Of a stretch of 64,000 bases of DNA, positions 1-64,000 are shown one piece after another (positions within the stretch are counted from its first letter, which is position 1; the number at the start of each line of letters is the position of its first letter). Source of the stretch: Demequinaceae bacterium (GTDB lineage Bacteria; Actinomycetota; Actinomycetes; Actinomycetales; Demequinaceae); the NCBI GenBank assembly GCA_016933155.1, contig JAFGBM010000010.1, positions 62,001 through 126,000 on the forward strand. Direction: 5' to 3'. The notes beneath the pieces are model-generated. The model was given only the letters and a program-made list of their open reading frames with translations, did no database searches and was not told the origin of the DNA. The translations under genes were made by a program, and so were the position numbers.

Positions 1-2
1 TC

Positions 3-218
3 GTCCGGGTGTCCTCCTTCCTCGGGATCGAGGTCCCTCTCAATCTTCTGTTCTTCACCTCCATCGCGATACTCTTCCTGATCAACCTCCAGCATGCGTC
101 AGAGCTGACTTCGCTTGAGGAGAAGACCCGCATCCTTGCCGAGAGAGTCGCCCTTCTGGAAATGGGTCGCCCAGAGGAATCCTCTGACCCCAAGGGACCC
201 CCAGCCGGGACCCCGTAG
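3..218 (+). CDS. DUF2304 family membrane protein, C-terminal part only
   Basis: The reading frame is open from the window edge, so the 5' part of the gene lies outside. The visible 71 residues form one hydrophobic segment (LNLLFFTSIAILFLINL) followed by a charged amphipathic helix of the type LEEKTRILAERVALLEM. This ending is typical of DUF2304 proteins, small polytopic membrane proteins often encoded next to a family 2 glycosyltransferase that acts on polyprenyl phosphate. The next genes downstream are for surface glycans, which fits. The family assignment rests on the C-terminal pattern alone. The function of DUF2304 is not established. Confidence 0.6.
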   Translation, partial: VRVSSFLGIEVPLNLLFFTSIAILFLINLQHASELTSLEEKTRILAERVALLEMGRPEESSDPKGPPAGTP

Positions 219-352
219 CCCCGAGCCCCAAGCCCCGGATCGTGGGGCAGGGAATCCTGGTGACCCTCTGCCCACCGCCCAGGGACTCAACCCGCGAAGG
301 GTGTCGAGCCTCCGACCCGCGGGAGCCAAGGCCGGATCGCCACGCAGCCAAC

Positions 353-2020
353 CTACTGGGGGTGTTCCCGAGACGTATCCAAGGTTGCGGTCATCGAGGT
401 GACGCGAATGACGGGGTTCCCAACTAGCAGGTCCCACCACGACGCCTGCGGATCCAACTCAATCCGCACGCCGATTTGGCCGCCGTCGGAATCCCAATCG
501 GGGAAGCCATAACGCACGCCTTCGATGATGAGTGAGTCAAACGTGCCAGAAACAAAGGCTTCAATGTCGGCGTCTACTATTGCGAATCGTGTTCGGTCGC
601 CGTATGCCGCATGCAGCCACCCGATCGGTTCGTAGAACCGATACTGTCGGCTGTCGAAGTTCAGGTAGTCGACGTCGTCGGCCACGATGACGGTCGACGC
701 CGCGCGCACATCGTCCATCTGGCGAAGTGCATCGATGATCTGAACTTGCTTGTGCCAGTCGGCCACGAACATCAGGCCGGCAACGACGACGGCCGCCGCA
801 GAAACGCCGACGGTGACGGCGCTCGCTACCCGGATGGCAACGACGCGAAACGCGCTGGGTCCGCCAGCCGCCACAACTGCGGCCACCGCGAGGAGGGCGG
901 TCCCGACAGGAAGCAACAGTTGATGGCGCGTCTCCCAATCAACGAACTCCGGGATTTTTCCGACGAGTAAGTACGGGAGGGCCCCGATCGCAAACGCCAC
1001 GAGCCCCGCTGAGGCCAGGAACGCCGACTGCCCGATCCTTTGCGGAAGTCGGGGACTCCGTGTAGCCGCGAGGGCCGTGACGACGATCACGATCCCGGCG
1101 GCCGCCACAATCGCGATGACGATGATCGCGTCTGCGGATGTCGCCCCGCGTAAAAACCAGACGACGGGAGCAAGAGCGATGGTGCCGACTCCCGCGATCA
1201 TGGCCGTGGTGAGGTCGACGACGCGCTGATGTTGGTGCATGATTGCCCGCACACCGAGCAGAACTATGCCTCCGGCGCCAGCGGACACCATGAGAAACGC
1301 ACCGACATTCGCTTGGGAGAGGGGCCACGTCCACTCGACGAAGTTGTTGTAGTTGGCGTACACGCCACGTGGATGGAAGAACGCGGTACGGACAGACCAG
1401 AACAACACAGGCGTCGCGAGCAGATACCAAGATCGCCCCACGAACCCGAGCAGTTGCTTCCCAAGCACGCGAGAGCGGTCGATTTCAAGCAGCGCGAGGT
1501 GGGCAACGGGTATGGCGATGAAGGCTAGAAGCGAAGCCGTCGTGAACGATGCGAAAAACAACGCTGAGGCGACAGCCGCCCGGGCGTGGCGACGCGGGCC
1601 GGCCTTGACCAGAAGCCACCAGGCGAGAAAAAACACCGCAAGACTGATCGAGTAGGTACTCAGGACCGCGACAGAGACCCGCGCGATGTTGAACGGCAGG
1701 AGGACCACTAGGGCGGCCGCGAACCAGGTCTGGGTCGGACTCAGCCCCAGTCCGCGGGCAGCGATTCCACGCGCGGCAAGGGCCACGACGACAGCGCAGA
1801 TGACACCGATGATCTTGAACGCGACCGGTCCAACCACCGAGATCGCAGCGGCGACATGGCCAATCCACGGTATACCGAGGTCGTTATAGAGGCTCTCAAT
1901 ATCGCCGCCTTCGGTGACCCAGTCGTCCCAGAAGAGCGCATCGGGAGCGAGCAGAATAACCCCCCAGCACGCTACGGTGAGGAGGGCTAGCGCCACCGTT
2001 GACGGATGAGGGCGCTTCAC
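353..2020 (-). CDS. Large polytopic membrane protein, GT-C glycosyltransferase-like
   Basis: This 555-residue protein has roughly ten or more hydrophobic segments spread over residues 10-430, then a soluble C-terminal domain of about 120 residues. The first extracytoplasmic loop begins with FWDDW (about residues 30-34), an acidic first-loop motif seen in GT-C membrane glycosyltransferases. I therefore infer transfer of a sugar from a polyprenyl-phosphate donor to a surface glycan, but the acceptor and sugar are unknown. The start is a GTG at 2020. A TAGGCT hexamer at 2032-2027, six bases upstream of the GTG, suggests a leaderless transcript. It is transcribed divergently from the legionaminic acid operon. 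It could instead be a flippase or an uncharacterised membrane protein. Confidence 0.6.
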   Translation of the reverse strand: MKRPHPSTVALALLTVACWGVILLAPDALFWDDWVTEGGDIESLYNDLGIPWIGHVAAAISVVGPVAFKIIGVICAVVVALAARGIAARGLGLSPTQTWFAAALVVLLPFNIARVSVAVLSTYSISLAVFFLAWWLLVKAGPRRHARAAVASALFFASFTTASLLAFIAIPVAHLALLEIDRSRVLGKQLLGFVGRSWYLLATPVLFWSVRTAFFHPRGVYANYNNFVEWTWPLSQANVGAFLMVSAGAGGIVLLGVRAIMHQHQRVVDLTTAMIAGVGTIALAPVVWFLRGATSADAIIVIAIVAAAGIVIVVTALAATRSPRLPQRIGQSAFLASAGLVAFAIGALPYLLVGKIPEFVDWETRHQLLLPVGTALLAVAAVVAAGGPSAFRVVAIRVASAVTVGVSAAAVVVAGLMFVADWHKQVQIIDALRQMDDVRAASTVIVADDVDYLNFDSRQYRFYEPIGWLHAAYGDRTRFAIVDADIEAFVSGTFDSLIIEGVRYGFPDWDSDGGQIGVRIELDPQASWWDLLVGNPVIRVTSMTATLDTSREHPQ

Positions 2021-2145
2021 CGGCTCAGCCTAGCGCCGTCAGGCAAGGCCCCGGAGCGGTGGCGCCCGAGTCGACGGGCAAAGCCCGATCACCGGCCACC
2101 TCTCGCCGAGCATTTGCCGAGCACTCGCTGCGGTAATCTCGATGC

Positions 2146-3141
2146 ATGAAGGTTCTCCTCACAGGCGCGGACGGATTCATCGGATCGCACCTGGCGGAGC
2201 GCCTGGTCCGGGACGGCCACGACGTGCGTGCGATCGTGCTCTACAACTCCTTCGATTCCCGTGGTTGGCTCGACTCGGCTCCCGACGAGATCACGTCCGA
2301 GATCGAGTTTCTTCCTGGTGACATCAGGGATCCCGCGCTCATGCATACCGCCATGCGCGCGCGTGAGGCGGTGCTTCACCTCGCGGCCCTGATCGCCATC
2401 CCGTACTCCTATGTCGCCCCCGACCTCTATGTGCAGACCAACATCCAGGGCACGGTGAATCTGCTGAATGCCGCGCGTACGGCGGAGATCGGGCGGTTCA
2501 TCCACACCTCGACAAGTGAGGTCTACGGGACCGCCCGCAGCGTCCCGATGGGCGAGGATCATCCGCTGCAGGGACAGTCTCCGTACTCCGCTTCGAAGAT
2601 CGGGGCCGACCAGATGGTCAACTCCTTCTTCACATCATTCGGGCTTCCTGCCTTGATCCTCCGTCCGTTCAACACCTTCGGCCCCCGCCAGTCGGCACGC
2701 GCCGTCATTCCGACGATCATCAGCCAACTCGCGGCCGGGAAGAGCAAGGTGTCGCTCGGTGCCCTGTCTCCGACGCGCGACTTCACGTTCGTTCCCGATA
2801 CCGTCTCTGGATTCACTGCGGCTCTGGCCTCCGATGCCGGGCTCGGCGAGGTCGTCAATCTCGGTGTCGGCTTCGAGGTGTCGATCGCCGAGACTTTCCG
2901 CATCATCGCCGAGGTCATGGGCGTCGACGCCGAGGCGGTCTCGGAATCGGAACGGCTCCGTCCGAAGGACTCGGAGGTAGAGAGGCTCCTGTCCGACAAT
3001 TCGAAGGCGAAGCGTCTCTTCGGCTGGGAGCCGGAATACTCGGGGCTTGACGGCTTCGCTCGCGGTCTCGCCGAGACAGCAGAATGGTTTACACAGCCGA
3101 CGAACCTCGCGCGCTACCGCACCGACGCGTACACGGTTTGA
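2146..3141 (+). CDS. legB: NAD-dependent UDP-GlcNAc-type 4,6-dehydratase LegB
   Basis: This 331-residue short-chain dehydrogenase/reductase of the extended type opens the nonulosonic acid operon. The N-terminus has the Rossmann glycine motif (TGADGFIGSH, residues 6-15) and the catalytic Tyr147-x3-Lys151 pair (SPYSASK). In legionaminic acid synthesis LegB removes water from a nucleotide-GlcNAc to give the 4-keto-6-deoxy sugar that LegC aminates. The assignment rests on sequence resemblance to the LegB/EDH dehydratases and on the six downstream pathway genes. ATG 2146 is chosen because TAATCT (2134-2139) ends six bases before it and there is no Shine-Dalgarno sequence, suggesting a leaderless mRNA. 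Preference for GDP- over UDP-linked sugar is likely given the ptmE gene, but not visible in the sequence. Confidence 0.85.
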   Translation: MKVLLTGADGFIGSHLAERLVRDGHDVRAIVLYNSFDSRGWLDSAPDEITSEIEFLPGDIRDPALMHTAMRAREAVLHLAALIAIPYSYVAPDLYVQTNIQGTVNLLNAARTAEIGRFIHTSTSEVYGTARSVPMGEDHPLQGQSPYSASKIGADQMVNSFFTSFGLPALILRPFNTFGPRQSARAVIPTIISQLAAGKSKVSLGALSPTRDFTFVPDTVSGFTAALASDAGLGEVVNLGVGFEVSIAETFRIIAEVMGVDAEAVSESERLRPKDSEVERLLSDNSKAKRLFGWEPEYSGLDGFARGLAETAEWFTQPTNLARYRTDAYTV

Positions 3142-3143
3142 CC

Positions 3144-4304
3144 ATGCCCGTCGATCCGCGCGCTGTCATCACCGCCATACGCTCGGTCGTCGGCGACGCG
3201 CCGAACGTCCCCTTGCACGCGCCCGATATCGGAGCACTCGAACGGCAATACGTCGACGAGTGCCTGGAGTCAACGTTCGTGTCGAGCGTTGGGGCCTTCG
3301 TCGATCGCTTCGAGCAGGAGATCGCTGCCTTCACCGGGGCTGCGCGTGCCGTCGCGGTCTCGAACGGCACGGTCGCGCTGCAGATCGCGCTCTCGCTCGC
3401 GGGAGTACGGCCCGGTGACGAGGTCGTGGTGCCTGCCTTGTCATTCATCGCCACCGTCAACGCCGTCGCCCACGTGGGCGCGCATCCGGTGTTCGTTGAC
3501 AGCGAGCCCGAATCTCTCGGCATGTCCCCCACGGCGGTTGCCGACCTGTTGGCGGGTACGCAGCGGAAGGATGACTCGGTCGTCAACCCCGTGACCGGAC
3601 GGCGAATCGCGGCCATCGTGCCGATGCACACCCTCGGCCATCCGATGCGGATAGCCGAACTCGTCGCCATCGCGGACGAATACGAGATCCCCGTGGTCGA
3701 GGATGCCGCAGAATCGCTCGGCAGTTTCGTCGGCGATCGCCACACCGGAACCATCAGCCGGTTGGGGATACTGAGTTTCAATGGCAACAAGATCGTGACC
3801 ACCGGCGGCGGGGGGATGATTCTCACCGAGGACGCGGAGTTCGGACGTCGTGCCAAGCACCTCACGACGACCGCAAAGCTTCCACACGCTTGGGAGTTCG
3901 AGCACGATGAGGTCGGATTCAACTACCGCCTTCCGAACCTGAATGCGGCTCTCGGCGTCGCGCAGGTTGAACGACTCGGCGAGTTCCTGAAGGACAAGCG
4001 GCTCGTCGCGGAGCGCTACGCGGCTGCCTTCTCTGGGCTTGATGGCGTGGAGTTCCTCGCCGAGCCGCCTGGAACATCCAGTAACTACTGGCTGTGCGCG
4101 ATCCGGATCGATGGAGGACTCAGGGAGCGGGATGAGATCCTTCAGGCGGTGAACGATGATGGCTTGCGATGTCGGCCTCTGTGGAACCTGCTCAACGCGC
4201 AGGCCCCCTACCGGGAGGCCCCGACCGGACCCCTGCCCGTCGCGACAGCCCTCCACGCGAGCGTCATCTGCGTCCCGAGTTCAGCTGCGCTGGCGGCCGT
4301 ATGA
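3144..4304 (+). CDS. legC: PLP-dependent aminotransferase LegC
   Basis: A 386-residue DegT/DnrJ/EryC1-family aminotransferase starting two bases after the legB stop. It should transfer an amino group from glutamate to C4 of the 4-keto-6-deoxy sugar made by LegB. Visible hallmarks are the substrate-loop region near SNGTVALQIAL, the VVEDAAESLGS segment that contacts PLP, and the Schiff-base lysine in SFNGNKIVTTGGGG. The C-terminus (VICVPSSAALAAV) stops slightly early compared with many family members but keeps the conserved PSS element. It overlaps legG by four bases (ATGA), a sign of translational coupling. An alternative N-terminal extension is open upstream but overlaps legB and is unlikely. 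Confidence 0.85.
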   Translation: MPVDPRAVITAIRSVVGDAPNVPLHAPDIGALERQYVDECLESTFVSSVGAFVDRFEQEIAAFTGAARAVAVSNGTVALQIALSLAGVRPGDEVVVPALSFIATVNAVAHVGAHPVFVDSEPESLGMSPTAVADLLAGTQRKDDSVVNPVTGRRIAAIVPMHTLGHPMRIAELVAIADEYEIPVVEDAAESLGSFVGDRHTGTISRLGILSFNGNKIVTTGGGGMILTEDAEFGRRAKHLTTTAKLPHAWEFEHDEVGFNYRLPNLNAALGVAQVERLGEFLKDKRLVAERYAAAFSGLDGVEFLAEPPGTSSNYWLCAIRIDGGLRERDEILQAVNDDGLRCRPLWNLLNAQAPYREAPTGPLPVATALHASVICVPSSAALAAV

Positions 4305-5449
4305 TTCGCACGATCGCCGTTTTCACCGGTACACGAGCCGACTACGGACTGCTCCGCCGCCTCGCACTTGCGATCGACGCTTCGGCCGACGCGGAACTTG
4401 CGCTCATCGTCTCCGGCTCGCACCTGTCCGCCGCCCACGGCATGACATCGGGGGAGATCGCTGAGGACGGGCTTCCATTCGCCGCGACCGTCCCGATCTG
4501 GAGTGGAGACGACACTCCCATGGGTGCCGCGCGCGATGTCGGTGCGGCCATCCCGCGCTATGCGGAGACCCTTGATAGGCTCGCGCCCGACATCCTCGTG
4601 GTCCTCGGCGACCGGTTGGAGTCGTTCGCCATAGCGACCGCCGCGACAATCGCGGGAGTACCTATCGCGCACATCCACGGTGGTGAGATCACGGAGGGCG
4701 CCATGGATGACGCCCTCCGCCACGCGATCACCAAGATGGCGTTCCTCCATTTCACCTCCACCGCCGATCATCGCCGTCGAGTGATTCAACTCGGAGAGCA
4801 CCCGGATCGAGTGCACTTCCTGGGCGCACCGATCGTCGATGCCCTCGCAGATCTCCAATTGCTGTCCGATTCGGAGGTGATGGAGAGATTCGGCGTGAGG
4901 CTCGACCGACCGACCGCTCTCGTAACCTTCCATCCAGCGGCGATGGACGTTCTTCCACCCGCCGAGATCCTTGAGGAACTGCTCGCCGGGCTGCTCGCCG
5001 TCGATGAACTCGGAATCATCGTGACCGGTTCGAACTCCGATATCGGCAGCACCGCCATCCGTGATCGGATCGCCGCCTGGGTGCGCGAGAACCAGCATCG
5101 CGTCGACCACATCGAGTCATTCGGTCAACTCGGCTACCTCAGTGCGATGTCCCACGCCTCGGTCGTCGCGGGCAACTCGTCGAGCGTCGTGCTCGAGGCT
5201 CCAGTGCTGGGCACGCCCTCCGTTCTCGTCGGTGACCGACAGAAGGGCAGGCCGCTCGCGGGGAGCGTGCGAGTCCCCGAGGTTCGCCGGGACGCAATCG
5301 CCACGGCACTGCGCGAGGCGTGTTCGTGCGGGCCGAGCACCTCGGCGGTTGAGCTGTTCGGCGTCCCGGGCTTTGCCGAGCGTGCGCGAGATGTGCTGCT
5401 GACTGCTGGACTGAGTCGGCCTCCTCGCAAGTTTTTCTACGACCTGTAG
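4301..5449 (+). CDS. legG: Hydrolysing UDP-sugar 2-epimerase, NeuC/LegG type
   Basis: A 382-residue member of the WecB/NeuC epimerase family. The start has the family signature (FTGTRADYGLL) and the middle has LGDRLES and the HIHGGEITEGAMDD stretch that forms the UDP-GlcNAc 2-epimerase active site. NeuC-type enzymes epimerise C2 and release UDP, which for this pathway yields 2,4-diacetamido-2,4,6-trideoxymannose, the substrate of LegI. The C-terminal half keeps GNSSSVVLEAP, typical of the nucleotide-binding GT-B fold. It starts at ATG 4301, overlapping the legC stop. Sialic acid NeuC is an alternative, but LegB and LegC in the same operon make the legionaminate role much more likely. Confidence 0.85.
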   Translation: MIRTIAVFTGTRADYGLLRRLALAIDASADAELALIVSGSHLSAAHGMTSGEIAEDGLPFAATVPIWSGDDTPMGAARDVGAAIPRYAETLDRLAPDILVVLGDRLESFAIATAATIAGVPIAHIHGGEITEGAMDDALRHAITKMAFLHFTSTADHRRRVIQLGEHPDRVHFLGAPIVDALADLQLLSDSEVMERFGVRLDRPTALVTFHPAAMDVLPPAEILEELLAGLLAVDELGIIVTGSNSDIGSTAIRDRIAAWVRENQHRVDHIESFGQLGYLSAMSHASVVAGNSSSVVLEAPVLGTPSVLVGDRQKGRPLAGSVRVPEVRRDAIATALREACSCGPSTSAVELFGVPGFAERARDVLLTAGLSRPPRKFFYDL

Positions 5450-5460
5450 TTTGGAGGACG

Positions 5461-6558
5461 ATGATGACACGTGGGCTGTATGTGATCGCCGAGGCGGGTG
5501 TCAACCACAACGGTTCGGTGGAGCGCGCCTTGGAGATGGTCGACGTGGCCGTGGCCGCTGGTGCCGACGCGATCAAATTCCAGACTTTTTCCGCGGACCG
5601 CCTCGCTGGTGAGGACGCCGCCCTCGCCGACTATCAGCGCAACCCGGGCGAGGACAGTCGGACTCAGCTCCAGATGCTCAAAGGACTCGAACTCAGTCAC
5701 GACGAGTTCGGCCGCGTTCAGCATCGATGCCAGGAACGCGGGATAACATTCCTCTCCACGGGTTTCGACGTCGACGAACTGCGCTTCCTGATCGAAGAGC
5801 TCCGCATCCCAATGGTGAAGATCGCGTCGGGCGACCTGACCTTCGCCCCTCTCCTTGTCGCTGCTGGCGAGAGCGGCCTCCCCGTGATCCTCTCGACCGG
5901 CATGGCCGACCTCAAGGAGATCGGCCGAGCCCTGAGGTTCATTGCGGCCGGGTATGCCATTGCGGACGGTGCGCTCCAACGCGGGGTGCCGATGACCCCG
6001 GAGGCGCTGGAATCCGCCTGGGCGTCGCGCAACGAGGCTCGGGCTTTCGAATCGGATGTGACGATCCTGCACTGCACGACCGAGTATCCGGCTGCCCCCC
6101 AGCACCTCAACCTCCGCGCCATGACGACGATCGCGGAGACGTACAAGACCCGAATCGGCTACTCGGACCACTCGCTGGGCTCGCTCGCCTCGACGGTTGC
6201 TGTGGCGCTCGGCGCCACCGTGATCGAGAAGCACTTCACCCTCGACACCTCGCTTGAGGGGCCTGACCACGCAGCCTCACTCGATCCGGCCGGGCTCACC
6301 GATTTCGTCTCGACGCTCCGAACCGTCGAGACCGTCCTCGGCAGCCCGATCAAGGAGTGCCAGAGTGTCGAAATGGGCAACCGCGAGGTCGTCCGACGCA
6401 GCCTCATCGCCGCGCGATCAATGGCAGCGGGCACGACCATCACCGAAGACGATTTGGTCTGTCGGCGCCCCGCGCTCGGGCGCAGTGCGTTCGATTTCTG
6501 GGACCTGGTCGGCACGGCTGCTTCAGGTGATTACGAAGCGGGTGACTATGTCGACTGA
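5461..6558 (+). CDS. legI: N-acetylneuraminate/legionaminate synthase (NeuB family)
   Basis: This 365-residue protein has an N-terminal NeuB TIM barrel (starting AEAGVNHNGS, residues 10-19) and a C-terminal SAF/antifreeze-like domain (about residues 300-365). NeuB enzymes condense phosphoenolpyruvate with a six-carbon N-acetyl sugar to form the nine-carbon nonulosonic acid. Motifs TEYPA and IGYSDHSLG are conserved NeuB features. A GGAGG at 5453-5457 precedes two consecutive ATG codons (5461 and 5464), and either may be used. The context (legB, legC and legG before, legH, ptmE and legF after) supports legionaminate synthase rather than sialate synthase. Pseudaminate synthase PseI is a close relative, but the partners here are not Pse enzymes. 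Confidence 0.88.
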   Translation: MMTRGLYVIAEAGVNHNGSVERALEMVDVAVAAGADAIKFQTFSADRLAGEDAALADYQRNPGEDSRTQLQMLKGLELSHDEFGRVQHRCQERGITFLSTGFDVDELRFLIEELRIPMVKIASGDLTFAPLLVAAGESGLPVILSTGMADLKEIGRALRFIAAGYAIADGALQRGVPMTPEALESAWASRNEARAFESDVTILHCTTEYPAAPQHLNLRAMTTIAETYKTRIGYSDHSLGSLASTVAVALGATVIEKHFTLDTSLEGPDHAASLDPAGLTDFVSTLRTVETVLGSPIKECQSVEMGNREVVRRSLIAARSMAAGTTITEDDLVCRRPALGRSAFDFWDLVGTAASGDYEAGDYVD

Positions 6559-7198
6559 TGCCAAGTCGGTGGTCATCCTCGGGTCGGGAGGTCACGCACG
6601 TGTGCTCCTGGAGACCCTCCGCGCTCTCGACGTGCCGGTCATCGGCTTCTTCGCCCCGTCTCCCGAGGGCAGTCGTCTCGGCGACGTGCCGTGGCTCGGC
6701 GACGACACTGCGCTCTCGGAACTCGATGACGGGGCGGAAATCGTCAACGGTGTCGGCTCTGCGGGAAGCGTGGAACGCCGTGCCGCAGTGCACGCAGTGG
6801 CGGCGGCGGCGGGGCTGAGGTTCCACACCGTCGTCCATCCTCACTCCATCGTGGACGACTCGGCCGAACTGGGCTCCGGCGCCCAGATCCTCGCTGGCAG
6901 CATCGTTGGAGTTGCCGCTCGCATCGGGGAGGACGTCATCATCAACACCGGGGCCATCGTGGAGCATGATTCCGTGGTGGGAGCTTGTAGTCACATCGCC
7001 TCCGGGGCGGTGCTCGCCGGCGATGTGTCCATCGGCGAATCCACTCACATCGGTCTGGGATCACGCGTCATCCAGGGGGTGTCTATCGGGTCTTCCTGTG
7101 TGATCGGCGCAGGGGCGGTCGTGATCTACGACATCCCCGACGGCACCACGGCGGTTGGAGTCCCGGCTCGTCCACTGTCGACGAAGGCGAGAGGCTGA
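6548..7198 (+). CDS. legH: NeuD/LegH-type sugar N-acetyltransferase, left-handed beta-helix
   Basis: A 216-residue acetyltransferase of the NeuD/PglD family. An N-terminal Rossmann-like part starts with VVILGSGGHARVLLE, and a C-terminal left-handed beta-helix of hexapeptide repeats (for example IGEDVIINTGAIVEHDSVVG) binds acetyl-CoA. In the legionaminate pathway it would acetylate the 4-amino group made by LegC. It overlaps the end of legI by 11 bases, so the genes are probably co-translated. The likely catalytic His-Asp is in the VEHDSVVG segment. Members of this family also O-acetylate sialic acid, so later modification of the nonulosonic acid is the main alternative. Confidence 0.82.
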   Translation: MSTDAKSVVILGSGGHARVLLETLRALDVPVIGFFAPSPEGSRLGDVPWLGDDTALSELDDGAEIVNGVGSAGSVERRAAVHAVAAAAGLRFHTVVHPHSIVDDSAELGSGAQILAGSIVGVAARIGEDVIINTGAIVEHDSVVGACSHIASGAVLAGDVSIGESTHIGLGSRVIQGVSIGSSCVIGAGAVVIYDIPDGTTAVGVPARPLSTKARG

Positions 7199-8238
7199 TG
7201 GAGTCCGCCTCCCTTGTCATCCGACCGGACGCCACCATCCGCGAGGCGCTCATGCACATCGACGCAGGCGGGAAGCAGTTCGGACTCATCGTGGAGGAGG
7301 GTCGGCTCGTCGGTGTGCTGAGCGACGGAGACGTCCGTCGTGGACTCCTTCGCGGTGTCGGGCTCGACGATGCTGTGACCGAGGTCCTCAACGACCACCC
7401 GGTGACGGTCCAGCCCACCGCCGATCAAGACGAAGTCGAGCGGCTCAAGACCCTCCACGGAGTGCGCTACATCCCCGTCGTCGACGATTCGGGCACGCTG
7501 ATCGACCTTATCGGCCCCGACGAGCGCCTTGCCGTCGAACTCAGCACTCCGGTGGTGCTCATGGCGGGAGGTCGCGGTAGTCGCTTGTATCCGCTCACCA
7601 AGGACATCCCCAAGCCCATGGTGCCGATCAACGGCATCCCCATGATCGAGGTGATCCTGCGCCGGCTTCGGGCTCAGGGGTTCCGGCGGATCCATGTCTC
7701 GGTGAACTATCTCGGAGAGATGATCGAGGAGCACCTTGGAGACGGCTCCACGCTCGGGCTTGAGATCGACTATCTCCACGAGACTTCACCGCTCGGGACG
7801 GCGGGGGCGCTCGCTCAACTCGACGGACGCATGACGGAGCCCTTCGTCGTCATGAACGCCGACCTGTTGACGGATCTCGACCTGCGCAGCATGCTCGCGT
7901 TCCATCGCCGGGTGGCCAACGGCGGCACCGTCGGCGTGCGCGAGTACACCTTCGAGATCCCATTCGGAGTCGTTCGACTCTCAGGCGAGTCCGTCGAATC
8001 GCTGGCCGAGAAGCCACAGCACCGCGAACTAGTCAGCGCTGGGATCGTCGTGCTCGAGCCCGAAGCCCTCAGCTACCTGGTGCGTGATGAGTATTGCGAC
8101 ATGCCGACCCTGCTCATGCAACTCATGGAGGCGGGACACACCGTCGGGGCGTTTCAGATCCATGAGGACTGGATCGACATCGGCCGTCCCGAAGACCTCG
8201 ATCGGGCGGTTGCGGTTGTGAAGCGGAGCGGCTCGTGA
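7198..8238 (+). CDS. ptmE: CBS-domain sugar-1-phosphate nucleotidyltransferase, PtmE-like
   Basis: A 346-residue protein with two tandem CBS domains (about residues 1-115) joined to a nucleotidyltransferase domain that starts at VVLMAGGRGSRLYPLTKDIPKP (about residue 117). This architecture matches Campylobacter PtmE, which makes GDP-glucosamine as entry to the GDP-based legionaminic acid route. Here it would supply the nucleotide sugar for LegB. The ATG shares one base with the legH stop (TGATG). The CBS pair may sense adenosyl ligands. I infer the GDP preference from the PtmE architecture and operon position only. UDP-GlcNAc or mannose-1-phosphate activation remains possible. Confidence 0.75.
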   Translation: MESASLVIRPDATIREALMHIDAGGKQFGLIVEEGRLVGVLSDGDVRRGLLRGVGLDDAVTEVLNDHPVTVQPTADQDEVERLKTLHGVRYIPVVDDSGTLIDLIGPDERLAVELSTPVVLMAGGRGSRLYPLTKDIPKPMVPINGIPMIEVILRRLRAQGFRRIHVSVNYLGEMIEEHLGDGSTLGLEIDYLHETSPLGTAGALAQLDGRMTEPFVVMNADLLTDLDLRSMLAFHRRVANGGTVGVREYTFEIPFGVVRLSGESVESLAEKPQHRELVSAGIVVLEPEALSYLVRDEYCDMPTLLMQLMEAGHTVGAFQIHEDWIDIGRPEDLDRAVAVVKRSGS

Positions 8239-8942
8239 GGATCTGCTCGGTCAACGTTCGCGCGGGGTCGAAAGGCGTTCCGGGCAAGAATCTCCGCACC
8301 CTTGCCGGTATCCCGATGTTTGGGCATTCGGTGCGGCAGGCGGTCGCCAGCGGGCTTTTCGACGAAGTCGTCGTCTCCAGCGATTCGGAGGAGATCCTGC
8401 GACTTGCCCCTGAATTCGGCGCCACGGGTGTGGTCGTGCGGCCGCCGGAACTCGCGACGGACACGGCGGGCAAGGTACCGGCGATCGCGCATTCAGTGCT
8501 TGAAACGGAACGCCGGATCGGAGCACGATTCGATGTCTGTGTCGACCTCGATGCCACGAGCCCCCTTCGACTCGTCGACGATATCCGCGCAGCCGTGGTG
8601 ATGTTCGAGGCTTCCGATGCGGAATCCCTGATCACGGGATCCGAAGCACGGCGCAACCCGTACTTCAACCTCGTAGAACTGCAACCAGATGGAACCGTCG
8701 CCGTCTCGAAGAAGCCGCCGAGAGACGTGCTGTGCCGCCAGGACGCCCCGCGGGCTTTCGACATGAACGGCTCGATCTACATCTGGCGACGCGACTCCCT
8801 CGTGCGCGAGCCGGTCGTGTTCTATCCCTCGACCATCCTCTTCGAGATGCCTTCGGAACGCTCGATCGATGTCGACAGCGAGTTCGATTTCAGGATTGTC
8901 TCCTGGCTGATGCAGGAGCGAGACGTGGAGGGTCGGCACTGA
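8235..8942 (+). CDS. legF: CMP-legionaminate/CMP-sialate cytidylyltransferase
   Basis: A 235-residue enzyme of the CMP-NeuAc synthetase family. The N-terminal nucleotide-binding loop is RAGSKGVPGKNLRTL, a small variant of the usual RGGSKG(I/V)P. DLDATSPLR (about residues 100-108) supplies the CTP/Mg site. It would activate the finished nonulosonic acid with CTP so that a glycosyltransferase can use it. The start is GTG 8235, overlapping the ptmE stop by four bases (GTGA). It is the last gene of the seven-gene run. A dedicated nonulosonic acid transferase is not in this window. Confidence 0.82.
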   Translation: MRICSVNVRAGSKGVPGKNLRTLAGIPMFGHSVRQAVASGLFDEVVVSSDSEEILRLAPEFGATGVVVRPPELATDTAGKVPAIAHSVLETERRIGARFDVCVDLDATSPLRLVDDIRAAVVMFEASDAESLITGSEARRNPYFNLVELQPDGTVAVSKKPPRDVLCRQDAPRAFDMNGSIYIWRRDSLVREPVVFYPSTILFEMPSERSIDVDSEFDFRIVSWLMQERDVEGRH

Positions 8943-9020
8943 CACGGACTCCTGGTCACGGAGCGACTCGTGCTCGGCATGCAGCAGTGCCTCGCGGTCG
9001 AGTCCGGGGCTCGGGTGAAT

Positions 9021-9815
9021 CTACGATTCCTCTGCGACGCGCACGAGGTGCACGGTATCGATCGAGGCGAAGGGCACGAAGCCAAGGCGAGCCCAGGCCC
9101 GCTGTACGCGCACGTTGTGGGCCTGGGTGGAGATGACCACTCGCGGGACCCCGACTTTCCGCGCCGTCGCGAGCACACCAGTGACCAGCTGGGTGTAGTA
9201 GCCCTTGCCCTGAGCGCCGGAACTCATGCCCGCGAGTTGAACCTCCCAGCACAACGAGCCTTCCAGGCATTCGATCACTGCCACACCAGCAACCCTCCCG
9301 TCAACGGAGATGAAGACAACCCGATTGTGCTGATCGAGGATCGTCGACTCCGCCCATTCGAGGTATCCGTCGGGGATCACATCCTCACCAATCAGTGGGT
9401 TCGCGGAATAGTGGTTGATGTAGCCCCCGAACGAGTCGGCAATCACGGCCCTGAACTGCGACATCACGGTCTCGGGGATGGCGGGGGAGCGGAGCTCGGT
9501 TAGCTCGCCGGGATCCGACGGGAACGGCTCCAAGCGCTCCCAGTACAGCAGCGAGCCTGCGGGATAGAGCGTGCGGCCGTGCTCTCCCAATTCCCCCGGC
9601 ACGAAAACAGCCGCCGTGGGGTAGCGAAGAATGATCGTGCGCGCCACCGACGAGGCGAGCAACTCGCGAAGACGCCGACCCAACTGGACTCGCGTGTATT
9701 CGCGTTGCCACTCGAATCCGACGGTAAGGCGCTCAACCGTGTGTCCGAAGCGAGCGGTTTCGCTACCGCTCGGCTCAAGAGAGACCTCACTCTTGCTGAG
9801 GCTGTCCCAACTCAC
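9021..9815 (-). CDS. GNAT acetyltransferase, WecD-like
   Basis: The 264-residue protein has a C-terminal GNAT domain (about residues 155-260) with the acetyl-CoA loop GAQGKGYYTQL and the pattern STQAHNVRVQRAWARLGF, close to E. coli WecD/RffC. WecD acetylates dTDP-4-amino-4,6-dideoxygalactose after WecE, and the gene upstream is WecE-like, so an analogous step is inferred. I chose GTG 9815 because it overlaps the wecE-like stop by four bases (GTGA). An upstream open frame to 9944 lies wholly within that gene. The N-terminal 150 residues do not show a motif I recognise. It is convergent with legF. Confidence 0.75.
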   Translation of the reverse strand: MSWDSLSKSEVSLEPSGSETARFGHTVERLTVGFEWQREYTRVQLGRRLRELLASSVARTIILRYPTAAVFVPGELGEHGRTLYPAGSLLYWERLEPFPSDPGELTELRSPAIPETVMSQFRAVIADSFGGYINHYSANPLIGEDVIPDGYLEWAESTILDQHNRVVFISVDGRVAGVAVIECLEGSLCWEVQLAGMSSGAQGKGYYTQLVTGVLATARKVGVPRVVISTQAHNVRVQRAWARLGFVPFASIDTVHLVRVAEES

Positions 9816-10969
9816 GCCAGAATCCGCTCCGCGCACTGATAAGTGCCGACCCCCTCGACGACACGCGACACGAAGTCGTCGGGCATGCCCGCCCAGAGCG
9901 GTAGCCTCACCAAACGACGGGAGAAATCTTCGCTCACTCTGCACTCTTGCGGCGTGCGCCCGTAGCGCAGGCCCGCAGGGCTCGAGTCGAGCGGAACATA
10001 GTGGAAACTACCGGTAATGCCAAGGGCGCGTAAATGAGCGAGCAGTCCGAGCTGCTCATCGTGGCTCGGCATCAGCACATAGAACAAGTGCGCCGGGTGC
10101 TCCGCATGCGCTGGCGGCGACATGAGTTCCACCCCGACGTTCTTGGCCCAATCGGCAAGCGACGAGGAATACGTGTCCCAGATCGCCTGACGCATTGACT
10201 GAATCGATTCGAATTCGGCCAACTGTGAGTCGAGCACGGCAGCATTGAGCTCGCCCATCAGGTATCTTGATCCGATGTCGATCCAGGTGTACTTGTCGAC
10301 GTGACCGCGCAGGAAGCGAGAACGATTGGTACCCCCATCTCGAATGACTTCTGCGCGCTCCATGAGGTTGACGTCGTTGACCAGCAACGCGCCCCCTTCA
10401 CCCGAGTGCACGTTCTTGGTGTCGTGAAAACTCTGGGCTCCAAGAGCGCCAGCGGTGCCAAGCCGTCGGCCACGCCACCTGCCGCCGAGCCCGTGCGCAT
10501 TGTCCTCGATAATGGGAAGGCCGTGCTTGGCCGAGATCGCCTCAATCGCATCGAGGTCGACACCGACTCCACCGTAGTGCATGATCGAGATCGCCCGGGT
10601 GTGCGGCGTGATCGCCGCTTCGATCGCGCTTGGGTCGACGTTTCCCGAGGAAAGTCTGATATCGACGAAGACCGGGGTAGCGCCGCATCGTGCGACCGCC
10701 AGCGCGGCGGAGGGAAAAGTGAAACTCGGCAGGATGACCTCGTGGCCGGGCCCAAGATCGAGAAGCAGGCTCGCCATTTCAAGAGCGTGGGTACAGGAGG
10801 AAGTCAGGAACGAGCGCGCGGCTCCGGAAATGGCCTGGAGCCTCCGGTTGGCGGATACGGCGAATGGGCCGTCTCCGTGCACGTGGCCCGAATCCAAGAC
10901 GGCTTCGATGTTCGCGAGTTCGTTACGGGAGCGGTACGGCTTGCTGAACACGATTCGCTCCATCGTCAT
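9812..10969 (-). CDS. wecE: dTDP-4-amino-4,6-dideoxyhexose transaminase, WecE/RffA-like
   Basis: A 385-residue DegT/DnrJ/EryC1 aminotransferase that resembles E. coli WecE along its whole length: the SCTHALEMASLLLDLGPGHE region, the SFHDTKNVHSGEGGA loop with the PLP lysine, and the block with GTNRSRFLRGHVDKYTW. It should convert dTDP-4-keto-6-deoxyglucose to the 4-amino sugar with glutamate as donor. No rmlA/rmlB genes are here, so the dTDP-4-keto-6-deoxyglucose must be made elsewhere. The start is uncertain among ATG codons at 10975, 10969 and 10963, and a longer frame to 11107 has no family support. It is divergent from gtrA. Confidence 0.83.
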   Translation of the reverse strand: MTMERIVFSKPYRSRNELANIEAVLDSGHVHGDGPFAVSANRRLQAISGAARSFLTSSCTHALEMASLLLDLGPGHEVILPSFTFPSAALAVARCGATPVFVDIRLSSGNVDPSAIEAAITPHTRAISIMHYGGVGVDLDAIEAISAKHGLPIIEDNAHGLGGRWRGRRLGTAGALGAQSFHDTKNVHSGEGGALLVNDVNLMERAEVIRDGGTNRSRFLRGHVDKYTWIDIGSRYLMGELNAAVLDSQLAEFESIQSMRQAIWDTYSSSLADWAKNVGVELMSPPAHAEHPAHLFYVLMPSHDEQLGLLAHLRALGITGSFHYVPLDSSPAGLRYGRTPQECRVSEDFSRRLVRLPLWAGMPDDFVSRVVEGVGTYQCAERILA

Positions 10970-11090
10970 GCCCATGATTGTCGCATACGGACTTCGAGCA
11001 CCCTCGCTCCGGAAGGCGGCCCCTCGTGCCGAAGCAACGCCTAGGATTGGATTGTCGGCCCGGCCCCAAACCCAGAGGGAACTCAGGCTC

Positions 11091-11549
11091 ATGCCACCCA
11101 TAGTCACTACCCGGATAGCGCGAATCTCCCGTATCCAAGGCTTCCGCTACTTCGTCGTGGCCGGGACAACGGCCCTCTTCTACCTCGGCGTCGTCGCCAT
11201 CGGCATCTGGCTTGGCTGGTACTACATCCATGCGATCCTCGCCGCCCATGCGATCCTGATCATCTCCGCCTTTCCGGTCTACCGCTCGGTGGTCTTCGAG
11301 TCTCAAGGGCGACTCCTTCCGGAGTTCATTCGTTTCCTCTCGGTCTGGCTCTCCGGGCTGGTCGCCGGGCTGGTGATCACCCCGCTACTCGTCGAGATAC
11401 TTGGCTGGCAGCCCTTCATCGCCCAGGTCATCGCGGTCGCGGCAGTCGGCATCGGATCCTTTGCCGGACACCGGTGGTTCTCCTTTCGTACAAGGCGCAC
11501 GACGCAATTTGAAGAGCATCAACCCTCCGTCGAAAGCGATCCCCTGTGA
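11091..11549 (+). CDS. GtrA-family membrane protein
   Basis: A 152-residue protein with four predicted membrane helices (first FVVAGTTALFYLGVVAIGIWL) and the GtrA-type opening GFRYFVVAG. GtrA proteins are thought to help flip polyprenyl-phosphate-linked sugars across the membrane. ATG 11091 follows an AGAGGGA ribosome site at 11074-11080. The gene overlaps the following GT2 gene by four bases (GTGA), the classic gtrA-gtrB pairing. The N-terminal extension open further upstream lies within the divergent wecE gene and is rejected. The charged tail after the fourth helix is cytoplasmic. Confidence 0.85.
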   Translation: MPPIVTTRIARISRIQGFRYFVVAGTTALFYLGVVAIGIWLGWYYIHAILAAHAILIISAFPVYRSVVFESQGRLLPEFIRFLSVWLSGLVAGLVITPLLVEILGWQPFIAQVIAVAAVGIGSFAGHRWFSFRTRRTTQFEEHQPSVESDPL

Positions 11550-12484
11550 GACTGTCAGTCGTTGTTCCCTGCTTTCGATCCGAGGCAACCCTCACGGAAC
11601 TTGCGGAGCGCCTCGAATCGAGTTTGTCCTCGCTACTCACATCGAAGATCCTGCGCGACTACGAGGTGCTCTTCGTCATCGACGGCAGTCCGGATGGCAC
11701 TGCGAGCCTCGCCTGTGGGCTCGCGAAGACTCATCCGAAGATACGAGTCCTCGAACTCATCCGAGACTTCGGGCAACACAACGCGCTCGTGGCAGGAATT
11801 CGAGCAGCACGCTTCGACACCGTTGTCACGATGGACGATGATCTTCAGCATCCGCCGGAGGAGATCCACCGCTTGATCGAACGGATGCGTGAGAGCGCCG
11901 CGGACCTCATCTACGCTCTGCCGGAAACCGAGGAGCACGGCCCCTTCCGTTCGACGGCATCACAATTCGTCAAGGCCTCACTCGCGCTTGCTGGTGTGCC
12001 GAACGCCAAATCTGTCGGTGCGTTCCGGGCTTTCCGCACCGAGTTGCGCGAGGGCTTCGCAACTGTCACTGATCCTCTTGTCAACCTCGATGTGCTGCTC
12101 TCCTGGGTCACGACTCGAGTGGATACTGTAACCGTTTCCATGGATTGGCGTTCCGTTGGCCGCTCGGGATACACCTTCCGGTCTTTGGTGCGCCACACCA
12201 TGAACATGGTCACGGGCTACGGGATCGTTCCCCTCAAGCTTGCGACCTGGCTCGGGTTCGTCTCTGGTTTCTTTGGACTCGTGCTGCTTACGATTGTCTT
12301 GATCCAACACTTCACGGGTGCAACAACCATCCCGGGGTTTACGACCACTATCGCGGCAATCTCGATCTTCGCCGGAGCCCAGATGGTCACGATTGGAATC
12401 ATCGGCGAGTACCTTGGCCGCCAGCACTTTCGCAGTATGCAGCGGCCGATGTATGTGGTGCGGCACTCGACGCAGGAGGACTAG
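11546..12484 (+). CDS. Family 2 glycosyltransferase, polyprenyl-phosphate sugar type (GtrB/ArnC-like)
   Basis: A 312-residue GT2 enzyme. Residues 1-220 form the GT-A domain with the nucleotide-binding start SVVVPCFRSEATL and the metal-binding TMDDDLQHPPEEI. Two membrane helices follow (about residues 228-290). This layout is that of GtrB, ArnC and dolichol-phosphate mannosyltransferase-like enzymes, which move a sugar from NDP to undecaprenyl phosphate on the cytoplasmic face. The start is GTG 11546 overlapping gtrA. The sugar is unknown. The dTDP-amino sugar made by the divergent wecE/wecD-like pair is a candidate. Confidence 0.85.
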   Translation: MRLSVVVPCFRSEATLTELAERLESSLSSLLTSKILRDYEVLFVIDGSPDGTASLACGLAKTHPKIRVLELIRDFGQHNALVAGIRAARFDTVVTMDDDLQHPPEEIHRLIERMRESAADLIYALPETEEHGPFRSTASQFVKASLALAGVPNAKSVGAFRAFRTELREGFATVTDPLVNLDVLLSWVTTRVDTVTVSMDWRSVGRSGYTFRSLVRHTMNMVTGYGIVPLKLATWLGFVSGFFGLVLLTIVLIQHFTGATTIPGFTTTIAAISIFAGAQMVTIGIIGEYLGRQHFRSMQRPMYVVRHSTQED

Positions 12485-12534
12485 GGAGCCTGACCAGTCG
12501 TCGCGAGTAGGCTTCCTCCAGCGGCACGGTGGTA

Positions 12535-12650
12535 GACTCGCGTCACAACGACAGGGGAGCGTCTCCCGGGGAAACCCGGAACGCTGAGAGTGCGGACCAC
12601 CGCAGACCCTCGAACCTGATCCGGGTAACACCGGCGTAGGGAGTCGAGTC
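12535..12650 (+). ncRNA. TPP riboswitch (THI element)
   Basis: The conserved THI-box pieces are present in order: GGGGAGC (12554-12560), GCTGAGAG (12583-12590), and ACCCTCGAACCTGATCCGG followed by GTAACACCGGCGTAGGGAG, ending about 12644. An outer P1 stem pairs GACTCG (12535-12540) with CGAGTC (12645-12650). It lies 26 bases upstream of thiB. TPP riboswitches bind thiamine pyrophosphate and shut off downstream genes. The ribosome site TTGGAGG (12666-12672) sits just after P1, so control of translation start is plausible. I did not find a clear intrinsic terminator. Confidence 0.95.
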
Positions 12651-12676
12651 TCACCCCTCCTGAATTGGAGGTTGCC

Positions 12677-13711
12677 ATGCACCGCAAGACCTGGCCCGCG
12701 ATCGCGGGTTTCCTTCTTTCCGCCCTAGCCCTCACGGGGTGTGCCGCTGATCCCGATCCCACGACCGTCACGGTCGTGACCCACGGAAGCTTCGCCATTC
12801 CGGACGATCTCGTGACCTCGTTCGAACGTGATACGGGCCTGACGATCGAATTCGTCGTGGCCGGGGAGTCGAGTTCGCTCGTCAACGAGCTCATCCTGAC
12901 TCAAGACCATCCCCTCGGGGATGTCGTTTATGGGATCGACCTGGCCTCCGCGGCCCAGGCGGTCGAGGCCGGCCTTTTCACGGACTACTCCTCCGACCAG
13001 CCAGCAGCCGATGACGCCGCAGAGTACGCCATTTCCGGAAGCGACGGCTTGACGGCCGTCGACTATTCGGATGTCTGCATCAACGTCGACCATCACTGGT
13101 TCGACGAACGTGGTATCCCAGAGCCGGTCACCCTCAGCGATCTCGCCTCCCCGACATATCGAGGCCTCTTGAGCGTGACGAACCCGGCTACTTCGGCGAC
13201 GGGACTGTCTTTCCTCCTGGCGACGGTCGCCGCTTTCGGCGAGGGGTGGGGCGACTACTGGGCTGGCCTTCGCGCCAACGATGTCCGCGTGGTCGCTTCG
13301 TGGTCGGATGCCTACTACACCGACTTCTCCGGCCCGTCCTCCGGGGGCTCCTACCCCCTGGTCTTGAGCTATGCCTCTTCCCCTCCTTTCGAGGTGGGAG
13401 AGGACGGCGTCGCCCCGACGGGCGCCCTCCTCGACACCTGCTTCCGCCAGGTGGAGTACGCCGGGGTGCTTGAAGACGGCGCCAACCCGGAGGCTGCCGG
13501 CAAGGTCATCGACTGGATGCTGTCGGACGGCTTCCAGGCCGCCCTTCCCGACTCGATGTACGTCTACCCCGTCTCCTCCCGGGTCGAGGTTCCGGAAGCC
13601 TGGGCTCGCTACGCTCCCCTCTCCGATCGGCCGTGGACCCTCGACCCCGCGACCATCGCCCGTGACCGCGACGACCTTCTCCGCCAATGGACGGAAATCG
13701 TCCTCGGGTGA
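12677..13711 (+). CDS. thiB: Thiamine ABC transporter substrate-binding lipoprotein
   Basis: This 344-residue protein has a lipoprotein signal peptide with lipobox LALTGC (Cys about residue 18) and a periplasmic-binding fold that opens TVTVVTHGSFAIPDDL, close to ThiB/TbpA. Other ThiB-like segments are GDVVYGID and the ATSATGLSFLLATVAAFGEGWGDYW region, where aromatic residues hold thiamine. It would capture thiamine or its phosphates at the cell surface and pass them to ThiP. ATG 12677 follows TTGGAGG. Direct placement behind a TPP riboswitch confirms the thiamine role. thiB, thiP and thiQ form one operon. Confidence 0.92.
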   Translation: MHRKTWPAIAGFLLSALALTGCAADPDPTTVTVVTHGSFAIPDDLVTSFERDTGLTIEFVVAGESSSLVNELILTQDHPLGDVVYGIDLASAAQAVEAGLFTDYSSDQPAADDAAEYAISGSDGLTAVDYSDVCINVDHHWFDERGIPEPVTLSDLASPTYRGLLSVTNPATSATGLSFLLATVAAFGEGWGDYWAGLRANDVRVVASWSDAYYTDFSGPSSGGSYPLVLSYASSPPFEVGEDGVAPTGALLDTCFRQVEYAGVLEDGANPEAAGKVIDWMLSDGFQAALPDSMYVYPVSSRVEVPEAWARYAPLSDRPWTLDPATIARDRDDLLRQWTEIVLG

Positions 13712-13715
13712 CCCC

Positions 13716-15347
13716 GTGACGCCGCCGGTGCTGCGATCGCGACGCCTTCGGGCTGCGCGTGCCGGGGCGATCGCGCTTCCGCTCACCTTCCTCGGGTTGT
13801 TCTTCCTGTGGCCCGTGGGAACACTGCTCTGGCGAGGACTCTCCGAGGGAAGCGGCGATGCGCTGGCCTCGGAGCGCACGTGGGCGGCGTTCGGGACGAC
13901 GATCACCCTGGCACTAGCGGGCACGGTCGGGTCGCTCGTCCTTGGCCTTGGCGCGGCCTGGGCCCTCTACCGGGTCAGGTGGCGGGGCCAAGCCTATGCC
14001 CGGGCCCTCGTGACCGTGCCCTTCGTCCTTCCGACGGTCGTGGTCGCCGTGGCTTTCGGGGCCCTGCTCCGACCCTCGGGGCTCCTGGGATTCCTGGGGC
14101 TCGATCAAGGAATCGTCCCCATCGTCGCGGCGCTGGTCTTCTTCAACGTGTCCGTCGTCGTCAGGATCGTCGGGGGAACCTGGGCCTCCCTCGATCCCGG
14201 CACGGCCATCGCGGCCCGAACTCTGGGAGCCTCCCGATGGACCGCCTTTCGTCGAATCACCCTTCCCGCCCTCGGACCGGGCATCGCCGCTGCCGCCGCG
14301 ATCGTCTTCCTCTTCTGTTCGACCTCATTCGGCATCGTCCTGATCTTGGGGGGGACCCGCACCAACACCCTCGAAACCGAGATTTGGCTCGAGGTCAAGC
14401 AGTTCCTCGATCTCAATACCGCCGCCACCCTTGCCCTTCTTCAGGTCGTCGTCGTCGCCCTCACCCTCGCAATCGCCGGTTGGGCCCAATCCCGTCGAGA
14501 ACGCGCCCTCAAGCGGACCCGCATGGACGGGACTCGTTCTGCGACTCGCGCGGACCTTAGGCTTGTCACCCTGGCCCTCGCCCCGTCTGCCCTCCTCGTC
14601 GGCCTTCCCCTGGTCGGTCTCGTCGAGCGATCCCTCCACACCCGCTCGGGGTGGGGGTTCGCCAACTACGCCTCCCTCCTGACAATCCCCGAACGAAGCA
14701 ACTTGCCGGTACCGGTGTGGAGGGCGGCTGTCAACTCCCTCGAGGCGGCCGCCATCGCTACCTCTGTCGCGTTCCTTTTCGGCCTGATCCTTGCGGCCGC
14801 GATTTCCCGCTCCCGTCGCGCCCGGTGGCTCGACGCGGTCGCCATGCTTCCATTGGGGGTCTCCGCCGTGATCGTCGGGCTGGGAATACTGCTGACCCTC
14901 TACCGGCCCCTCCCCGGCGGCTTCGACTTCGGCGACCCGAGGATCTTGGTCCCGGCCGCCCAAGCCGTCGTCGCCCTACCCCTGGTTGTCCGGAGCCTTG
15001 TCCCCACGCTTCGGAGCATCTCCCCCGAACTCAGGTCCGCGGCCGCCACCCTGGGGGCCAACCCGAGACGGGTGTGGTGGCTCGTCGATTGGCCCATCCT
15101 TCGTCGTCCGACGGGTGTTGCCCTCGGGTTGGCCTTCGCCGTTTCCCTCGGCGAGTTCGGCGCCACGAGTTTCGCCACCCGTCCGGATCACCCCACACTT
15201 CCGACGGCTATCTACCGTCTTCTGTCCCGACCGGGAATCGAGAGCGTCGGCACGGCTTTCGCGGCGTGTGTGCTCCTCGCCTTCCTGACTTCAGCCGTCA
15301 TGATGGTGGCGGAGCGCTGGCATGGAAAGGAGGCGGTCTCATGGTGA
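13716..15347 (+). CDS. thiP: Thiamine ABC transporter permease, fused two-domain type
   Basis: A 543-residue inner-membrane protein with two MetI-like permease halves, as in ThiP and iron Fbp-type permeases. Each half carries the EAA-like loop that contacts the ATPase: AARTLGASRWTAFRRITLPALGPG in the first half and AAATLGANPRRVWWLVDWPIL in the second. About twelve membrane helices are visible. The GTG start at 13716 is five bases after the thiB stop. A longer open frame upstream overlaps thiB out of frame and is not used. It overlaps thiQ by seven bases. Confidence 0.9.
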   Translation: MTPPVLRSRRLRAARAGAIALPLTFLGLFFLWPVGTLLWRGLSEGSGDALASERTWAAFGTTITLALAGTVGSLVLGLGAAWALYRVRWRGQAYARALVTVPFVLPTVVVAVAFGALLRPSGLLGFLGLDQGIVPIVAALVFFNVSVVVRIVGGTWASLDPGTAIAARTLGASRWTAFRRITLPALGPGIAAAAAIVFLFCSTSFGIVLILGGTRTNTLETEIWLEVKQFLDLNTAATLALLQVVVVALTLAIAGWAQSRRERALKRTRMDGTRSATRADLRLVTLALAPSALLVGLPLVGLVERSLHTRSGWGFANYASLLTIPERSNLPVPVWRAAVNSLEAAAIATSVAFLFGLILAAAISRSRRARWLDAVAMLPLGVSAVIVGLGILLTLYRPLPGGFDFGDPRILVPAAQAVVALPLVVRSLVPTLRSISPELRSAAATLGANPRRVWWLVDWPILRRPTGVALGLAFAVSLGEFGATSFATRPDHPTLPTAIYRLLSRPGIESVGTAFAACVLLAFLTSAVMMVAERWHGKEAVSW

Positions 15348-16000
15348 CGGGACTCGAGGTTCGCGACCTTTCCGTGCGATACCCGGGAACGCCCCCCATC
15401 GTCGCCGTCGATGGGGTTGACCTTGCTGTCGACAAGGGCGAGATCCTCGGCCTCCTGGGGCCATCGGGATCCGGAAAGTCCTCCCTCCTCGCCGCCATCG
15501 TCGGCATCGTCCCCCTGGCCTCCGGCTCGGTGCTGTGGGACGGGGAGGATGTCACCCAGACTCCGGTTCACGAAAGGGGCTTCGGCCTGGTCTTCCAGGA
15601 CGGGCAGCTCTTTCCTCATCGCACGGTCGCCGGGAACATAGCGTTCGGGCTGGAGATGCAGGGCCTCGATCGCGGTGATCGGGAGGAGAGGGTGGGGGAT
15701 GCCCTTGCCCTCGTCGGACTTGAGGGATACGGTCCGCGTCGGATCGACGAACTATCCGGGGGTGAGCGCCAGAGAGTCGCCCTCGCCCGCTCCCTCGCCC
15801 CTCGCCCCAGGCTCATGCTCCTCGACGAACCCCTGAGCTCCCTCGACCGGGACCTTCGGGATCGTCTGGCCATCGAACTCCGCGACATTCTGGTCTCCAC
15901 GGGGAGCACGGCGATCGTCGTGACCCACGATCATGATGAGGCAGGAATGATCTGTTCCCGGATCGTCCAGATGAGCCACGGACGCCTTGCCCTAGGATAG
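15341..16000 (+). CDS. thiQ: Thiamine ABC transporter ATP-binding protein
   Basis: A compact 219-residue ABC ATPase with Walker A GPSGSGKSS (about residue 42), signature LSGGERQRVALARSLA, Walker B LMLLDEPLSSLD and the switch histidine in VVTHDHDEA. It powers ThiP. Its length agrees with ThiQ, which lacks the C-terminal regulatory domain of other importers. ATG 15341 is inside the end of thiP and is preceded by AAAGGAGG (15327-15334). It ends the riboswitch-controlled operon. Confidence 0.92.
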   Translation: MVTGLEVRDLSVRYPGTPPIVAVDGVDLAVDKGEILGLLGPSGSGKSSLLAAIVGIVPLASGSVLWDGEDVTQTPVHERGFGLVFQDGQLFPHRTVAGNIAFGLEMQGLDRGDREERVGDALALVGLEGYGPRRIDELSGGERQRVALARSLAPRPRLMLLDEPLSSLDRDLRDRLAIELRDILVSTGSTAIVVTHDHDEAGMICSRIVQMSHGRLALG

Positions 16001-16019
16001 GCGCAAGAAAGGGGATACC

Positions 16020-16847
16020 ATGCCCGCGAATCCAGCCCCCGGATGGTATGCGGATCCGGCCGATACCAGCCAGCATCGCTTCTGGGACGGGAAGACCTGG
16101 ACCACCAGGATCCGGCCCTCAGATGAATCGATCCGCTTCGATGACTCTCCACGATCGCGTGGGTCACGGCCGGGGCTTTGGGTTGGACTCGGGTTGTTGG
16201 TCATCGCATCCGTCGGGGGCATCATCGCCCTGACCTCGAATGACACAGAACCCGACTCCACGCCGACCCCGACCCATGCGGCCGACAATCCGACCCCTAG
16301 CCCCACGACCGATCCGAGCGAAGTAGTCGTACCCGAAGGGTGGATCCTCTACACCTCCGAGACGGGGGTCATGTCGTATGCGGTCGACCCGAACTGGGAG
16401 GATCTCCTCGGACCGGGAGACCAGGACAGCATCCACGCATACTACTCGGACGGCGGAATCACGAAGTCCGAGTACTCGGGAGCCTGGCTCCTGTCCGGCT
16501 CGGAATGGACCGGAGGCACGGGCGTTCAGATCCTATCCCTGGCGACGGGGCAGGAGCCGGGGCTCCTCCGATATCAGGCGAAGGGTTTCGCCAGCTCGGA
16601 TGTCGACGACATCGAGTACCTGATCGACGAGGAATTCACGAGTACCCATGGCTATGACGGTTGGCGTCTGGACTACATCGCCACCTATGACGGCATCGAA
16701 TACCCCGAGAGCGTGATCGTCCTCAAGGCCGGAGTCACTCTCGTTTTCATCCTGGGCACATCGGATGAGGATTTCACGGAGTTTGCCGAGGGGATGCAGG
16801 TCCTCGCTGATTCGATCGTCGTCCACCACCCCCCGGCCGAGAGTTAG
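16020..16847 (+). CDS. DUF2510 membrane protein, paralogue A
   Basis: A 275-residue protein. Residues 5-30 form a DUF2510 motif (PGWYADPADTSQHRFWDGKTWT), a Trp-rich repeat common in actinobacterial membrane proteins. One membrane helix follows (about 55-75), then a Thr/Pro-rich linker, then an extracytoplasmic domain of about 180 residues that starts VPEGWILYTSETGVMSYAVDP. That domain has no family I can name. The same layout is found in the gene at 18945. The pair flanks gmd-fcl. An AAAGGGG ribosome site precedes ATG 16020. The role is unknown, and a part in envelope glycan handling is only a guess from position. Confidence 0.8.
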   Translation: MPANPAPGWYADPADTSQHRFWDGKTWTTRIRPSDESIRFDDSPRSRGSRPGLWVGLGLLVIASVGGIIALTSNDTEPDSTPTPTHAADNPTPSPTTDPSEVVVPEGWILYTSETGVMSYAVDPNWEDLLGPGDQDSIHAYYSDGGITKSEYSGAWLLSGSEWTGGTGVQILSLATGQEPGLLRYQAKGFASSDVDDIEYLIDEEFTSTHGYDGWRLDYIATYDGIEYPESVIVLKAGVTLVFILGTSDEDFTEFAEGMQVLADSIVVHHPPAES

Positions 16848-16931
16848 CCACTGGGGATCAAGGCGATCCGGGCCGATAGAGTATCCGAGTACGGTTCGCT
16901 ACGGCCGTCCGTCGAGTAACCCGGAGGCGAC

Positions 16932-17960
16932 ATGACCAGCGACACCCCCCGTGCCCTCATCACCGGGATCACCGGTCAAGATGGCAGTTACCTGGCCGAA
17001 CTCCTGCTGTCCAAGGGCTATGAGGTCCACGGCTTCATCCGGCGCGCCTCGACCTTCAACACTCTTCGGATCGATCACATCTACCAGCCCCCCCACACCC
17101 CCGACAAACGCCTCTTCCTTCACTATGCCGATCTTGGAGAAGGTTCCCGCTTGGTCAACCTTCTCCGTGAGATCAACCCCCACGAGGTCTACAACCTGGC
17201 GGCGCAGTCCCACGTTCGGGTCAGTTTCGATCAGCCCGAGTACACCGGGGACGTCACCGGTCTCGGGACCACGCGACTTCTGGAGGCAATTCGATCCACC
17301 GAACTCGACTGCAGGTTCTACCAGGCCTCGAGTTCAGAGATGTTCGGGGCGACTCCTCCCCCACAGGACGAGGACACTCCCTTCCATCCCCGCTCTCCGT
17401 ACGGGGTCGCGAAGGTCTACTCCTACTGGGCCACCCGGAACTATCGCGAGGCCTATGGGATGTTCGCCGTGAACGGCATCCTCTTCAACCACGAGTCCCC
17501 CAGACGCGGCCCGACTTTCGTCACGCGGAAGATCACCCGCGCCGTCGCCCGGATTGCCGCGGGGGTGCAGGACTCGCTCTACCTGGGGAACCTGGATGCG
17601 ATCCGTGACTGGGGATATGCACCCGAATACGTCGAGGGCATGTGGCGGATGCTGCAGCACAAGGAGCCCCAGGACTTCGTCCTGGCGACGGGCACGGACC
17701 ACACCGTCAGGGACTTCATCGGCTTCGCCTTCGACAGGGTGGGGCTCGACTGGGAGAAGCACGTCAGGTTCGACGACAGGTACCTCCGGCCATCTGAGGT
17801 CGATGCCCTCATCGGCGATTACTCCAAAGCCAAACGGCTCCTGGGTTGGGAACCGAAGGTGCTGACCCCGAGGCTTGCGGAGATCATGGTGGATGCCGAC
17901 ATCGCCGCCCTCAAGACGGAGGGTGAACACTACGTCGACGTCGTGGAGGGCGGGCTCTAG
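16932..17960 (+). CDS. gmd: GDP-mannose 4,6-dehydratase
   Basis: The 342-residue protein has the Gmd N-terminus [19 protein letters not shown] with the NADP-binding GxxGxxG pattern, the HLR-like RRAST loop, [12 protein letters not shown], the SSSEMFG segment and the catalytic [12 protein letters not shown]. It converts GDP-mannose to GDP-4-keto-6-deoxymannose, the first step to GDP-L-fucose. The next gene, fcl, does the second step and begins directly after the gmd stop. A CCCGGAGG ribosome site precedes ATG 16932. The length is that of the normal family. Confidence 0.95.
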
Positions 17961-18887
17961 GTGCGTGTCCTCCTCACCGGATCGGCGGGAATGCTCGGGT
18001 CGAGCGTCGCCGAGACGTGGGGGCGCTTGCGTCCGAGCGAGGAGCTGATCGGCGTCGACCTGGCCGACCTCGATCTTCGTGATCGCCCTCGAGTGGCTTC
18101 CTTCATGCGGGACATTCGGCCCGACGCCGTCGTCCACGTTGCCGCACGTGTCGGCGGGATCTCCGACCGTATCGCCCATCCCGGGGGATACCTCATGGAC
18201 AACCTTCTGATCGATACGAGCATCCTCAACGCCGCCCTCGACTCCGAGGTCCCCGAGTTCCTCTACGTCAGCAGCGCCGCCATCTATCCCGCCGAGGCTC
18301 CCCAACCGATCACTGAGGATGCCCTCCTCACCGGTCCCCTTGAGGGACCACTCGAGTCCTATGCCCTCGCCAAGATCGCCGGAGCTCGATTCTGTGCCTA
18401 CGTTTCCCAGGAATTCGGGGTTCGCTATCGCGCCATGGTGCCAGCCAACATGTACGGACCAGGCGAGGACTACTCCCCGGAACGTTCTCACCTCGTCGCA
18501 TCGGCCCTTCGGAAAACGCATGAAGCGGCGACCTCGGGCTCCGGGGAGGTCCAGGTTTGGGGTGATGGAACGGCCCGCCGTGAGGTGACCTACGTTGGAG
18601 ATGTCGCGGGCTTCATGGTGTCGCACATCGGAAACCTGGGGGCATGGCCGGCGCTCCTCAACGTCGGATATGGGAGTGACGTGACCGTTCGGGAGGTCTA
18701 CGAAACGGCCCGGGAGACCGTTGACGCCAAGGTCGACCTCATCTTCGACAGGAGTCGGCCCGTCGGGGTCGAACGGAGGCTCCTCGACTCGACCAGGGCC
18801 ATCGCCCTGGGTTGGAAGCCGGCAACCGACCTCCGTGCGGGGATGAGCCTGGCGTATGCCGCCTATACCCGCGGCCTCAAGACATGA
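17961..18887 (+). CDS. fcl: GDP-L-fucose synthase (GDP-4-keto-6-deoxymannose 3,5-epimerase-4-reductase)
   Basis: A 308-residue short-chain dehydrogenase/reductase. It has the glycine motif TGSAGMLGSS, the fucose-synthase block VVHVAARVGGISDRIAHPGGYLMDN, SSAAIYP, and the catalytic Tyr-x3-Lys in SYALAKIAGA. It epimerises C3 and C5 and reduces C4 of the Gmd product. The GTG start at 17961 abuts the gmd stop, so the two are translated together. The sequence is shorter and more divergent than E. coli Fcl, so a related reductase giving GDP-rhamnose or colitose is a less likely option. Confidence 0.87.
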   Translation: MRVLLTGSAGMLGSSVAETWGRLRPSEELIGVDLADLDLRDRPRVASFMRDIRPDAVVHVAARVGGISDRIAHPGGYLMDNLLIDTSILNAALDSEVPEFLYVSSAAIYPAEAPQPITEDALLTGPLEGPLESYALAKIAGARFCAYVSQEFGVRYRAMVPANMYGPGEDYSPERSHLVASALRKTHEAATSGSGEVQVWGDGTARREVTYVGDVAGFMVSHIGNLGAWPALLNVGYGSDVTVREVYETARETVDAKVDLIFDRSRPVGVERRLLDSTRAIALGWKPATDLRAGMSLAYAAYTRGLKT

Positions 18888-18944
18888 GGATGGTCCTACG
18901 TTCATCCGGCTTGACCCCTATCATGGGCGGAGGAAGGGGGCCCC

Positions 18945-19787
18945 ATGGCTGAGACTCCGATGGCAGGGTGGTACGCCGACCCTGAGAATGCCGAACGCCT
19001 TCGGTACTGGGACGGCACATCCTGGACAGGTCAGATCCGGGCGGCGACGAAGGGCGACGGCGCCGATGCTCCCCGTCGACGCCTGTCTGGCCTCGCCATC
19101 ATCGGGATCGTGGCAGCTGCCCTTGTGACGATCGCGGGATTCACGGCCATTATCCTGAACGCGGGCGGCGAGTCCACGCCGGCCCCCCCCGCCTCCCCGA
19201 GTCACACGCCACCAGTAACCCCCGATGCGACCAGGACGGCGCCGGCCGTCGCCGCACCCGAGGGCTGGGAGGTTTATATCTCCCGCTCCGGCGCCTTCGA
19301 ATACGCCTACGACCCCGAGTGGACAGACGTCTGGACCCCGTCGTACGAGCTGATGCTCCTCGGCGCGGTCGAGCTCGAAGACGTCGACATGGAAGTCGCC
19401 GGCTCCTGGATCCTCGATGGCTCCCCCATGACGGGCGAAACGAATCTCATCGTCATCGCCACGAGTGATGGCACCGAGGTTCCCGGCTTCATGGAGATTC
19501 AGGCCGAGGCCTTCGCGCGATCCAACGCCGCCAGTATCGAGAGCGATGACTACACGTCGATCCTGAGCGAAGAGCTCGTCATGGCGAACGGCTACGACGC
19601 CTGGCGCATCGACTACACGATGACGGCATACGATCTGCCCTTCACCGCAAGCGTCGTCGCCTTCAGGCACGAGACGACCATCGGATTCATCTACGTCGTT
19701 TCCCTCAAGGATTTCGACAGTTGGCTTCCCGATTTCCTCACGTTGGTCGATTCCTTCGTCGTGGTGAAGCCCCCCGAATCGCCCTGA
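18945..19787 (+). CDS. DUF2510 membrane protein, paralogue B
   Basis: A 280-residue protein with the same plan as the gene at 16020: a DUF2510 motif (AGWYADPENAERLRYWDGTSWT, residues 7-28), a membrane helix near 48-70, a Pro/Thr-rich linker, and an outer domain of about 180 residues starting APEGWEVYISRSGAFEYAYDP. The matching blocks PEGW.(L/V)Y.S.(T/S)G...YA.DP and NGYDAWR(I/L)DY show common descent. It is oriented with gmd-fcl. The function is unknown. A GGAGGAAGGGGG stretch precedes ATG 18945. Confidence 0.8.
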   Translation: MAETPMAGWYADPENAERLRYWDGTSWTGQIRAATKGDGADAPRRRLSGLAIIGIVAAALVTIAGFTAIILNAGGESTPAPPASPSHTPPVTPDATRTAPAVAAPEGWEVYISRSGAFEYAYDPEWTDVWTPSYELMLLGAVELEDVDMEVAGSWILDGSPMTGETNLIVIATSDGTEVPGFMEIQAEAFARSNAASIESDDYTSILSEELVMANGYDAWRIDYTMTAYDLPFTASVVAFRHETTIGFIYVVSLKDFDSWLPDFLTLVDSFVVVKPPESP

Positions 19788-19810
19788 CCGACGTGGCACG
19801 ACCCCCTCGC

Positions 19811-19857
19811 TTGACAATCCGCCCTTCTTGACCATACTTGAGTCTTAGTGGCTCAAC
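19811..19857 (+). promoter_or_regulatory. dnaK operon promoter with HAIR operator for HspR
   Basis: TTGACA (19811-19816) is a good -35 element. A 21-base HAIR element, CTTGAGT (19837-19843), seven bases, GCTCAAC (19851-19857), matches the HspR consensus CTTGAGT-N7-ACTCAAG at 12 of 14 arm positions. It overlaps where the -10 should lie (about 19834-19840), so bound HspR would block the promoter. HspR is encoded by the last gene of the operon, giving autoregulation with DnaK as co-repressor, as known in Streptomyces and mycobacteria. Confidence 0.88.
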
Positions 19858-19908
19858 TTTTGGGGCCGTAGGCGCGGCCATCCACCGCGCGGCAAGGAGG
19901 AATGACCC

Positions 19909-21744
19909 ATGTCCCGTGCAGTCGGCATCGACCTCGGAACCACGAACTCGTGCGTAGCGGTGCTCGAGGGGGGCGAACCCACCGTCATCGCCAACTCCGA
20001 AGGATTCCGCACGACGCCCTCCGTCGTCGCCTTCTCCAAGACCGGCGAGGTGCTCGTCGGCGAGATCGCCAAGCGCCAGGCCGTCACCAATATCGACCGG
20101 ACCGTCTCCTCGGTCAAGCGGCATATGGGGACGGACTGGACGGTCAAGATCGACGACAAGAAGTACACGGCCCAGGAGATCTCGGCTCGTATCCTCGGCA
20201 AGCTCAAGCGCGACGCCGAGGAATACCTGGGGGAGAAGGTAACGGACGCGGTCATCACCGTCCCCGCCTACTTCGATGACGCCCAGCGGCAGGCCACGAA
20301 GGACGCCGGTGAGATCGCCGGACTGAACGTCCTTCGCATCATCAACGAGCCGACGGCAGCCGCCCTCGCCTATGGTCTCGACCGGGGCAAGCAGGACGAG
20401 CTCATCCTCGTCTTCGACCTCGGAGGCGGCACCTTCGACGTCTCCCTTCTCGAGGTCGCCAAGGATGAAGACGACTTCTCCACCATCCAGGTCAAGGCGA
20501 CGAACGGCGTCAACCACCTTGGAGGCGACGACTGGGATCAGCGGATCGTCGACCACCTCATCAAGGAGGTCAAGAACAAGGAGGGCATCGACCTGGCCAA
20601 GGACAAGTCTGCCGTCCAGCGTCTGCGCGAGGCATCCGAGCAGGCCAAGAAGGAACTCAGCCAGGCCACCTCCACCACGATCTCGCTGCAGTACCTGAGC
20701 ATCGGGGAGAACGGCCCCGTTCACCTCGACACCAAACTCACCCGCGCCCAGTTCGAAAAGATGACGGCCGACCTCCTGGAGCAGTGCAAGGCGCCGTTCC
20801 ACCAGGTGATCAAGGACGCCGGGATCAAGTTGTCCGAGATCGACCACATCGTCTTGGTCGGCGGCTCGACCCGGATGCCGGCGGTCACGGCCCTCGTCCA
20901 GGAGCTCACGGGGGGCAAGGAGCCAAACAAGGGCGTCAACCCCGATGAGGTCGTCGCCGTCGGCGCTTCGCTTCAGGCCGGAGTCATCAAGGGGGAACGC
21001 AAGGACGTCCTCCTCATCGACGTCACGCCCCTGAGCCTCGGAATCGAGACTAAGGGCGGCGTCATGACGACCCTGATTGAAAGGAACACCGCGATCCCGA
21101 CGAAGTCGTCGGAGGTGTTCTCGACGGCCGAGGACAATCAACCGAGCGTGCTCGTCCAGGTGTACCAGGGGGAGCGGCAGTTCGCCCGAGACAACAAGCT
21201 GCTCGGCACCTTCGAACTCGGCGGGATCGCCCCAGCCCCGCGGGGCGTGCCCCAGATCGAGGTGACCTTTGACATCGACGCGAACGGAATCGTCCACGTC
21301 GGGGCGAAGGACCGCGGTACGGGGAAGGAGCAGTCCATCACCGTGACCGGCGGCTCGGCTTTGTCCAAGGAGGACATCGAGCGGATGGTCAAGGACGCCG
21401 AGGAGCACGCCGAGGAAGACAAGCAACGCCGCGACGAGGCCGACACCAGAAACCATGCCGAAGCGTTCGCCTATCAAACCGAGAAGGTCCTCGAGGAAGA
21501 TGCGGACAAGATTCCGGCGGAGGTTTCCGACGAGGTCAAAGAGGCGGTGGCTGCCGTCCGGACGGCCTTGGAAGGAAACGACCTTTCGGAGGTCAAGGCC
21601 AAGCACGACGAGTTGATGAAGAAGGCGCAGAAGATCGGGGAGGCGCTCTACGCGAAGGCGTCGACCTCCGAGCCGGAGGAGAAGGCTTCCTCAGGCGATG
21701 AGGAGGTCGTCGACGCCGAGGTCGTCGACGAGGACGAGAAGTGA
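19909..21744 (+). CDS. dnaK: Molecular chaperone DnaK (Hsp70)
   Basis: The 611-residue Hsp70 starts with the ATPase signature [18 protein letters not shown] and has further signatures [15 protein letters not shown] and the phosphate loop [10 protein letters not shown]. The substrate-binding domain starts at [16 protein letters not shown], and the tail is acidic ([13 protein letters not shown]). It folds nascent and damaged proteins with DnaJ and GrpE. It is a normal actinobacterial length. AAGGAGG precedes ATG 19909. The stop overlaps grpE by four bases (GTGA). Heat control by HspR is indicated upstream. Confidence 0.98.
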
Positions 21745-22277
21745 CGGAGCCGACGCCGAACGAGACGCCCGAGGCCCCGCCCGAGGGTGCCTTCGACGAG
21801 GCCAACCTTGAGGCCACCCTCGACGCGGACTCCGCCGAGGCGGGAGACTCCCTGGCGGAGGCCGAATCGAAGGCGGCCGAGCACTTGGCCGACCTTCAGC
21901 GTCTCCAGGCCGAGTACGTCAACTACCGGAAGCGAGTCGAACGGGACAAGGGCGCGGTCGTCGACCTGGCCGTCGCCCGGGTCGTCGAGGCTCTTGTCCC
22001 CGTCCTTGACGACATCGCCGCCGCAAGGAATCACGGGGAACTCGAGGGCCCCTTTGCGGCCATCGCCGACAAACTAGAGGCCTCTCTGGAGCGACTCGGG
22101 CTCGTAACCTACGGGATTGTCGGTGAGCCTTTCGACCCCTCCGTCCATGAGGCCCTCGCCTCGATCACGGAGGCCGGCCTCGAGAACCCGATCATCCGCG
22201 AGGTCTCTCAGGCCGGGCACCGCATCGGCGACCGGATCCTCCGTCCGGCCCGGGTCGTCGTCGCCCAACCCGAATAG
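21741..22277 (+). CDS. grpE: Nucleotide exchange factor GrpE
   Basis: A 178-residue protein with a long acidic N-terminal stretch, a coiled-coil region ([21 protein letters not shown]) and the C-terminal beta domain ([13 protein letters not shown], then [10 protein letters not shown]). It speeds ADP release from DnaK. The GTG start at 21741 overlaps the dnaK stop, so translation is coupled. Its position between dnaK and dnaJ is standard for actinobacteria. Confidence 0.95.
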
Positions 22278-22305
22278 CCACCGCCCCGTCGAGGAAGGAG
22301 GCGCC

Positions 22306-23229
22306 ATGACGAGCCAGGACTGGTTCAACAAGGACTTCTACGCGACGCTCGGCGTTTCCCGAGAAGCCGACGATACCGCGATCAAGAAGGCCTACCGGAA
22401 GCTCGCACGGCAGCTTCATCCCGACGCCAAGCCCGGGGACACCAAGGCGGAGGCCCGCTTCAAGGAGGTCGGCGAGGCGTATGCCGTTCTATCCGATCCC
22501 GAGCAGCGCCGTCAGTACGACGCCATCAGGGCCATGGGTGGCGGGGCTCGGTTCTCCGCCGGTGGGGCCGGCTTCGAGGACGCCTTCGCGGGGATGTTCA
22601 GGGGAGGACGACGGACGGGTCGGGGTGGGGTCGAGGACATGCTCGGCAATCTTTTCGGCGGCGGCTACAGCATGGGCCCGATACCCGGCTCGGATATCGC
22701 GGCCGCGGTCGAGGTCTCTTTCCGGCAGGCGGCCGAGGGCGCGACTGTCACCCTTGACGTCGGGGGTCGGAATGTCGCGACCCGCCTTCCCGTCGGGGTG
22801 CGGGACGGCCAGAGGATCCGCGTCCGGGGCAAGGGCCAGGCCAGCCGCAACGGGGGACCTGCCGGAGACCTCGTCCTGACGGTCCACGTGTCCGAGCATC
22901 CCGTCTTCAAGGCCGACGGCACGAATCTTCGGGTCAGGTTGCCGGTGTCGTTCGCCGAGGCCACGCTGGGCGCCGAGGTCGAGGTTCCCACCCTCGACGG
23001 AAACCGGGTCAAGGTGAAGATACCGGCGGGCACCTCATCCGGGACGACCCTCAGGGTCAAGGGGAGGGGACTCCAGGCGAAGTCGGGGACGGGCGACCTT
23101 CTGGCGACCGTCGAGGTCCGTGTTCCGTCCAAACTCAGCCCCAAGGCCCGGGAGGCTCTCGGCGCACTCGCGGATGAGACGGCCGACAGCACTATCCGGG
23201 CCGACCTCTACAAGGCGGCTTCCCAATGA
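22306..23229 (+). CDS. dnaJ: DnaJ-type co-chaperone without zinc finger
   Basis: A 307-residue J-protein. Residues 10-75 are the J domain with HPD (LHPDAK), followed by a Gly-rich linker and the two beta-sandwich client-binding domains ([18 protein letters not shown] onward). The four CxxCxGxG zinc motifs of classical DnaJ are absent, and the protein contains no cysteine cluster at all. It is therefore a type II (CbpA-like) J-protein placed in the dnaK operon. It should stimulate the DnaK ATPase. GAGGAAGGAGG precedes ATG 22306. A second, zinc-type DnaJ may be encoded elsewhere. Confidence 0.92.
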
Positions 23230-23257
23230 ATGCCCGTCGGGACGAGGAGGGCTCGCC

Positions 23258-23668
23258 ATGAGCCAGCCCGATGTCGATGAGCCGGTGTTTCCCGTCTCGG
23301 CCGCGGCCGAACTCTCGGGTATGCACCCCCAGACTCTCCGGCAATACGATCGCATCGGCCTCGTTGTGCCCCGGCGTCGACTGGGCGGGGGCCGGCGCTA
23401 TTCCCTCCGGGACGTCGCCACCCTTAGGACGATCCAGCGCCTGAGCCAGGAGGAGGGCATCAACCTTGCCGGCATCGCCCGCATCCTCACCTTGGAGAAA
23501 CAGGTGACCCGACTGGAGGCCGAGCTCGACAAGCTCCGCCCTAGGGCCGATACCGGCTCGCGGGTCTTCACCTCCGGCCCCTCCGGACGGGTCGTCATCG
23601 TCGAGAGGGGACGCCGGGTCGGTCGGGGCGAGGGCCGGGCCCTCGTGCTCTGGCGCCCCGGACGCTAA
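23258..23668 (+). CDS. hspR: MerR-family heat-shock repressor HspR
   Basis: The 136-residue protein has a MerR winged helix-turn-helix near residues 10-80 (VSAAAELSGMHPQTLRQYDRIGLV then GGGRRYSLRDVATL) and a coiled-coil (LEKQVTRLEAELDKLRP). The tail is basic and Gly-rich. HspR binds HAIR sites and uses DnaK as co-repressor, and such a site lies before dnaK. ATG 23258 follows GAGGAGG. The stop codon overlaps that of the convergent esterase gene by four bases. Confidence 0.94.
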   Translation: MSQPDVDEPVFPVSAAAELSGMHPQTLRQYDRIGLVVPRRRLGGGRRYSLRDVATLRTIQRLSQEEGINLAGIARILTLEKQVTRLEAELDKLRPRADTGSRVFTSGPSGRVVIVERGRRVGRGEGRALVLWRPGR

Positions 23669-24801
23669 CCGGCTGTCGACCCTAAGAAAACCTCGGCGAA
23701 GAACGGGAGCATGTACTCCCGGACCCGCTCTCTGTTTCGCCCGCTGTGGTTTCCGGTGTGGGTTGCGTAGACGTGGTCGATCCCCGCCTCGGTCAACCTC
23801 TCATCTAGGAAAGCGCATCCCTGGGGGATCCACGTGTACTCATCGGTCGAGCCGCAATCGATCCCGATCCCTCGGAGGGAGGCGAGCTCGTCGCCGAACT
23901 CCGCGACCTCCGCCTCCGTGTTGCCGAACCCCGACTCCCATAGGGCCCATACCTCGTCGTCCCGGACGAGGGTTTCGCCCTCAAGGGTGTACGGGTACTC
24001 GAAGAACGGAAACTCATCGGACGGTGCGAAGGCCATCCCGTAGCCGAAGTCAAAGGACGCCATGGCGAAGGCGGACATGGAGGCGATCCCGGCGTCGGGA
24101 TCGTCGGCGTTCAAACCCTCAAGGAAGGCGAGAACGGCGCGAATGTGTGACTCCGGATAGAACATCTGCGACTCCGCCAGCCCGTTTTCATCGAACAGCC
24201 CGGGGGCGAGCATGTACACCGAGCCGAAGACATCGGAGTGGCGCATCGCGATGTCCCAGGCGCCGAAGCCCCCCATGGAGTGCCCGGATATCCCCCGGGA
24301 GTCGCGCTCGGGGATCGTCCTGTAGTGCCCATCGATGTAGGGAACGACCTCGTCGGCGATGAAGGTCGCCCAACCTCCGGTGGTGGACGAGTCGGTGTAG
24401 AAACTGCCCTGCATGCGGTTGTTCCCGTCGATGATGACGACGATCATCGGGTCGACCGTTTCAAAGGTCAGGTCGAAGTCGCGGGGAACCGTCACTCCGG
24501 TAATCGCCCTTCCCGTCGCATGCCCCGTCAGGAAATAGACAACGGGAAAGGACTCCTCACTCGTGAAGTATTGAGGCGGCAGGTAGACCGTGACGTCGCG
24601 TTCCGCGCGGTCGCCGAGGAGGTTCCCGTCCAGGGCATCGGAGGGCACGGTGACGACGTTGATCGGCCGCGTGTCGACCGGTGAGGGCGATGGGCTCGGC
24701 GTGGTGGCCGAGGAGCAGGAGGACAGTGCGATGGCCAGGGCAGCAACGAGGGAAACAAGGCTGAACCTGTTGGCGCCGCGCGGGAAGGATGGAGGGTTCA
24801 C
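23665..24801 (-). CDS. Secreted esterase lipoprotein, alpha/beta hydrolase (esterase D-like)
   Basis: A 378-residue protein with a lipoprotein signal (ALSSC, Cys about residue 29), a Ser/Pro linker, then a PF00756-like alpha/beta-hydrolase domain. The nucleophile elbow is GHSMGGFGAW, the strand before it contains PMIVVIIDG, and a C-terminal His is in ATHTGNHSGRN. The family includes mycolyltransferase-like and feruloyl or S-formylglutathione esterases. Export and the lipid anchor favour a surface substrate. The GTG start at 24801 lies six bases after TACCTT (24813-24808), consistent with a leaderless mRNA. Confidence 0.78.
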   Translation of the reverse strand: MNPPSFPRGANRFSLVSLVAALAIALSSCSSATTPSPSPSPVDTRPINVVTVPSDALDGNLLGDRAERDVTVYLPPQYFTSEESFPVVYFLTGHATGRAITGVTVPRDFDLTFETVDPMIVVIIDGNNRMQGSFYTDSSTTGGWATFIADEVVPYIDGHYRTIPERDSRGISGHSMGGFGAWDIAMRHSDVFGSVYMLAPGLFDENGLAESQMFYPESHIRAVLAFLEGLNADDPDAGIASMSAFAMASFDFGYGMAFAPSDEFPFFEYPYTLEGETLVRDDEVWALWESGFGNTEAEVAEFGDELASLRGIGIDCGSTDEYTWIPQGCAFLDERLTEAGIDHVYATHTGNHSGRNRERVREYMLPFFAEVFLGSTAG

Positions 24802-24852
24802 GAGACGAAGGTACCTCCAGCCCAGTCCCTTCGTGGATCCTCAAACGAAGCG

Positions 24853-25083
24853 TTACCGTCCCGTGATCATCACCGTCTTGTTCCTGGCTTGGTGACCCCT
24901 AACGATCGCGACATCCCTTCGGGGGACGCCCAAGAAATCGGCGAGAGCGGTCACGACCCCTTCGTTCGCCGCCCCGTCCACGGCGCGTTCGGTCACATAG
25001 ACCGTCAGGACGCCGTCAGGCCCGCTCTCCACGAGCGGGCCCTTCCGGCTGCCGGGTTTGACCCGGACGCGAACCTTGTCCAT
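24853..25083 (-). CDS. DUF167/YggU family protein
   Basis: A 76-residue protein that matches the YggU fold: VRVKPGSRKGPLVES at the start, then GAANEGVVTALADFLGVPRRDVAIVRGHQARNK. This pattern of RVxPxS and (A/G)xAN is diagnostic. The biochemical role of the family is not known. It stands between the esterase and the PadR-linked membrane gene and does not overlap either. Confidence 0.85.
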   Translation of the reverse strand: MDKVRVRVKPGSRKGPLVESGPDGVLTVYVTERAVDGAANEGVVTALADFLGVPRRDVAIVRGHQARNKTVMITGR

Positions 25084-25095
25084 CGTCGAACGACA

Positions 25096-25752
25096 TTACA
25101 CCCCGCTCGACACCCGAGCCTCGTCGCGAAGGACCAGACGCCATGGCCGGGCCCAGAGAAGGAAGGCAACGACGGGGATGATGAGCAACCAGACCGATGT
25201 GAGCGTGTAGTCGCCTCCCCGCTCGTAGGTGAACGTGGCGCCGGGAAGAAGGCCGATGGTGCCGTTCACGGTCTCCGCACCCGACACCTCGGCCGCGGTC
25301 ACCCATGCATCGGCGAGGATTCCGTGGAAGAGGACCGCGAGGAAACTCGCAACGCCACCGGCGATGATGCCGTTCACCCATGTTGGCCGAATACGGCCCT
25401 CCATGACGGAGGCAGCCAGCCTACGAGGGCTCCCCAATCGCTGGATGGCCTTGGCCATCCCTTCCGAGGCCGCGGCGTCGGCCAGGTTGGCCCGGAGCTC
25501 TAGGGTTCGGGATCGCCGTTCCTTGTCGCCGATGCCGCGGAACATGAGCCCGTTGCTGAAGCGGAGAAGGTACAAGAACGAGCGGTTCCTGTCGCCGAAT
25601 CCGACTCCGGAAATGCCGAGGCGGAGATACCGAACCACTAGGACCGTGATCCCGATGGCAAAGAGGCCCAGCGCGGCGATGAGCACCGTTCCGATCGAGA
25701 CTGTCGCGATCGTCGAGTCACCGCCGGTGGGAACGATGGGGGATGAAAACAT
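25096..25752 (-). CDS. Membrane protein co-transcribed with padR
   Basis: The 218-residue protein has three hydrophobic segments: about residues 15-40 (VSIGTVLIAALGLFAIGITVLVV), 125-150 (GIIAGGVASFLAVLFHGILA) and 185-205 (VWLLIIPVVAFLLWA). The region between the first two is charged and helical. I do not recognise a family. ATG 25752 is one base after the padR stop and has an AAGGAGC ribosome site inside padR, so the two genes form an operon. PadR-partner membrane proteins often act in stress or export, but nothing here shows that. Confidence 0.7.
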   Translation of the reverse strand: MFSSPIVPTGGDSTIATVSIGTVLIAALGLFAIGITVLVVRYLRLGISGVGFGDRNRSFLYLLRFSNGLMFRGIGDKERRSRTLELRANLADAAASEGMAKAIQRLGSPRRLAASVMEGRIRPTWVNGIIAGGVASFLAVLFHGILADAWVTAAEVSGAETVNGTIGLLPGATFTYERGGDYTLTSVWLLIIPVVAFLLWARPWRLVLRDEARVSSGV

Positions 25753-25753
25753 G

Positions 25754-26104
25754 TCACTTGCTCCTTGTTGTTGGGCCGTCGCCCTTGTCGGCGGCGGCGC
25801 GAACCAGATTGACCAGGTTCTCCCAGGCCTCACGAGCTCGCTGTCGCTCTTTCTGGCCTGAGGCGGTGATCCTGTAGTACTTGCGGGCGGGGCCCTTTTC
25901 CGAGGCCACGAGATAGGCCTCGATCCAGCCCGCCTGCTCCACACGCGCTAGCGCAGGATAGATGGTTCCTTCTGCCAGGTCCGTGAATCCCTTTCCTTGA
26001 AGCCGGACCACGAGCGAGTAGCCGTAATCCGATTCTTCGGCGAGGAGGTCAAGGAGGAGCAAGGAGACCAAGCCTTTGAGCATCTGCGGGTCATGTGACG
26101 TCAT
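25754..26104 (-). CDS. PadR-family transcriptional regulator
   Basis: This 116-residue protein carries the PadR winged helix (LLLLDLLAEESDYGYSLVVRL, then GTIYPALARVEQAGWIEA) and a C-terminal helix for dimer formation (GQKERQRAREAWENLVNLV). ATG 26104 is chosen because a near-consensus promoter places the transcription start at or next to it. A partial palindrome in the promoter spacer is a likely own operator. It would repress itself and the downstream membrane gene until a ligand binds. Confidence 0.88.
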   Translation of the reverse strand: MTSHDPQMLKGLVSLLLLDLLAEESDYGYSLVVRLQGKGFTDLAEGTIYPALARVEQAGWIEAYLVASEKGPARKYYRITASGQKERQRAREAWENLVNLVRAAADKGDGPTTRSK

Positions 26105-26111
26105 GCCGATG

Positions 26112-26140
26112 AGACTATGCCTAGTACCTGGCATTGTCAA
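26112..26140 (-). promoter_or_regulatory. padR promoter with palindromic operator in the spacer
   Basis: On the minus strand TTGACA (26140-26135) and TAGTCT (26117-26112) are separated by exactly 17 bases. The spacer holds an imperfect palindrome, TGCCTAGTACCTGGCA on the plus strand (26118-26133): arms TGCC/GGCA and a GTAC centre. This is well placed for repression by PadR. The start codon at 26104 is seven bases past the -10, so the mRNA should be leaderless. Confidence 0.75.
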
Positions 26141-26182
26141 GTAGCACTCCAGTGTCGAATCGTCCCCCCTTACACTGGCCCC

Positions 26183-27370
26183 ATGATCATCGACGTCGCC
26201 GCCGTGCGTCGGGACACCCGTGGTTGCGAGACGGTCGCCCACCTCAACAACGCCGGGTCATCGCTCCCTCCGGCCGTCGTCATGGACACCATCCACCAGC
26301 AACTCCGGGCGGACGAGGTTTTCGGGGGGTACGAGGCGCAGGCGCTCGTCGAGGAAGGCCTTGCCAAGTCCCGTGCCGCCCTCGGAACCCTCGTCGGGGG
26401 TCGCCCGAGCGAGATCGCCTTCTTCGATTCCTCCTCCCGGGCCTTCGGCACGGCCCTTCTGTCGTTTCCCTTCAAGCGCGGGGATCGCGTCCTGACGTCG
26501 GAGGCCGAATACATCTCCAATGTCTATGCGTACACCTACCTCAAGAAGCGGTTCGGGGTGACGACGACCTACGTTCCCGACGATGAACGCGGCCAGGTCG
26601 ATGTGGAGGCTCTGGCGGATGCCGTCGACGAGCGAACCCGGCTCATCGCCTTGACCCACATTCCGAACTACAGCGGCCTCATCAATCCAGCCGCCAAGGT
26701 CGGCGCCGTCGCCCGGAAGGCCGGCATCCCCTTCCTCCTCGACGCGTGTCAGAGCGTCGGCCAGGTCGACATCGACGTCAACGAGATCGGCTGCGACCTC
26801 CTCGCCGCCTCCGGTCGAAAGTACTTGAGAGGCCCTCGGGGTGCGGCCTTCCTCTGGGTCCGCTCCTCCCTTCTCGACCGACTGTCCCCTCCCATCGCCG
26901 ACCAGCACGGAGCGGCCTGGCGGACGGCGGAGAGGTTCGATCTCGTCGGCGACGCCCGACGCCTCGAGCCGTTCGAGCGGCCCGTCGCCCTTCATCTGGG
27001 GCTCGGAGCCGCAGCCCGCTATGCCATCAAGATCGGTCCTCCGGAGATCGAGTCCCGCGTCGTCCTGCTGGGGGCCATCCTTCGCGGCATGCTCACCGAC
27101 ATACCCGGGGTGACCATCCGCGATCGGGGAGAACGCCTCGGAGGAATCGTGACGTTCACGGTCGATGGCCTGACCTCGGAGCAGATCAGGGTCAGGCTGC
27201 GGGAACGCTTCATCAACACCTCGATCACCACGCAGGCGACCGCTATGCGCTCCTTCCGCGCCCGCGACCTCACAGAGGTCACCCGGGTGTCCGCGCACTA
27301 CTACAACACCGAAGAGGAACTGGCGAGGGTGGCCGACGCCGTCCGAGGCATGGCTTCGAAGGAGGCATGA
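26183..27370 (+). CDS. Class V PLP-dependent aminotransferase, cysteine desulfurase/EgtE-like
   Basis: A 395-residue fold-type I PLP enzyme. HLNNAGSSLPP is near the N-terminus, the PLP-aspartate stretch is FLLDACQSVGQVDID, and the Schiff-base lysine is in ASGRKYLRGPRG (about residue 215). This lysine motif is shared by isopenicillin-epimerase, EgtE and desulfurase-like members. I see no clear Cys-loop of IscS or SufS. The substrate cannot be told from the sequence, and no ergothioneine genes (egtB, egtD) are nearby. ATG 26183 lies six bases after TACACT (26171-26176). It is divergent from padR. Confidence 0.8.
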   Translation: MIIDVAAVRRDTRGCETVAHLNNAGSSLPPAVVMDTIHQQLRADEVFGGYEAQALVEEGLAKSRAALGTLVGGRPSEIAFFDSSSRAFGTALLSFPFKRGDRVLTSEAEYISNVYAYTYLKKRFGVTTTYVPDDERGQVDVEALADAVDERTRLIALTHIPNYSGLINPAAKVGAVARKAGIPFLLDACQSVGQVDIDVNEIGCDLLAASGRKYLRGPRGAAFLWVRSSLLDRLSPPIADQHGAAWRTAERFDLVGDARRLEPFERPVALHLGLGAAARYAIKIGPPEIESRVVLLGAILRGMLTDIPGVTIRDRGERLGGIVTFTVDGLTSEQIRVRLRERFINTSITTQATAMRSFRARDLTEVTRVSAHYYNTEEELARVADAVRGMASKEA

Positions 27371-27415
27371 ACAGACTGCGGCGGTACTCCGAGCGTTGGG
27401 TTGGGGAGAGGCGGA

Positions 27416-28186
27416 CTACCGCTGCAGTGTGTTCAAGAGTTCGACCACGTAGTTGTGGGTATCGGGCAATGCCTCGACCCACACCCGCGGAGGTTGGCGC
27501 GTGAGATTGCCGACGCGCATGGACTGCGCCCTTTCGGAGATGTGCTCCCTCAGGGCCGCGATGCCCGCGCCGAGGGCCTCGCCCCTCTGAACCAGAACCC
27601 CGTAGACCCCGTCGCGGAGGTGGGCCATCGGGTGGCTGTCGCCATAGGCGCCCTTGAGTGCTGCGCCCACAGCCGCGTTGCGAGCGATCCTCTGCCACAC
27701 GTCCGAGTCGACAACCGAGACATCCACGATCACGAGAGCGTGGGTCTCCGTGACCCTCTCCCCTGCCTTCTTCGCTTCCCCGTACACCTCCACAAGCCTC
27801 TGCACGAGATACTCGACGGTCCCAAGCCCGGATTCCGCATCCGTCATCCCACCGCCGGCCTGGACGGCTGGGTTGCCCCCCGTCCAACCCTCGCAGAGCG
27901 AGCGGACGGAACGGATGGGCGATTCCTCGTATCCGGCCGCCTTGAAAACGATGGCCAGGTCGTCGATCGCCTCAGTGATGCCGACCCCCGCCGCCGCCCG
28001 GGCCTCTCCCAAGCGGAAGGCTGCCGGCGCCGTGTCGAGGCCTCCCTCGATGGCCTCCGCGAGAGCGTCGACCGCGGGCGTGTACCAGTCACCCGGCCGG
28101 AGCCAGACGTTTTGAACGCTTGCGGCCCGCCATTCCTCGACCAAGGTGCTGGGGGGAGGCGTTCCCGTCGGCTGAGCGTCTTTCAC
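27416..28186 (-). CDS. Degenerate GGDEF-like protein beside a sigma factor gene
   Basis: A 256-residue soluble protein. From about residue 140 the pattern ESGLGTVEYLVQRLVEVYGEAKKAG, then LVIVDV, then a helix and YGD...MAHLRDGVYGVLV follows the layout of diguanylate cyclase domains. The GGDEF signature itself is replaced by RDGVYG, so cyclase activity is not expected. The N-terminal half begins with a conserved-looking segment (WLRPGDWYTPAVDALAEAI) that I do not recognise. It is divergent from the fused sigma factor at 28362 and shares the intergenic region. The GTG start at 28186 is the first in-frame start. A regulatory partner role is inference. Confidence 0.55.
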   Translation of the reverse strand: MKDAQPTGTPPPSTLVEEWRAASVQNVWLRPGDWYTPAVDALAEAIEGGLDTAPAAFRLGEARAAAGVGITEAIDDLAIVFKAAGYEESPIRSVRSLCEGWTGGNPAVQAGGGMTDAESGLGTVEYLVQRLVEVYGEAKKAGERVTETHALVIVDVSVVDSDVWQRIARNAAVGAALKGAYGDSHPMAHLRDGVYGVLVQRGEALGAGIAALREHISERAQSMRVGNLTRQPPRVWVEALPDTHNYVVELLNTLQR

Positions 28187-28206
28187 GCTTTATGAGAAGG
28201 TGATGT

Positions 28207-28222
28207 GCGTCACGTATGACGC
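28207..28222. promoter_or_regulatory. Inverted repeat between the GGDEF-like and sigma factor genes
   Basis: GCGTCA (28207-28212), CGTA, TGACGC (28217-28222) is a perfect 6+6 inverted repeat. It lies 21 bases upstream of the GTG at 28186 and 140 bases upstream of the sigma gene, in the 175-base divergent region. It has the size of a dimeric regulator site. I cannot assign a regulator. Confidence 0.5.
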
Positions 28223-28361
28223 CGAAACGAAAAAGAAAAGCGGGAAATTTCGGCCCGTCTCTTGAACCGATGTGACGAACCACGCACGGGAGCTCCTTGC
28301 GCAGGCGGGCAAATCAAAGGGACGATAGAGGGGAGCGGTCCCGTTTCGAACGGAGAGGACT

Positions 28362-30422
28362 ATGGGTGAGGCGCCGGTCAGCCTCTGGACGCATGCGTCC
28401 AGCGATGCTGAGTTGCTCGCGGGAGTCCGGGGTGGGGAGTCAGCCGCCTTCGGGATTCTCTTCGAGCGGCACGCCGCCGCGGCGCGCCGGGTCGCCTCCA
28501 TGTACTCAGCTGCTTCCAGCGATGTCGACGACATCGTCTCCGAGTCCTTCGCCCGTGTCCTGAAGATTCTTCAGGAAGGAGGAGGACCGGATCTTGCTTT
28601 CCGGGCCTACCTTTTCACGGTCGTCAGGCGCACCGGGCTCGACCTCATCCGCAAGGCCAAGAAGATCGGTCCGGAAGATGTTGCCGACTGCGACGCCAAG
28701 ATCGGGTACTCCGCCTCGTCCGACGAGCCAACACTCACCGACTTCGAACACTCCATCGTGGCCGATGCCTTCAGGTCACTGCCGGAACGCTGGCAGGTTG
28801 TCCTGTGGTACACGGAGATCGAAAAGAAGGCCCCAGCGGAGGTGGCCCCCCTTCTCGGACTGAGCCCCAATGGAGTCGCCGCCCTCGCCTACCGGGCTCG
28901 CGAGGCCTTGCGTCAGGCCTATCTTCAGCAACACCTCGCCACGACCGACGATGTGTCCTGCCTGTCGGTGAGCGAACACCTGTCGGCCTATGTCCGTGGC
29001 GGCCTGACCAAGCGTGAGCACGCGAAGGTCGAGGCGCACGTCAAACAGTGCGAGCGATGCGAGGCCCTCGTCGCCGAACTCGAAGATGTCAACCGCGGGC
29101 TTCGGGCCGTCATCGCCCCGATCGTCCTCGGCATCATCGGTCTCGGCGCCCTGGAAACCGCGCTCCCGATTGGTGGCGTCGGTGCGGCGAGCATCGCCGG
29201 CGGCGCCGGGGTTGGCGCGGGAAGCGCCGGGGGCGCCGGGGGAACGGGAACGGCCGCGGTCGGGGCGTCGACAACCGGAGGGCTCGGGGCGGGCGTGGCC
29301 TCAGGAATCGGTGGCGCGGTCGCAGCTGTCAGCGGTGTCTCGACGGCAACGTCCGCCACCACCCAAACCACCGCCGCGGTCACGACCGCCATGGCCAACA
29401 CGGTCACCGCGGTCGGCACATCGGGGGCGACCTTCCTGACCGCCGCAGCCGCAACCGTGGGGGTCGCCGCGCTGGCCGTATCCGGAGCCGGTCTCTTCGG
29501 GGGCCTCAGCGCCTATCACGAGGACCAGGAAGCCGCCGACTCCTCGACCAGCGTCATCGACCTCATCATGAGCGAAGACACCTCACTCCCCGGTCCCGGG
29601 CTTCCCCCCGTTCCCGAAGTCGTGACACCGTCCGACCCGGCCCCGGTCGCGCCGCCCGTGGAACCTGCTCCACCCGCCCCCAAGGCTAAGCCCGTGGCGG
29701 ATCCCGAGCCCGAGCCGGACCCCGATCCCATCGTCGACCCAGACCCCGACCCGGATCCGGACCCCGATCCCATCGTCGACCCAGACCCCGACCCCGACCC
29801 GGATCCGGACCCCGATCCCATCGTCGACCCAGACCCCGACCCGGACCCGGGACCGGTCATCGTCATCTCTGACGGCTCCATCACCATCACCATCGGCAAC
29901 GGAGGCAACTTCTTCCTCACGCTCGCCGAGCCAACCCTTGAAGTCCTGGTCTCCAACATCGACGACCGGGGATCGACCCCCATCACCCTGGTCTTCGTCG
30001 TTCCGGATGGGTTGACCTTCGTGCCCGACCCGGATGGGAAGAAGTGGTTCCGGATCGACGAGTGGAAGTGCGATCTGACCGACGACCTGATGATCGCGGC
30101 GTGTGTCACGCCGTCGCTTCCCCCTGGGACCGAGCGGTCGCTTTCGCTCCCGGTCTCGTTCACCGGTGATCCCGAAGACCCCGAGGTGGAACCGACGCTT
30201 GACGAGGATGCGACCACCGACCTCGTGTACTGGAACATCGTCTCTTGGCCGATCGCGGTCGAGGTGCCGACAGCCATCAAGCCCGAGGACGCGGTCGATG
30301 AGGATGATGAAGGAGGGGACGATGGCGACGGTGATGGCGATGGCGACGGCGACGGCGACGGTGATGGTGATGGCGATGGCGGCGACACCGGAGACGGTGA
30401 AGGCGAGCCCGTCCTGACCTAA
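28362..30422 (+). CDS. ECF sigma factor fused to anti-sigma zinc finger and surface extension
   Basis: One open frame of 686 residues joins several modules. Residues 15-95 are sigma region 2 (FGILFERHAAAARRVAS, then DDIVSESFARVLKIL) and 135-190 are region 4 (LPERWQVVLWY, then LGLSPNGVAALAYRAREALRQAYL). A zinc-binding anti-sigma motif follows with His226-x3-Cys230-x2-Cys233 (HVKQCERC). Hydrophobic segments lie near 247-270 and 365-390 with a Gly/Ala-rich stretch between. An Asp-Pro repeat (about 447-500) leads to a domain of about 130 residues (ISDGSITITIGNGGNFFLTLAEP onward) and a final Asp-Gly repeat. The outer part suggests a membrane sensor tied to the sigma factor. GGAGAGG precedes ATG 28362. 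Whether the protein is cleaved is unknown. Confidence 0.85.
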   Translation: MGEAPVSLWTHASSDAELLAGVRGGESAAFGILFERHAAAARRVASMYSAASSDVDDIVSESFARVLKILQEGGGPDLAFRAYLFTVVRRTGLDLIRKAKKIGPEDVADCDAKIGYSASSDEPTLTDFEHSIVADAFRSLPERWQVVLWYTEIEKKAPAEVAPLLGLSPNGVAALAYRAREALRQAYLQQHLATTDDVSCLSVSEHLSAYVRGGLTKREHAKVEAHVKQCERCEALVAELEDVNRGLRAVIAPIVLGIIGLGALETALPIGGVGAASIAGGAGVGAGSAGGAGGTGTAAVGASTTGGLGAGVASGIGGAVAAVSGVSTATSATTQTTAAVTTAMANTVTAVGTSGATFLTAAAATVGVAALAVSGAGLFGGLSAYHEDQEAADSSTSVIDLIMSEDTSLPGPGLPPVPEVVTPSDPAPVAPPVEPAPPAPKAKPVADPEPEPDPDPIVDPDPDPDPDPDPIVDPDPDPDPDPDPDPIVDPDPDPDPGPVIVISDGSITITIGNGGNFFLTLAEPTLEVLVSNIDDRGSTPITLVFVVPDGLTFVPDPDGKKWFRIDEWKCDLTDDLMIAACVTPSLPPGTERSLSLPVSFTGDPEDPEVEPTLDEDATTDLVYWNIVSWPIAVEVPTAIKPEDAVDEDDEGGDDGDGDGDGDGDGDGDGDGDGGDTGDGEGEPVLT
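29701..29850 (+). repeat. Asp-Pro coding tandem repeat in the sigma factor gene
   Basis: Repeated GACCC(C/G)GA units encode runs of Asp-Pro broken by Ile-Val (unit DPIVDPDPDPDPDP, three copies of unequal length). The longer DNA units starting at the three CCCATCGTCGACCC copies differ by whole GACCCC/GACCCG pairs, a pattern expected from slippage or recombination. The peptide would be a stiff, acidic, extended spacer such as found in wall-spanning linkers. Confidence 0.8.
30328..30402 (+). repeat. Asp-Gly coding simple repeat at the sigma factor C-terminus
   Basis: A run of GAYGGY hexamers (GATGGCGACGGT and variants) encodes about twelve Asp-Gly pairs just before the C-terminal TGDGEGEPVLT. 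It could bind calcium loosely or simply be a low-complexity tail. It is in frame with the sigma factor, which supports the reading frame to the stop at 30422. Confidence 0.7.
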
Positions 30423-31405
30423 CTCCTGGTCGCCTGGGCGTTGACCTCGTAAGAAGTGTTGGTCGCCTCGAAGAAATTCACGAGTTGCAGGGTGTCGTTT
30501 GCCGTAGCCATCCACTTCGCTGGATTCGAGACGTTGTAGTACGCCTCGAAGCCGAGTTCCTCCAACCGCCGGTCGGCGAGGTACTTGACGTATTGGTTCA
30601 CGTAGTCGGAGTTGAGGCCCAAGATCCCCTTAGGGAGCATGTCGCGGTTGTACTGCTCCTCCATCTCCACCGCGCCGAGGATCATGCCCCGGATCTCGTC
30701 CGCGAACGCCGGGTCCTGAAGATCTGGGTTCTCGTCCAGGACGGTCAGGATGAGGTTGATCCCGAACTGGAGGTGGAGCGATTCGTCGCGGATGACCCAG
30801 TCCATCAGCGATCCGAAGTTGCGCAACAGGTTCCGCTGGCGAAAGCTCAGGGCCACCATGAATCCCGAGTAGAACCAGATGCCCTCGAGGATGATGTTGT
30901 AGGCGATGAGGTTGCGGATGAAGTCCTTCTTGCCCTCGGTCGTCGTGATGTCCAGGGTCTCCTCCGTCATCCGGCGGATGAACCGAACCTGGAACTCCTC
31001 CTTCCGTGCCATCGACGGCACATCGATGTGGGAGTCGTACGCCGCCTCGCGATCGATGGGAAACGTCTCCAGTACATACTCGAAGGACATGCAATGGTTG
31101 GCCTCCTCCCACATCTGCTTCGCGAGGTACAGGTGGCACTCCGGGGCGTTGATGTAGGGATAGACCCCGAACGCGAGCGCCTTGTTCACGAGGAGCTCGT
31201 TCGGATTGAAGTACGACATGAGGAACGTGACGGCGTGTTTTTCGTCGTCCGTCATCTTCTTGAAGTCTGCGAGGTCCTCGCCGAGTTGGATCTCGTTGGG
31301 GAACCACGTGTTGGCGACGGCCTGGTTGTACAGGTCCATCGCCCACGGATACGTGATGGGCTTGAGCAGAAGCCCGTCCTGAATGCCGGTACCGAGGATT
31401 CCCAT
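30419..31405 (-). CDS. nrdB: Ribonucleotide reductase beta subunit, class Ic-like (Mn/Fe) NrdB
   Basis: A 328-residue R2 protein. The metal ligands are Glu70, Glu101, His104, Glu174, Glu208 and His211. Their spacing is the same as in Chlamydia R2 (Glu89, Glu120, His123, Glu193, Glu227, His230). The position of the radical tyrosine is Phe108 (EANHCMSF), and the first ligand is Glu rather than the Asp of class Ia, as in the Chlamydia Mn(IV)/Fe(III) enzyme. Tyr110 matches Chlamydia Tyr129. The tail carries residues for NrdA docking. ATG 31405 follows GGGAGA with seven bases between; ATG 31411 is an alternative. It lies downstream of nrdA in the same direction. The metal content is inferred from the residues. 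Confidence 0.92.
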   Translation of the reverse strand: MGILGTGIQDGLLLKPITYPWAMDLYNQAVANTWFPNEIQLGEDLADFKKMTDDEKHAVTFLMSYFNPNELLVNKALAFGVYPYINAPECHLYLAKQMWEEANHCMSFEYVLETFPIDREAAYDSHIDVPSMARKEEFQVRFIRRMTEETLDITTTEGKKDFIRNLIAYNIILEGIWFYSGFMVALSFRQRNLLRNFGSLMDWVIRDESLHLQFGINLILTVLDENPDLQDPAFADEIRGMILGAVEMEEQYNRDMLPKGILGLNSDYVNQYVKYLADRRLEELGFEAYYNVSNPAKWMATANDTLQLVNFFEATNTSYEVNAQATRS

Positions 31406-31433
31406 GACCATCTCTCCCAATTCTCTTGAAGGG

Positions 31434-34025
31434 CTACTGACACGACTCGCACTGGAGGCGCTCCATCGGATCCACCGGGCACTCCTCGCCATCGATGACG
31501 TCGACGTGAGGCTGGAGCCCGCCGAACCCTCGACGAGCGGGACCCTGTGAAGTCGGTCGTGCCGTGTTGGGGGTTGCGGCGCTTGCCGTGCCCGTCGCAT
31601 TGATGCGCTCGGTCTTGTTCACCCGGACCGTCGACTGCTCGGCTGTGTGCCGGGGCTTGACGTGAAGGTAGTACGTCGTCTTGACGCCGCGTTCCCATGC
31701 CGAGCTGTACAGATCCATCATGTCGTCGACATCGCGCGACTCCAGGTAGATGTTCCGGCTGATCGCCTGGTCGATCCACTTCTGGGCACGGGCGGCGACC
31801 TCGAGGAAGGCATACGGCGAGAGTTGAAAGGAGGTCTTGTAGACGTCCTTCAGGTGTTGGGGTACCTCGTCGATTTGACTGAGGTCACCCTGGACTTCGA
31901 GGAGACGATCGCGCACCCGCTCCCATACGCCGATCTCCTGGAGGTCCCTCACGAGGTTTCTGTTCACCTCGAGGAACTTGCCCGAGGATGTCGCCCGAGA
32001 GAATATCTGCGAGAACTGAGGATCGAAACCCGGGGTCGTCCCGGCCACGAGACCGATGGATGCGGTTGGGGCAACGGCCATGAGCGTCGCGTTCCGGATG
32101 CCGCCCCGAACCTTCTCTCGAAGCGTGTCCCAGTCCTGACGCATGGTCCGATCGACGGCGATGGGGAGGCCGCGGTCCTCCTCGGCCAACGCGATCGTGT
32201 CGAACGGCACGAGTCCCTTCGACCATCCCGAACCGTCGTAGTTCCGGTAGGAACCACGCTCTCGTGCAAGGTCGGCCGATGCGTCGATCGCGTGGTAAGA
32301 GACGAATTCGATGATCTCATCGATGAGCTCGTAGGCTTCGTCGGACTCGTACGCAAGCCCGAGTCTCTCGGCGATGTCCGTGAATCCCATGACCCCCAGG
32401 CCGATCGCGCGGTTCTCGGAGTTGGCGTGCTCGGATTCGACCACAGAAGAAAGAGTGATGTCCACGAGGTTGTCGAGTTGCCGCACCGCGAGCCGCACCG
32501 ACTCCTTCATGCGCTCCCAATCGATCACGCCGTCGATGAGATGGGTCGACAGGTTGACCGAAGCAAGATTGCAGACGGCGATGTTGTCGCGGTCCTGCGG
32601 AAGGCAGATCTCCGTGCAAAGGTTCGACAGGTGGATCGTCCCGGTGTTCGTGTTGAGGGCCCGGTTGTTGATCGTGTCCTTCCACGTCAGCCATGGATGC
32701 GAGGTGGTCTGAAGCGTGATGAGGATGGACCTGTACTGCTCACGGGCCCTGGTCTTCTTGAACTCCCTCATCCGACCCGCCTCCGCCATCTCCACGTACT
32801 CGGAATAGCGGGCGCTGAAGGCCGACCCGGTCAATTCGACGAGGTCGGGGGTCTCGGCCGGATCGAAGAGGTACCAGTCCTCATCGTCGCGGACCCGCTT
32901 CATGAACTCGTCCGAGATCCATACTGCGGTGTTCGCCGTGCGGGTCCGGCGATAGGGGTCCCCTGAATTCTGGCGCAGGTCGAGGAACTGGTCGAAGTCC
33001 AGATGCCAATTCTCCATGTAGAAGCAGAGGGCGCCGAACTTCTTGCCGCCCCGGGAAACGGCCCTGAGAGTCGAATCGATCGTGTGCATGAACGGGATCG
33101 GCCCGGTCGATGCGGTGTTGTTCGATCGGATCGGCGACCCCTCTGCCCGAAGCTTGGTGACGGACAGGCCGATCCCACCCGTCCCCTTGGTCAACCACAT
33201 GACATCCCGGACCGACTTGGCGATGTGCTCGATCTCGTCTTCCATCTGCATGACGAAGCAATTGGAGAGCTGGGGGTAGGAGGTTCCGGCATTGACGAGA
33301 GTCGAGCCGGCGGGCAGGTAGTCGAGGGCGGAGATCTTGTCATAGAAGCGGATGGCAGCCCCGGTCGGGTCAGCTTCGTTGAGGGAGAGACCCATGGACA
33401 CCCGCATCCAGAAATACTGCGGCACCTCGAGAGGTCGGCCGTCGCGCCCCGTGATCATGTAGCGGTTCTTCATGGTCACGGTGCCGATGTACTTGAGCAG
33501 GTCGTCACGCGTGTGGTCTATGGCCGCGGCCAGGGCGTCGAGGTCGAAGAGGCTGATAACCCGAGGGTCGAGCAAACCCTCCTCGACCGCATCGCGGATG
33601 TATCCGGGGAATCGGGCCTGGTGAAGCAGCGAGAGTTCGAGATCCGACTCGAAATCGCCCAAGACCCGCTTCGCGATGACCTTCCGCAGGAGACGGGCGG
33701 CGATGATGTCGAAGTCGGGGTCCTCCTTGACGTTCTGGATGGCCACGGCGATTGCGGCCTCGTCGAGTTGTTCCGTCGTGATCCCGTCGAACAGGGTGAT
33801 GGCGAGTTCGGATGCGACCTGGGTGACCTTCGAGATCTTGTCGACCAAGCCATCGGCAGCGCGTTCGATCGCCCGATTGATCCGGTCGGCGTTGTAGGGC
33901 TCCCGCGAGCCGTCTCGCTTGGTGACATGAATACCGGTCGGACCTCGGCGGTCCATGGGCCCCGGATCCGCCATGCCCTCAGTCGATTCGGAGCTCTCGT
34001 CCGTGATCGGTTCCGTGATCGTCAC
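31434..34025 (-). CDS. nrdA: Ribonucleotide reductase alpha subunit
   Basis: This 863-residue class I large subunit has an N-terminal ATP-cone (VTKRDGSREPYNADRINRAIERA, about residues 34-120) for dATP control. Active-site features are the cysteine in YPQLSNCFV, the Asn-Cys-Glu loop NLCTEICLP, AVCNLASVNL, and the C-terminal redox pair Cys859 and Cys862 (CESC) for thioredoxin. It reduces ribonucleotides to deoxyribonucleotides with NrdB. The start is GTG 34025, with AAGGGG six bases upstream. An out-of-frame ATG-ACG-TGA overlaps this start. nrdB follows after 28 bases. Upstream are paired NrdR boxes and an iron box. Confidence 0.95.
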   Translation of the reverse strand: MTITEPITDESSESTEGMADPGPMDRRGPTGIHVTKRDGSREPYNADRINRAIERAADGLVDKISKVTQVASELAITLFDGITTEQLDEAAIAVAIQNVKEDPDFDIIAARLLRKVIAKRVLGDFESDLELSLLHQARFPGYIRDAVEEGLLDPRVISLFDLDALAAAIDHTRDDLLKYIGTVTMKNRYMITGRDGRPLEVPQYFWMRVSMGLSLNEADPTGAAIRFYDKISALDYLPAGSTLVNAGTSYPQLSNCFVMQMEDEIEHIAKSVRDVMWLTKGTGGIGLSVTKLRAEGSPIRSNNTASTGPIPFMHTIDSTLRAVSRGGKKFGALCFYMENWHLDFDQFLDLRQNSGDPYRRTRTANTAVWISDEFMKRVRDDEDWYLFDPAETPDLVELTGSAFSARYSEYVEMAEAGRMREFKKTRAREQYRSILITLQTTSHPWLTWKDTINNRALNTNTGTIHLSNLCTEICLPQDRDNIAVCNLASVNLSTHLIDGVIDWERMKESVRLAVRQLDNLVDITLSSVVESEHANSENRAIGLGVMGFTDIAERLGLAYESDEAYELIDEIIEFVSYHAIDASADLARERGSYRNYDGSGWSKGLVPFDTIALAEEDRGLPIAVDRTMRQDWDTLREKVRGGIRNATLMAVAPTASIGLVAGTTPGFDPQFSQIFSRATSSGKFLEVNRNLVRDLQEIGVWERVRDRLLEVQGDLSQIDEVPQHLKDVYKTSFQLSPYAFLEVAARAQKWIDQAISRNIYLESRDVDDMMDLYSSAWERGVKTTYYLHVKPRHTAEQSTVRVNKTERINATGTASAATPNTARPTSQGPARRGFGGLQPHVDVIDGEECPVDPMERLQCESCQ

Positions 34026-34050
34026 GTCATTCCCCTTGCCGGTCAGTGAT

Positions 34051-34069
34051 TTAGGTTACCCTTGCCTAA
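34051..34069 (-). promoter_or_regulatory. DtxR/IdeR-like iron box upstream of nrdA
   Basis: TTAGGTTACCCTTGCCTAA matches the DtxR/IdeR consensus TWAGGTWAGSCTWACCTWA at 17 of 19 positions. It lies 26-44 bases upstream of the nrdA GTG and just downstream of the predicted transcription start, a place where a bound repressor would block elongation or initiation. It suggests metal-dependent control of nrdA and nrdB. MntR, a relative of DtxR, is another possible reader. Confidence 0.72.
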
Positions 34070-34082
34070 CTCGTGATTTCCG

Positions 34083-34152
34083 ACGATACAGCGTGGGTCC
34101 GACAAACGCAACATCTAGTGGCGTGTCGCAAACTGACCACTAGATATGGGGG
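34083..34152 (-). promoter_or_regulatory. nrdA promoter with paired NrdR boxes
   Basis: Two box-like elements share CCACTAGATRTKG. One reads on the plus strand at 34137-34149 (CCACTAGATATGG), the other on the minus strand at 34121-34109 (CCACTAGATGTTG). Each keeps the most conserved NrdR-box positions (C-A-AT-T-G). Their core centres are 31 bases apart, about three helical turns, the spacing known for NrdR box pairs. On the minus strand TTGCGT (34111-34106) and TATCGT (34088-34083), 17 bases apart, form a promoter whose -35 overlaps one box. nrdR itself is not in this window. Confidence 0.72.
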
Positions 34153-34202
34153 GCAAGAACCGATCTTCGGTCTCCGGCCCTCCCTCGCTGTACCGTTGCT
34201 GT

Positions 34203-34664
34203 GTGCCCGGAATCAGTTTCGCTGCCCCGATGGGCGAGGCCCTTGCCGAGGCTCGCCTGTCTCTCGTCGATGGCGACGTTCCCGTCGGGGCGGTCGTACT
34301 CGACCCGGAAGGCCGGATCGTCGGCCGGGGCCACAACAGGCGCGAGGCCGAGCATGACCCGACCGCCCATGCGGAGATCCTCGCCCTTCGGGGGGCTGCG
34401 GCCTCGGCGCATAGCTGGCGCCTCGACGGCCATACCCTCGTCGTCACCCTCGAACCGTGTGCCATGTGCGCGGGAGCGCTCCTGCAGGCCCGAATCCCCC
34501 GCCTCGTGATCGGGGCGTGGGACGAGAAGGCCGGTGCCACCGGCTCTCGATGGGACCTCGTGCGGGACGGTCGGATCGGGGCGAAGGTCGAGGTCGTCTC
34601 CGGCGTCCGGGAGGCCGAGTGCGCCGCCCTCCTGACCGAGTTCTTCGAGGCCCGGCGAGGCTAG
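34203..34664 (+). CDS. tadA: tRNA adenosine(34) deaminase
   Basis: A 153-residue zinc deaminase. The catalytic His-Ala-Glu is in PTAHAEILALRGAA and the two zinc cysteines are in EPCAMCAGALLQARI. It turns A34 into inosine in tRNA-Arg(ACG). I chose GTG 34203, which lies six bases after TACCGT (34191-34196) and gives a family-like N-terminus. ATG 34230 is too short and ATG 34146 lies in the NrdR-box region with no family support. The next feature is tRNA-Ser, a common actinobacterial neighbourhood. Confidence 0.9.
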   Translation: MPGISFAAPMGEALAEARLSLVDGDVPVGAVVLDPEGRIVGRGHNRREAEHDPTAHAEILALRGAAASAHSWRLDGHTLVVTLEPCAMCAGALLQARIPRLVIGAWDEKAGATGSRWDLVRDGRIGAKVEVVSGVREAECAALLTEFFEARRG

Positions 34665-34680
34665 GCGGATCACGGCCCAT

Positions 34681-34710
34681 TTGTTGGCCGCCCCCCCTGG
34701 GCTGTATCCT
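34681..34710 (+). promoter_or_regulatory. Promoter for tRNA-Ser(CGA)
   Basis: TTGTTG (34681-34686) and TATCCT (34705-34710) are 18 bases apart. The predicted start is within one or two bases of the mature tRNA 5' end at 34718, so little or no 5' leader would be removed. Confidence 0.5.
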
Positions 34711-34717
34711 CGACCGC

Positions 34718-34807
34718 GGTAGCGTGTCCGAGCGGCCTAAGGAGCACGCCTCGAAAGCGTGTGTGGGGGCAACTCCACCGTGGGTTCAAATCCCACCGCT
34801 ACCGCCA
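34718..34807 (+). tRNA. tRNA-Ser (anticodon CGA), CCA encoded
   Basis: The acceptor stem GGTAGCG (34718-34724) pairs with CGCTACC (34797-34803), followed by G and an encoded CCA. The anticodon stem CACGC/GCGTG encloses the loop CTCGAAA with anticodon CGA, reading UCG. A long variable arm and the T arm with GGTTCAAATCC confirm a serine tRNA of 90 bases. Confidence 0.95.
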
Positions 34808-34854
34808 TCGGCTCCGCTTTGCCTCGGGAGGTCGATCCGCGCGCTTGCGATCCC

Positions 34855-35295
34855 CTACGCCGCGATCGATCCGGCCTTCATCGCCACGAGGAAGGCAACC
34901 CCCAACACCCACAAGATCGACAGGACGCCCCCCATCCAGACAGCCGTTCCTGCCAAACCCGTGCCCCTCCCTCCGTCCCGGGCGATCTCGTCACGAGCGC
35001 GTCGGCCGACGGCGATGGCTGCGATCCCAACGATCGGCGTCAACACCGGGGTCATGACAGCCAGCCACAAAGCTCGCTTCGCCGATCGGTTCATCGGTGC
35101 CACCATCCGTCCGATCGATGCGGTGGGGGCCCCAAACAACTCGGTGGGTGCGCCGATGGCCGACGGAGCGAAGGGATCTCCCGCGGAAAACGCCGGGCTT
35201 TCGGTCGGGGGCTCCTCCTCGAAACCCGGGGAAGCGAAGGCCCGACCCGTCGGGGGCGGATAGGGTGGCGGCGCGTATGGGTTGTCCTCGGTCAT
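34855..35295 (-). CDS. DUF4190-like small membrane protein
   Basis: A 146-residue protein with a Pro/Tyr-rich N-terminal tail (NPYAPPPYPPP) and two membrane helices in the C-terminal half (ALWLAVMTPVLTPIVGIAAIAVG and GTAVWMGGVLSILWVLGVAFLVA). The linker between helices has GRRARDEIARDGGRGTGLA, the DUF4190 pattern. The function of the family is unknown. ATG 35295 lies seven bases after the stop of the LytR_C gene, so they are co-transcribed. A longer frame from 35328 starts inside that gene. Confidence 0.75.
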   Translation of the reverse strand: MTEDNPYAPPPYPPPTGRAFASPGFEEEPPTESPAFSAGDPFAPSAIGAPTELFGAPTASIGRMVAPMNRSAKRALWLAVMTPVLTPIVGIAAIAVGRRARDEIARDGGRGTGLAGTAVWMGGVLSILWVLGVAFLVAMKAGSIAA

Positions 35296-35302
35296 GGTGC
35301 CC

Positions 35303-36013
35303 CTAGTCGCCCCCGGGCTCATCGACAATGGCGGGGCTAACAGTCACCTCGACGGTCGGAGCCGCGGAAGGGACGGGATACCGCGACGGCGCAAGGATGG
35401 GGCTGATGAGGCTCGCGGGAAGGCACTCTGCCGGTGCCGTGAGAATGAGGGTCGGATCGAGGTCGGTGCTGTAGAGCGGAACCAGGCGGTCATACTGCGT
35501 CCCGAGGATCACATCCACTCCTGCCCCGTTGCGGGAATCCAGCACCAGCACCGGATCCTCGAAATGGCGGGCGACGGTGTATCCCTCCTGAACCCCGTTG
35601 ACCCCGAAGACGATGCGGGCCGTCCCGTCGAATACGAACTCCTCGAAGTTGTTCGCTCCGCCGCTCTGGAATCCCCGACCGACCAAGTCCGTCAAGGCCG
35701 TCGAGGCCAGACCCTGCTTGTCGGTGCTGTTCCGCACCCGGACCAGGACCTCGCTCTCGGGAAGGGGGTAGGAGTCCGACGGGGGGCACGGCAGGGTGAT
35801 CTCGCTTGAGAATCCGCCCGCGTTCGTGATGTAGGGCCGAGCGAAGGGGCCCTCCACCTTGCCCGTGTAGATGTTGTACGCCGAGAACGCGGCGGCGCCC
35901 ATGGCGCAGACCAGCGTGCCGTAGACCAGGAACTGGCGCTCGCGTCGACGCCTCCGCAACAACTCGCGCCTGGTTCTGAGGGTGGTGGTCGAGGGGCGCT
36001 GTTTGTCCGTCAC
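35303..36013 (-). CDS. LytR_C domain membrane protein
   Basis: The 236-residue protein has an Arg-rich cytoplasmic start, a single membrane helix (FLVYGTLVCAMGAAAFSAYNIY, about residues 28-49) and an outer LytR C-terminal domain (VLVRVRNSTDKQGLASTALTDLVGRGF, about 88-175). LytR_C domains are found with LytR-CpsA-Psr cell-wall ligases, but this protein lacks the LCP catalytic domain. A wall-associated role is likely. The GTG start at 36013 is six bases past TAGGCT (36025-36020), consistent with a leaderless transcript. Confidence 0.82.
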   Translation of the reverse strand: MTDKQRPSTTTLRTRRELLRRRRRERQFLVYGTLVCAMGAAAFSAYNIYTGKVEGPFARPYITNAGGFSSEITLPCPPSDSYPLPESEVLVRVRNSTDKQGLASTALTDLVGRGFQSGGANNFEEFVFDGTARIVFGVNGVQEGYTVARHFEDPVLVLDSRNGAGVDVILGTQYDRLVPLYSTDLDPTLILTAPAECLPASLISPILAPSRYPVPSAAPTVEVTVSPAIVDEPGGD

Positions 36014-36042
36014 CCCATAAGCCTAACCGAGGTTCCGATGAG

Positions 36043-36127
36043 CGGAGGATGGGGGATTCGAACCCCCGAGGGCTTGCACCCAACACGCTTTCCAAGCGTG
36101 CGCCATAGGCCACTAGGCGAATCCTCC
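36043..36127 (-). tRNA. tRNA-Ser (anticodon GGA)
   Basis: On the minus strand GGAGGAT (36127-36121) pairs with ATCCTCC (36050-36044), followed by discriminator G. The anticodon stem CACGC/GCGTG encloses TTGGAAA with anticodon GGA, reading UCC and UCU. There is a long variable arm and a T arm GGGGGTTCGAATCCCCC. CCA is not encoded. It is the second serine tRNA within 1.4 kb. Confidence 0.95.
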
Positions 36128-36192
36128 AGGCCACACGATGGTACCCGAGTGACTCCCTTCTTCGTTAAACCGGCCGGGGCTACACTGAGGGA

Positions 36193-36281
36193 GACCCCCC
36201 ACGTGGCGTCATCTCGCGAAACCCCCCCAGGGCAGGAATGCAGCAAGGGTACGCGGGCTCTGGCGGGTGCGTGGGGGGTCC
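36193..36281 (+). ncRNA. ffs: Small bacterial SRP RNA (4.5S)
   Basis: The outer stem pairs GACCCCCC-ACG (36193-36203) with CGT-GGGGGGTC (36270-36280). The inner part holds CCAGGGCAGGAATGCAGCAAGGGTA, the GGAA tetraloop and the internal loop bound by Ffh, and CTCTGGCGGGTGCG on the return strand. This is the typical actinobacterial small SRP RNA. TACACT (36181-36186) is a likely -10 element. In many actinobacteria this gene stands directly before dnaX. Here a TetR-ABC operon lies between. Confidence 0.9.
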
Positions 36282-36294
36282 CCGCTTCGTTTCG

Positions 36295-36996
36295 CTAGCC
36301 GTCGGACGCCTCTCGGTCGGCCGGATCCGAAAGCCCGAGCCTTTCCCCGAGCCCCTTCAGCAGACTCCGGAGCCCCAGATCGAACTGCCGATCGGCGTCG
36401 AACTCGTACCCGGATCCGATGGCCTCGACGAGGGTCGGGATCGCACTCATGTCGAGACCCTCGGGGTTGATCTCCGGCGAATCCGGACCACCGACGGGCT
36501 CCCCGACCTCTGCGAGAGCGTGTCCGCTGACGAAGTAGACGAGGACGTTGATCGCATCGAGCGCATCCGCAGGCGTCGCCCCCGCGCGGACCAGCCGGGT
36601 GGCCACGACTTCGACGAGATCAAGGAAGGGCTGGGTCTTGATCGGCCTGGTGGCGACGGCCGGCAGCGCGGCCGGATGCCGCCGCAGGGCGGCCCGGATC
36701 GCGGTGAGATACCCGACCAAGTCCTCCAGCCACGGACGGCCCGACGAGCCCTGCGGGATCTCCGTTTCCATCCAGACGGCCTCCACGAGCCCGTCGAACA
36801 GGTCGGCCTTGCTCGGGAAGTAGTGATAAACCGCCATCGGGTCGACGCCGATCTCCGCGCCCAGCCTCCGCATGGAAAACCTGTCAAGGCCGTCACGATC
36901 GATGATGGAGAGCGCGATGGAAACGATGTACTCGCGACTGAGCGTCGGGCGCGTCGGCCTCTCGCCCGCGGGACTGCCCTCTGTCGTCTCGGTCAT
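36295..36996 (-). CDS. TetR-family repressor of the adjacent ABC exporter
   Basis: A 233-residue regulator. The N-terminal TetR helix-turn-helix is at about residues 18-65 (LSREYIVSIALSIIDRDGLDRFSMRRLGAEIGVDPMAVYHYFPSKADL), and the larger C-terminal domain resembles TetR_C-type ligand domains. It is the third gene of an operon with the ABC permease, one base after its stop. Two palindromes before the first gene are the likely operator, so the repressor controls its own operon. The ligand is unknown and is perhaps an exported drug or lipid. Confidence 0.9.
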   Translation of the reverse strand: MTETTEGSPAGERPTRPTLSREYIVSIALSIIDRDGLDRFSMRRLGAEIGVDPMAVYHYFPSKADLFDGLVEAVWMETEIPQGSSGRPWLEDLVGYLTAIRAALRRHPAALPAVATRPIKTQPFLDLVEVVATRLVRAGATPADALDAINVLVYFVSGHALAEVGEPVGGPDSPEINPEGLDMSAIPTLVEAIGSGYEFDADRQFDLGLRSLLKGLGERLGLSDPADREASDG

Positions 36997-36997
36997 G

Positions 36998-37771
36998 TCA
37001 GGTCGTACCGATCTTAGCCTCCGTCGGTCTGAACCGGATGGCCGCGATCAGGCCGCAACACACGGTGAACACCGTCAGGGCGACCAGGGCTCCGGCGACA
37101 TCAACGAGCCCCGCGTGCCCCAACGTTACATCCCGGATGCCCTCAAGGCCCCAGTAGGCCGGGGAGAGATGGGCGGCGGCCTGAGCCCACCCCGGCATCG
37201 AGGCCGCCGGAGCAAGGGCCCCTCCGAGTCCCGCCATGAGCATGCCGCCCAGATTGCCGATGACCATCGCCTGGTCGAGGGTCTTGAAGATCGCGACGAC
37301 CATGACGGCGTAGCCGATGACCGCCGCCACCAGTCCGGCAACCAGCGCCCCGAGGGCGAGGAATGAACCGTTGATCCGATAGCCGAAGAACGCCCCTCCC
37401 GCACCGAAGACGACGACGAGCTGGACCATCATGACGAAAAAGAGCGGGACGGCCTTCCCGATCATCACATCCGACGCGCTGGCTCCCGTCGCCCGAAGCC
37501 TCTCCCACGTCCCCCAATAGTGCTCCCGGTAGAACAACATGCTCACGACCTGGGTGGACAGGAAGGCGAACATGACCGCAAGACCCGGGATCACCTGCTC
37601 GGCTCCGTTGGCCCCGGAGAATCCCTGGGCCTGGAGTTGGGCCGCCATGGCGGGCTTGAGGAAGGCCGCAAGGATGAGGGGCATGGCGATCATGACGATG
37701 GTGGGGGCGGGGTCGTTCGCCAGGATGCGGATGCTGGTCCTGGCGATGGCCCGCTTACGCGAAAATGGCAT
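36998..37771 (-). CDS. ABC-2 type transporter permease
   Basis: A 257-residue membrane protein with six hydrophobic segments and the ABC-2 layout (LSTQVVSMLFYREHYWGTWERLRATGASASDVMIGK). The LRATGAS motif is the typical coupling-loop region of drug or glycan exporters. ATG 37771 lies inside the end of the ATPase gene (overlap 17 bases) and follows GAGAGG with nine bases between. ATG 37780 is an alternative. It pairs with the ATPase to export an unknown substrate. Confidence 0.87.
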   Translation of the reverse strand: MPFSRKRAIARTSIRILANDPAPTIVMIAMPLILAAFLKPAMAAQLQAQGFSGANGAEQVIPGLAVMFAFLSTQVVSMLFYREHYWGTWERLRATGASASDVMIGKAVPLFFVMMVQLVVVFGAGGAFFGYRINGSFLALGALVAGLVAAVIGYAVMVVAIFKTLDQAMVIGNLGGMLMAGLGGALAPAASMPGWAQAAAHLSPAYWGLEGIRDVTLGHAGLVDVAGALVALTVFTVCCGLIAAIRFRPTEAKIGTT

Positions 37772-38741
37772 CTGGGGCATCCTCTCGTGCGTTGTCGTCG
37801 AACGCGATTGCCCGACCCGTGACATCGAGGAAGGCCGATTCCAGGGTCGGGGGAGATATCTCGATGCCGACGAGGCGAGTCCCCCGCGGTAGGCGGGCGA
37901 GTGCCCCGGCCACCAGTTCCGTCGGGGTGTGCAGGTCGAGCAAGCCCTCGCTCGGACTCCACCGGTCCTGGACCCCGCCCGGCCCATCCGGTACGACCAC
38001 CCAGCCCGGAAGATCCGCCGGGGCTCCATCCGTCACCACCGCGACCGTCGGCCGAGCGTGGCTCGAGAGCAGGGCTTGAACGCTGTCTCGGAGGACGATG
38101 CGTCCCCCCTCGAGAATCGCCACGTGGGCCCCGAGGTCGACGACCTCGGTCAGGTAATGGGTGGTGTAGACGATGGCGGCGCCGGCCTCCGCCAGGCTTC
38201 GGACCACCCCGAGGATCGCTCGCCTGGCTGCGACATCGGCCCCAACAGTGGGTTCATCGAGGAACAGGACGGATGGCCGGTGCATCAAGGCCATTCCCGT
38301 ATGGAGCCGACGGGCCTGCCCCCCCGAAAGCGTGGAGGCGGTCTGGGCGAGTTCGCCAGCGAGGCCGAGGCCCTCCGCCACCTCGTGGGCGCGAGCCCGC
38401 GCGGCCCGGGCTCCGAGTCCGGCGAGCTCTCCGAAGACCATCAGGTTCTGTTCGGCCGTAAGCATGGGATAGACGCCGAGATCCTGTGGGGCGAGCCCGA
38501 TCAGCCCGGCCGCTCGACGGGGCTCCGAGACGACATCCCATTCGGACTCACGGCCCGACCCGATGTGCACCTGACCCGAGTCGCAGGTCCGCAAGCCAGC
38601 CGCGATGGAGATGATGGTCGTCTTCCCGGCACCATTCGAGCCGATCAGCCCCAGGATCTCCCCTGGCTCGACCTTCAGGTTCACCCCCCGAAGAACAGGC
38701 TTCTCCCCGTACGACTTCTTGAGATCGATGATCTCGAGCAT
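37755..38741 (-). CDS. ABC transporter ATP-binding protein (DrrA-like)
   Basis: A 328-residue ATPase with Walker A GSNGAGKTT (about residue 35), signature LSGGQARRL, Walker B VLFLDEPTVGAD and switch His in TTHYLTEV. A C-terminal extension of about 110 residues resembles the DrrA regulatory tail. The signature has ARRL where many have RQR. ATG 38741 follows GAGGAGCGGG. It is the first gene of the ATPase-permease-TetR operon. Confidence 0.88.
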   Translation of the reverse strand: MLEIIDLKKSYGEKPVLRGVNLKVEPGEILGLIGSNGAGKTTIISIAAGLRTCDSGQVHIGSGRESEWDVVSEPRRAAGLIGLAPQDLGVYPMLTAEQNLMVFGELAGLGARAARARAHEVAEGLGLAGELAQTASTLSGGQARRLHTGMALMHRPSVLFLDEPTVGADVAARRAILGVVRSLAEAGAAIVYTTHYLTEVVDLGAHVAILEGGRIVLRDSVQALLSSHARPTVAVVTDGAPADLPGWVVVPDGPGGVQDRWSPSEGLLDLHTPTELVAGALARLPRGTRLVGIEISPPTLESAFLDVTGRAIAFDDNAREDAPDAIFA

Positions 38742-38754
38742 CTCACCCGCTCCT

Positions 38755-38784
38755 CTACAGTGTAGTTGTAGTCTACGCCGTAGA
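38755..38784 (-). promoter_or_regulatory. Tandem palindromes, likely TetR operator
   Basis: Two odd-length palindromes lie head to tail: CTACAGTGTAG (38755-38765) and TCTACGCCGTAGA (38772-38784). Both are perfect apart from their centre base, share CTAC/GTAG arms, and have centres 18 bases apart. They lie 14-43 bases before the ATPase ATG, where a TACACT -10 (minus strand, 38764-38759) overlaps the nearer one. Two TetR dimers could bind, as for QacR-type operators. Confidence 0.75.
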
Positions 38785-38892
38785 ACGATACATCGCAGAC
38801 GGCCCCAACGCAAGCGCTTCCCTGAGATGCATGCACACGTTGCCACCAGGGGCTCGATGCGGGTATCCGGGGTCACCGCTAGAGTCGTGTCT

Positions 38893-40644
38893 GTGACAAC
38901 CGCCCTGTACCGCCGCTACCGTCCCGACGTCTTCTCCGAGGTGGTCGGCCAGGAGCACGTCACGGAACCCCTGATGCAGGCCCTCCGTTCCGACCGGGTG
39001 GCCCATGCGTACCTTTTCAGCGGCCCTCGGGGATGCGGGAAGACCACCTCCGCTCGAATCCTCGCCCGATGCCTGAATTGCGAAGCGGCCCCGACCGACA
39101 CCCCCTGCGGCACGTGCCCCTCCTGCGTCGAACTCAGCCGGGGCGGTTCCGGCTCCATCGATGTGGTCGAGATCGACGCCGCCTCCCACAATGGGGTCGA
39201 CGATGCCCGGGATCTCCGAGAGCGGGCCGCTTTTGCCCCCGCACGGGACCGGTACAAGGTCTTCATCTTGGACGAGGCTCATATGGTCACCCCCCAGGGG
39301 TTCAACGCCCTGCTCAAGCTTGTCGAAGAACCGCCCCCGCACGTGCGCTTCATCTTCGCGACGACCGAGCCCGAAAAGGTCATCTCCACCATCCGATCGC
39401 GAACCCACCACTACCCCTTCCGACTCGTCCCCCCCGGAATCCTGACCGACTACCTTGCGACACTCTGCACGGCCGAGGGCGTGACGGTCGCGTCCGGGGT
39501 GCTTCCCCTCGTTGTCCGGGCCGGGGGCGGATCCGTCCGAGACTCCCTGTCCGTGCTCGACCAACTAATGGCGGGCTCCGGCCCCGACGGGGTCACCTAC
39601 GACCGCGCCGTGTCACTTCTGGGTTTCACGGACGGGGCGCTCCTCGACGACGCCGTCGACTCCCTGGCTGCGACCGATGGCGCATCGCTTTTCGCCGTCA
39701 TCGAGCGGATCATCCAGACGGGCCATGAGCCGAGGCGGTTCGTCGAGGATCTGCTGGAACGGCTCCGGGATATCCTCTTGCTGGCCGCCGCCGGGATCGA
39801 AGGAGCCAAAGCCCTCGGCCGGCTGCCGGAGGACCAACTCGAACGGATGCGCACCCAGGCGCGCCGCCTCGGTCTGGAGGGTGCCTCCCGAGCCGCCGAT
39901 ACGGTCAACGAAGCGCTGACCGCCATGGTGGGGGCAACATCGCCCCGACTTCATCTCGAACTCCTGGCCGCCCGGCTCGTAGCTCAAGCCGGCGGAGGCA
40001 AGGCCGCGGGGGAACCGGTCGCGGCAGCCGCCGCTCGCCCTATGGAGGTTGCCCCGCCCCCACCCGCTCAGAAGGCCCCACCCCCCTCAAACCCCCCAGC
40101 CCAGCCACCGTCGGAGCCCTCCCCCGGCCCACCTAATCCCGAGCCACAAGGCCCGGAATCGACGGAATCCCCGTCGGAAGGGACGATGGTGGGAGGGGCT
40201 GCGGACGCCGAACTCATTCGCCGACGATGGCCCGAGGTGCTCGGAACGCTCGAACGTCGCCGGGTAACCTGGGTGCTGGTTAGCCAGAGCGCTCAGGTGG
40301 CGAATGTAGAGGCGGGGGAAGTGCGACTGTCCTTCACCAGCCCCCAGCTGGCGGATCGGTTCATGACCGGAAACCACGCTGAGAACGTCGGCCTCGCCAT
40401 CAGGGAGACCCTGGGCCTTGCCGTGAGCGTGGTCGGCATTCACGGGCAGGTGCCCGTCGAGGGCACACCCGAAACCCCTGACTCCCCGCCGGAGTCAGTC
40501 GAAAGCACGCCGCCCTCCATTGGCGAGGACCTGAAAGCCGCTGACGACGTGACGGAGCCGGATGACGCCGCTGCCCCCGACGCCGACCTCAGCGGTCCCG
40601 AGGTCGTCGCTCGCATGCTCGGCGGGACCGTCGTCGAAGACTAG
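38893..40644 (+). CDS. dnaX: DNA polymerase III gamma/tau subunit
   Basis: The 583-residue clamp-loader ATPase opens with [21 protein letters not shown]. It has Walker [12 protein letters not shown], a four-cysteine zinc module ([19 protein letters not shown]), Walker [12 protein letters not shown] and sensor ATTEPEKV. After domain III comes a Pro-rich linker (about residues 375-435) and a tau-like domain ending [15 protein letters not shown] 38893 lies seven bases after TAGAGT (38880-38885). GTG 38887 is two codons upstream. It loads the beta clamp at the fork. recR follows. Confidence 0.95.
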
Positions 40645-40691
40645 GGTGCGCCTGGGCGGGTTCGCCGCCCGTCCGACCTAGGCTGGATGCC

Positions 40692-41288
40692 ATGTACGAC
40701 GGCGCCGTTCAGGATCTCATCGACGAACTCGGACACCTCCCCGGCATCGGCCCCAAGAGCGCCCAAAGGATCGCTTTCCACCTTCTCTCCACCGATCCTT
40801 CGGATGTCCGTCGCCTGGTGGAGACAATTCAGACGGTCAAGGAGAAGGTGCGGTTCTGTGAGGTTTGCGGCAACGTCGCAGAGGGCGAACGCTGCCGGGT
40901 GTGCCTCGATCCTCGGCGATCGGACGAGGTGCTCTGCGTCGTCGAGGAGGCGAAGGACGTGGTCGCGATTGAAAGGACGAGGGAGTTCCGAGGCCGATAT
41001 CACGTCCTCGGAGGCGCCATCGATCCCATGGCAGGCATCGGCCCCGATGACCTCCGCATCAAGGACCTGATCGCCCGCCTCGGAAACGAAGCCGTCAGAG
41101 AGGTCATCCTCGCGACCGATCCGAACATCGAGGGTGAGGCGACGGCAACCTACCTCGCACGGATTCTCGCCCCCCTCGGGTTGAGGGTCACCCGCCTCGC
41201 TTCGGGCCTTCCGGTCGGCGGCGACCTGGAGTACGCGGACGAGGTCACCCTCGGGCGAGCCTTCGAGGGACGCCGGGTGGTGACGTGA
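40692..41288 (+). CDS. recR: Recombination mediator RecR
   Basis: A 198-residue protein with the helix-hairpin-helix start ([20 protein letters not shown]), the four-cysteine zinc finger ([16 protein letters not shown]) and the Toprim domain ([15 protein letters not shown]...[19 protein letters not shown]). It helps RecF/RecO load RecA at gaps. ATG 40692 is seven bases after TAGGCT (40679-40684), so it may have its own leaderless transcript in addition to read-through from dnaX. Confidence 0.97.
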
Positions 41289-41359
41289 GCGAGGCGCCCC
41301 GAAGTTCCTAATAGAATGGCCAGGCTACGCCCCGAGTATTTGCCCTTCTGGGAGAGTCC

Positions 41360-43677
<2,318 letters not shown>

Positions 43678-43691
43678 TCCGTTGGCGGCTT

Positions 43692-43919
43692 CGACCCCTC
43701 CCTCGCTCGCAACCGACCACCGTACGTTGGTCGTCGGGGTATTCCGGCGCTCCGCGCCTCCAACCCCTCCCTCGCTCGCAACCGACCACCGTACGTTGGT
43801 CGTCGGGGTGTTCCGGCGCTCCGCGCCTCCAACCCCTCCCTCGCTCGCAACCGGCCACCGTACGTTGGTCGTCGGGGTGTTCCGGCGCTCCGCGCCTCCA
43901 ACCCCTCCCTCGCTCGCGT
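43692..43919. repeat. 69-bp tandem repeat array downstream of asd
   Basis: CTCGCTCGC recurs at 43702, 43771, 43840 and 43909, exactly 69 bases apart, giving three full units and a partial fourth. Units differ by only a few bases (for example GGGGTATTCC versus GGGGTGTTCC). Each holds a 20-base near-palindrome, CGACCACCGTACGTTGGTCG, centred on CGTACG with one mismatched pair in ten. Because 69 is divisible by three, several frames stay open through the array, but none has a ribosome site or family match. It lies in the convergent gap before tRNA-Pro. Confidence 0.9.
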
Positions 43920-43947
43920 GAGAAGAGAGCGAGCTCTCTTCTCACGC
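43916..43947. terminator. Perfect 14-bp hairpin, likely bidirectional terminator
   Basis: GCGTGAGAAGAGAG (43916-43929) pairs perfectly with CTCTCTTCTCACGC (43934-43947) around a CGAG loop. It lies between asd (plus) and tRNA-Pro (minus), which converge here. There is no clear T-run, so it would be an actinobacterial I-type hairpin rather than a classic rho-independent site. Confidence 0.7.
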
Positions 43948-43955
43948 TCGCTCAG

Positions 43956-44029
<74 letters not shown>

Positions 44030-44096
44030 AGAAGCCATCCGCTTGTCGCGGAGCCAGCCCAGGATAGCCGAACGAAGGCTCGGACGCGAACCTCGC

Positions 44097-45545
44097 CTAT
44101 CCGACTTCGGCTCGGACGCTCGACCTCGTTCTTGAACCCATCGCCGTCATGAGCACATAGGCAACCGCAAGCGGAACGATCTCGATCAGCATGCGATTGA
44201 AGGAATCGGCGTCGAATGGCCGGAAGGCCGTCCCCCGGGCATAGGCGAGGATCAGCCCGAGGGGAATGAAGGTCGTCACTGGCAGTCTGAAAGCAGCGAG
44301 ACCCCGACCTTGTCCAGACACGACGGAGAGGACAACCAGGAACGCCAGAACCCCGACCGCCGAACCCCACCAGGAATACGGGCCGAAGTCGTTCGCGTAT
44401 ATGGCCCTGACGCTATCGGTGAAGATGGCGGAGTCGCGAAGGATGAAAGCAGCGAGGACGACGAGGAGGCCGACCTCGTACACGATGACCAGTCTGGAGG
44501 TGAGGATTCTCCCCCACTCGTGGCTGACCGCAAAGGCTGCTACCCCGAGGAGCAGGCCTGCGAGGGCCATCATTGGGGAGAAGCCCTGAGGGAGACCCCT
44601 CAGGGCTTTGGCGGTCGCCGCGAAGCCGTACCACGCCGCCATGCCCGCTCCAAGCGTCCCCACGAGGAGCGCCGCCGCCCGACCAGGGCCCTTGCCGGAG
44701 GCCACAACGGGGACGATCGCCGCCAGGGCGAGGAACGGGCCCTCCGGTCTCGTGAGGACGAGAGCGACGGCCGCGAGTCCCGCCACGACCCCCGGAGCTC
44801 TTCCTAGGGCCGTGGAGCCCGTCATCATCATCCAGCAGGCCCCGGCAAGCGCCAACACACCAAGGGCGGTGAGGAGGTGGCCGTTGAGATACACGGCGTG
44901 AAAGACGAAACGGTTCATCGACGCCAGTGCCAGAACCCCGAGGGAGGCGACGGCTGCGGCTCCCCCTCTGCCCATGACCGGTATCGCCCGTGTCGACACG
45001 ATCCAAGCGACGATCCCCAAGACCGCTGTCGCGATGAGGGGGGTGACTCCGGCGAGGTAGTATTCTCCAGCCAGCCTGGCGGGCGCATGAAGAAGCGAGA
45101 CTCCCACCAGTCTTTTGTCCAACTCCGAGCCGGTGACGGCCTCGGTGTAGTGGTCGTCGGCGAGCAAAGCACCAAGGCCTAGGTACTCCAGGCTGTCGGA
45201 ATGGTAGGTGTAGGTATTGAGCCCCCGGTTGACGGTCACGATCACCGTGGCAAGAACCGTCACGACGGCCGATCCGACGATGGGAATGGAGAAGACGGGG
45301 CTCGAGCGCCTCTTCCAGCCCCACCAGGCCAAGGGTCCTCCCCCGACAACAGCCATCGTTAAAAGGGGGGACCCCGGAAGGGGGGTGGCAACTTGGACGA
45401 ATCCCACCGCGATGGTGAGGAAAACTCCGACGGCGAACCCCCACAGTGCGAGACCCCACCCCTTCATGCCAAGGCTGGCCATCAGGCACGCCCCCCCGAC
45501 GAGCATCGAGGCGATTGCGGCCAGCTCGACGATCAATCCCGTCAT
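44097..45545 (-). CDS. Polytopic membrane protein, possible GT-C glycosyltransferase
   Basis: A 482-residue protein with about twelve hydrophobic segments. An outer loop near residue 115 carries NTYTYHSDSLEYLGLGALLADDHYTE, an acidic and aromatic stretch reminiscent of the first loop of GT-C enzymes. I do not recognise a named family. It overlaps the 210-residue gene upstream by four bases, and together with the metallophosphoesterase they form an operon-like run. It could build or modify a surface polymer, but that is inference. Confidence 0.6.
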   Translation of the reverse strand: MTGLIVELAAIASMLVGGACLMASLGMKGWGLALWGFAVGVFLTIAVGFVQVATPLPGSPLLTMAVVGGGPLAWWGWKRRSSPVFSIPIVGSAVVTVLATVIVTVNRGLNTYTYHSDSLEYLGLGALLADDHYTEAVTGSELDKRLVGVSLLHAPARLAGEYYLAGVTPLIATAVLGIVAWIVSTRAIPVMGRGGAAAVASLGVLALASMNRFVFHAVYLNGHLLTALGVLALAGACWMMMTGSTALGRAPGVVAGLAAVALVLTRPEGPFLALAAIVPVVASGKGPGRAAALLVGTLGAGMAAWYGFAATAKALRGLPQGFSPMMALAGLLLGVAAFAVSHEWGRILTSRLVIVYEVGLLVVLAAFILRDSAIFTDSVRAIYANDFGPYSWWGSAVGVLAFLVVLSVVSGQGRGLAAFRLPVTTFIPLGLILAYARGTAFRPFDADSFNRMLIEIVPLAVAYVLMTAMGSRTRSSVRAEVG

Positions 45546-46171
45546 ACCCCCTCCTCAGAGAGGAGTCCGACATCGATCAACAGCCTTCGGTACCCCTCCT
45601 CGGTATCCGCAGGCCATCGAACGGCGAGGAACGTCCTGACCTCGATCGAGTCCGGGTGCGCAGAGGCCTCGCCAGAAAAGCTCCCCGACGGATCCGTGAC
45701 AACGTCACCGCTTTCCATGGCAATCGCCCAAGGTTCCCCCCGAGGTCCCCCAGGGCCATCCGCGACGATGAATGGCGTGGGGTCTACGCCTCCCAACAGG
45801 TCAAGGGCGTTTCCCTCGACGCGCTCGACGTCCTGAACGCCCCCAAAGGCATACAGTCGACCCGCAAACCACTCCTCGCCTCCCGAGTCGTCCTCGGCGA
45901 TGAGAATCACGGAGCCGGGAGCGACGTCCTCAAGGGCCAGAAAAAGTGCGTACCTCGACGACGAACTCGCGTCCTCGTCCCGCATCTCTGCAAGGATGTC
46001 GGCGTTCTCGCGATGATGGACGGCCGAGAAGAAGACACTTCCCCGTCCCTCGACCGTCGAGAATTGCGCCACGTTGACCACCGCAAGGAGACTCACTCCG
46101 GCGAGCAGGACAAGACCAGCGGGCTGGACCCGCCTCAAGGACACCAGGGCGCCTTGCTGATATGACCCCAT
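45542..46171 (-). CDS. Single-pass membrane-anchored protein of unknown function
   Basis: About 209 residues with one N-terminal membrane helix (AGLVLLAGVSLLAVVNVAQF, about 20-38) and an acidic outer domain. Segments such as ALFLALEDVAPGSVILIAEDD and EVRTFLAVRWPADTEEGYRRLLIDVGL look conserved but match no family I know. ATG 46171 overlaps the metallophosphoesterase stop by one base (TGATG). A GTG at 46174 one codon upstream is an alternative start. Its partner downstream is the GT-C-like membrane protein. Confidence 0.55.
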   Translation of the reverse strand: MGSYQQGALVSLRRVQPAGLVLLAGVSLLAVVNVAQFSTVEGRGSVFFSAVHHRENADILAEMRDEDASSSSRYALFLALEDVAPGSVILIAEDDSGGEEWFAGRLYAFGGVQDVERVEGNALDLLGGVDPTPFIVADGPGGPRGEPWAIAMESGDVVTDPSGSFSGEASAHPDSIEVRTFLAVRWPADTEEGYRRLLIDVGLLSEEGV

Positions 46172-47073
46172 CACCCCTCCCTACGGGGCACCAACTCCAG
46201 GATGGTCGCCTCCGGCCGACACGCGAATCGTATCGGCGCGAAGGGAGAGGTACCCGCACCCGCGGACACATGAAGCCAGAGGGACTTCCCTCCACCGGCG
46301 GCGTCCGGACGAGGTCCGGGCCATCCGCTCAGCCCTCGCGCCCTCCGTCGATCGAGGTCGCAGTTGGTGACGAGAGCCCCAACCCCGGGGATCCGCACTT
46401 GACCGCCATGGGTGTGACCGGCCAAGGCCAGGTCAACCCCGTCGTCGCAGAAGGCCGCCAAGACCCTAACGTAGGGAGCATGGGCAACACCAATGTGAGC
46501 GATCCCCCTCTCTCCTCCCGCATGGGGCATACTGTCGCGGCCGATATGGGGATCGTCCACCCCGATGAATGACAGGACCTGCCCCCTCGCTTCCATCACC
46601 CCTCGGCGATTGTTGAGGTTCAGCCATCCTGAATCCTCGAAGGCCTGAACCATCACTCCGGTGGGCAAGGCCTTCGAGCGGGGATGGGCGGACGTCGGTC
46701 CTCTGAAATACACGAAGGGACTCTGACGGCTTGGTCCGAAGTAGTCGTTCGAGCCGTTGACGAATGCTCCGGGCAGTTTCAGAAGGAGCGAAAGGGCGCT
46801 GAGCAGGGCCGGTACGGCTTGAACGCCGCCGAGGTTGTCCCCGGTGACGACGACGAGGTCGGGATGATGGCGCGCAAGACCCCGGACCCATCGGATCTTC
46901 CGCCTCTGCCGAGGGACGAGGTGAAGGTCGGTCAGGTGCAGAACGCGGATGGCGTCGGAGCCGGGGGGCAGGACCGGCACCTGACGGCGCCGGACCACGA
47001 ACAACCGCGCCTCAATCCAGGCCCAACACCCGCAGGCCACAGCCACCAGTCCGGCGAGCACGAACCACCACAC
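46171..47073 (-). CDS. Membrane-anchored calcineurin-like metallophosphoesterase
   Basis: A 300-residue protein. After one N-terminal membrane helix come the five metallophosphatase motifs: HLTDLHL, VVTGDNLGG, NGSNDYF (in place of NxxNH), AHAPY and GHTHGGQ. The third motif has Ser-Asn-Asp where Asn-His is usual, which could alter activity. This subgroup is common in actinobacteria next to the class A PBP gene and resembles YkuE/YaeI-type phosphodiesterases. I chose GTG 47073, 14 bases after the PBP stop. A longer frame overlaps the PBP gene. Confidence 0.82.
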   Translation of the reverse strand: MWWFVLAGLVAVACGCWAWIEARLFVVRRRQVPVLPPGSDAIRVLHLTDLHLVPRQRRKIRWVRGLARHHPDLVVVTGDNLGGVQAVPALLSALSLLLKLPGAFVNGSNDYFGPSRQSPFVYFRGPTSAHPRSKALPTGVMVQAFEDSGWLNLNNRRGVMEARGQVLSFIGVDDPHIGRDSMPHAGGERGIAHIGVAHAPYVRVLAAFCDDGVDLALAGHTHGGQVRIPGVGALVTNCDLDRRRARGLSGWPGPRPDAAGGGKSLWLHVSAGAGTSPFAPIRFACRPEATILELVPRREG

Positions 47074-47086
47074 GACCGGACCCTCG

Positions 47087-49612
47087 CTAGGAGGGGGACG
47101 GAGTCGGCGTCGGCGTCGGCTCCGGGGCCACGCACCCGCTGCTATCCCAACCGTCGGCCGGACCCCAATCGGAGGGAGGCCAACTGGACCCCCACCACGA
47201 CTTGGGCGCGACACATGGATCCCAAGTGGCTGGCCAGGTGAACCACCAGTCGGGAAGGGTGCTCATCGTCCTCTTGTAGACGATGGTCGCCCCCGGGGCC
47301 AGTGACTCCCCGGGCAAAACAGACTGCTCGATCACGGTGTTGTTCGGGACGCTCTCGTCGAAAACCACGACCGGGGAAACCAGCCACATGAACCCGGCGT
47401 CGTTGATCAGATTGCGGGCTTCCTCTTCTGTCTTCCCGATGATGTCCGGCACCTCGAGCGGGAGCCAGCCGAGCCCCGCCGGTGGTCCATAGGGCATCGC
47501 GATATTCGGTTTCCCTGCGAGCGCCCGATCCATGAATTTCTTCCACACCGGTCCGGAGACGCTTCCCCCGTATCCGTATGTGTAGTACACGCCATTGATC
47601 CTGATGTACTGAATGGGGACGTCATGGTCCGGGTGACCCGTCCACACGACCGTGGCGAGCTGAGGTGTGAAGCCCAGGAACCACAGGTGGGTGTTGTTCT
47701 GGGCCGTGCCTGTTTTTCCGGCGGCTTGCCGACCCCCGGACAACTTGGCCGCCGTCCCGGATCCCGCGGTGATCACCTGGGTCATGCCGTACTGGACACC
47801 CTTGGCGATCTTCGACTCGATGACCCTCTCGCACGAGTCCGGCGGGACCGCGATCTCGACCCCGTCGAGGGTGGTGATCGACTTGATCGACCGGGGTTCA
47901 CACCTGATCCCGTCGTTCGCGATGGTCGCGCCGACGACGGCCATGGTCAAGGGGGATGCGTTCTGCGTCCCAAGGGTGGCGGACGGAACCACCTCGAAGT
48001 CCTTGCCGTCGGCCCTTTGGAATCCAAGCCTTTCCGCCATGTCCCTCACGCCGCACAGGTCCAGTTGGTTCGTCATCGCGATGTAGGAGGTATTGATCGA
48101 CCATGCGGTGGCGCTCAAGGCTGTCTGCTGTTTGGACCCGGTGTCGTTGACGTTGGTGGGTTTCCACGAGGCCTGGCCGGCGAAGGGGGCCGGTCCGATA
48201 CAGGAGGCTTTCCACGAGTCGGAGGGCCATTCGCGAATTTCCCCGCTCACGGCCTGCTCGAAGGAATGTCCCTCCTCCAGCCATTCGGCCAGAAGGATCA
48301 CCTTGAAAGTGGATCCGGGGGAGAACCCCCTCGAACCCCCGTAGGCGTTGTCCACCGCGTAGTTGATGGCCGTCTGCCCCGTATTCTCCGGGGTTGGATT
48401 GAAGTCCCGATTCTGAGCCATCGCCAGGATGTGGCCCGTGGACGGCTCGAGGGCGACGAGGGCGTTCGCGATGCCGGTCGGATCCGTCGGAGGAATTGCC
48501 TTCCGCAATTCCTCGTTCGCGATCCTCTGCATGGTCAGATCGAGGGTGGTGACAATGTCCGCCCCGTAGTACAGGTATTCCTTCCCCTTGCCCTCGAAGA
48601 ACGGGTCGTTCGTGATCACTTTAGTGACATAGTCACAGAAGAACGGGGCATCAACTGAGGCCACGCAACTGAACTTCGGCTCATGGACATCCAGGGTTTC
48701 CTCGATGGGGGTCGCAATGTACTCCTGGTACTCGGTTTCCGTGATGATGTCCTGTTCCCGCATGACGGAGAGGACGACGTTGCGACGCTCGGTTGCGTTG
48801 TCGGGGAAGCGGAGCGGATCCCACTTGTAGGGATTCTGGGTGATTCCGGCCATGGTCGCGGCCTCGATGGCATTGAGTTCCGCGGCTGACTTTCCGAAGT
48901 ACAGCATGGAGGCCGCCTCGACGCCGTAGACCGAGCGACCGAACTGGGCGATGTTTAGGTACTGCTCGAGGACCTGCTCCTTGCCGCAGTCGACGTGCGG
49001 ATCGGCCGTGCACTCCGTTCCGAGCTCCTCGTTGTACTTCGCCTCGAGGGCAAGGGCCCGTCTCGCCTCTCCGAGTTTTCGAGCCGCCGAAACCTCTGTG
49101 GCCGCCGCAACGGCCTCATCGTCTCCGGCGTCGCGGGCAGCGTTCACGAGTATGTTCTTCACGAGTTGCTGAGTCAGTGTCGAGGCGCCCTGGGTCTCAC
49201 CCGTGGAGGCATTGTGGACAATGGCGCGAATGAGTCCCTCTCCATCCACGCCATTGTGCGTCCAGAACCGCTTGTCCTCGACCGCAACGACGGCCTTCTG
49301 AATCCAAGGTGAGATTTCCTCGAGGGGGACGACGATCCGGTTCTGGTCGAAGAAGGTCGCGATCAGGGTTTCGCCATCGTTGAAGTAGATGTTCGATGCC
49401 TGCGGGAGACCCTGGAACTCCAACTCGGCCGGAAGACTGTCGAACACCTCGATGGTGCTCTTGGCGGCGAGGCCCGCGACGGCGATGCCGGGGAGGACGA
49501 GGGCCGCGGCCAAGACCCCGGCGAGAATGGACATCGCGACGAATCCGATGACGGCCGTGCTGAAATCGAGTATCGACACCCGGCGGGTGGGGGAGGAAAT
49601 CCTGCGCGGCAT
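47087..49612 (-). CDS. Class A penicillin-binding protein with PASTA domain
   Basis: An 841-residue bifunctional peptidoglycan synthase. A short cytoplasmic start and a membrane helix (about 17-50) lead to a GT51 glycosyltransferase domain (catalytic Glu in AVEDKRFWTHNG, near 112). The transpeptidase domain has the SxxK Ser434-Thr-Phe-Lys437 and Lys633-Thr-Gly. A single PASTA domain (VPDIIGKTEEEARNLINDAGF) and a Pro/Thr tail end the protein. It polymerises and crosslinks the wall. TAAGGT (49624-49619) six bases before ATG 49612 suggests a leaderless mRNA. It is PonA-like. Confidence 0.93.
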   Translation of the reverse strand: MPRRISSPTRRVSILDFSTAVIGFVAMSILAGVLAAALVLPGIAVAGLAAKSTIEVFDSLPAELEFQGLPQASNIYFNDGETLIATFFDQNRIVVPLEEISPWIQKAVVAVEDKRFWTHNGVDGEGLIRAIVHNASTGETQGASTLTQQLVKNILVNAARDAGDDEAVAAATEVSAARKLGEARRALALEAKYNEELGTECTADPHVDCGKEQVLEQYLNIAQFGRSVYGVEAASMLYFGKSAAELNAIEAATMAGITQNPYKWDPLRFPDNATERRNVVLSVMREQDIITETEYQEYIATPIEETLDVHEPKFSCVASVDAPFFCDYVTKVITNDPFFEGKGKEYLYYGADIVTTLDLTMQRIANEELRKAIPPTDPTGIANALVALEPSTGHILAMAQNRDFNPTPENTGQTAINYAVDNAYGGSRGFSPGSTFKVILLAEWLEEGHSFEQAVSGEIREWPSDSWKASCIGPAPFAGQASWKPTNVNDTGSKQQTALSATAWSINTSYIAMTNQLDLCGVRDMAERLGFQRADGKDFEVVPSATLGTQNASPLTMAVVGATIANDGIRCEPRSIKSITTLDGVEIAVPPDSCERVIESKIAKGVQYGMTQVITAGSGTAAKLSGGRQAAGKTGTAQNNTHLWFLGFTPQLATVVWTGHPDHDVPIQYIRINGVYYTYGYGGSVSGPVWKKFMDRALAGKPNIAMPYGPPAGLGWLPLEVPDIIGKTEEEARNLINDAGFMWLVSPVVVFDESVPNNTVIEQSVLPGESLAPGATIVYKRTMSTLPDWWFTWPATWDPCVAPKSWWGSSWPPSDWGPADGWDSSGCVAPEPTPTPTPSPS

Positions 49613-49685
49613 GGGTCCACCTTACGTCTTGAGAGTAACGAACGACGAACCGTGACGGTTGCCGGACCGGGGGTAGTCTCAGGTC

Positions 49686-49844
49686 ATGGCCACATGGGAA
49701 TACGCGACCGTCCCCCTCATCGAACACGCCACCAAAGCCATACTCGATCAGTGGGGAGCGGAGGGGTGGGAACTGGTCCAGGTTGCTACGGGACCGACCG
49801 GCGGGTTGGTCGCCTTTTTCAAGCGCCAAAAGGACGACATATGA
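49686..49844 (+). CDS. DUF4177-like small protein
   Basis: A 52-residue protein, too short for many gene finders. ATWEYATVPL...WGAEGWELVQV...GLVAFFKRQ follows the DUF4177 pattern (WEY start, GWELV core, FKR end). TAGTCT (49674-49679) ends six bases before ATG 49686, so the mRNA is probably leaderless. It overlaps ridA by four bases (ATGA). This small gene often precedes a RidA gene in actinobacteria. The function is unknown. Confidence 0.85.
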   Translation: MATWEYATVPLIEHATKAILDQWGAEGWELVQVATGPTGGLVAFFKRQKDDI

Positions 49845-50308
49845 CGCCGGAGGAGCGGATCGAGGCCCTGGGCCTGTCCTTGCCCGTGGTTGCCCAGCCG
49901 GTGGGCAACTACGTCCCCGCCCTTGTCGACGGTGCGTGCGTATGGACATCCGGCCAGCTTCCCCTCGTCGAAGGGCGGCTGGCCGCGACCGGCTCGGTCG
50001 GCGATGATGACGGCCTGGTTTCCCCCGACCTCGCTCGGGAGTGTGCGCGCATCGCCGCCCTCAACGGCCTTGCGGCGATGGCCGGTTCCTGTGGGGGTCT
50101 CGACCGGATCCTTCGCGTGGTGAGGGTCGTCGGATACGTCGCCTCGGCCCCTGGCTTCACCGCCCAGCCATCCGTGGTCAACGGGGCCAGCGACCTCATG
50201 GTCGAGGTGTTCGGCGAGCCTGGTCGGCACGTCCGTTCGGCGATCGGTGTGACGGCGCTTCCTCTCGGTTCCCCCGTCGAGATCGAAATCGAGGCTCGGC
50301 TGCGCTAG
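49841..50308 (+). CDS. RidA family (YjgF/YER057c/UK114) protein
   Basis: A 155-residue protein with the RidA trimer fold: VWTSGQLPLVEG, GGLDRILRVVRVVGYVAS and HVRSAIGVTALPLGSPVEIEIEA. The catalytic arginine of RidA (R105 in the R-x-x-V-x-V region) appears as HVRSAIGV. RidA proteins hydrolyse reactive 2-aminoacrylate-type enamines from PLP enzymes. This is a longer subgroup with an N-terminal helix (MTPEERIEALGL). Translation is coupled to the DUF4177 gene. The stop overlaps crp by four bases in convergent orientation. Confidence 0.87.
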   Translation: MTPEERIEALGLSLPVVAQPVGNYVPALVDGACVWTSGQLPLVEGRLAATGSVGDDDGLVSPDLARECARIAALNGLAAMAGSCGGLDRILRVVRVVGYVASAPGFTAQPSVVNGASDLMVEVFGEPGRHVRSAIGVTALPLGSPVEIEIEARLR

Positions 50309-51000
50309 CGGGCCCTGGCCCTGAGTCGATCGGGTTCATACACCACAACCGATCCCATGTGCACGTCGATCCATCCCCGGCCCGCGAAATCGGCGAGCGC
50401 CTTATTGACGGTCTCCCGCGAGGCCCCCACCAATTGCGCAAGCTCTTCCTGGGTGAGGCCATGCCTCACGATGGTGTGACCCCGGTCCGCGACCCCGAAG
50501 CGATGTCCGAGGTCGATGATCGCCTTCGCCACCCGCCCGGGGACATCGGTGAAGACCAGATCGGCCATGGTCATGCTGGTCCGTCGGATCCGCTTCGCCA
50601 ATGCCTTCAAGAGGTAGCGGGAAGCCTCCATGTGTTCGTCGAGCCACGCGTCGAGCTTCTCCTTGGTGAGCTCATACACGACGGTGTCCTCCGGAACGTG
50701 CGCCCGCGAGACCCGTGGGCCGGGATCGAAGACGCTGAGTTCACCGACGAGATCGCCGACTCCGAGGAGCGAGAGCAGGTTCTCCCGGCCATCGCGGGCC
50801 GTCCGAGCAATCTTCACCTTACCCCTGACGATGATGTAGAGCGCCTCCCCCTGCGCGCCTTCGAAGAACATGACCTCGCCCCGTTCGTACTCACAACGAG
50901 TCATCACCGAGATGAGCGAATGCGCCGTCTCCGCATCCATGTCCGCCAGGAGCAGCGAGGAGCGAAGTGCGGCCTCCTCCTGTGTGGGATCGTGTGCCAC
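50305..51000 (-). CDS. crp: Crp/Fnr-family transcription regulator (GlxR/Crp-like)
   Basis: A 231-residue regulator. The cyclic-nucleotide domain has GEALYIIVRGKVKIA and the phosphate-binding cassette GDLVGELSVFDPGPRVSRAHV. The C-terminal helix-turn-helix is TQEELAQLVGASRETVNKALADFAGRGWI (about 185-213). It matches the actinobacterial cAMP receptor (Crp of mycobacteria, GlxR of corynebacteria), normally encoded next to nth. The GTG start at 51000 follows GGGAGG with seven bases between. Confidence 0.93.
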   Translation of the reverse strand: MAHDPTQEEAALRSSLLLADMDAETAHSLISVMTRCEYERGEVMFFEGAQGEALYIIVRGKVKIARTARDGRENLLSLLGVGDLVGELSVFDPGPRVSRAHVPEDTVVYELTKEKLDAWLDEHMEASRYLLKALAKRIRRTSMTMADLVFTDVPGRVAKAIIDLGHRFGVADRGHTIVRHGLTQEELAQLVGASRETVNKALADFAGRGWIDVHMGSVVVYEPDRLRARAR

Positions 51001-51011
51001 CTCAAGCCTCC

Positions 51012-51386
51012 CTAGTGTGCGGCGCCCATGGCGTCGACCATGAGAGCCATCACTGACTCAAGGTTGGCAGAAAGTCGGCGTTCATACGAGTCCAGGCGGC
51101 TGTCAATTGCATCGAGCGCCTCAAGTCGATAGGCGGTCGGGGGGGTCTCATCGGCCCAAATGACGGCGGAAATCTCGTTCGCGGTGGGAGCGTCGGCGGC
51201 CAAGGCCTCCCATGCCGTGTCGAGATCGGTGTCCCCCGTGGTCGCGTCGGCGAGACGCGCCACCGTCAGTTCCCGACGGGCCTTGACCAGCCGACGCCAC
51301 CAACGGATACGGGCGATCTCCCGTCGAAGTTCCCTGCGACGGTGACGAAGATCGGCGATCTGAGTCGTCGCCTGAACCGTGGACAT
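51012..51386 (-). CDS. Coiled-coil protein, possibly RsiG-like
   Basis: The 124-residue protein has two long helices: residues 10-45 (IADLRHRRRELRREIARIRWWRRLVKARREL) and 88-118, separated by an acidic loop. The first helix resembles RsiG, the c-di-GMP-responsive anti-sigma factor of Streptomyces (RRLLQGRIDILRAEL there, RRLVKARRELTVARL here), but the Ser, Gln and Asp ligands appear as Arg, Lys and Glu. So c-di-GMP binding is doubtful. It stands 11 bases upstream of crp in the same direction. The family assignment is tentative. Confidence 0.5.
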   Translation of the reverse strand: MSTVQATTQIADLRHRRRELRREIARIRWWRRLVKARRELTVARLADATTGDTDLDTAWEALAADAPTANEISAVIWADETPPTAYRLEALDAIDSRLDSYERRLSANLESVMALMVDAMGAAH

Positions 51387-51483
51387 CCCACCTCACCTCG
51401 CGCGTGTCCGAATGTCACGCCCTGTCACTCGTGTGTATCGGCATTCGAAGACTCCCCTTGAGCGGTCGTCTAGTCTTGGGAGG

Positions 51484-52164
51484 GTGACCACCGGCCGAGT
51501 CTCCCCAGCGGAACCTCCGCCGACCGAACCCTTGAGGGACCTCGTCGAGAGGGCCGGGCGCATCCACCGTCTGCTCGGCAAGGAATACCCCGACGCTCGC
51601 TGCGAACTCGACTACAACGATCCCTTCGAGTTACTGGTCGCAACCGTTCTTTCAGCTCAGTGCACGGACGAGCGCGTCAACCAGGTGACACCGGCCCTGT
51701 TCTCCGAATGTCCGGACGCCGAGGCTCTCGCTCAGGCGCCGAAAGAGCGGATCGAAGAACTCATCAGACCGACGGGGTTCTTCCACGCCAAGGCGGAGTC
51801 GATCCAGGGCCTTTCCCGAGACCTCGTCGGGAAATTTGGGGGGAGGGTCCCTGAAACCCTTGAGGACCTCATCACCCTGCGAGGGGTGGGACGAAAGACC
51901 GCCAATGTGGTCCTGGGAAACGCCTTCGGAGTTCCTGGGCTTCCCGTCGATACGCACGTCGGGCGTCTGGCCAGGCGGCTGGGCCTCACCGACGAGGACG
52001 ACCCGAACGTGGTCGAACGGGACCTCACCGCCCTCATCGACCAGCGCGACTGGACATCGTTCTCGCATCGGCTGATCTTCCACGGCCGACGCTGCTGCGC
52101 ATCCAGGAAACCCGCCTGCGATCGATGCCCGTTGACCGAGCTCTGCCCTTCCTCAACCGTGTGA
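51484..52164 (+). CDS. nth: Endonuclease III
   Basis: A 226-residue DNA glycosylase/AP lyase. The helix-hairpin-helix holds the catalytic Lys (TLRGVGRKTANVVL), followed by Asp in PVDTHVGRLARRL. The 4Fe-4S cluster cysteines are in CCASRKPACDRCPLTELC with the usual 6-2-5 spacing. It removes oxidised pyrimidines. GTG 51484 is seven bases after TAGTCT (51471-51476), favouring this start over an upstream ATG at 51379 that lacks support. The crp-nth neighbourhood is conserved. Confidence 0.95.
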   Translation: MTTGRVSPAEPPPTEPLRDLVERAGRIHRLLGKEYPDARCELDYNDPFELLVATVLSAQCTDERVNQVTPALFSECPDAEALAQAPKERIEELIRPTGFFHAKAESIQGLSRDLVGKFGGRVPETLEDLITLRGVGRKTANVVLGNAFGVPGLPVDTHVGRLARRLGLTDEDDPNVVERDLTALIDQRDWTSFSHRLIFHGRRCCASRKPACDRCPLTELCPSSTV

Positions 52165-53445
52165 GGCTTCGACAGGTGCCGGGGAGCCCCTCCGGGATCC
52201 GATCTCTCCATGGCGGCGATCCCGCCAGGCGAGGATGGCCGCCCCCGCGATCGCGGCGATAGCCGATGCCGTGAGGACGGCGGCCTTGGCCTGATCGGTT
52301 TCGACGGTGCCGGTCCCGAACGCCAGTTCGCTGATGAGGAGCGAGACGGTGAACCCGATGCCGGCGACCGTGGCAACCCCGACGACATCCCACCACGAGA
52401 CCCCCCGAGGCAGGGAGGCCCGTGTCAGACCGGCTACGAGGAAGGTCGCCAAGACGATCCCCAGAGGCTTCCCGATCACCAGCCCAAGGGCGATTCCCCG
52501 CGAGGTGGGGGCCTCGACGGCCGATGCGAGGGCGGACCCGTTGAGGGCGACCCCCGCAGCGAAGAAGGCGAAGACCGGAACCGCGACCAGAGCCGAAACC
52601 GGGCCCCAGCGGTTCTCCCATCGCTCGACCGGACTCACGCGCTCTCCCGGCCTCTTGTGCGCCCGGACCACGACACCGATGGCCACCCCCGCGATGGTCG
52701 CGTGGATCCCGGATTCATGGACACACAGCCACACGATGAGCCCCAGGGGGATCGCCAAAGCCATCGATGCCTTTGGTCGACTCGTGCACCGGGCGATGGC
52801 CCACAGGGCCACACCCGCCGGGACGAGCCAAACACCGTCGATGCTCTCGGAGTAGAAGATCGCGATGATGAGAATCGCCACGAGGTCATCGACCACGGCG
52901 AGGGTCAGGAGGAACGCTCGAAGGGATCCGGGCAACCGGCGGCCGAAGACCGAGAGGATGGCGAGCGCGAAGGCGATGTCCGTTGCCGTGGGGATCGCCC
53001 AACCCTGGGTCGAACCCCCGCTCCCCACGGCGTTCACCCCGAGGTAGATAGCCGCGGGGACGACGACGCCCCCGATCGCGGCCACGATGGGCACGACGGC
53101 GGTCGTGGGCTTCCTCAGTTCACCGAACATGATTTCGCGTTTGAGTTCCAGGCCGACGACGAGGAAGAAGATCACCAGAAGCCCATCTGCGGCCCACTGA
53201 GCCAGCGTCAGGTCCAGGTGGATCGCCCGACCGCCGGGCAGGGCGAGGCTTCCGTCGATCGGAACGGTCTCCCGAAGGGTGCGATATGACGAGGCGAGGG
53301 GGCTATTGGCCCAGGCGAGGGCGAGTGCGGTGGCGAAGAGCATGAGGATCCCGCCGACTCGCTCCCCCCGGATGAGCCTGGTGAGAACGAGTTCGGTTGA
53401 CGGCAGAATCCGTCCGAACAACCGGCGCCTACGCTTCCCCACCAT
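52153..53445 (-). CDS. nhaA: Na+/H+ antiporter NhaA
   Basis: A 430-residue antiporter with about twelve helices. Typical segments are FFLVVGLELKREIMFGELR, GWAIPTATDIAFALAILSVFG (with the ion-binding aspartates region DIAFAL and DDLVAI) and ESGIHATIAGVAIGVVV. It exchanges sodium for protons and keeps pH. AAGGAGG precedes ATG 53445. The C-terminus overlaps the end of nth by 12 bases in convergent orientation. Confidence 0.95.
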   Translation of the reverse strand: MVGKRRRRLFGRILPSTELVLTRLIRGERVGGILMLFATALALAWANSPLASSYRTLRETVPIDGSLALPGGRAIHLDLTLAQWAADGLLVIFFLVVGLELKREIMFGELRKPTTAVVPIVAAIGGVVVPAAIYLGVNAVGSGGSTQGWAIPTATDIAFALAILSVFGRRLPGSLRAFLLTLAVVDDLVAILIIAIFYSESIDGVWLVPAGVALWAIARCTSRPKASMALAIPLGLIVWLCVHESGIHATIAGVAIGVVVRAHKRPGERVSPVERWENRWGPVSALVAVPVFAFFAAGVALNGSALASAVEAPTSRGIALGLVIGKPLGIVLATFLVAGLTRASLPRGVSWWDVVGVATVAGIGFTVSLLISELAFGTGTVETDQAKAAVLTASAIAAIAGAAILAWRDRRHGEIGSRRGSPAPVEASHG

Positions 53446-53472
53446 GCACCCATCCTCCTTTCCGGAATCAAC

Positions 53473-54204
53473 CTACCGGGAGGATCGATCCTCCGCGCCC
53501 TCCCTCGGCGATGCCCCCGCTTGGGGAACCGGAGAAACGGGGTCGAAACGGTACCCGACGTTGCGCACCGTCCCGATGAGTTGCTCGTACTCGGCCCCGA
53601 GCTTCGCCCGCAACCGTCGAACGTGGACATCGACCGTCCTGGTCCCGCCGTAGTAGTCGTATCCCCACACGTCCTGGAGGAGTTGATCGCGGGTGAACAC
53701 CCGCCCGGGGTGTTGCATCAGATGCTTGAGGAGTTCGAACTCCTTGTAGGTCAGGTCCAAGGGCTCGCCCCTGAGCCGGGCGGTGTATCCCCCGACATCG
53801 ACGGTGAGGTCTCCCGAGACAAACTCGGAGGCCTTGTCGAGCGGGTCGTCAGCGTCGACCCTCCCGATGGCCAGTCGGATCCTGGCCTCGATCTCAGCGG
53901 GTGAAGCTGAGGAAATGACGACATCGTCGGCGCCCCAGTCGACGTTGACGACCGCCATTCCCCCCTCGTTGACGATGAGGATCAAGGGCACGGAGATCCC
54001 CGTCGCTCGCACGAGTTTCGATGTGGTCCGGGCCGAGACGAGGTTGGTCCGGGCGTCGATGAAGACGACGTCCGCCTCGAGCGCGTCCAGGAGGGCGGTG
54101 GGCTCGGGGGGCAGGCACCGGGCGTGATGATTGAGCAGGGCAAGACCGGGTAGCACATCCGAGGCGCCCTGTACGGACGCCGTCAGAACGAGCAGGTCTG
54201 CCAT
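53473..54204 (-). CDS. glnR: GlnR-like orphan OmpR-family response regulator
   Basis: A 243-residue regulator. The receiver-like domain begins [26 protein letters not shown], and the winged-helix domain has [55 protein letters not shown]. Both halves follow GlnR, the nitrogen regulator of actinomycetes. Asp50 (VVFIDAR) is at the GlnR Asp50 position, which is not phosphorylated there. No kinase gene is adjacent. GGAGG lies six bases before ATG 54204. Upstream in-frame sequence is antisense to the next gene and is excluded. Confidence 0.88.
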
Positions 54205-54258
54205 GGCAACCTCCGGTTCTTCAACCATACCGGCCCAACCCATGGCACACTGTGCGCC

Positions 54259-54993
54259 ATGAACCCCTCGACCCGCGCAACGGCCGCCGCAGTGACGGCC
54301 GTGACTCTCGCGGCCTCGGGATACTTCGGCTTTCGCTGGCTGGCAGTGGCTGTTCTCGCGGCCACCTTCTTCCTCGCGATCGGCTGGCCCGCCCTGACCT
54401 GGACCCCGAATTGGCTCATCGGCAGTTCCATCGTCCTCGTCGGAGGAGCCCTCGCTTCCGTCGGCGTCCTCCTCGGCGAAGATGAGCCCTTCCTCCGCCA
54501 CATGGTGGTGGCGCTCGCGGCTGTGGCCGTCCTGGCGCTCGTCCTTGAGATCATCTTTCCGAGTCCGCCGGGCCAAGTCGTCACGGCCGTGGCCTCGACG
54601 GTCTCCGGTGCGGCGGTCGCGGCTGCCGGGGCCGCCTGGATCGCCGCCGCCCGGACCCCGGGGTCGGAGGATCTGGTTGTCGCCGGCGCCGCGGCCCTCT
54701 TCGTGGCCGCGATCGCCTCGACCCTCACGTCAATAATGTGGATCAATACCCTCCTGGCCATCGCCTTCGGAACCGGTATCGGGGGTGCCAGCGGAACGGT
54801 CTTCGAGTCGATCGAATGGTACGGGGGGGCCCTCGTGGGGCTGTTGTGCGCCTGTGCCTTCGTCTGCATCCATGAGTTGGCCAGACGGGACACCCTCAAC
54901 ACGAGCACGCTCGCGGCAATTTCGTCCGGGATCGCCTCAGTCACCCTCGCCGGATCCTTCATCTACGTCGGCGGCCGCATAGGCGTCGGATAG
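54259..54993 (+). CDS. Polytopic membrane protein of unknown function
   Basis: A 244-residue protein with about eight closely spaced hydrophobic helices and few charges. Short polar elements include [15 protein letters not shown] and [14 protein letters not shown] recognise it only as the kind of actinobacterial membrane protein often seen divergent from glnR-like genes. ATG 54259 has CACACT (54246-54251) seven bases upstream and no Shine-Dalgarno sequence. It is followed by a 36-residue membrane peptide gene. Confidence 0.65.
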
Positions 54994-55013
54994 GCCCTGG
55001 TTAGGATGGCCTT

Positions 55014-55124
55014 ATGAGCGGCCTCGAAATCGCCTTCGTCGCCCTGGGCGTCGGGGCGGGGCTCGCCGTCTTCTGCCTGTGTGCCGTGATGGCCTGGCGC
55101 TTGCTCAAGGGTCCGCGGTCGTGA
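55014..55124 (+). CDS. 36-residue single-helix membrane protein
   Basis: The short frame encodes one hydrophobic helix (residues 4-26) and ends AWRLLKGPRS. TAGGAT (55002-55007) lies six bases before ATG 55014, and the stop overlaps the ygfZ GTG by four bases (GTGA). Those two facts make it a real small gene rather than chance. It may mainly couple translation of ygfZ. I know no family. Confidence 0.65.
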   Translation: MSGLEIAFVALGVGAGLAVFCLCAVMAWRLLKGPRS

Positions 55125-56263
55125 TCTCCCTTCCCGGCGCCGTCCCGGCCACGGGTCCCGATGACGGCGTGGCCTGGCACTATGGCGAGACTTTTCACGA
55201 GTCCCGGGCCCTGGCCGAGGGTGAAGCATTCTTCGATCTCTCCCACCTGGGGGTGGTGACGGTATCCGGGCCGGATCGCCTGTCCTGGCTTCACTCTCTC
55301 TTGTCCCAGGATGTGGCCGGTCTCCGCCCCGGCGAGGGAGCGGAGGCCATGGTCCTCGGCCCCAAAGGCCGCATTGAGCATGTGGCGGCGGTCGTGGATG
55401 ATGGCGAGACGACCTGGCTCATCACCGAGACCCCCGATGGCCTCGTCACCCACCTCGAGGGCATGAGATTCATGCTCAGGGTTGAGGTCGAGGACGTGAC
55501 AGCCGCGTGGGCGATCCTGGGGGACTCCGTGGCCTCGGACTCTCTCGTGGACGGCCGACTGACCTGGGTCGATCCCTGGCCCGGGGTCACCCCCGGCGGC
55601 ACCTCCTACCTCCAGCCTGGAACGGACCATCCCGGCGAGGGATGGCGTCGGCGCCTGACTCTCATCCCCCACGACGAATTCGACCCCACTGTCGCCTCCC
55701 TGATGGGGGATGGCCTCCGTCCCGTCGGCACCTGGGCGACCGAGGCCAGCAGGGTGGCGGCCTGGCGGCCCAGGGCCCTGACCGAGGTCGATGCGGTCGC
55801 CCTGCCCCACGAACTGGACTGGCTCCGGACGGCCGTTCACCTCCACAAGGGCTGCTTCCGCGGGCAGGAGACGGTCGCGAAAGTCCACAACGTCGGTCGA
55901 CCCCCACGTCGGCTGGCCTTCCTCCACCTCGATGGATCCGGCCAGGTGCCCCTCGCCCTCCCGGCCTCGGTGGTCGTGGCGGACGGGGCTCCCGGGGCGG
56001 ATGCGGCGGGGCTCGATGCCGCGATCATCGGGCGCGTCACCTCGGCCGCGCTCCACCACGAAGACGGCCCCATCGCCCTCGCGCTCCTCAAGAGGGGCAC
56101 CGACCCCCTGGCCCCCCTAGTGGTGATCGGATCGGACGGGGAGGCCATCGCCGCCTCGCAAAGCCCGATCGTCAATCCCGCCGGGGTGTCCCGCGACAGG
56201 CCGCCGCCGCCCGGTCCGACGGCGCGCGGGCTGCTCAAGGGACACCGGGACGGGGTCGGTTGA
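55121..56263 (+). CDS. ygfZ: Folate-binding YgfZ/GcvT-family protein
   Basis: A 380-residue protein of the GcvT fold. The YgfZ signature KGCFRGQE (Lys-Gly-Cys-Phe/Tyr-x-Gly-Gln-Glu, about residue 245) is intact, and FFDLSHLGVVTVSGPDRLSWLHSLLSQDV matches the start. YgfZ helps build or repair Fe-S clusters in a folate-dependent way. The C-terminal 40 residues are Pro-rich. The GTG start at 55121 overlaps the small membrane gene. An upstream ATG-like frame from 55079 lies within that small gene. Confidence 0.9.
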   Translation: MISLPGAVPATGPDDGVAWHYGETFHESRALAEGEAFFDLSHLGVVTVSGPDRLSWLHSLLSQDVAGLRPGEGAEAMVLGPKGRIEHVAAVVDDGETTWLITETPDGLVTHLEGMRFMLRVEVEDVTAAWAILGDSVASDSLVDGRLTWVDPWPGVTPGGTSYLQPGTDHPGEGWRRRLTLIPHDEFDPTVASLMGDGLRPVGTWATEASRVAAWRPRALTEVDAVALPHELDWLRTAVHLHKGCFRGQETVAKVHNVGRPPRRLAFLHLDGSGQVPLALPASVVVADGAPGADAAGLDAAIIGRVTSAALHHEDGPIALALLKRGTDPLAPLVVIGSDGEAIAASQSPIVNPAGVSRDRPPPPGPTARGLLKGHRDGVG

Positions 56264-56342
56264 GGCGCGGGGAACGAATGGGACCCGTCATGCCGTTGTA
56301 CGGTGAGGGACAGAAGCCCACAGTGGGAAGGAAACAAGCGCA

Positions 56343-56675
56343 ATGTTCGGGTTCGCCCAGGATGGCCTGCTTCTGATACTCGGGATCGCGGCCTTCATCG
56401 TCGAGGTCTACGCCCTTGTCGACTCGCTGAAGTACACCAACGAGCAGTACTACGCGGCGGGCAAACGCAACAAGGCCTTCTGGACGGCTATGACGGGGTC
56501 GGCGGCTGCGGTGGGTTTCCTCACCCTTCCCCCTCCGATCGGACACAACCCCTCGGGGGTCCTCAGCATCCTCGGCCTTGCGGCCGTCGTCGTCGCTGGG
56601 GTGTATCTCACGGATGTACGTGCGGCCCTTCGCTCGACTCGTCGACCGCCCCGGTCCTCTCGGGGCGGCTGGTAG
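56343..56675 (+). CDS. DUF2516 membrane protein
   Basis: The 110-residue protein has three hydrophobic segments: about 5-25 ([21 protein letters not shown]), 45-62 and 72-90 ([20 protein letters not shown]), with [15 protein letters not shown] between the first two. VYLTDVRPAL-like and AFWxAxT patterns mark DUF2516, found almost only in actinobacteria. The function is unknown. dtd begins directly after the stop. Confidence 0.85.
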
Positions 56676-56676
56676 C

Positions 56677-57102
56677 GTGCGGGCCGTCCTCCAGCGGGCA
56701 TCTCGTGCCTCGGTGACGGTGGACGGGACGGTGGCGGCGTCGTTCGATCGCCAGGGAATCGTCGCGCTCGTCGGGGCGACCCACGGCGACGGCCCAGCCC
56801 AGGTGGAGACCGTCGCCCGGAAGATCGCGGAACTCCGCATCCTCGACGACGAGCAGTCGGTTTCCGATGTCGGGGCGCCGGTGATCGTCGTCAGCCAGTT
56901 CACTCTCTATGCCGACGTCAAGAAGGGCCGACGGCCGTCATGGAACGGCGCCGCCCCGCGTGAGGTCGCCGAACCCCTCGTCGACGCGGTCGTCGACGCG
57001 CTCCGGGCGAGGGGCATCACGGTCGGGGCGGGTGTCTTCGGTGCCCACATGGACGTCGAGTTGGTGGGCGACGGCCCCGTGACCATCCTCGTCGAAGCCT
57101 GA
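56677..57102 (+). CDS. dtd: D-aminoacyl-tRNA deacylase
   Basis: A 141-residue DTD protein. It opens [17 protein letters not shown], keeps the substrate loop [18 protein letters not shown] (SQFTL-type motif) and ends with the Gly-Pro-like turn [20 protein letters not shown]. It frees tRNAs from D-amino acids and mischarged glycine. GTG 56677 is one base after the DUF2516 stop and begins the family-conserved MRAV(L/V)QR sequence. The longer ATG frame at 56578 is inside DUF2516. Confidence 0.94.
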
Positions 57103-57110
57103 AACATCAC

Positions 57111-57128
57111 ATCACGCCTGTGGCGAAC
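57111..57128 (+). promoter_or_regulatory. ClgR-like operator upstream of clpC
   Basis: ATCACGCCTGTGGCGAAC fits the ClgR motif (CGC, five bases, GCG, with A/T-rich flanks) with one deviation inside the five-base spacer. It lies about 50 bases upstream of TTGACA (57162-57167), a likely -35 for clpC, a good position for an activator. ClgR controls clpC, clpP and ptr genes in actinobacteria. clgR is not in the window. Confidence 0.6.
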
Positions 57129-57199
57129 ACGGGCATGGAGAGCATCCCTCCCCCGTTAACCTTGACATAGGGCCCACAACGGGCGTCTGAGGAGGAACG

Positions 57200-59719
<2,520 letters not shown>

Positions 59720-59768
59720 GGTCGGACAGCGCCGAACGCTTAGCGACACCCACGACTAAGGTGGGTTC

Positions 59769-60986
59769 ATGCGCGCGCCCCTGCTCGTCGGTGTCCTCAC
59801 CGTCGCCCTGGCCGCGACGGCCTGCTCCTCGGCCCCCGACCCCAGCCCCCTTCCCTCCTCGACGGCCGACGGCCTGATCACTGAAATCACCAATCCCGAA
59901 GCTCCCTTCGAGGTCGCGTGGACCTTGGCGATGGGTGACGATGGTTCTGCGCTCGTGGTGTTCATCGAACCTGGCGCTGGTACTGAAACAGGCGTACCGC
60001 CAGCCGGGCTCGCGCTGGTGTACCGCGACGGAACTTGTGACACGATCGTCGAACTCAGCGACGAGCGATTCGCAGGCGAATGGCCGACGAGCGGAGAGAT
60101 TAGCGAAAGCACCGTGGCATGGATCGCGCATATCGGGGAAGGCGGCACCGCGATCCACTTCTGGGACCGCGATTCCAAGCAGGTGACCGATGGGGCGGCC
60201 ACCCTCACCGAGGGAGACCTCGCGGGAATGAAGGTAGAACCCTGGACGCTGGATAACGTCCTGGTTGGGGACGTCTTCTTTGGGATCCAGTCCAACTTCG
60301 AGGCGGACGACCCGCCCAATGTGATGGTGGCGGCCACGGGTGACGGTCGAGCAAAGATCGTCATCGATGACGACCGCGAGTGGGTCTGGTATGGGAAGGA
60401 CGAGTGCGCGTCCACGCTCGACCGACCCGTTCTTTGGGCGGTCGAGCGAATCATCGACCCCGAGGGGGAGGCGCCGAGCCTTGTGTCGTGGCAACTCGAC
60501 GCGACCGACCCCTACGAACTCACCGCAATTGAGGGGAGCGACCTCTCGCTTGACCCGTGGTACGACGAACTCAGCATTCTGCTCTCGATCCGGTGCGGGG
60601 ACGACATTCTTGGCGCGTCTCGGGACGAAACCCTCGACGACGGCAACAACTCGCGTCCTTTCGCCATCCTGACCCCAGGCGACACGCCGAGCATCGAGTA
60701 CCTCGATGCGTACGGTCAAGGCGGATCGCTCGTGGGGTCGGCTCTGACGCCCCAATGGATCCTGCTCGGTGGAAGCCCCCTGGACTTATCCCCGCACGTG
60801 ATCATCAATCGCACCTCCGGCGCCTCGGCCACGCTGCCCGTCGGCGACTCGTCTTGTACCAGCATCGACATCCAGGGGGACTACGTGTCCTGGCAGGTTC
60901 CGACAAGTGACTCTCACTCGGTGAAAAGCCCTGCCGTTGCCAGTTGCGACACTCTCATTGGAGTGCTGACCGAGCCGGAGGGCTGA
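59769..60986 (+). CDS. Secreted lipoprotein of unknown function
   Basis: The 405-residue protein has a lipobox AATAC (Cys about residue 19), a Ser/Pro linker and an outer domain of repeated beta-rich segments with Trp and Asp (for example VAWIAHIGEGGTAIHFWDRDS, PQWILLGGSPLDLSPHVIINRTSG, YVSWQVPTSDS). The pattern hints at a beta-propeller, but I cannot name a family. TAAGGT (59757-59762) six bases before ATG 59769 suggests a leaderless mRNA. It stands alone between clpC and the aldo/keto reductase. Confidence 0.7.
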   Translation: MRAPLLVGVLTVALAATACSSAPDPSPLPSSTADGLITEITNPEAPFEVAWTLAMGDDGSALVVFIEPGAGTETGVPPAGLALVYRDGTCDTIVELSDERFAGEWPTSGEISESTVAWIAHIGEGGTAIHFWDRDSKQVTDGAATLTEGDLAGMKVEPWTLDNVLVGDVFFGIQSNFEADDPPNVMVAATGDGRAKIVIDDDREWVWYGKDECASTLDRPVLWAVERIIDPEGEAPSLVSWQLDATDPYELTAIEGSDLSLDPWYDELSILLSIRCGDDILGASRDETLDDGNNSRPFAILTPGDTPSIEYLDAYGQGGSLVGSALTPQWILLGGSPLDLSPHVIINRTSGASATLPVGDSSCTSIDIQGDYVSWQVPTSDSHSVKSPAVASCDTLIGVLTEPEG

Positions 60987-61017
60987 CCACCCGACGATGC
61001 CTAGGTAGGCTTCCCGT

Positions 61018-62031
61018 ATGAGCCACACCCCCCACGTCGCCAACCCCGACCGTTACTCCAAGGACATCTACCGGCGTTGCGGGCGCTCCGGCCTCAAGCT
61101 CCCCGCCATCTCACTCGGGCTGTGGCAGAACTTCGGGTGTTCCACCCCCATGGAACGCATGCGGGATATCATCCTCGAGGCCTTCGACCTGGGGATCACC
61201 CACTACGACCTCGCGAACAACTACGGCCCGCCCCCCGGCGCCGCCGAATCCTATTTCGGCCGCATCCTGAGAAAGTACCTCAAGCCCTACCGCGACGAGA
61301 TCATCGTCTCGACCAAGGCTGGCTACGGCATGTGGCCCGGCCCCTACGGTGACTTCGGGTCTCGCAAGTACCTCCTGGCTTCCCTCGACCGGTCGCTTGA
61401 GCGTTTGGGGATGGACTACGTCGACATCTTCTACCACCACCGACCCGACCCGGAGACCCCCCTCGAGGAAAGCATGTCGGCCCTCGACCAGGCCGTCCGC
61501 TCGGGCAAGGCCCTCTATGCAGGTATCTCGAACTACGGCCCCGACGCCACACGCGAGGCCGTCCGCATCATGAAGGCCCTCGGCACCCCACTCCTCATCC
61601 ACCAGCCGCGCTACTCGATGTTCGACCGGACCCCCGAGCAGGGCCTCCTCGACGTCATCGGCGAATCCGGCCTTGGCTCCATCGTCTTCTCCCCCCTCGC
61701 CCAGGGGCTCCTGACCAACCGGTACCTGAAGGGCATCCCCGAGGGCTCGCGCATCACCCACAGCGAGTTCCTCAAGGAAAGCCAGATCAGCCCCACCTAC
61801 CTCGAGCGGGCCAAGGCCCTCAACGAGATCGCGAAGGGGCGCGGCCAAAGCCTGGCGCAACTCGCCCTCCAGTGGGTCCTGCGCGACGAACGGGTGACCT
61901 CGGCCGTGGTCGGGGCGTCGTCCGTGGGGCAACTCCGGGATTCGGTCGCCTCGCTCGACTTCGAGCCGTTGACGGCCGACGAGATTGCCGCCATAGAGCC
62001 GTATGCGGTCCACGGCACAGAAAAGGCCTAG
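61018..62031 (+). CDS. Aldo/keto reductase (YghZ/Kv-beta-like)
   Basis: A 337-residue AKR barrel. The catalytic tetrad appears as Asp in HYDLANNYGPPPG (Asp and Tyr), Lys in IIVSTKAGYG and His in DIFYHHRPDPETPLEE. The C-terminal NADPH site is VTSAVVGASSVGQL. Members close to YghZ reduce methylglyoxal and L-glyceraldehyde 3-phosphate. TAGGCT (61006-61011) lies six bases before ATG 61018. It is followed by argA eight bases later. Confidence 0.9.
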   Translation: MSHTPHVANPDRYSKDIYRRCGRSGLKLPAISLGLWQNFGCSTPMERMRDIILEAFDLGITHYDLANNYGPPPGAAESYFGRILRKYLKPYRDEIIVSTKAGYGMWPGPYGDFGSRKYLLASLDRSLERLGMDYVDIFYHHRPDPETPLEESMSALDQAVRSGKALYAGISNYGPDATREAVRIMKALGTPLLIHQPRYSMFDRTPEQGLLDVIGESGLGSIVFSPLAQGLLTNRYLKGIPEGSRITHSEFLKESQISPTYLERAKALNEIAKGRGQSLAQLALQWVLRDERVTSAVVGASSVGQLRDSVASLDFEPLTADEIAAIEPYAVHGTEKA

Positions 62032-62038
62032 AGCCGAC

Positions 62039-62548
62039 ATGACCGTTACCGACGTCAGCGTCCGTTCGGCCCTTCCCGCGGACGTCCTCGCCATCCGCTC
62101 CATCGTCGAGTCCTACGCGAGCCGACGCATCCTCCTCGCCCACGACCTCGTCGCCTACTACGAGGCCGTCCACGACTTCGTCGTGGCGGAGGCGATCGAC
62201 GGCACGATCGTCGGCTGCGGGGCGCTTCACGTCATGTGGAAGGACCTCGGGGAGATCCGCACTCTCGCGGTGCTGCCCGAGTGGCTCCACACCGGGATCG
62301 GCCATGCCATGCTCGAGTCCCTTGTCGAACGGGCCCGGGAGCTCCGGCTTGAGCGGCTCTTCTGCCTGACGTTCGAAGTCGGTTTCTTCGGCCGACACGG
62401 GTTCAATCCAATCGAGGGGGACGTCGTCGACCCGGACGTCTTCAAGGAGATGCTCCTGAGCCACGATGACGGCGTGGCCGAGTTCCTCGACCTCGCAAGC
62501 GTCAAACCGAACACCCTCGGCAACACCAGGATGCTGCTCGAGCTCTAG
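62039..62548 (+). CDS. argA: Amino-acid N-acetyltransferase, actinobacterial ArgA type
   Basis: A 169-residue GNAT enzyme that matches mycobacterial ArgA (Rv2747) throughout: YEAVHDFVVAE, GCGALHVMWKDLGEIRTLAVLPEWLHTGIGHAML and EFLDLASVKPNTLGNTRMLLEL. It makes N-acetylglutamate for arginine synthesis and is shorter than classical ArgA. I chose ATG 62039, since the longer frame from 62003 overlaps the aldo/keto reductase and lacks family support. Its stop overlaps the convergent nuclease gene by four bases. Confidence 0.9.
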   Translation: MTVTDVSVRSALPADVLAIRSIVESYASRRILLAHDLVAYYEAVHDFVVAEAIDGTIVGCGALHVMWKDLGEIRTLAVLPEWLHTGIGHAMLESLVERARELRLERLFCLTFEVGFFGRHGFNPIEGDVVDPDVFKEMLLSHDDGVAEFLDLASVKPNTLGNTRMLLEL

Positions 62549-63063
62549 CCCCAGCCCGGGCACAGATCGGGGGAGGCGGAATCTGCGGCGATGTACTCGT
62601 CCTCCCGGTCGTGGGGCTGGCCCGTGCGGTAATCGAACACCTCGGCGGCGTACCCGTTCTCGATGAGCCTGAGTCCGACGTCGACCCCGTCGACCTCGAC
62701 GTAGCGGAGCAGCCGTCCATAGTCGTCGCGGTCCGTCTCCGCTCCGGGCACGAGCGTCACGGTCCGGCCGTCGACCATCCGCGCAAGTTCCTCCCGCGCC
62801 TCCCCGTACCCGCATTCGTCCCTTTCGGGGGTGTCGATGCCGATGAACCGGACGGTCTCCTCGACCCCGCCGTGGGAGGCGACGACGGTGTCGCCATCGA
62901 TGACGTGCTCGACGAACCATTCCTCACCGGCGACCCCTTCGGTCGGGCTGGCGTTCGGGCTTTCGGAGATTTCGCCCGACGAGTCGGCCAACCAGAACCA
63001 CCACACGACTATCGCCGCGATCAGGAGAAAGGGAGGAAGAAGGCGCCGGGCGGATGTCGACAT
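62545..63063 (-). CDS. Membrane-anchored thermonuclease-family (SNase) protein
   Basis: The 172-residue protein has an N-terminal signal or anchor helix (LLPPFLLIAAIVVWWFWLA) and a staphylococcal nuclease-like domain: VIDGDTVVAS, VRFIGIDTPERDECGYGEAR and DRDDYGRLLRYVEVDG. The catalytic Arg in VRFIGID, Asp and Glu of DTPE, and Arg in YGRLLR are present. It should cleave DNA or RNA outside the membrane with calcium. AAAGGA precedes ATG 63063. mutY is just upstream on the same strand. Confidence 0.88.
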   Translation of the reverse strand: MSTSARRLLPPFLLIAAIVVWWFWLADSSGEISESPNASPTEGVAGEEWFVEHVIDGDTVVASHGGVEETVRFIGIDTPERDECGYGEAREELARMVDGRTVTLVPGAETDRDDYGRLLRYVEVDGVDVGLRLIENGYAAEVFDYRTGQPHDREDEYIAADSASPDLCPGWG

Positions 63064-63078
63064 GGGCCCATCCTTTCA

Positions 63079-63981
63079 TCAGAGTCCGAAGGTCCCTTGC
63101 TCGGCCGAGACGAGCCTCGCGAGGCCGTCGGCGACGAGCGATTCCAAGCAGCGGTCGAGTTGCCCCGGATCGACGTTCTCGAGTGAGGCGTGCTCGGTCA
63201 GATTGATGGGAGCCGAGGCCTCCCGCAGTAGAGCCAAGATCCGTCCCCGCACCTGCCGGTCGCTCCCGTGCCAGGGCTGCCTCGGCGTCGTCCTCACCCC
63301 GAGGCCGGGCCGCCCGGCGTCGAGCCATGCGCACCTGTCCTGGATCGGGCACTCGTCGCAGCGGGGGTTTCGCGACAGGCAGACGAGGGCCCCAAGCTCC
63401 ATGGCTCCGATGTTCCAACGGACGGACTCCTTCGGATCATCCGGCACGAGGGCGAGAGCCCGCACGCGCTCTGCCCTCGTGGTGTGCCCCGGAGGGAGGG
63501 CCTCGCCACCCCACACTCGGGCGATGACGCGTCTGACATTCGTGTCGAGGACGGCCGTCCGGGTGCCGAAGGCGAACGACACCACCGCCGCCGCCGTGTA
63601 GTCCCCGAGACCGGGCAACGCACGCAACACTGACTCCTCGCAGGGGACCTGGCCTTGGTGGTCGCGGACGATCGCGGCCGCACACTCGCGGAGCCTCAGG
63701 GCACGGCGGGGATATCCGAGGCGACCCCAGGCCCGTACCGCCTCCGCCGGTGAGGCCCCGGCAAGGGCTTCCGGAGACGGCCACCTCGCCATCCACTCCC
63801 GCCACAGGGGCAGCACCCGGGCGACCGGGGTCTGCTGGAGCATGACCTCCGAAACGAGTACCCCCCAGGCGTGATCGGCAGCCTCGCGCCAGGGGAGGGT
63901 GCGGCCGTTTCCCTCGAACCATCGGACGACGCGACGGACGGTGTCGGTGTCGCGGTTGGGGACCTCGGAGGCAGGCGGCAT
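63079..63981 (-). CDS. mutY: A/G-specific adenine DNA glycosylase
   Basis: A 300-residue MutY. Glu45 (SEVMLQQT) and Asp146 (LDTNVRR) are the catalytic pair, with a helix-hairpin-helix ALPGLGDYTAAAV. The 4Fe-4S cysteines are Cys201, Cys208, Cys211 and Cys217 in 6-2-5 spacing. It removes adenine opposite 8-oxoguanine. The C-terminal Nudix-like domain of E. coli MutY is missing, as in other actinobacteria, and the last 60 residues form a small winged-helix-like tail. ATG 63981 is close to the window edge, and GGAGG just upstream is tight. Confidence 0.93.
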   Translation of the reverse strand: MPPASEVPNRDTDTVRRVVRWFEGNGRTLPWREAADHAWGVLVSEVMLQQTPVARVLPLWREWMARWPSPEALAGASPAEAVRAWGRLGYPRRALRLRECAAAIVRDHQGQVPCEESVLRALPGLGDYTAAAVVSFAFGTRTAVLDTNVRRVIARVWGGEALPPGHTTRAERVRALALVPDDPKESVRWNIGAMELGALVCLSRNPRCDECPIQDRCAWLDAGRPGLGVRTTPRQPWHGSDRQVRGRILALLREASAPINLTEHASLENVDPGQLDRCLESLVADGLARLVSAEQGTFGL

Positions 63982-64000
63982 GCCTCCATTGTGCTGGCCT

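Follow-up and report, generated by a model that had tools for sequence, protein, structure and literature searches.

One open reading frame of the window, the 64,000-nucleotide stretch of Demequinaceae DNA that was analysed here, encodes an ECF sigma factor, a ZAS anti-sigma domain, a tether with a predicted membrane helix and an outer domain in a single chain (Table 1). We think that its product is probably a membrane-anchored, self-inhibited sigma factor of the ECF52-like kind that is freed by proteolysis.

Table 1. Features of the fused gene and its surroundings (positions in the window; aa, residues of the fused protein unless a neighbour is named).
Feature	Position	Strand	Basis or remark
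Conserved divergent neighbour, 256 aa	27416..28186	-	Adjoins the sigma gene at all main family loci read
Upstream element TGTGAC - TTG - GACGAT	28271..28326	+	Probable promoter/operator; conserved upstream
Fused sigma / anti-sigma / tether / outer-domain gene	28362..30422	+	686 aa, ATG to TAA
Sigma-70 region 2, aa 33-101	28458..28664	+	Pfam PF04542 Sigma70_r2, E 1.4e-9
Sigma-70 region 4, aa 133-183	28758..28910	+	Pfam PF08281 Sigma70_r4_2, E 2.1e-4
ZAS domain, aa 200-233	28959..29060	+	Pfam PF13490 zf-HC2, E 8e-9
First hydrophobic stretch, better read as last helix of the ZAS, aa 248-267	29103..29162	+	Highly conserved; alignment, hydropathy, AlphaFold
Uncharged linker and membrane zone, aa 266-386	29157..29519	+	121 residues without D, E, K or R
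Predicted membrane helix, about aa 356-378	29427..29495	+	Hydropathy; predicted topology
Asp-Pro repeat spacer, about aa 448-496	29703..29850	+	42-48 base tandem repeat in the DNA
Outer Ig-like beta-sandwich, aa 504-640, DUF11-like	29871..30281	+	AlphaFold, Foldseek, family alignment
Acidic Asp-Gly tail, aa 646-686	30297..30419	+	Repeat 30320-30406, family alignment
Convergent nrdB, ribonucleotide reductase small chain	30419..31600	-	Pfam PF00268; lies directly against the fused gene's end

The preliminary description of this DNA had read ECF sigma regions 2 and 4 and a zinc-binding anti-sigma motif in the frame, and both assignments were borne out by Pfam and by matches to solved structures. 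Regions 2 and 4 are the only sigma regions of the protein and its profile is of the ECF type; the Sigma70_r4_2 score lies just below the curated Pfam cut-off, and the NCBIfam sigma70-ECF superfamily model matched above its own. A profile of the family matches the solved ECF sigma factors 1or7 and 6jbq over positions 9-183 and, farther along the same chain, the solved ZAS anti-sigmas RslA (3hug) and ChrR (2q1z). Only about 17 residues separate the sigma part from the ZAS domain, which has the H-X3-C-X2-C motif together with an upstream Cys ligand. The complete set of ligands, C200-X25-H226-X3-C230-X2-C233, is invariant in 30 sequences that range from Demequina to the Streptomyces-like proteins.

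The joining of these domains is a property of the family. A search of the family genomes found a homologue in 46 of the 47 Demequinaceae genomes and in all 43 near-complete ones, where it is unbroken, and none of the matches to the main copy holds an internal stop codon. The frame is a real single-chain fusion, as had been proposed, and the merging of two genes by a sequencing error, against which the preliminary description had warned, is excluded by the presence of the same fusion in 46 of 47 genomes. We found no point in support of such a sequencing or assembly error in the 28362-30422 frame and put its probability at practically nil. The source genome is small (1.89 Mb, 99.8% complete). 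Those relatives that bear a name are Demequina species and one Demequinaceae metagenome assembly, and the 20 family homologues that were translated have a length of about 963-1087 aa. The search for homologues covered the phylum of the source, Actinomycetota. At the level of the order, 46 of 149 genomes gave a match, nearly all of them in frames of at least 386 codons and only three in frames below 300; the outer domains differ among these homologues (Big_6 Ig-like is one example). In the phylum search the fusion was also present in Streptomyces-like genomes.

Behind the ZAS domain, the uncharged zone consists to 75% of Gly, Ala, Ser and Thr. The helix at about aa 356-378 was the strongest membrane candidate by hydropathy in 13 of 13 proteins tested; this region is rich in Ala and Gly, and the AlphaFold pLDDT there is about 30. 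The preliminary description had spoken of membrane segments in the plural, of which only this one predicted helix is convincing; the earlier stretch, at aa about 246-267, is marginal as a membrane helix and better read as the last helix of the ZAS. With a single membrane helix the rest of the C-terminal part should lie outside, and its acidic Pro/Gly/Thr spacers, its adhesin-like or carbohydrate-binding-module-like beta domains and its invariant Cys pairs fit that location. A second membrane helix at aa about 246-267, which would bring the C-terminus back inside, fits badly with the downstream parts, since these are the Asp-Pro spacer, an Ig-like sandwich with a Cys pair, and a fold that matches adhesins, carbohydrate-binding modules and YcnI.

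The Asp-Pro spacer, the outer beta-like domain and the Asp-Gly tail noticed earlier were all found again, the spacer and the tail as repeats in the DNA and the domain as a predicted Ig-like sandwich. AlphaFold gives this sandwich confidently (block pLDDT mostly 80-96), and its residues W568, C570 and C581 are invariant in the family alignment. By Foldseek the fold resembles a bacterial adhesin domain, carbohydrate-binding modules and YcnI, with a target TM-score of about 0.5-0.6. Integrins came out with the top E-value in Foldseek at TM-scores of 0.1-0.2, and we set these matches aside as a general Ig-like likeness, not homology.

Within its own family the window protein is one of reduced length. 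All aligned relatives, those of the same-genus genome and of Demequina included, carry a further outer beta domain of about 290 aa, the place of which is occupied here by the Asp-Gly repeat, which reaches the stop of nrdB. Since most of the relatives' outer region is missing, the signal of the window copy may differ or be lost. It might even be supposed that the copy is decaying or re-purposed and, having lost its sensing domain, is now constitutive or a decoy. The domain is indeed gone, the repeat stands in its stead and a genome search, run without a positive control, gave no match to it elsewhere in the window genome; yet the frame is intact, the sigma, ZAS and Ig-like domains retain their invariant residues, and the sigma and ZAS parts are 79% identical to the same-genus orthologue, so that we regard decay as very improbable.

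In the Demequina homologues (L036-L055) the C-terminal 290 aa or so form a conserved beta domain that no Pfam or NCBIfam family matches with confidence. For this domain of the relatives, Pfam returned only weak matches to DUF11, CARDB and DUF3344 (the last in 3 of 20 proteins), NCBIfam only a weak DUF11-type repeat, and the PDB no sequence match. Taken together, the outer domains of the relatives were modelled by AlphaFold with a pLDDT of 89 and a pTM of 0.84.

From this arrangement we infer a topology, a self-inhibition, a set of proteases and an outside signal. Sigma regions 2 and 4 would lie in the cytoplasm and be held inactive in cis by the fused ZAS; the uncharged Ala/Gly linker would lead to the one membrane helix, and the Asp-Pro spacer would take the Ig-like domain through the cell wall. 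An outer event sensed via the outer domain would lead to a cut outside and then, by a site-2 protease, to one within the membrane helix, and removal of the ZAS remnant would set the sigma factor free. Proteolytic release has been proposed for ECF48, ECF52 and ECF53 (PMC8999054, PMC5826349), and IutY is cut by Prc and then by RseP, which frees the sigma factor (PMC9249621). The preliminary statement that a sigma factor tethered to its own sensor must be cleaved or act from the membrane agrees with this published view and with what was demonstrated for IutY (PMC8999054, PMC9249621). M50 site-2 proteases occur in 47 of 47 family genomes and also in 14 of 14 control genomes, and because they are universal their presence is weak evidence that permits rather than supports the model.

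The second of these two routes would be that an outside ligand moves the ZAS off the sigma part, which then acts together with RNA polymerase without leaving its tether. The linker, flexible, uncharged and about 100 residues long, would give the necessary reach, and the literature surveyed demonstrates no protease acting on any ECF52-like protein. On the other hand, a flexible linker is a poor relay of movement and the best-studied tethered sigma factor, IutY, is cut (PMC9249621); we therefore consider action from the membrane improbable. Demequina is cultured and has a single main copy in nearly all genomes examined, and the genus of the window has a tethered and an untethered form, so that the choice between cutting and staying is directly testable.

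Both routes of the preliminary description stand, although it overlooked a third, the opening of the CHCC ZAS by oxidation or loss of zinc. The zinc site of RsrA (Cys11, His37, Cys41, Cys44) has the same ligands at the same spacing as the site of the window protein, and its first Cys is required for the oxidative release of sigma-R (PMC4960319). If the fused ZAS worked in the same manner, it would release the sigma factor without cleavage and the membrane part would only position the protein. The corresponding first Cys, C200, is invariant in the 30 homologues and is kept in two untethered paralogues that have no outer sensing part. The zinc may, however, be only structural, as in other ZAS proteins, and such a switch gives no reason why outer domain, spacer and membrane helix are kept in nearly all family members. 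As the sole mechanism it seems to us rather unlikely; as an input, alone or additional to cleavage, redox or zinc sensing stays live, given that the CHCC site is invariant and that paralogues without a tether exist.

One of these paralogues is encoded in the window genome itself (contig C7:166333-167073; minus strand of L002, 1498-2262). It consists of sigma and ZAS only, has 250 aa, is 68% identical to the window protein and ends in ...ELEDVNRALCA. The other, of 249 aa, is found in the other same-genus genome (L113, 848-1594) and ends in ...ELEDVNAMLR. Both end within a few residues of the ZAS/tether boundary and both keep the four zinc ligands; their mutual identity is only 56%, which is compatible with one origin or with two. 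We also considered the same-genus paralogue as the remnant of a tethered gene, with stops and a continued match past the ZAS, and rejected this, the DNA behind its stop being the antisense of another gene. The existence of paralogues without an outer part shows that a sigma-ZAS unit need not be freed from a membrane in order to be used. A tentative extension, which we think more likely wrong than right by some way, is that in this genus tethered protein and paralogue are a matched pair with one regulon and two sensors, the first reading the outside and the second the redox or zinc state of the cytoplasm. If this were true, an outer and an inner sensor of one module would feed one regulon, in the window genome via a common upstream element.

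A conserved element is present upstream of the sigma gene. A triplet like TGTGA / TTG / GANNAT was found in 21 of 22 upstream regions, that of the window-genome paralogue included, against a mean of 0.1 in base-shuffled upstream sequences, although 21 of 22 overstates the independence of the rows, which are related; the upstream DNA of the paralogue is otherwise diverged. The first part of the triplet lies 87-119 bases before the start codon. As judged from the sequence, the element is a probable promoter or operator. The genome contains three sites with the strict pattern, one of them at the gene itself; the two others were rejected as regulon members and judged to be chance, their surroundings offering no sensible target. 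Two more conserved blocks were seen in the upstream alignment at 28196-28240, between the two divergent genes: ATGAGA, close to the start of the divergent gene, and ATGACG, about 20 bases farther along. They are possibly the promoter of the divergent gene. The product of this neighbour has no convincing Pfam match, and its second half looks like a GGDEF domain without the GGDEF signature. On the other side, the sigma gene is followed by the convergent nrdB, which lies immediately next to it in the genus and farther off in several Demequina; we take it as context, outside the system.

The preliminary description had suggested a comparison with ECF groups that carry C-terminal extensions. We made it with the published group definitions (PMC5826349, PMC8999054, PMC10766802), and the arrangement turned out to be ECF52-like, not new. 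SCO4117 of Streptomyces coelicolor, the ECF52 protein studied in PMC5826349, joins a sigma domain, a zf-HC2 zinc finger, a membrane region, a proline-rich extension and an outer domain in one chain, and the outer NPCBM domain is given there as the hallmark. The ECF52-type proteins recognised by their NPCBM have their parts in the same order as the window protein: sigma domain, ZAS, Ala/Gly stretch, predicted membrane helix, Pro-rich part and outer domain. The window protein likewise has zf-HC2 behind the sigma domain and a long proline-rich extension, and like SCO4117 it comes from the Actinomycetota, ECF52 being described as confined to Actinobacteria. The Streptomyces-like homologues (one genus, genomes of 6-10 Mb) carry a C-terminal NPCBM with E about 1e-27, and it is for this domain content that we call them ECF52. 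They and the window protein are reciprocal best hits, with 37-44% identity over sigma and ZAS; an ECF52-type query finds the window gene first in the window genome (E 2e-50) and the paralogue second, the other ECFs following at E 3e-4. A second Streptomyces-like fusion (L108) matches the window protein far more weakly. A quick tree, in which many inner forks are weak, unites the ECF52-type sequences (support 99) and, separately, the Demequinaceae (support 93); a wider group (support 96) encloses both and leaves the remaining ECF sigma factors of the genome outside.

The two clades are thus separate, and they differ in the outer part. The spacer of the window protein is an Asp-Pro repeat, unlike that of ECF52, and its outer domain is an Ig-like/DUF11-like sandwich where ECF52 has NPCBM; a Pfam scan of the protein returned no NPCBM, and the predicted fold has only a general resemblance to carbohydrate-binding modules. 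By its sequence, then, the protein has an ECF52-like sigma-ZAS engine, but as it lacks the carbohydrate-binding module it would not count as strict ECF52 by the domain criterion applied here. Its outer head is unlike the sugar-binding head found in Streptomyces, so that sensing heads appear to be exchanged within the group on a constant engine.

In ECF53 and ECF48, a zinc finger that is likely a ZAS is fused to the C-terminus of the sigma factor together with one or two membrane helices, according to PMC8999054; by this published description the layout is similar to ours. IutY of Pseudomonas putida (ECF243) is likewise a sigma factor fused to its regulator, in its case via one membrane helix, but the regulator is periplasmic and FecR-like, not a ZAS, and serves Gram-negative cell-surface signalling (PMC9249621). 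RsrA, ChrR and RslA share the ZAS sequence and the zinc motif with the window protein and, unlike it, are separate from their sigma factors. We see in the fusion a new branch of an arrangement known from Streptomyces as ECF52, and not a new kind. What is new is in the detail: another outer head, its partial loss here, the paralogues without a tether and the upstream element that the window-genome paralogue shares.

Follow-up and report, generated by a model that had tools for sequence, protein, structure and literature searches.

The closest described system is that of the rtT (RttR) repeats in the tyrT operon of Escherichia coli (Bosl and Kersten 1991, as cited in PMC2965389 and PMC4986893). 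As far as the accessible parts of these two articles go, rtT is described as an RNA that comes from the tRNA transcript and may play a part in the stringent response (PMC2965389, PMC4986893), and its release from the tRNA primary transcript in E. coli is reported in the accessible part of PMC4986893. We have analysed the tyrT-tyrV region of E. coli K-12 and have found 3.1 copies of a 178-bp unit, in which the last 19 nt of tRNA-Tyr are repeated exactly 3 times and, in 3 of 3 units, are predicted to pair with an upstream GGGGAAGGAT. To our knowledge, rtT in E. coli has been an isolated oddity so far. Other structures at tRNA 3' ends include intrinsic terminators and the attachment sites of integrative elements, which repeat the tRNA 3' end downstream.

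In this work, we have found an array of a similar plan behind tRNA-Pro in a Demequinaceae genome (1,885,200 bases in 15 contigs, 99.83% complete). The window, i.e., the whole stretch of 64,000 nucleotides that was analysed, corresponds to C12:62001-126000. An initial annotation of the window had described 69-bp tandem repeats with 20-bp near-palindromes and a perfect hairpin between convergent asd and tRNA-Pro genes, and all of these parts have been recovered at the positions given below. For the repeat, TRF reports 43694-43917 with a period of 69, 3.2 copies, 98% matches and a score of 434, and repeat finding gave 3 copies in register, spaced by 69 bp. The near-palindrome CGACCACCGTACGTTGGTCG has 9/10 pairs in two of its copies, and the third copy (43852-43871) shows one further change compared with the other two. 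That annotation did not contain the link to the tRNA: on the tRNA strand, each full unit terminates in 8-9 nt identical to the tRNA-Pro 3' end, that is, the array belongs to tRNA-Pro. The features are as follows, where R1 denotes a covariance model of 13 modules, all from tRNA-Pro loci.

43955..44029, minus strand: tRNA-Pro(CGG) gene (ARAGORN; RF00005, 65.8 bits)
43916..43947, minus strand: hp1, a 14-bp perfect stem with a 4-nt loop; putatively terminator-like or a processing barrier
43870..43920, minus strand: module 1, consisting of purine-rich linker, hp2 and tRNA-end copy (R1, 58.3 bits, module 1 being among the 13 modules that built R1)
43871..43879, minus strand: tRNA-Pro 3'-end copy CACCCCGAC of module 1 (sequence)
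43852..43871, no strand: 20-bp near-palindrome at the hp1 position of the next unit (sequence)
43801..43851, minus strand: module 2 (R1, 60.6 bits)
43802..43810, minus strand: tRNA-Pro 3'-end copy CACCCCGAC of module 2 (sequence)
43783..43802, no strand: 20-bp near-palindrome (sequence)
43732..43782, minus strand: module 3 (R1, 55.9 bits)
43733..43741, minus strand: tRNA-Pro 3'-end copy TACCCCGAC of module 3 (sequence)
43714..43733, no strand: 20-bp near-palindrome (sequence)
43694..43713, minus strand: partial fourth unit, linker only, without tRNA-end copy (TRF)
42628..43677, plus strand: asd, the convergent neighbour (Pfam PF02774 and PF01118, semialdehyde dehydrogenase)

Read on the tRNA strand, the tRNA ending in CACCCCGA and then C is followed by 7 nt, by hp1 (which starts 8 nt behind the discriminator base), by the purine-rich linker GAGCGAGGGAGGGG, and by hp2 and CACCCCGAC; near-palindrome, linker, hp2 and CACCCCGAC then repeat, with the near-palindromes filling the hp1 position in the distal units and TACCCCGAC as the final full copy. 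The units copy the tRNA 3' end, ...GTCACCCCGA and then C, and CCA is not encoded. The partial fourth unit gives a weak R1 match of 12.8 bits at 43680-43713. Pfam was applied to two window neighbours, asd and a 482-aa frame beyond the tRNA. The asd gene lies outside the element, and relatives can have other genes there (ROK in G024, alcohol dehydrogenase in G032); the neighbours of the element differ from locus to locus (asd, tig, ROK, alcohol dehydrogenase; Pfam).

A 153-aa frame (window 43440-43901, minus strand) runs through the array with 23-residue arginine-rich repeats (69 = 3 x 23), and we take it to be reminiscent of the Tpr frame of tyrT, which is annotated as protamine-like in the E. 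coli tyrT record. Protein coding of the array has been rejected because most of the steps in relatives (28, 29, 37, 43, 46, 55, 79 bp) are not multiples of three. Elsewhere in the window, at 29703-29850 and 30320-30406, there are short tandem repeats (6 to 48 bp) of a type that may code for runs of Asp-Pro or Asp-Gly.

A search of the source genome for other copies of the unit, which had been suggested as a check, returned one further place, C11:57096-57316. This second array follows tRNA-Pro(TGG) and is convergent with the trigger factor gene (tig); its steps alternate between 51 and 69 bp. A 14-bp perfect hairpin stands at equal distance behind both tRNA genes; the two hp1 stems differ (GCGTGAGAAGAGAG vs GCTCGGGAAGCAAG), the loop CTCG is common to both, and the modules of the two loci are 98% identical. 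In each of the two loci, one tRNA-end copy reads TACCCCGAC in place of CACCCCGAC. Among the 43 tRNA genes examined, only tRNA-Pro(CGG) with 3 copies and tRNA-Pro(TGG) with 5 have their own last 8 nt repeated within 600 nt downstream, and the third tRNA-Pro (GGG), which has CCA encoded, shows no copy of its last 8 nt within 600 nt. By itself hp1 is not special, since in the same genome tRNA-Ile(TAT) and tRNA-Met are likewise followed within 35 nt by perfect hairpins, of 13 and 12 bp. For a 17-nt core, the genome-wide scan allowing up to 3 mismatches found 50 matches vs 30 for the reversed control, and the 7 matches with 0-1 mismatches are all at the two tRNA-Pro loci. A dispersed repeat or MITE family has been rejected, and the mobile repeat family considered in the initial annotation is not supported, because copies are found only at these two loci. 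The fixed copy number and lack of other copies by which the same annotation would have recognised a simple local duplication are not what is seen: a second locus exists, and spacing and copy number vary among related species. Overall, the interpretation of the initial annotation is partly supported.

Tandem units lying 3' of a tRNA gene, each ending in the 3' end of that tRNA, are thus present in both the source genome and E. coli. In both cases about three units stand directly behind the tRNA gene, and the tRNA end that closes each unit is predicted to be paired with an upstream G-run. On the other hand, rtT lies behind tRNA-Tyr in 178-bp units, whereas the present element lies behind tRNA-Pro and is carried by two isoacceptor genes; the copied part is 19 nt including CCA in tyrT, but 8-9 nt without CCA here. 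With the rtT model RF00391, nothing is matched in window 43500-44200 at E<=1, and none of the five loci L008, L009, L094, L203 and L205 has a match at the gathering score, while the E. coli control (L339) gives 4 matches. Judging by these sequence comparisons, the element shares the plan of rtT, not its sequence family. In the Rfam search of the window region only the tRNA passes, and the six other matches at E<=1 are microRNA models far below the cut-off. Among the matches listed for published accounts of repeats behind tRNA-Pro or in Demequina, drawn mostly from outside the subscription literature, none deals with the element, and the same holds among the matches listed for the rtT literature.

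We have then examined the occurrence of the element in the family. Over 47 family genomes, R1 gave 28 matches at E<=0.01 in 11 genomes. As many as 25 of them are at tRNA-Pro, 20 behind a complete gene and 5 behind a tRNA-Pro 3' end (G401, G402-TGG, two of G035-TGG, and G405:C1), where the tRNA gene is cut by the contig end or separated by a transposon-like stretch. The other 3 (G015, G034, G024:178014) are not at tRNA-Pro and are weak (E 9.9e-4 to 4.4e-3), as are 2 of the 25 tRNA-Pro-linked matches (E 5.3e-3 and 6.8e-3). In total, 9 of the 47 genomes have the element behind tRNA-Pro. Since 13 tRNA-Pro units built R1, the independent loci are G401, G402-TGG, G035-TGG and two of G405, and each of them is again at a tRNA-Pro end.

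The arrays of relatives differ in layout. In G001, which belongs to the source genus, a hairpin and units with steps of 28, 55, 29 and 29 bp are located behind tRNA-Pro(TGG) and one module behind tRNA-Pro(CGG), with little in common with the source genome beyond GGAACACCCCGAC. In G024 (genus g3), both tRNA-Pro genes are followed by arrays, and the CGG array has a ROK-family gene behind it. The tRNA-end copies per locus number 3 and 5 in the source genome, 1 and 5 in G001, 4 and 3 in G024, 3 in G035-CGG, and 1 in G402-CGG, in both G405 loci and in both G032 loci; the copy-to-copy steps in relatives are 28, 29, 37, 43, 46, 55, 64, 78-80 or 87 bp. It should be kept in mind that, as many of the genomes are drafts or metagenome bins, the number of tandem copies may be affected by misassembly. 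The identity between the two loci within a genome is 98% in the source genome, 93% in G032 and 76% in G024. As the two loci are near-identical in some genomes, exchange between loci seems to occur in some lineages.

Beyond the family, the element has been found in two other families of the order, and its distribution is patchy. Over 396 order genomes at E<=1e-4, R1 matched in six, namely five of the source family and G128 of another family, whose matches follow tRNA-Pro(CGG) and a duplicated tRNA 3' half. In family f3, arrays are located behind tRNA-Pro(CGG) with 3 copies in G203, 3 in G177, 2 in G319 and 2 in G390, the first step being 79-94 bp and the later ones 78-80 bp, and a single module turned up later in G151. 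The arrays of the first four genomes were exposed by the noisy pattern CACCCCGACN{70,100}ACCCCGAC, which has matches in 200 of 396 genomes: of the 30 loci listed, 8 contain a tRNA-Pro, 4 of them (family f3) with the element, and many of the other matches are in apparently proline-rich coding sequence. The pattern ACACCCCGACN{18,48}ACACCCCGAC matched 7 of the 396 order genomes, and only G000 and G024 at tRNA-Pro. Model R2 over 396 phylum genomes matched only the source genome, apart from one weak match without a tRNA in the locus; runs over 40 genomes had stricter filters, by which weak matches are lost. A survey of tRNA-Pro(CGG) in the order, excluding the source family, searched 139 genomes and obtained 106 loci, of which 2 were too short and 104 were tested. 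The 8-mer of the tRNA recurs within 350 nt in 4 of the 104, compared with a letter-shuffle rate of 1.4%, or ~1.5 loci expected; L302 is of the element's kind, L243 and L250 look like other elements, and L315 is ambiguous. G128 was scored negative in this survey because its other CGG gene was taken. In a pattern scan of genome contigs, 6 stretches were found. Four belong to the source family, of which three carry the name Demequina or Demequinaceae and one is labelled Actinobacteria bacterium; the fifth, from a Propionibacteriaceae bin, is similarly laid out, and the sixth, from Uhrbacteria, was judged a chance match.

Other sequences have also been observed at tRNA-Pro 3' ends. In several genomes of genus g3, a transposon-like end (roughly GATGTSTCRRGACATC) starts right behind tRNA-Pro, and loci with such an end are L099, L114, L115, L120, L122, L130, L144, L152, L166, L172, L180 (1683-2879) and L183. 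In L180, L183 and L172, CTGTCACCCCGAC (the tRNA 3' end) recurs at the far junction, and L180, which we take to be an IS481-like element, codes for a protein in which Pfam identifies rve and HTH domains. The tRNA-Pro 3' ends look like an insertion hotspot. In G128 (L195, L196), a second tRNA-Pro(CGG) 3' half with hp1 and a module occurs without a complete tRNA gene, and a further tRNA-end copy comes next, resembling the distal attachment site of an integrated element. Another, different short element reads approximately GACAGGATGCCGGGAGGAG...GCGACGGCTCCTGTCACCCCGAC, in varying form, and has inverted ends and ~15 nt of the tRNA-Pro 3' end; it is found behind tRNA-Pro terminators, mostly in family f13 (L143, L224, L232, L250), and the same type also occurs at G233:C1:2737957-2738048, tRNA context aside. 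In L143 (G030), the ~46-bp terminator stretch that follows tRNA-Pro(TGG) is found again, unchanged, after the element, and CACCCCGAC precedes each copy.

RNA structure prediction, another check proposed at the outset, was run on 43678-43954, which gave z = -6.09 for the plus strand and -4.06 for the minus strand, with 0 of 200 shuffles as good on either strand. For a single distal 69-nt unit of the source genome, where hp1 is weak and consists of the near-palindrome only, z is -0.24 and 75 of 200 shuffles are as good. Ten units from 8 genomes of 3 families share a predicted fold composed of hp1, a G-run/C-run stem, an internal loop and a short-looped inner stem, the C-run being that of the tRNA-end copy, and 9 of the 10 whole units have z from -4.0 to -8.3. 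All four C of the tRNA-end copy are predicted to be paired with upstream G in 23 of 24 modules, as a GGGG-CCCC closing stem without a C1-G72-like pair; since this stem hardly varies, it says nothing for itself.

The compensatory changes are located in hp1, including that of units 2 and 3 (family f3). The covariation test used 7 distinct units of G203, G177 and G319, the identical third unit of G203 being left out. Over 16 pairs, 96.4% of the cells are paired, compared with 31-52% in slid controls (max 51.8%), and 5 pairs are changed on both sides, in 13 such cells. The covariation score is 0.351 vs 0.171 in shuffles, with 0 of 500 shuffles as high, while the pairs with double changes (70 of 500 as high) and the further pair types (408 of 500) are unexceptional; because the tested sequences are related, such shuffle counts overstate covariation. 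The pairing of hp1 is predicted, and in this one family the prediction has compensatory support. Unit 2 of G177 is broken at two pairs and, judged from its sequence, looks like an exchange product. As to the tRNA-end copy, ACCCCGAC is invariant in the 24 modules of alignment A3, where the mean column identity is 61%, but this invariance is partly built in since the A3 modules were chosen by that motif. Counted by ACCCCGA alone, there are 43 copies in 20 loci, and 43 of 43 are then followed by C, with several of the 20 loci coming from patterns that include that C.

Overall, the element is real and tied to tRNA-Pro; it recurs in relatives and shows compensatory changes in one lineage, and its function is putative. 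We tentatively favour the reading, at slightly short of an even chance, that the array serves the tRNA-Pro transcription unit as a structured 3' trailer, working like the rtT repeats of E. coli tyrT. The transcript would run from tRNA-Pro through hp1 into 1 to 5 tandem modules. As a terminator or processing barrier, hp1 may limit read-through or protect the tRNA end. The hairpin of each module would be closed by GGGG with the CCCC of the copied tRNA 3' end, so that ..GAC would stay single-stranded as in the tail of a tRNA, and the enzymes of tRNA 3'-end maturation may trim read-through transcripts at these tRNA-like ends. The outcome would be short trailer RNAs, or decoys that tune the maturation of two tRNA-Pro species. 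A tRNA trailer as a possible regulatory RNA is also a likeness to the 3' external transcribed spacer sponges (leuZ), as far as the accessible parts of the sources on them describe.

It could also be argued that hp1 is the terminator that matters and hp2 a second one, the tandem copies being functionless duplicates from slippage or unequal exchange. With its position and perfect stem, hp1 resembles intrinsic tRNA terminators, and in the comparison of CGG and TGG loci from part of the 47 family genomes, many relatives, including many other genomes of genus g3, have a hairpin-plus-T terminator there. Since hp1 is in the usual terminator position of element-less relatives, termination is plausible, and to this extent the termination zone of the initial annotation is supported, but no clear T-run is seen here. 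The perfect stem of hp1 has a purine-rich tail, followed by the conserved purine linker and the modules, and the terminator scan returned only the inner 5-pair hairpin with a T-rich tail (1 found vs 0.6 in shuffles). The variable copy number and spacing would suit such duplicates, as would the perfect hairpins behind the Ile(TAT) and Met tRNAs, the near-identity of the CGG and TGG modules, and unit 2 of L205, which looks like a recombinant of its neighbours. However, the tRNA-end copy is kept while the rest diverges (the 43 of 43 ACCCCGA copies with C, and ACCCCGAC in A3), and the compensatory changes of hp1 also occur in f3 units 2 and 3, where purines and not T come next. We regard this explanation as rather doubtful.

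A further explanation takes the tRNA-Pro 3' ends as a hotspot of mobile elements and the units as scars, i.e., pieces of mobile elements or attachment sites that restore the tRNA end. It would account for the transposon-like ends at family tRNA-Pro 3' ends, including the CTGTCACCCCGAC seen at the far junction in all three cases examined there, for the tRNA 3' half with hp1 and module in G128, and for the terminator stretch duplicated around an element in G030. But the module sequence is unlike the transposon ends seen, no copies have been found away from a tRNA-Pro end except the three weak model matches, and scars would not keep a common two-hairpin fold or the compensatory changes of one family. 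In contrast to attachment sites of integrative elements, the copies are tandem, 28-87 bp apart and structured, with no space for an integrase gene; an attachment site with an integrase gene between the tRNA-end copies was likewise rejected for the source genome, whose copies are 69-84 bp apart and too close. Taken together, we consider integration scars unlikely.

An array of binding sites on the DNA, either the palindromes or GTCGGGGTGTTCC, would fit the window palindromes and their regular 69-bp spacing, but it is highly improbable, as the steps in relatives are irregular (28 to 87 bp) and CGTACG, the palindrome noted in the initial annotation, is present in the two arrays of the source genome and in 0 of 23 element stretches checked in other genomes.

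Returning to the trailer reading, a broader form of it is that trailer repeats mimicking tRNA ends are a recurrent bacterial RNA element with separate origins, behind tRNA-Tyr in enterobacteria and behind tRNA-Pro in Actinomycetota, from which unit-length RNAs with tRNA-like ends would be released that titrate tRNA 3' maturation and so set the supply of particular isoacceptors; we offer this as a speculation in which we have little confidence. The present element is a second case unrelated in sequence, in another phylum and with another tRNA; it is carried by two isoacceptor genes and shows compensatory changes in one family. Such a second case allows a comparative study of the purpose that tRNA-end mimics serve in tRNA trailers. 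For the family itself, the tRNA-Pro 3' ends of Demequinaceae are places where repeats and transposon-like ends gather.
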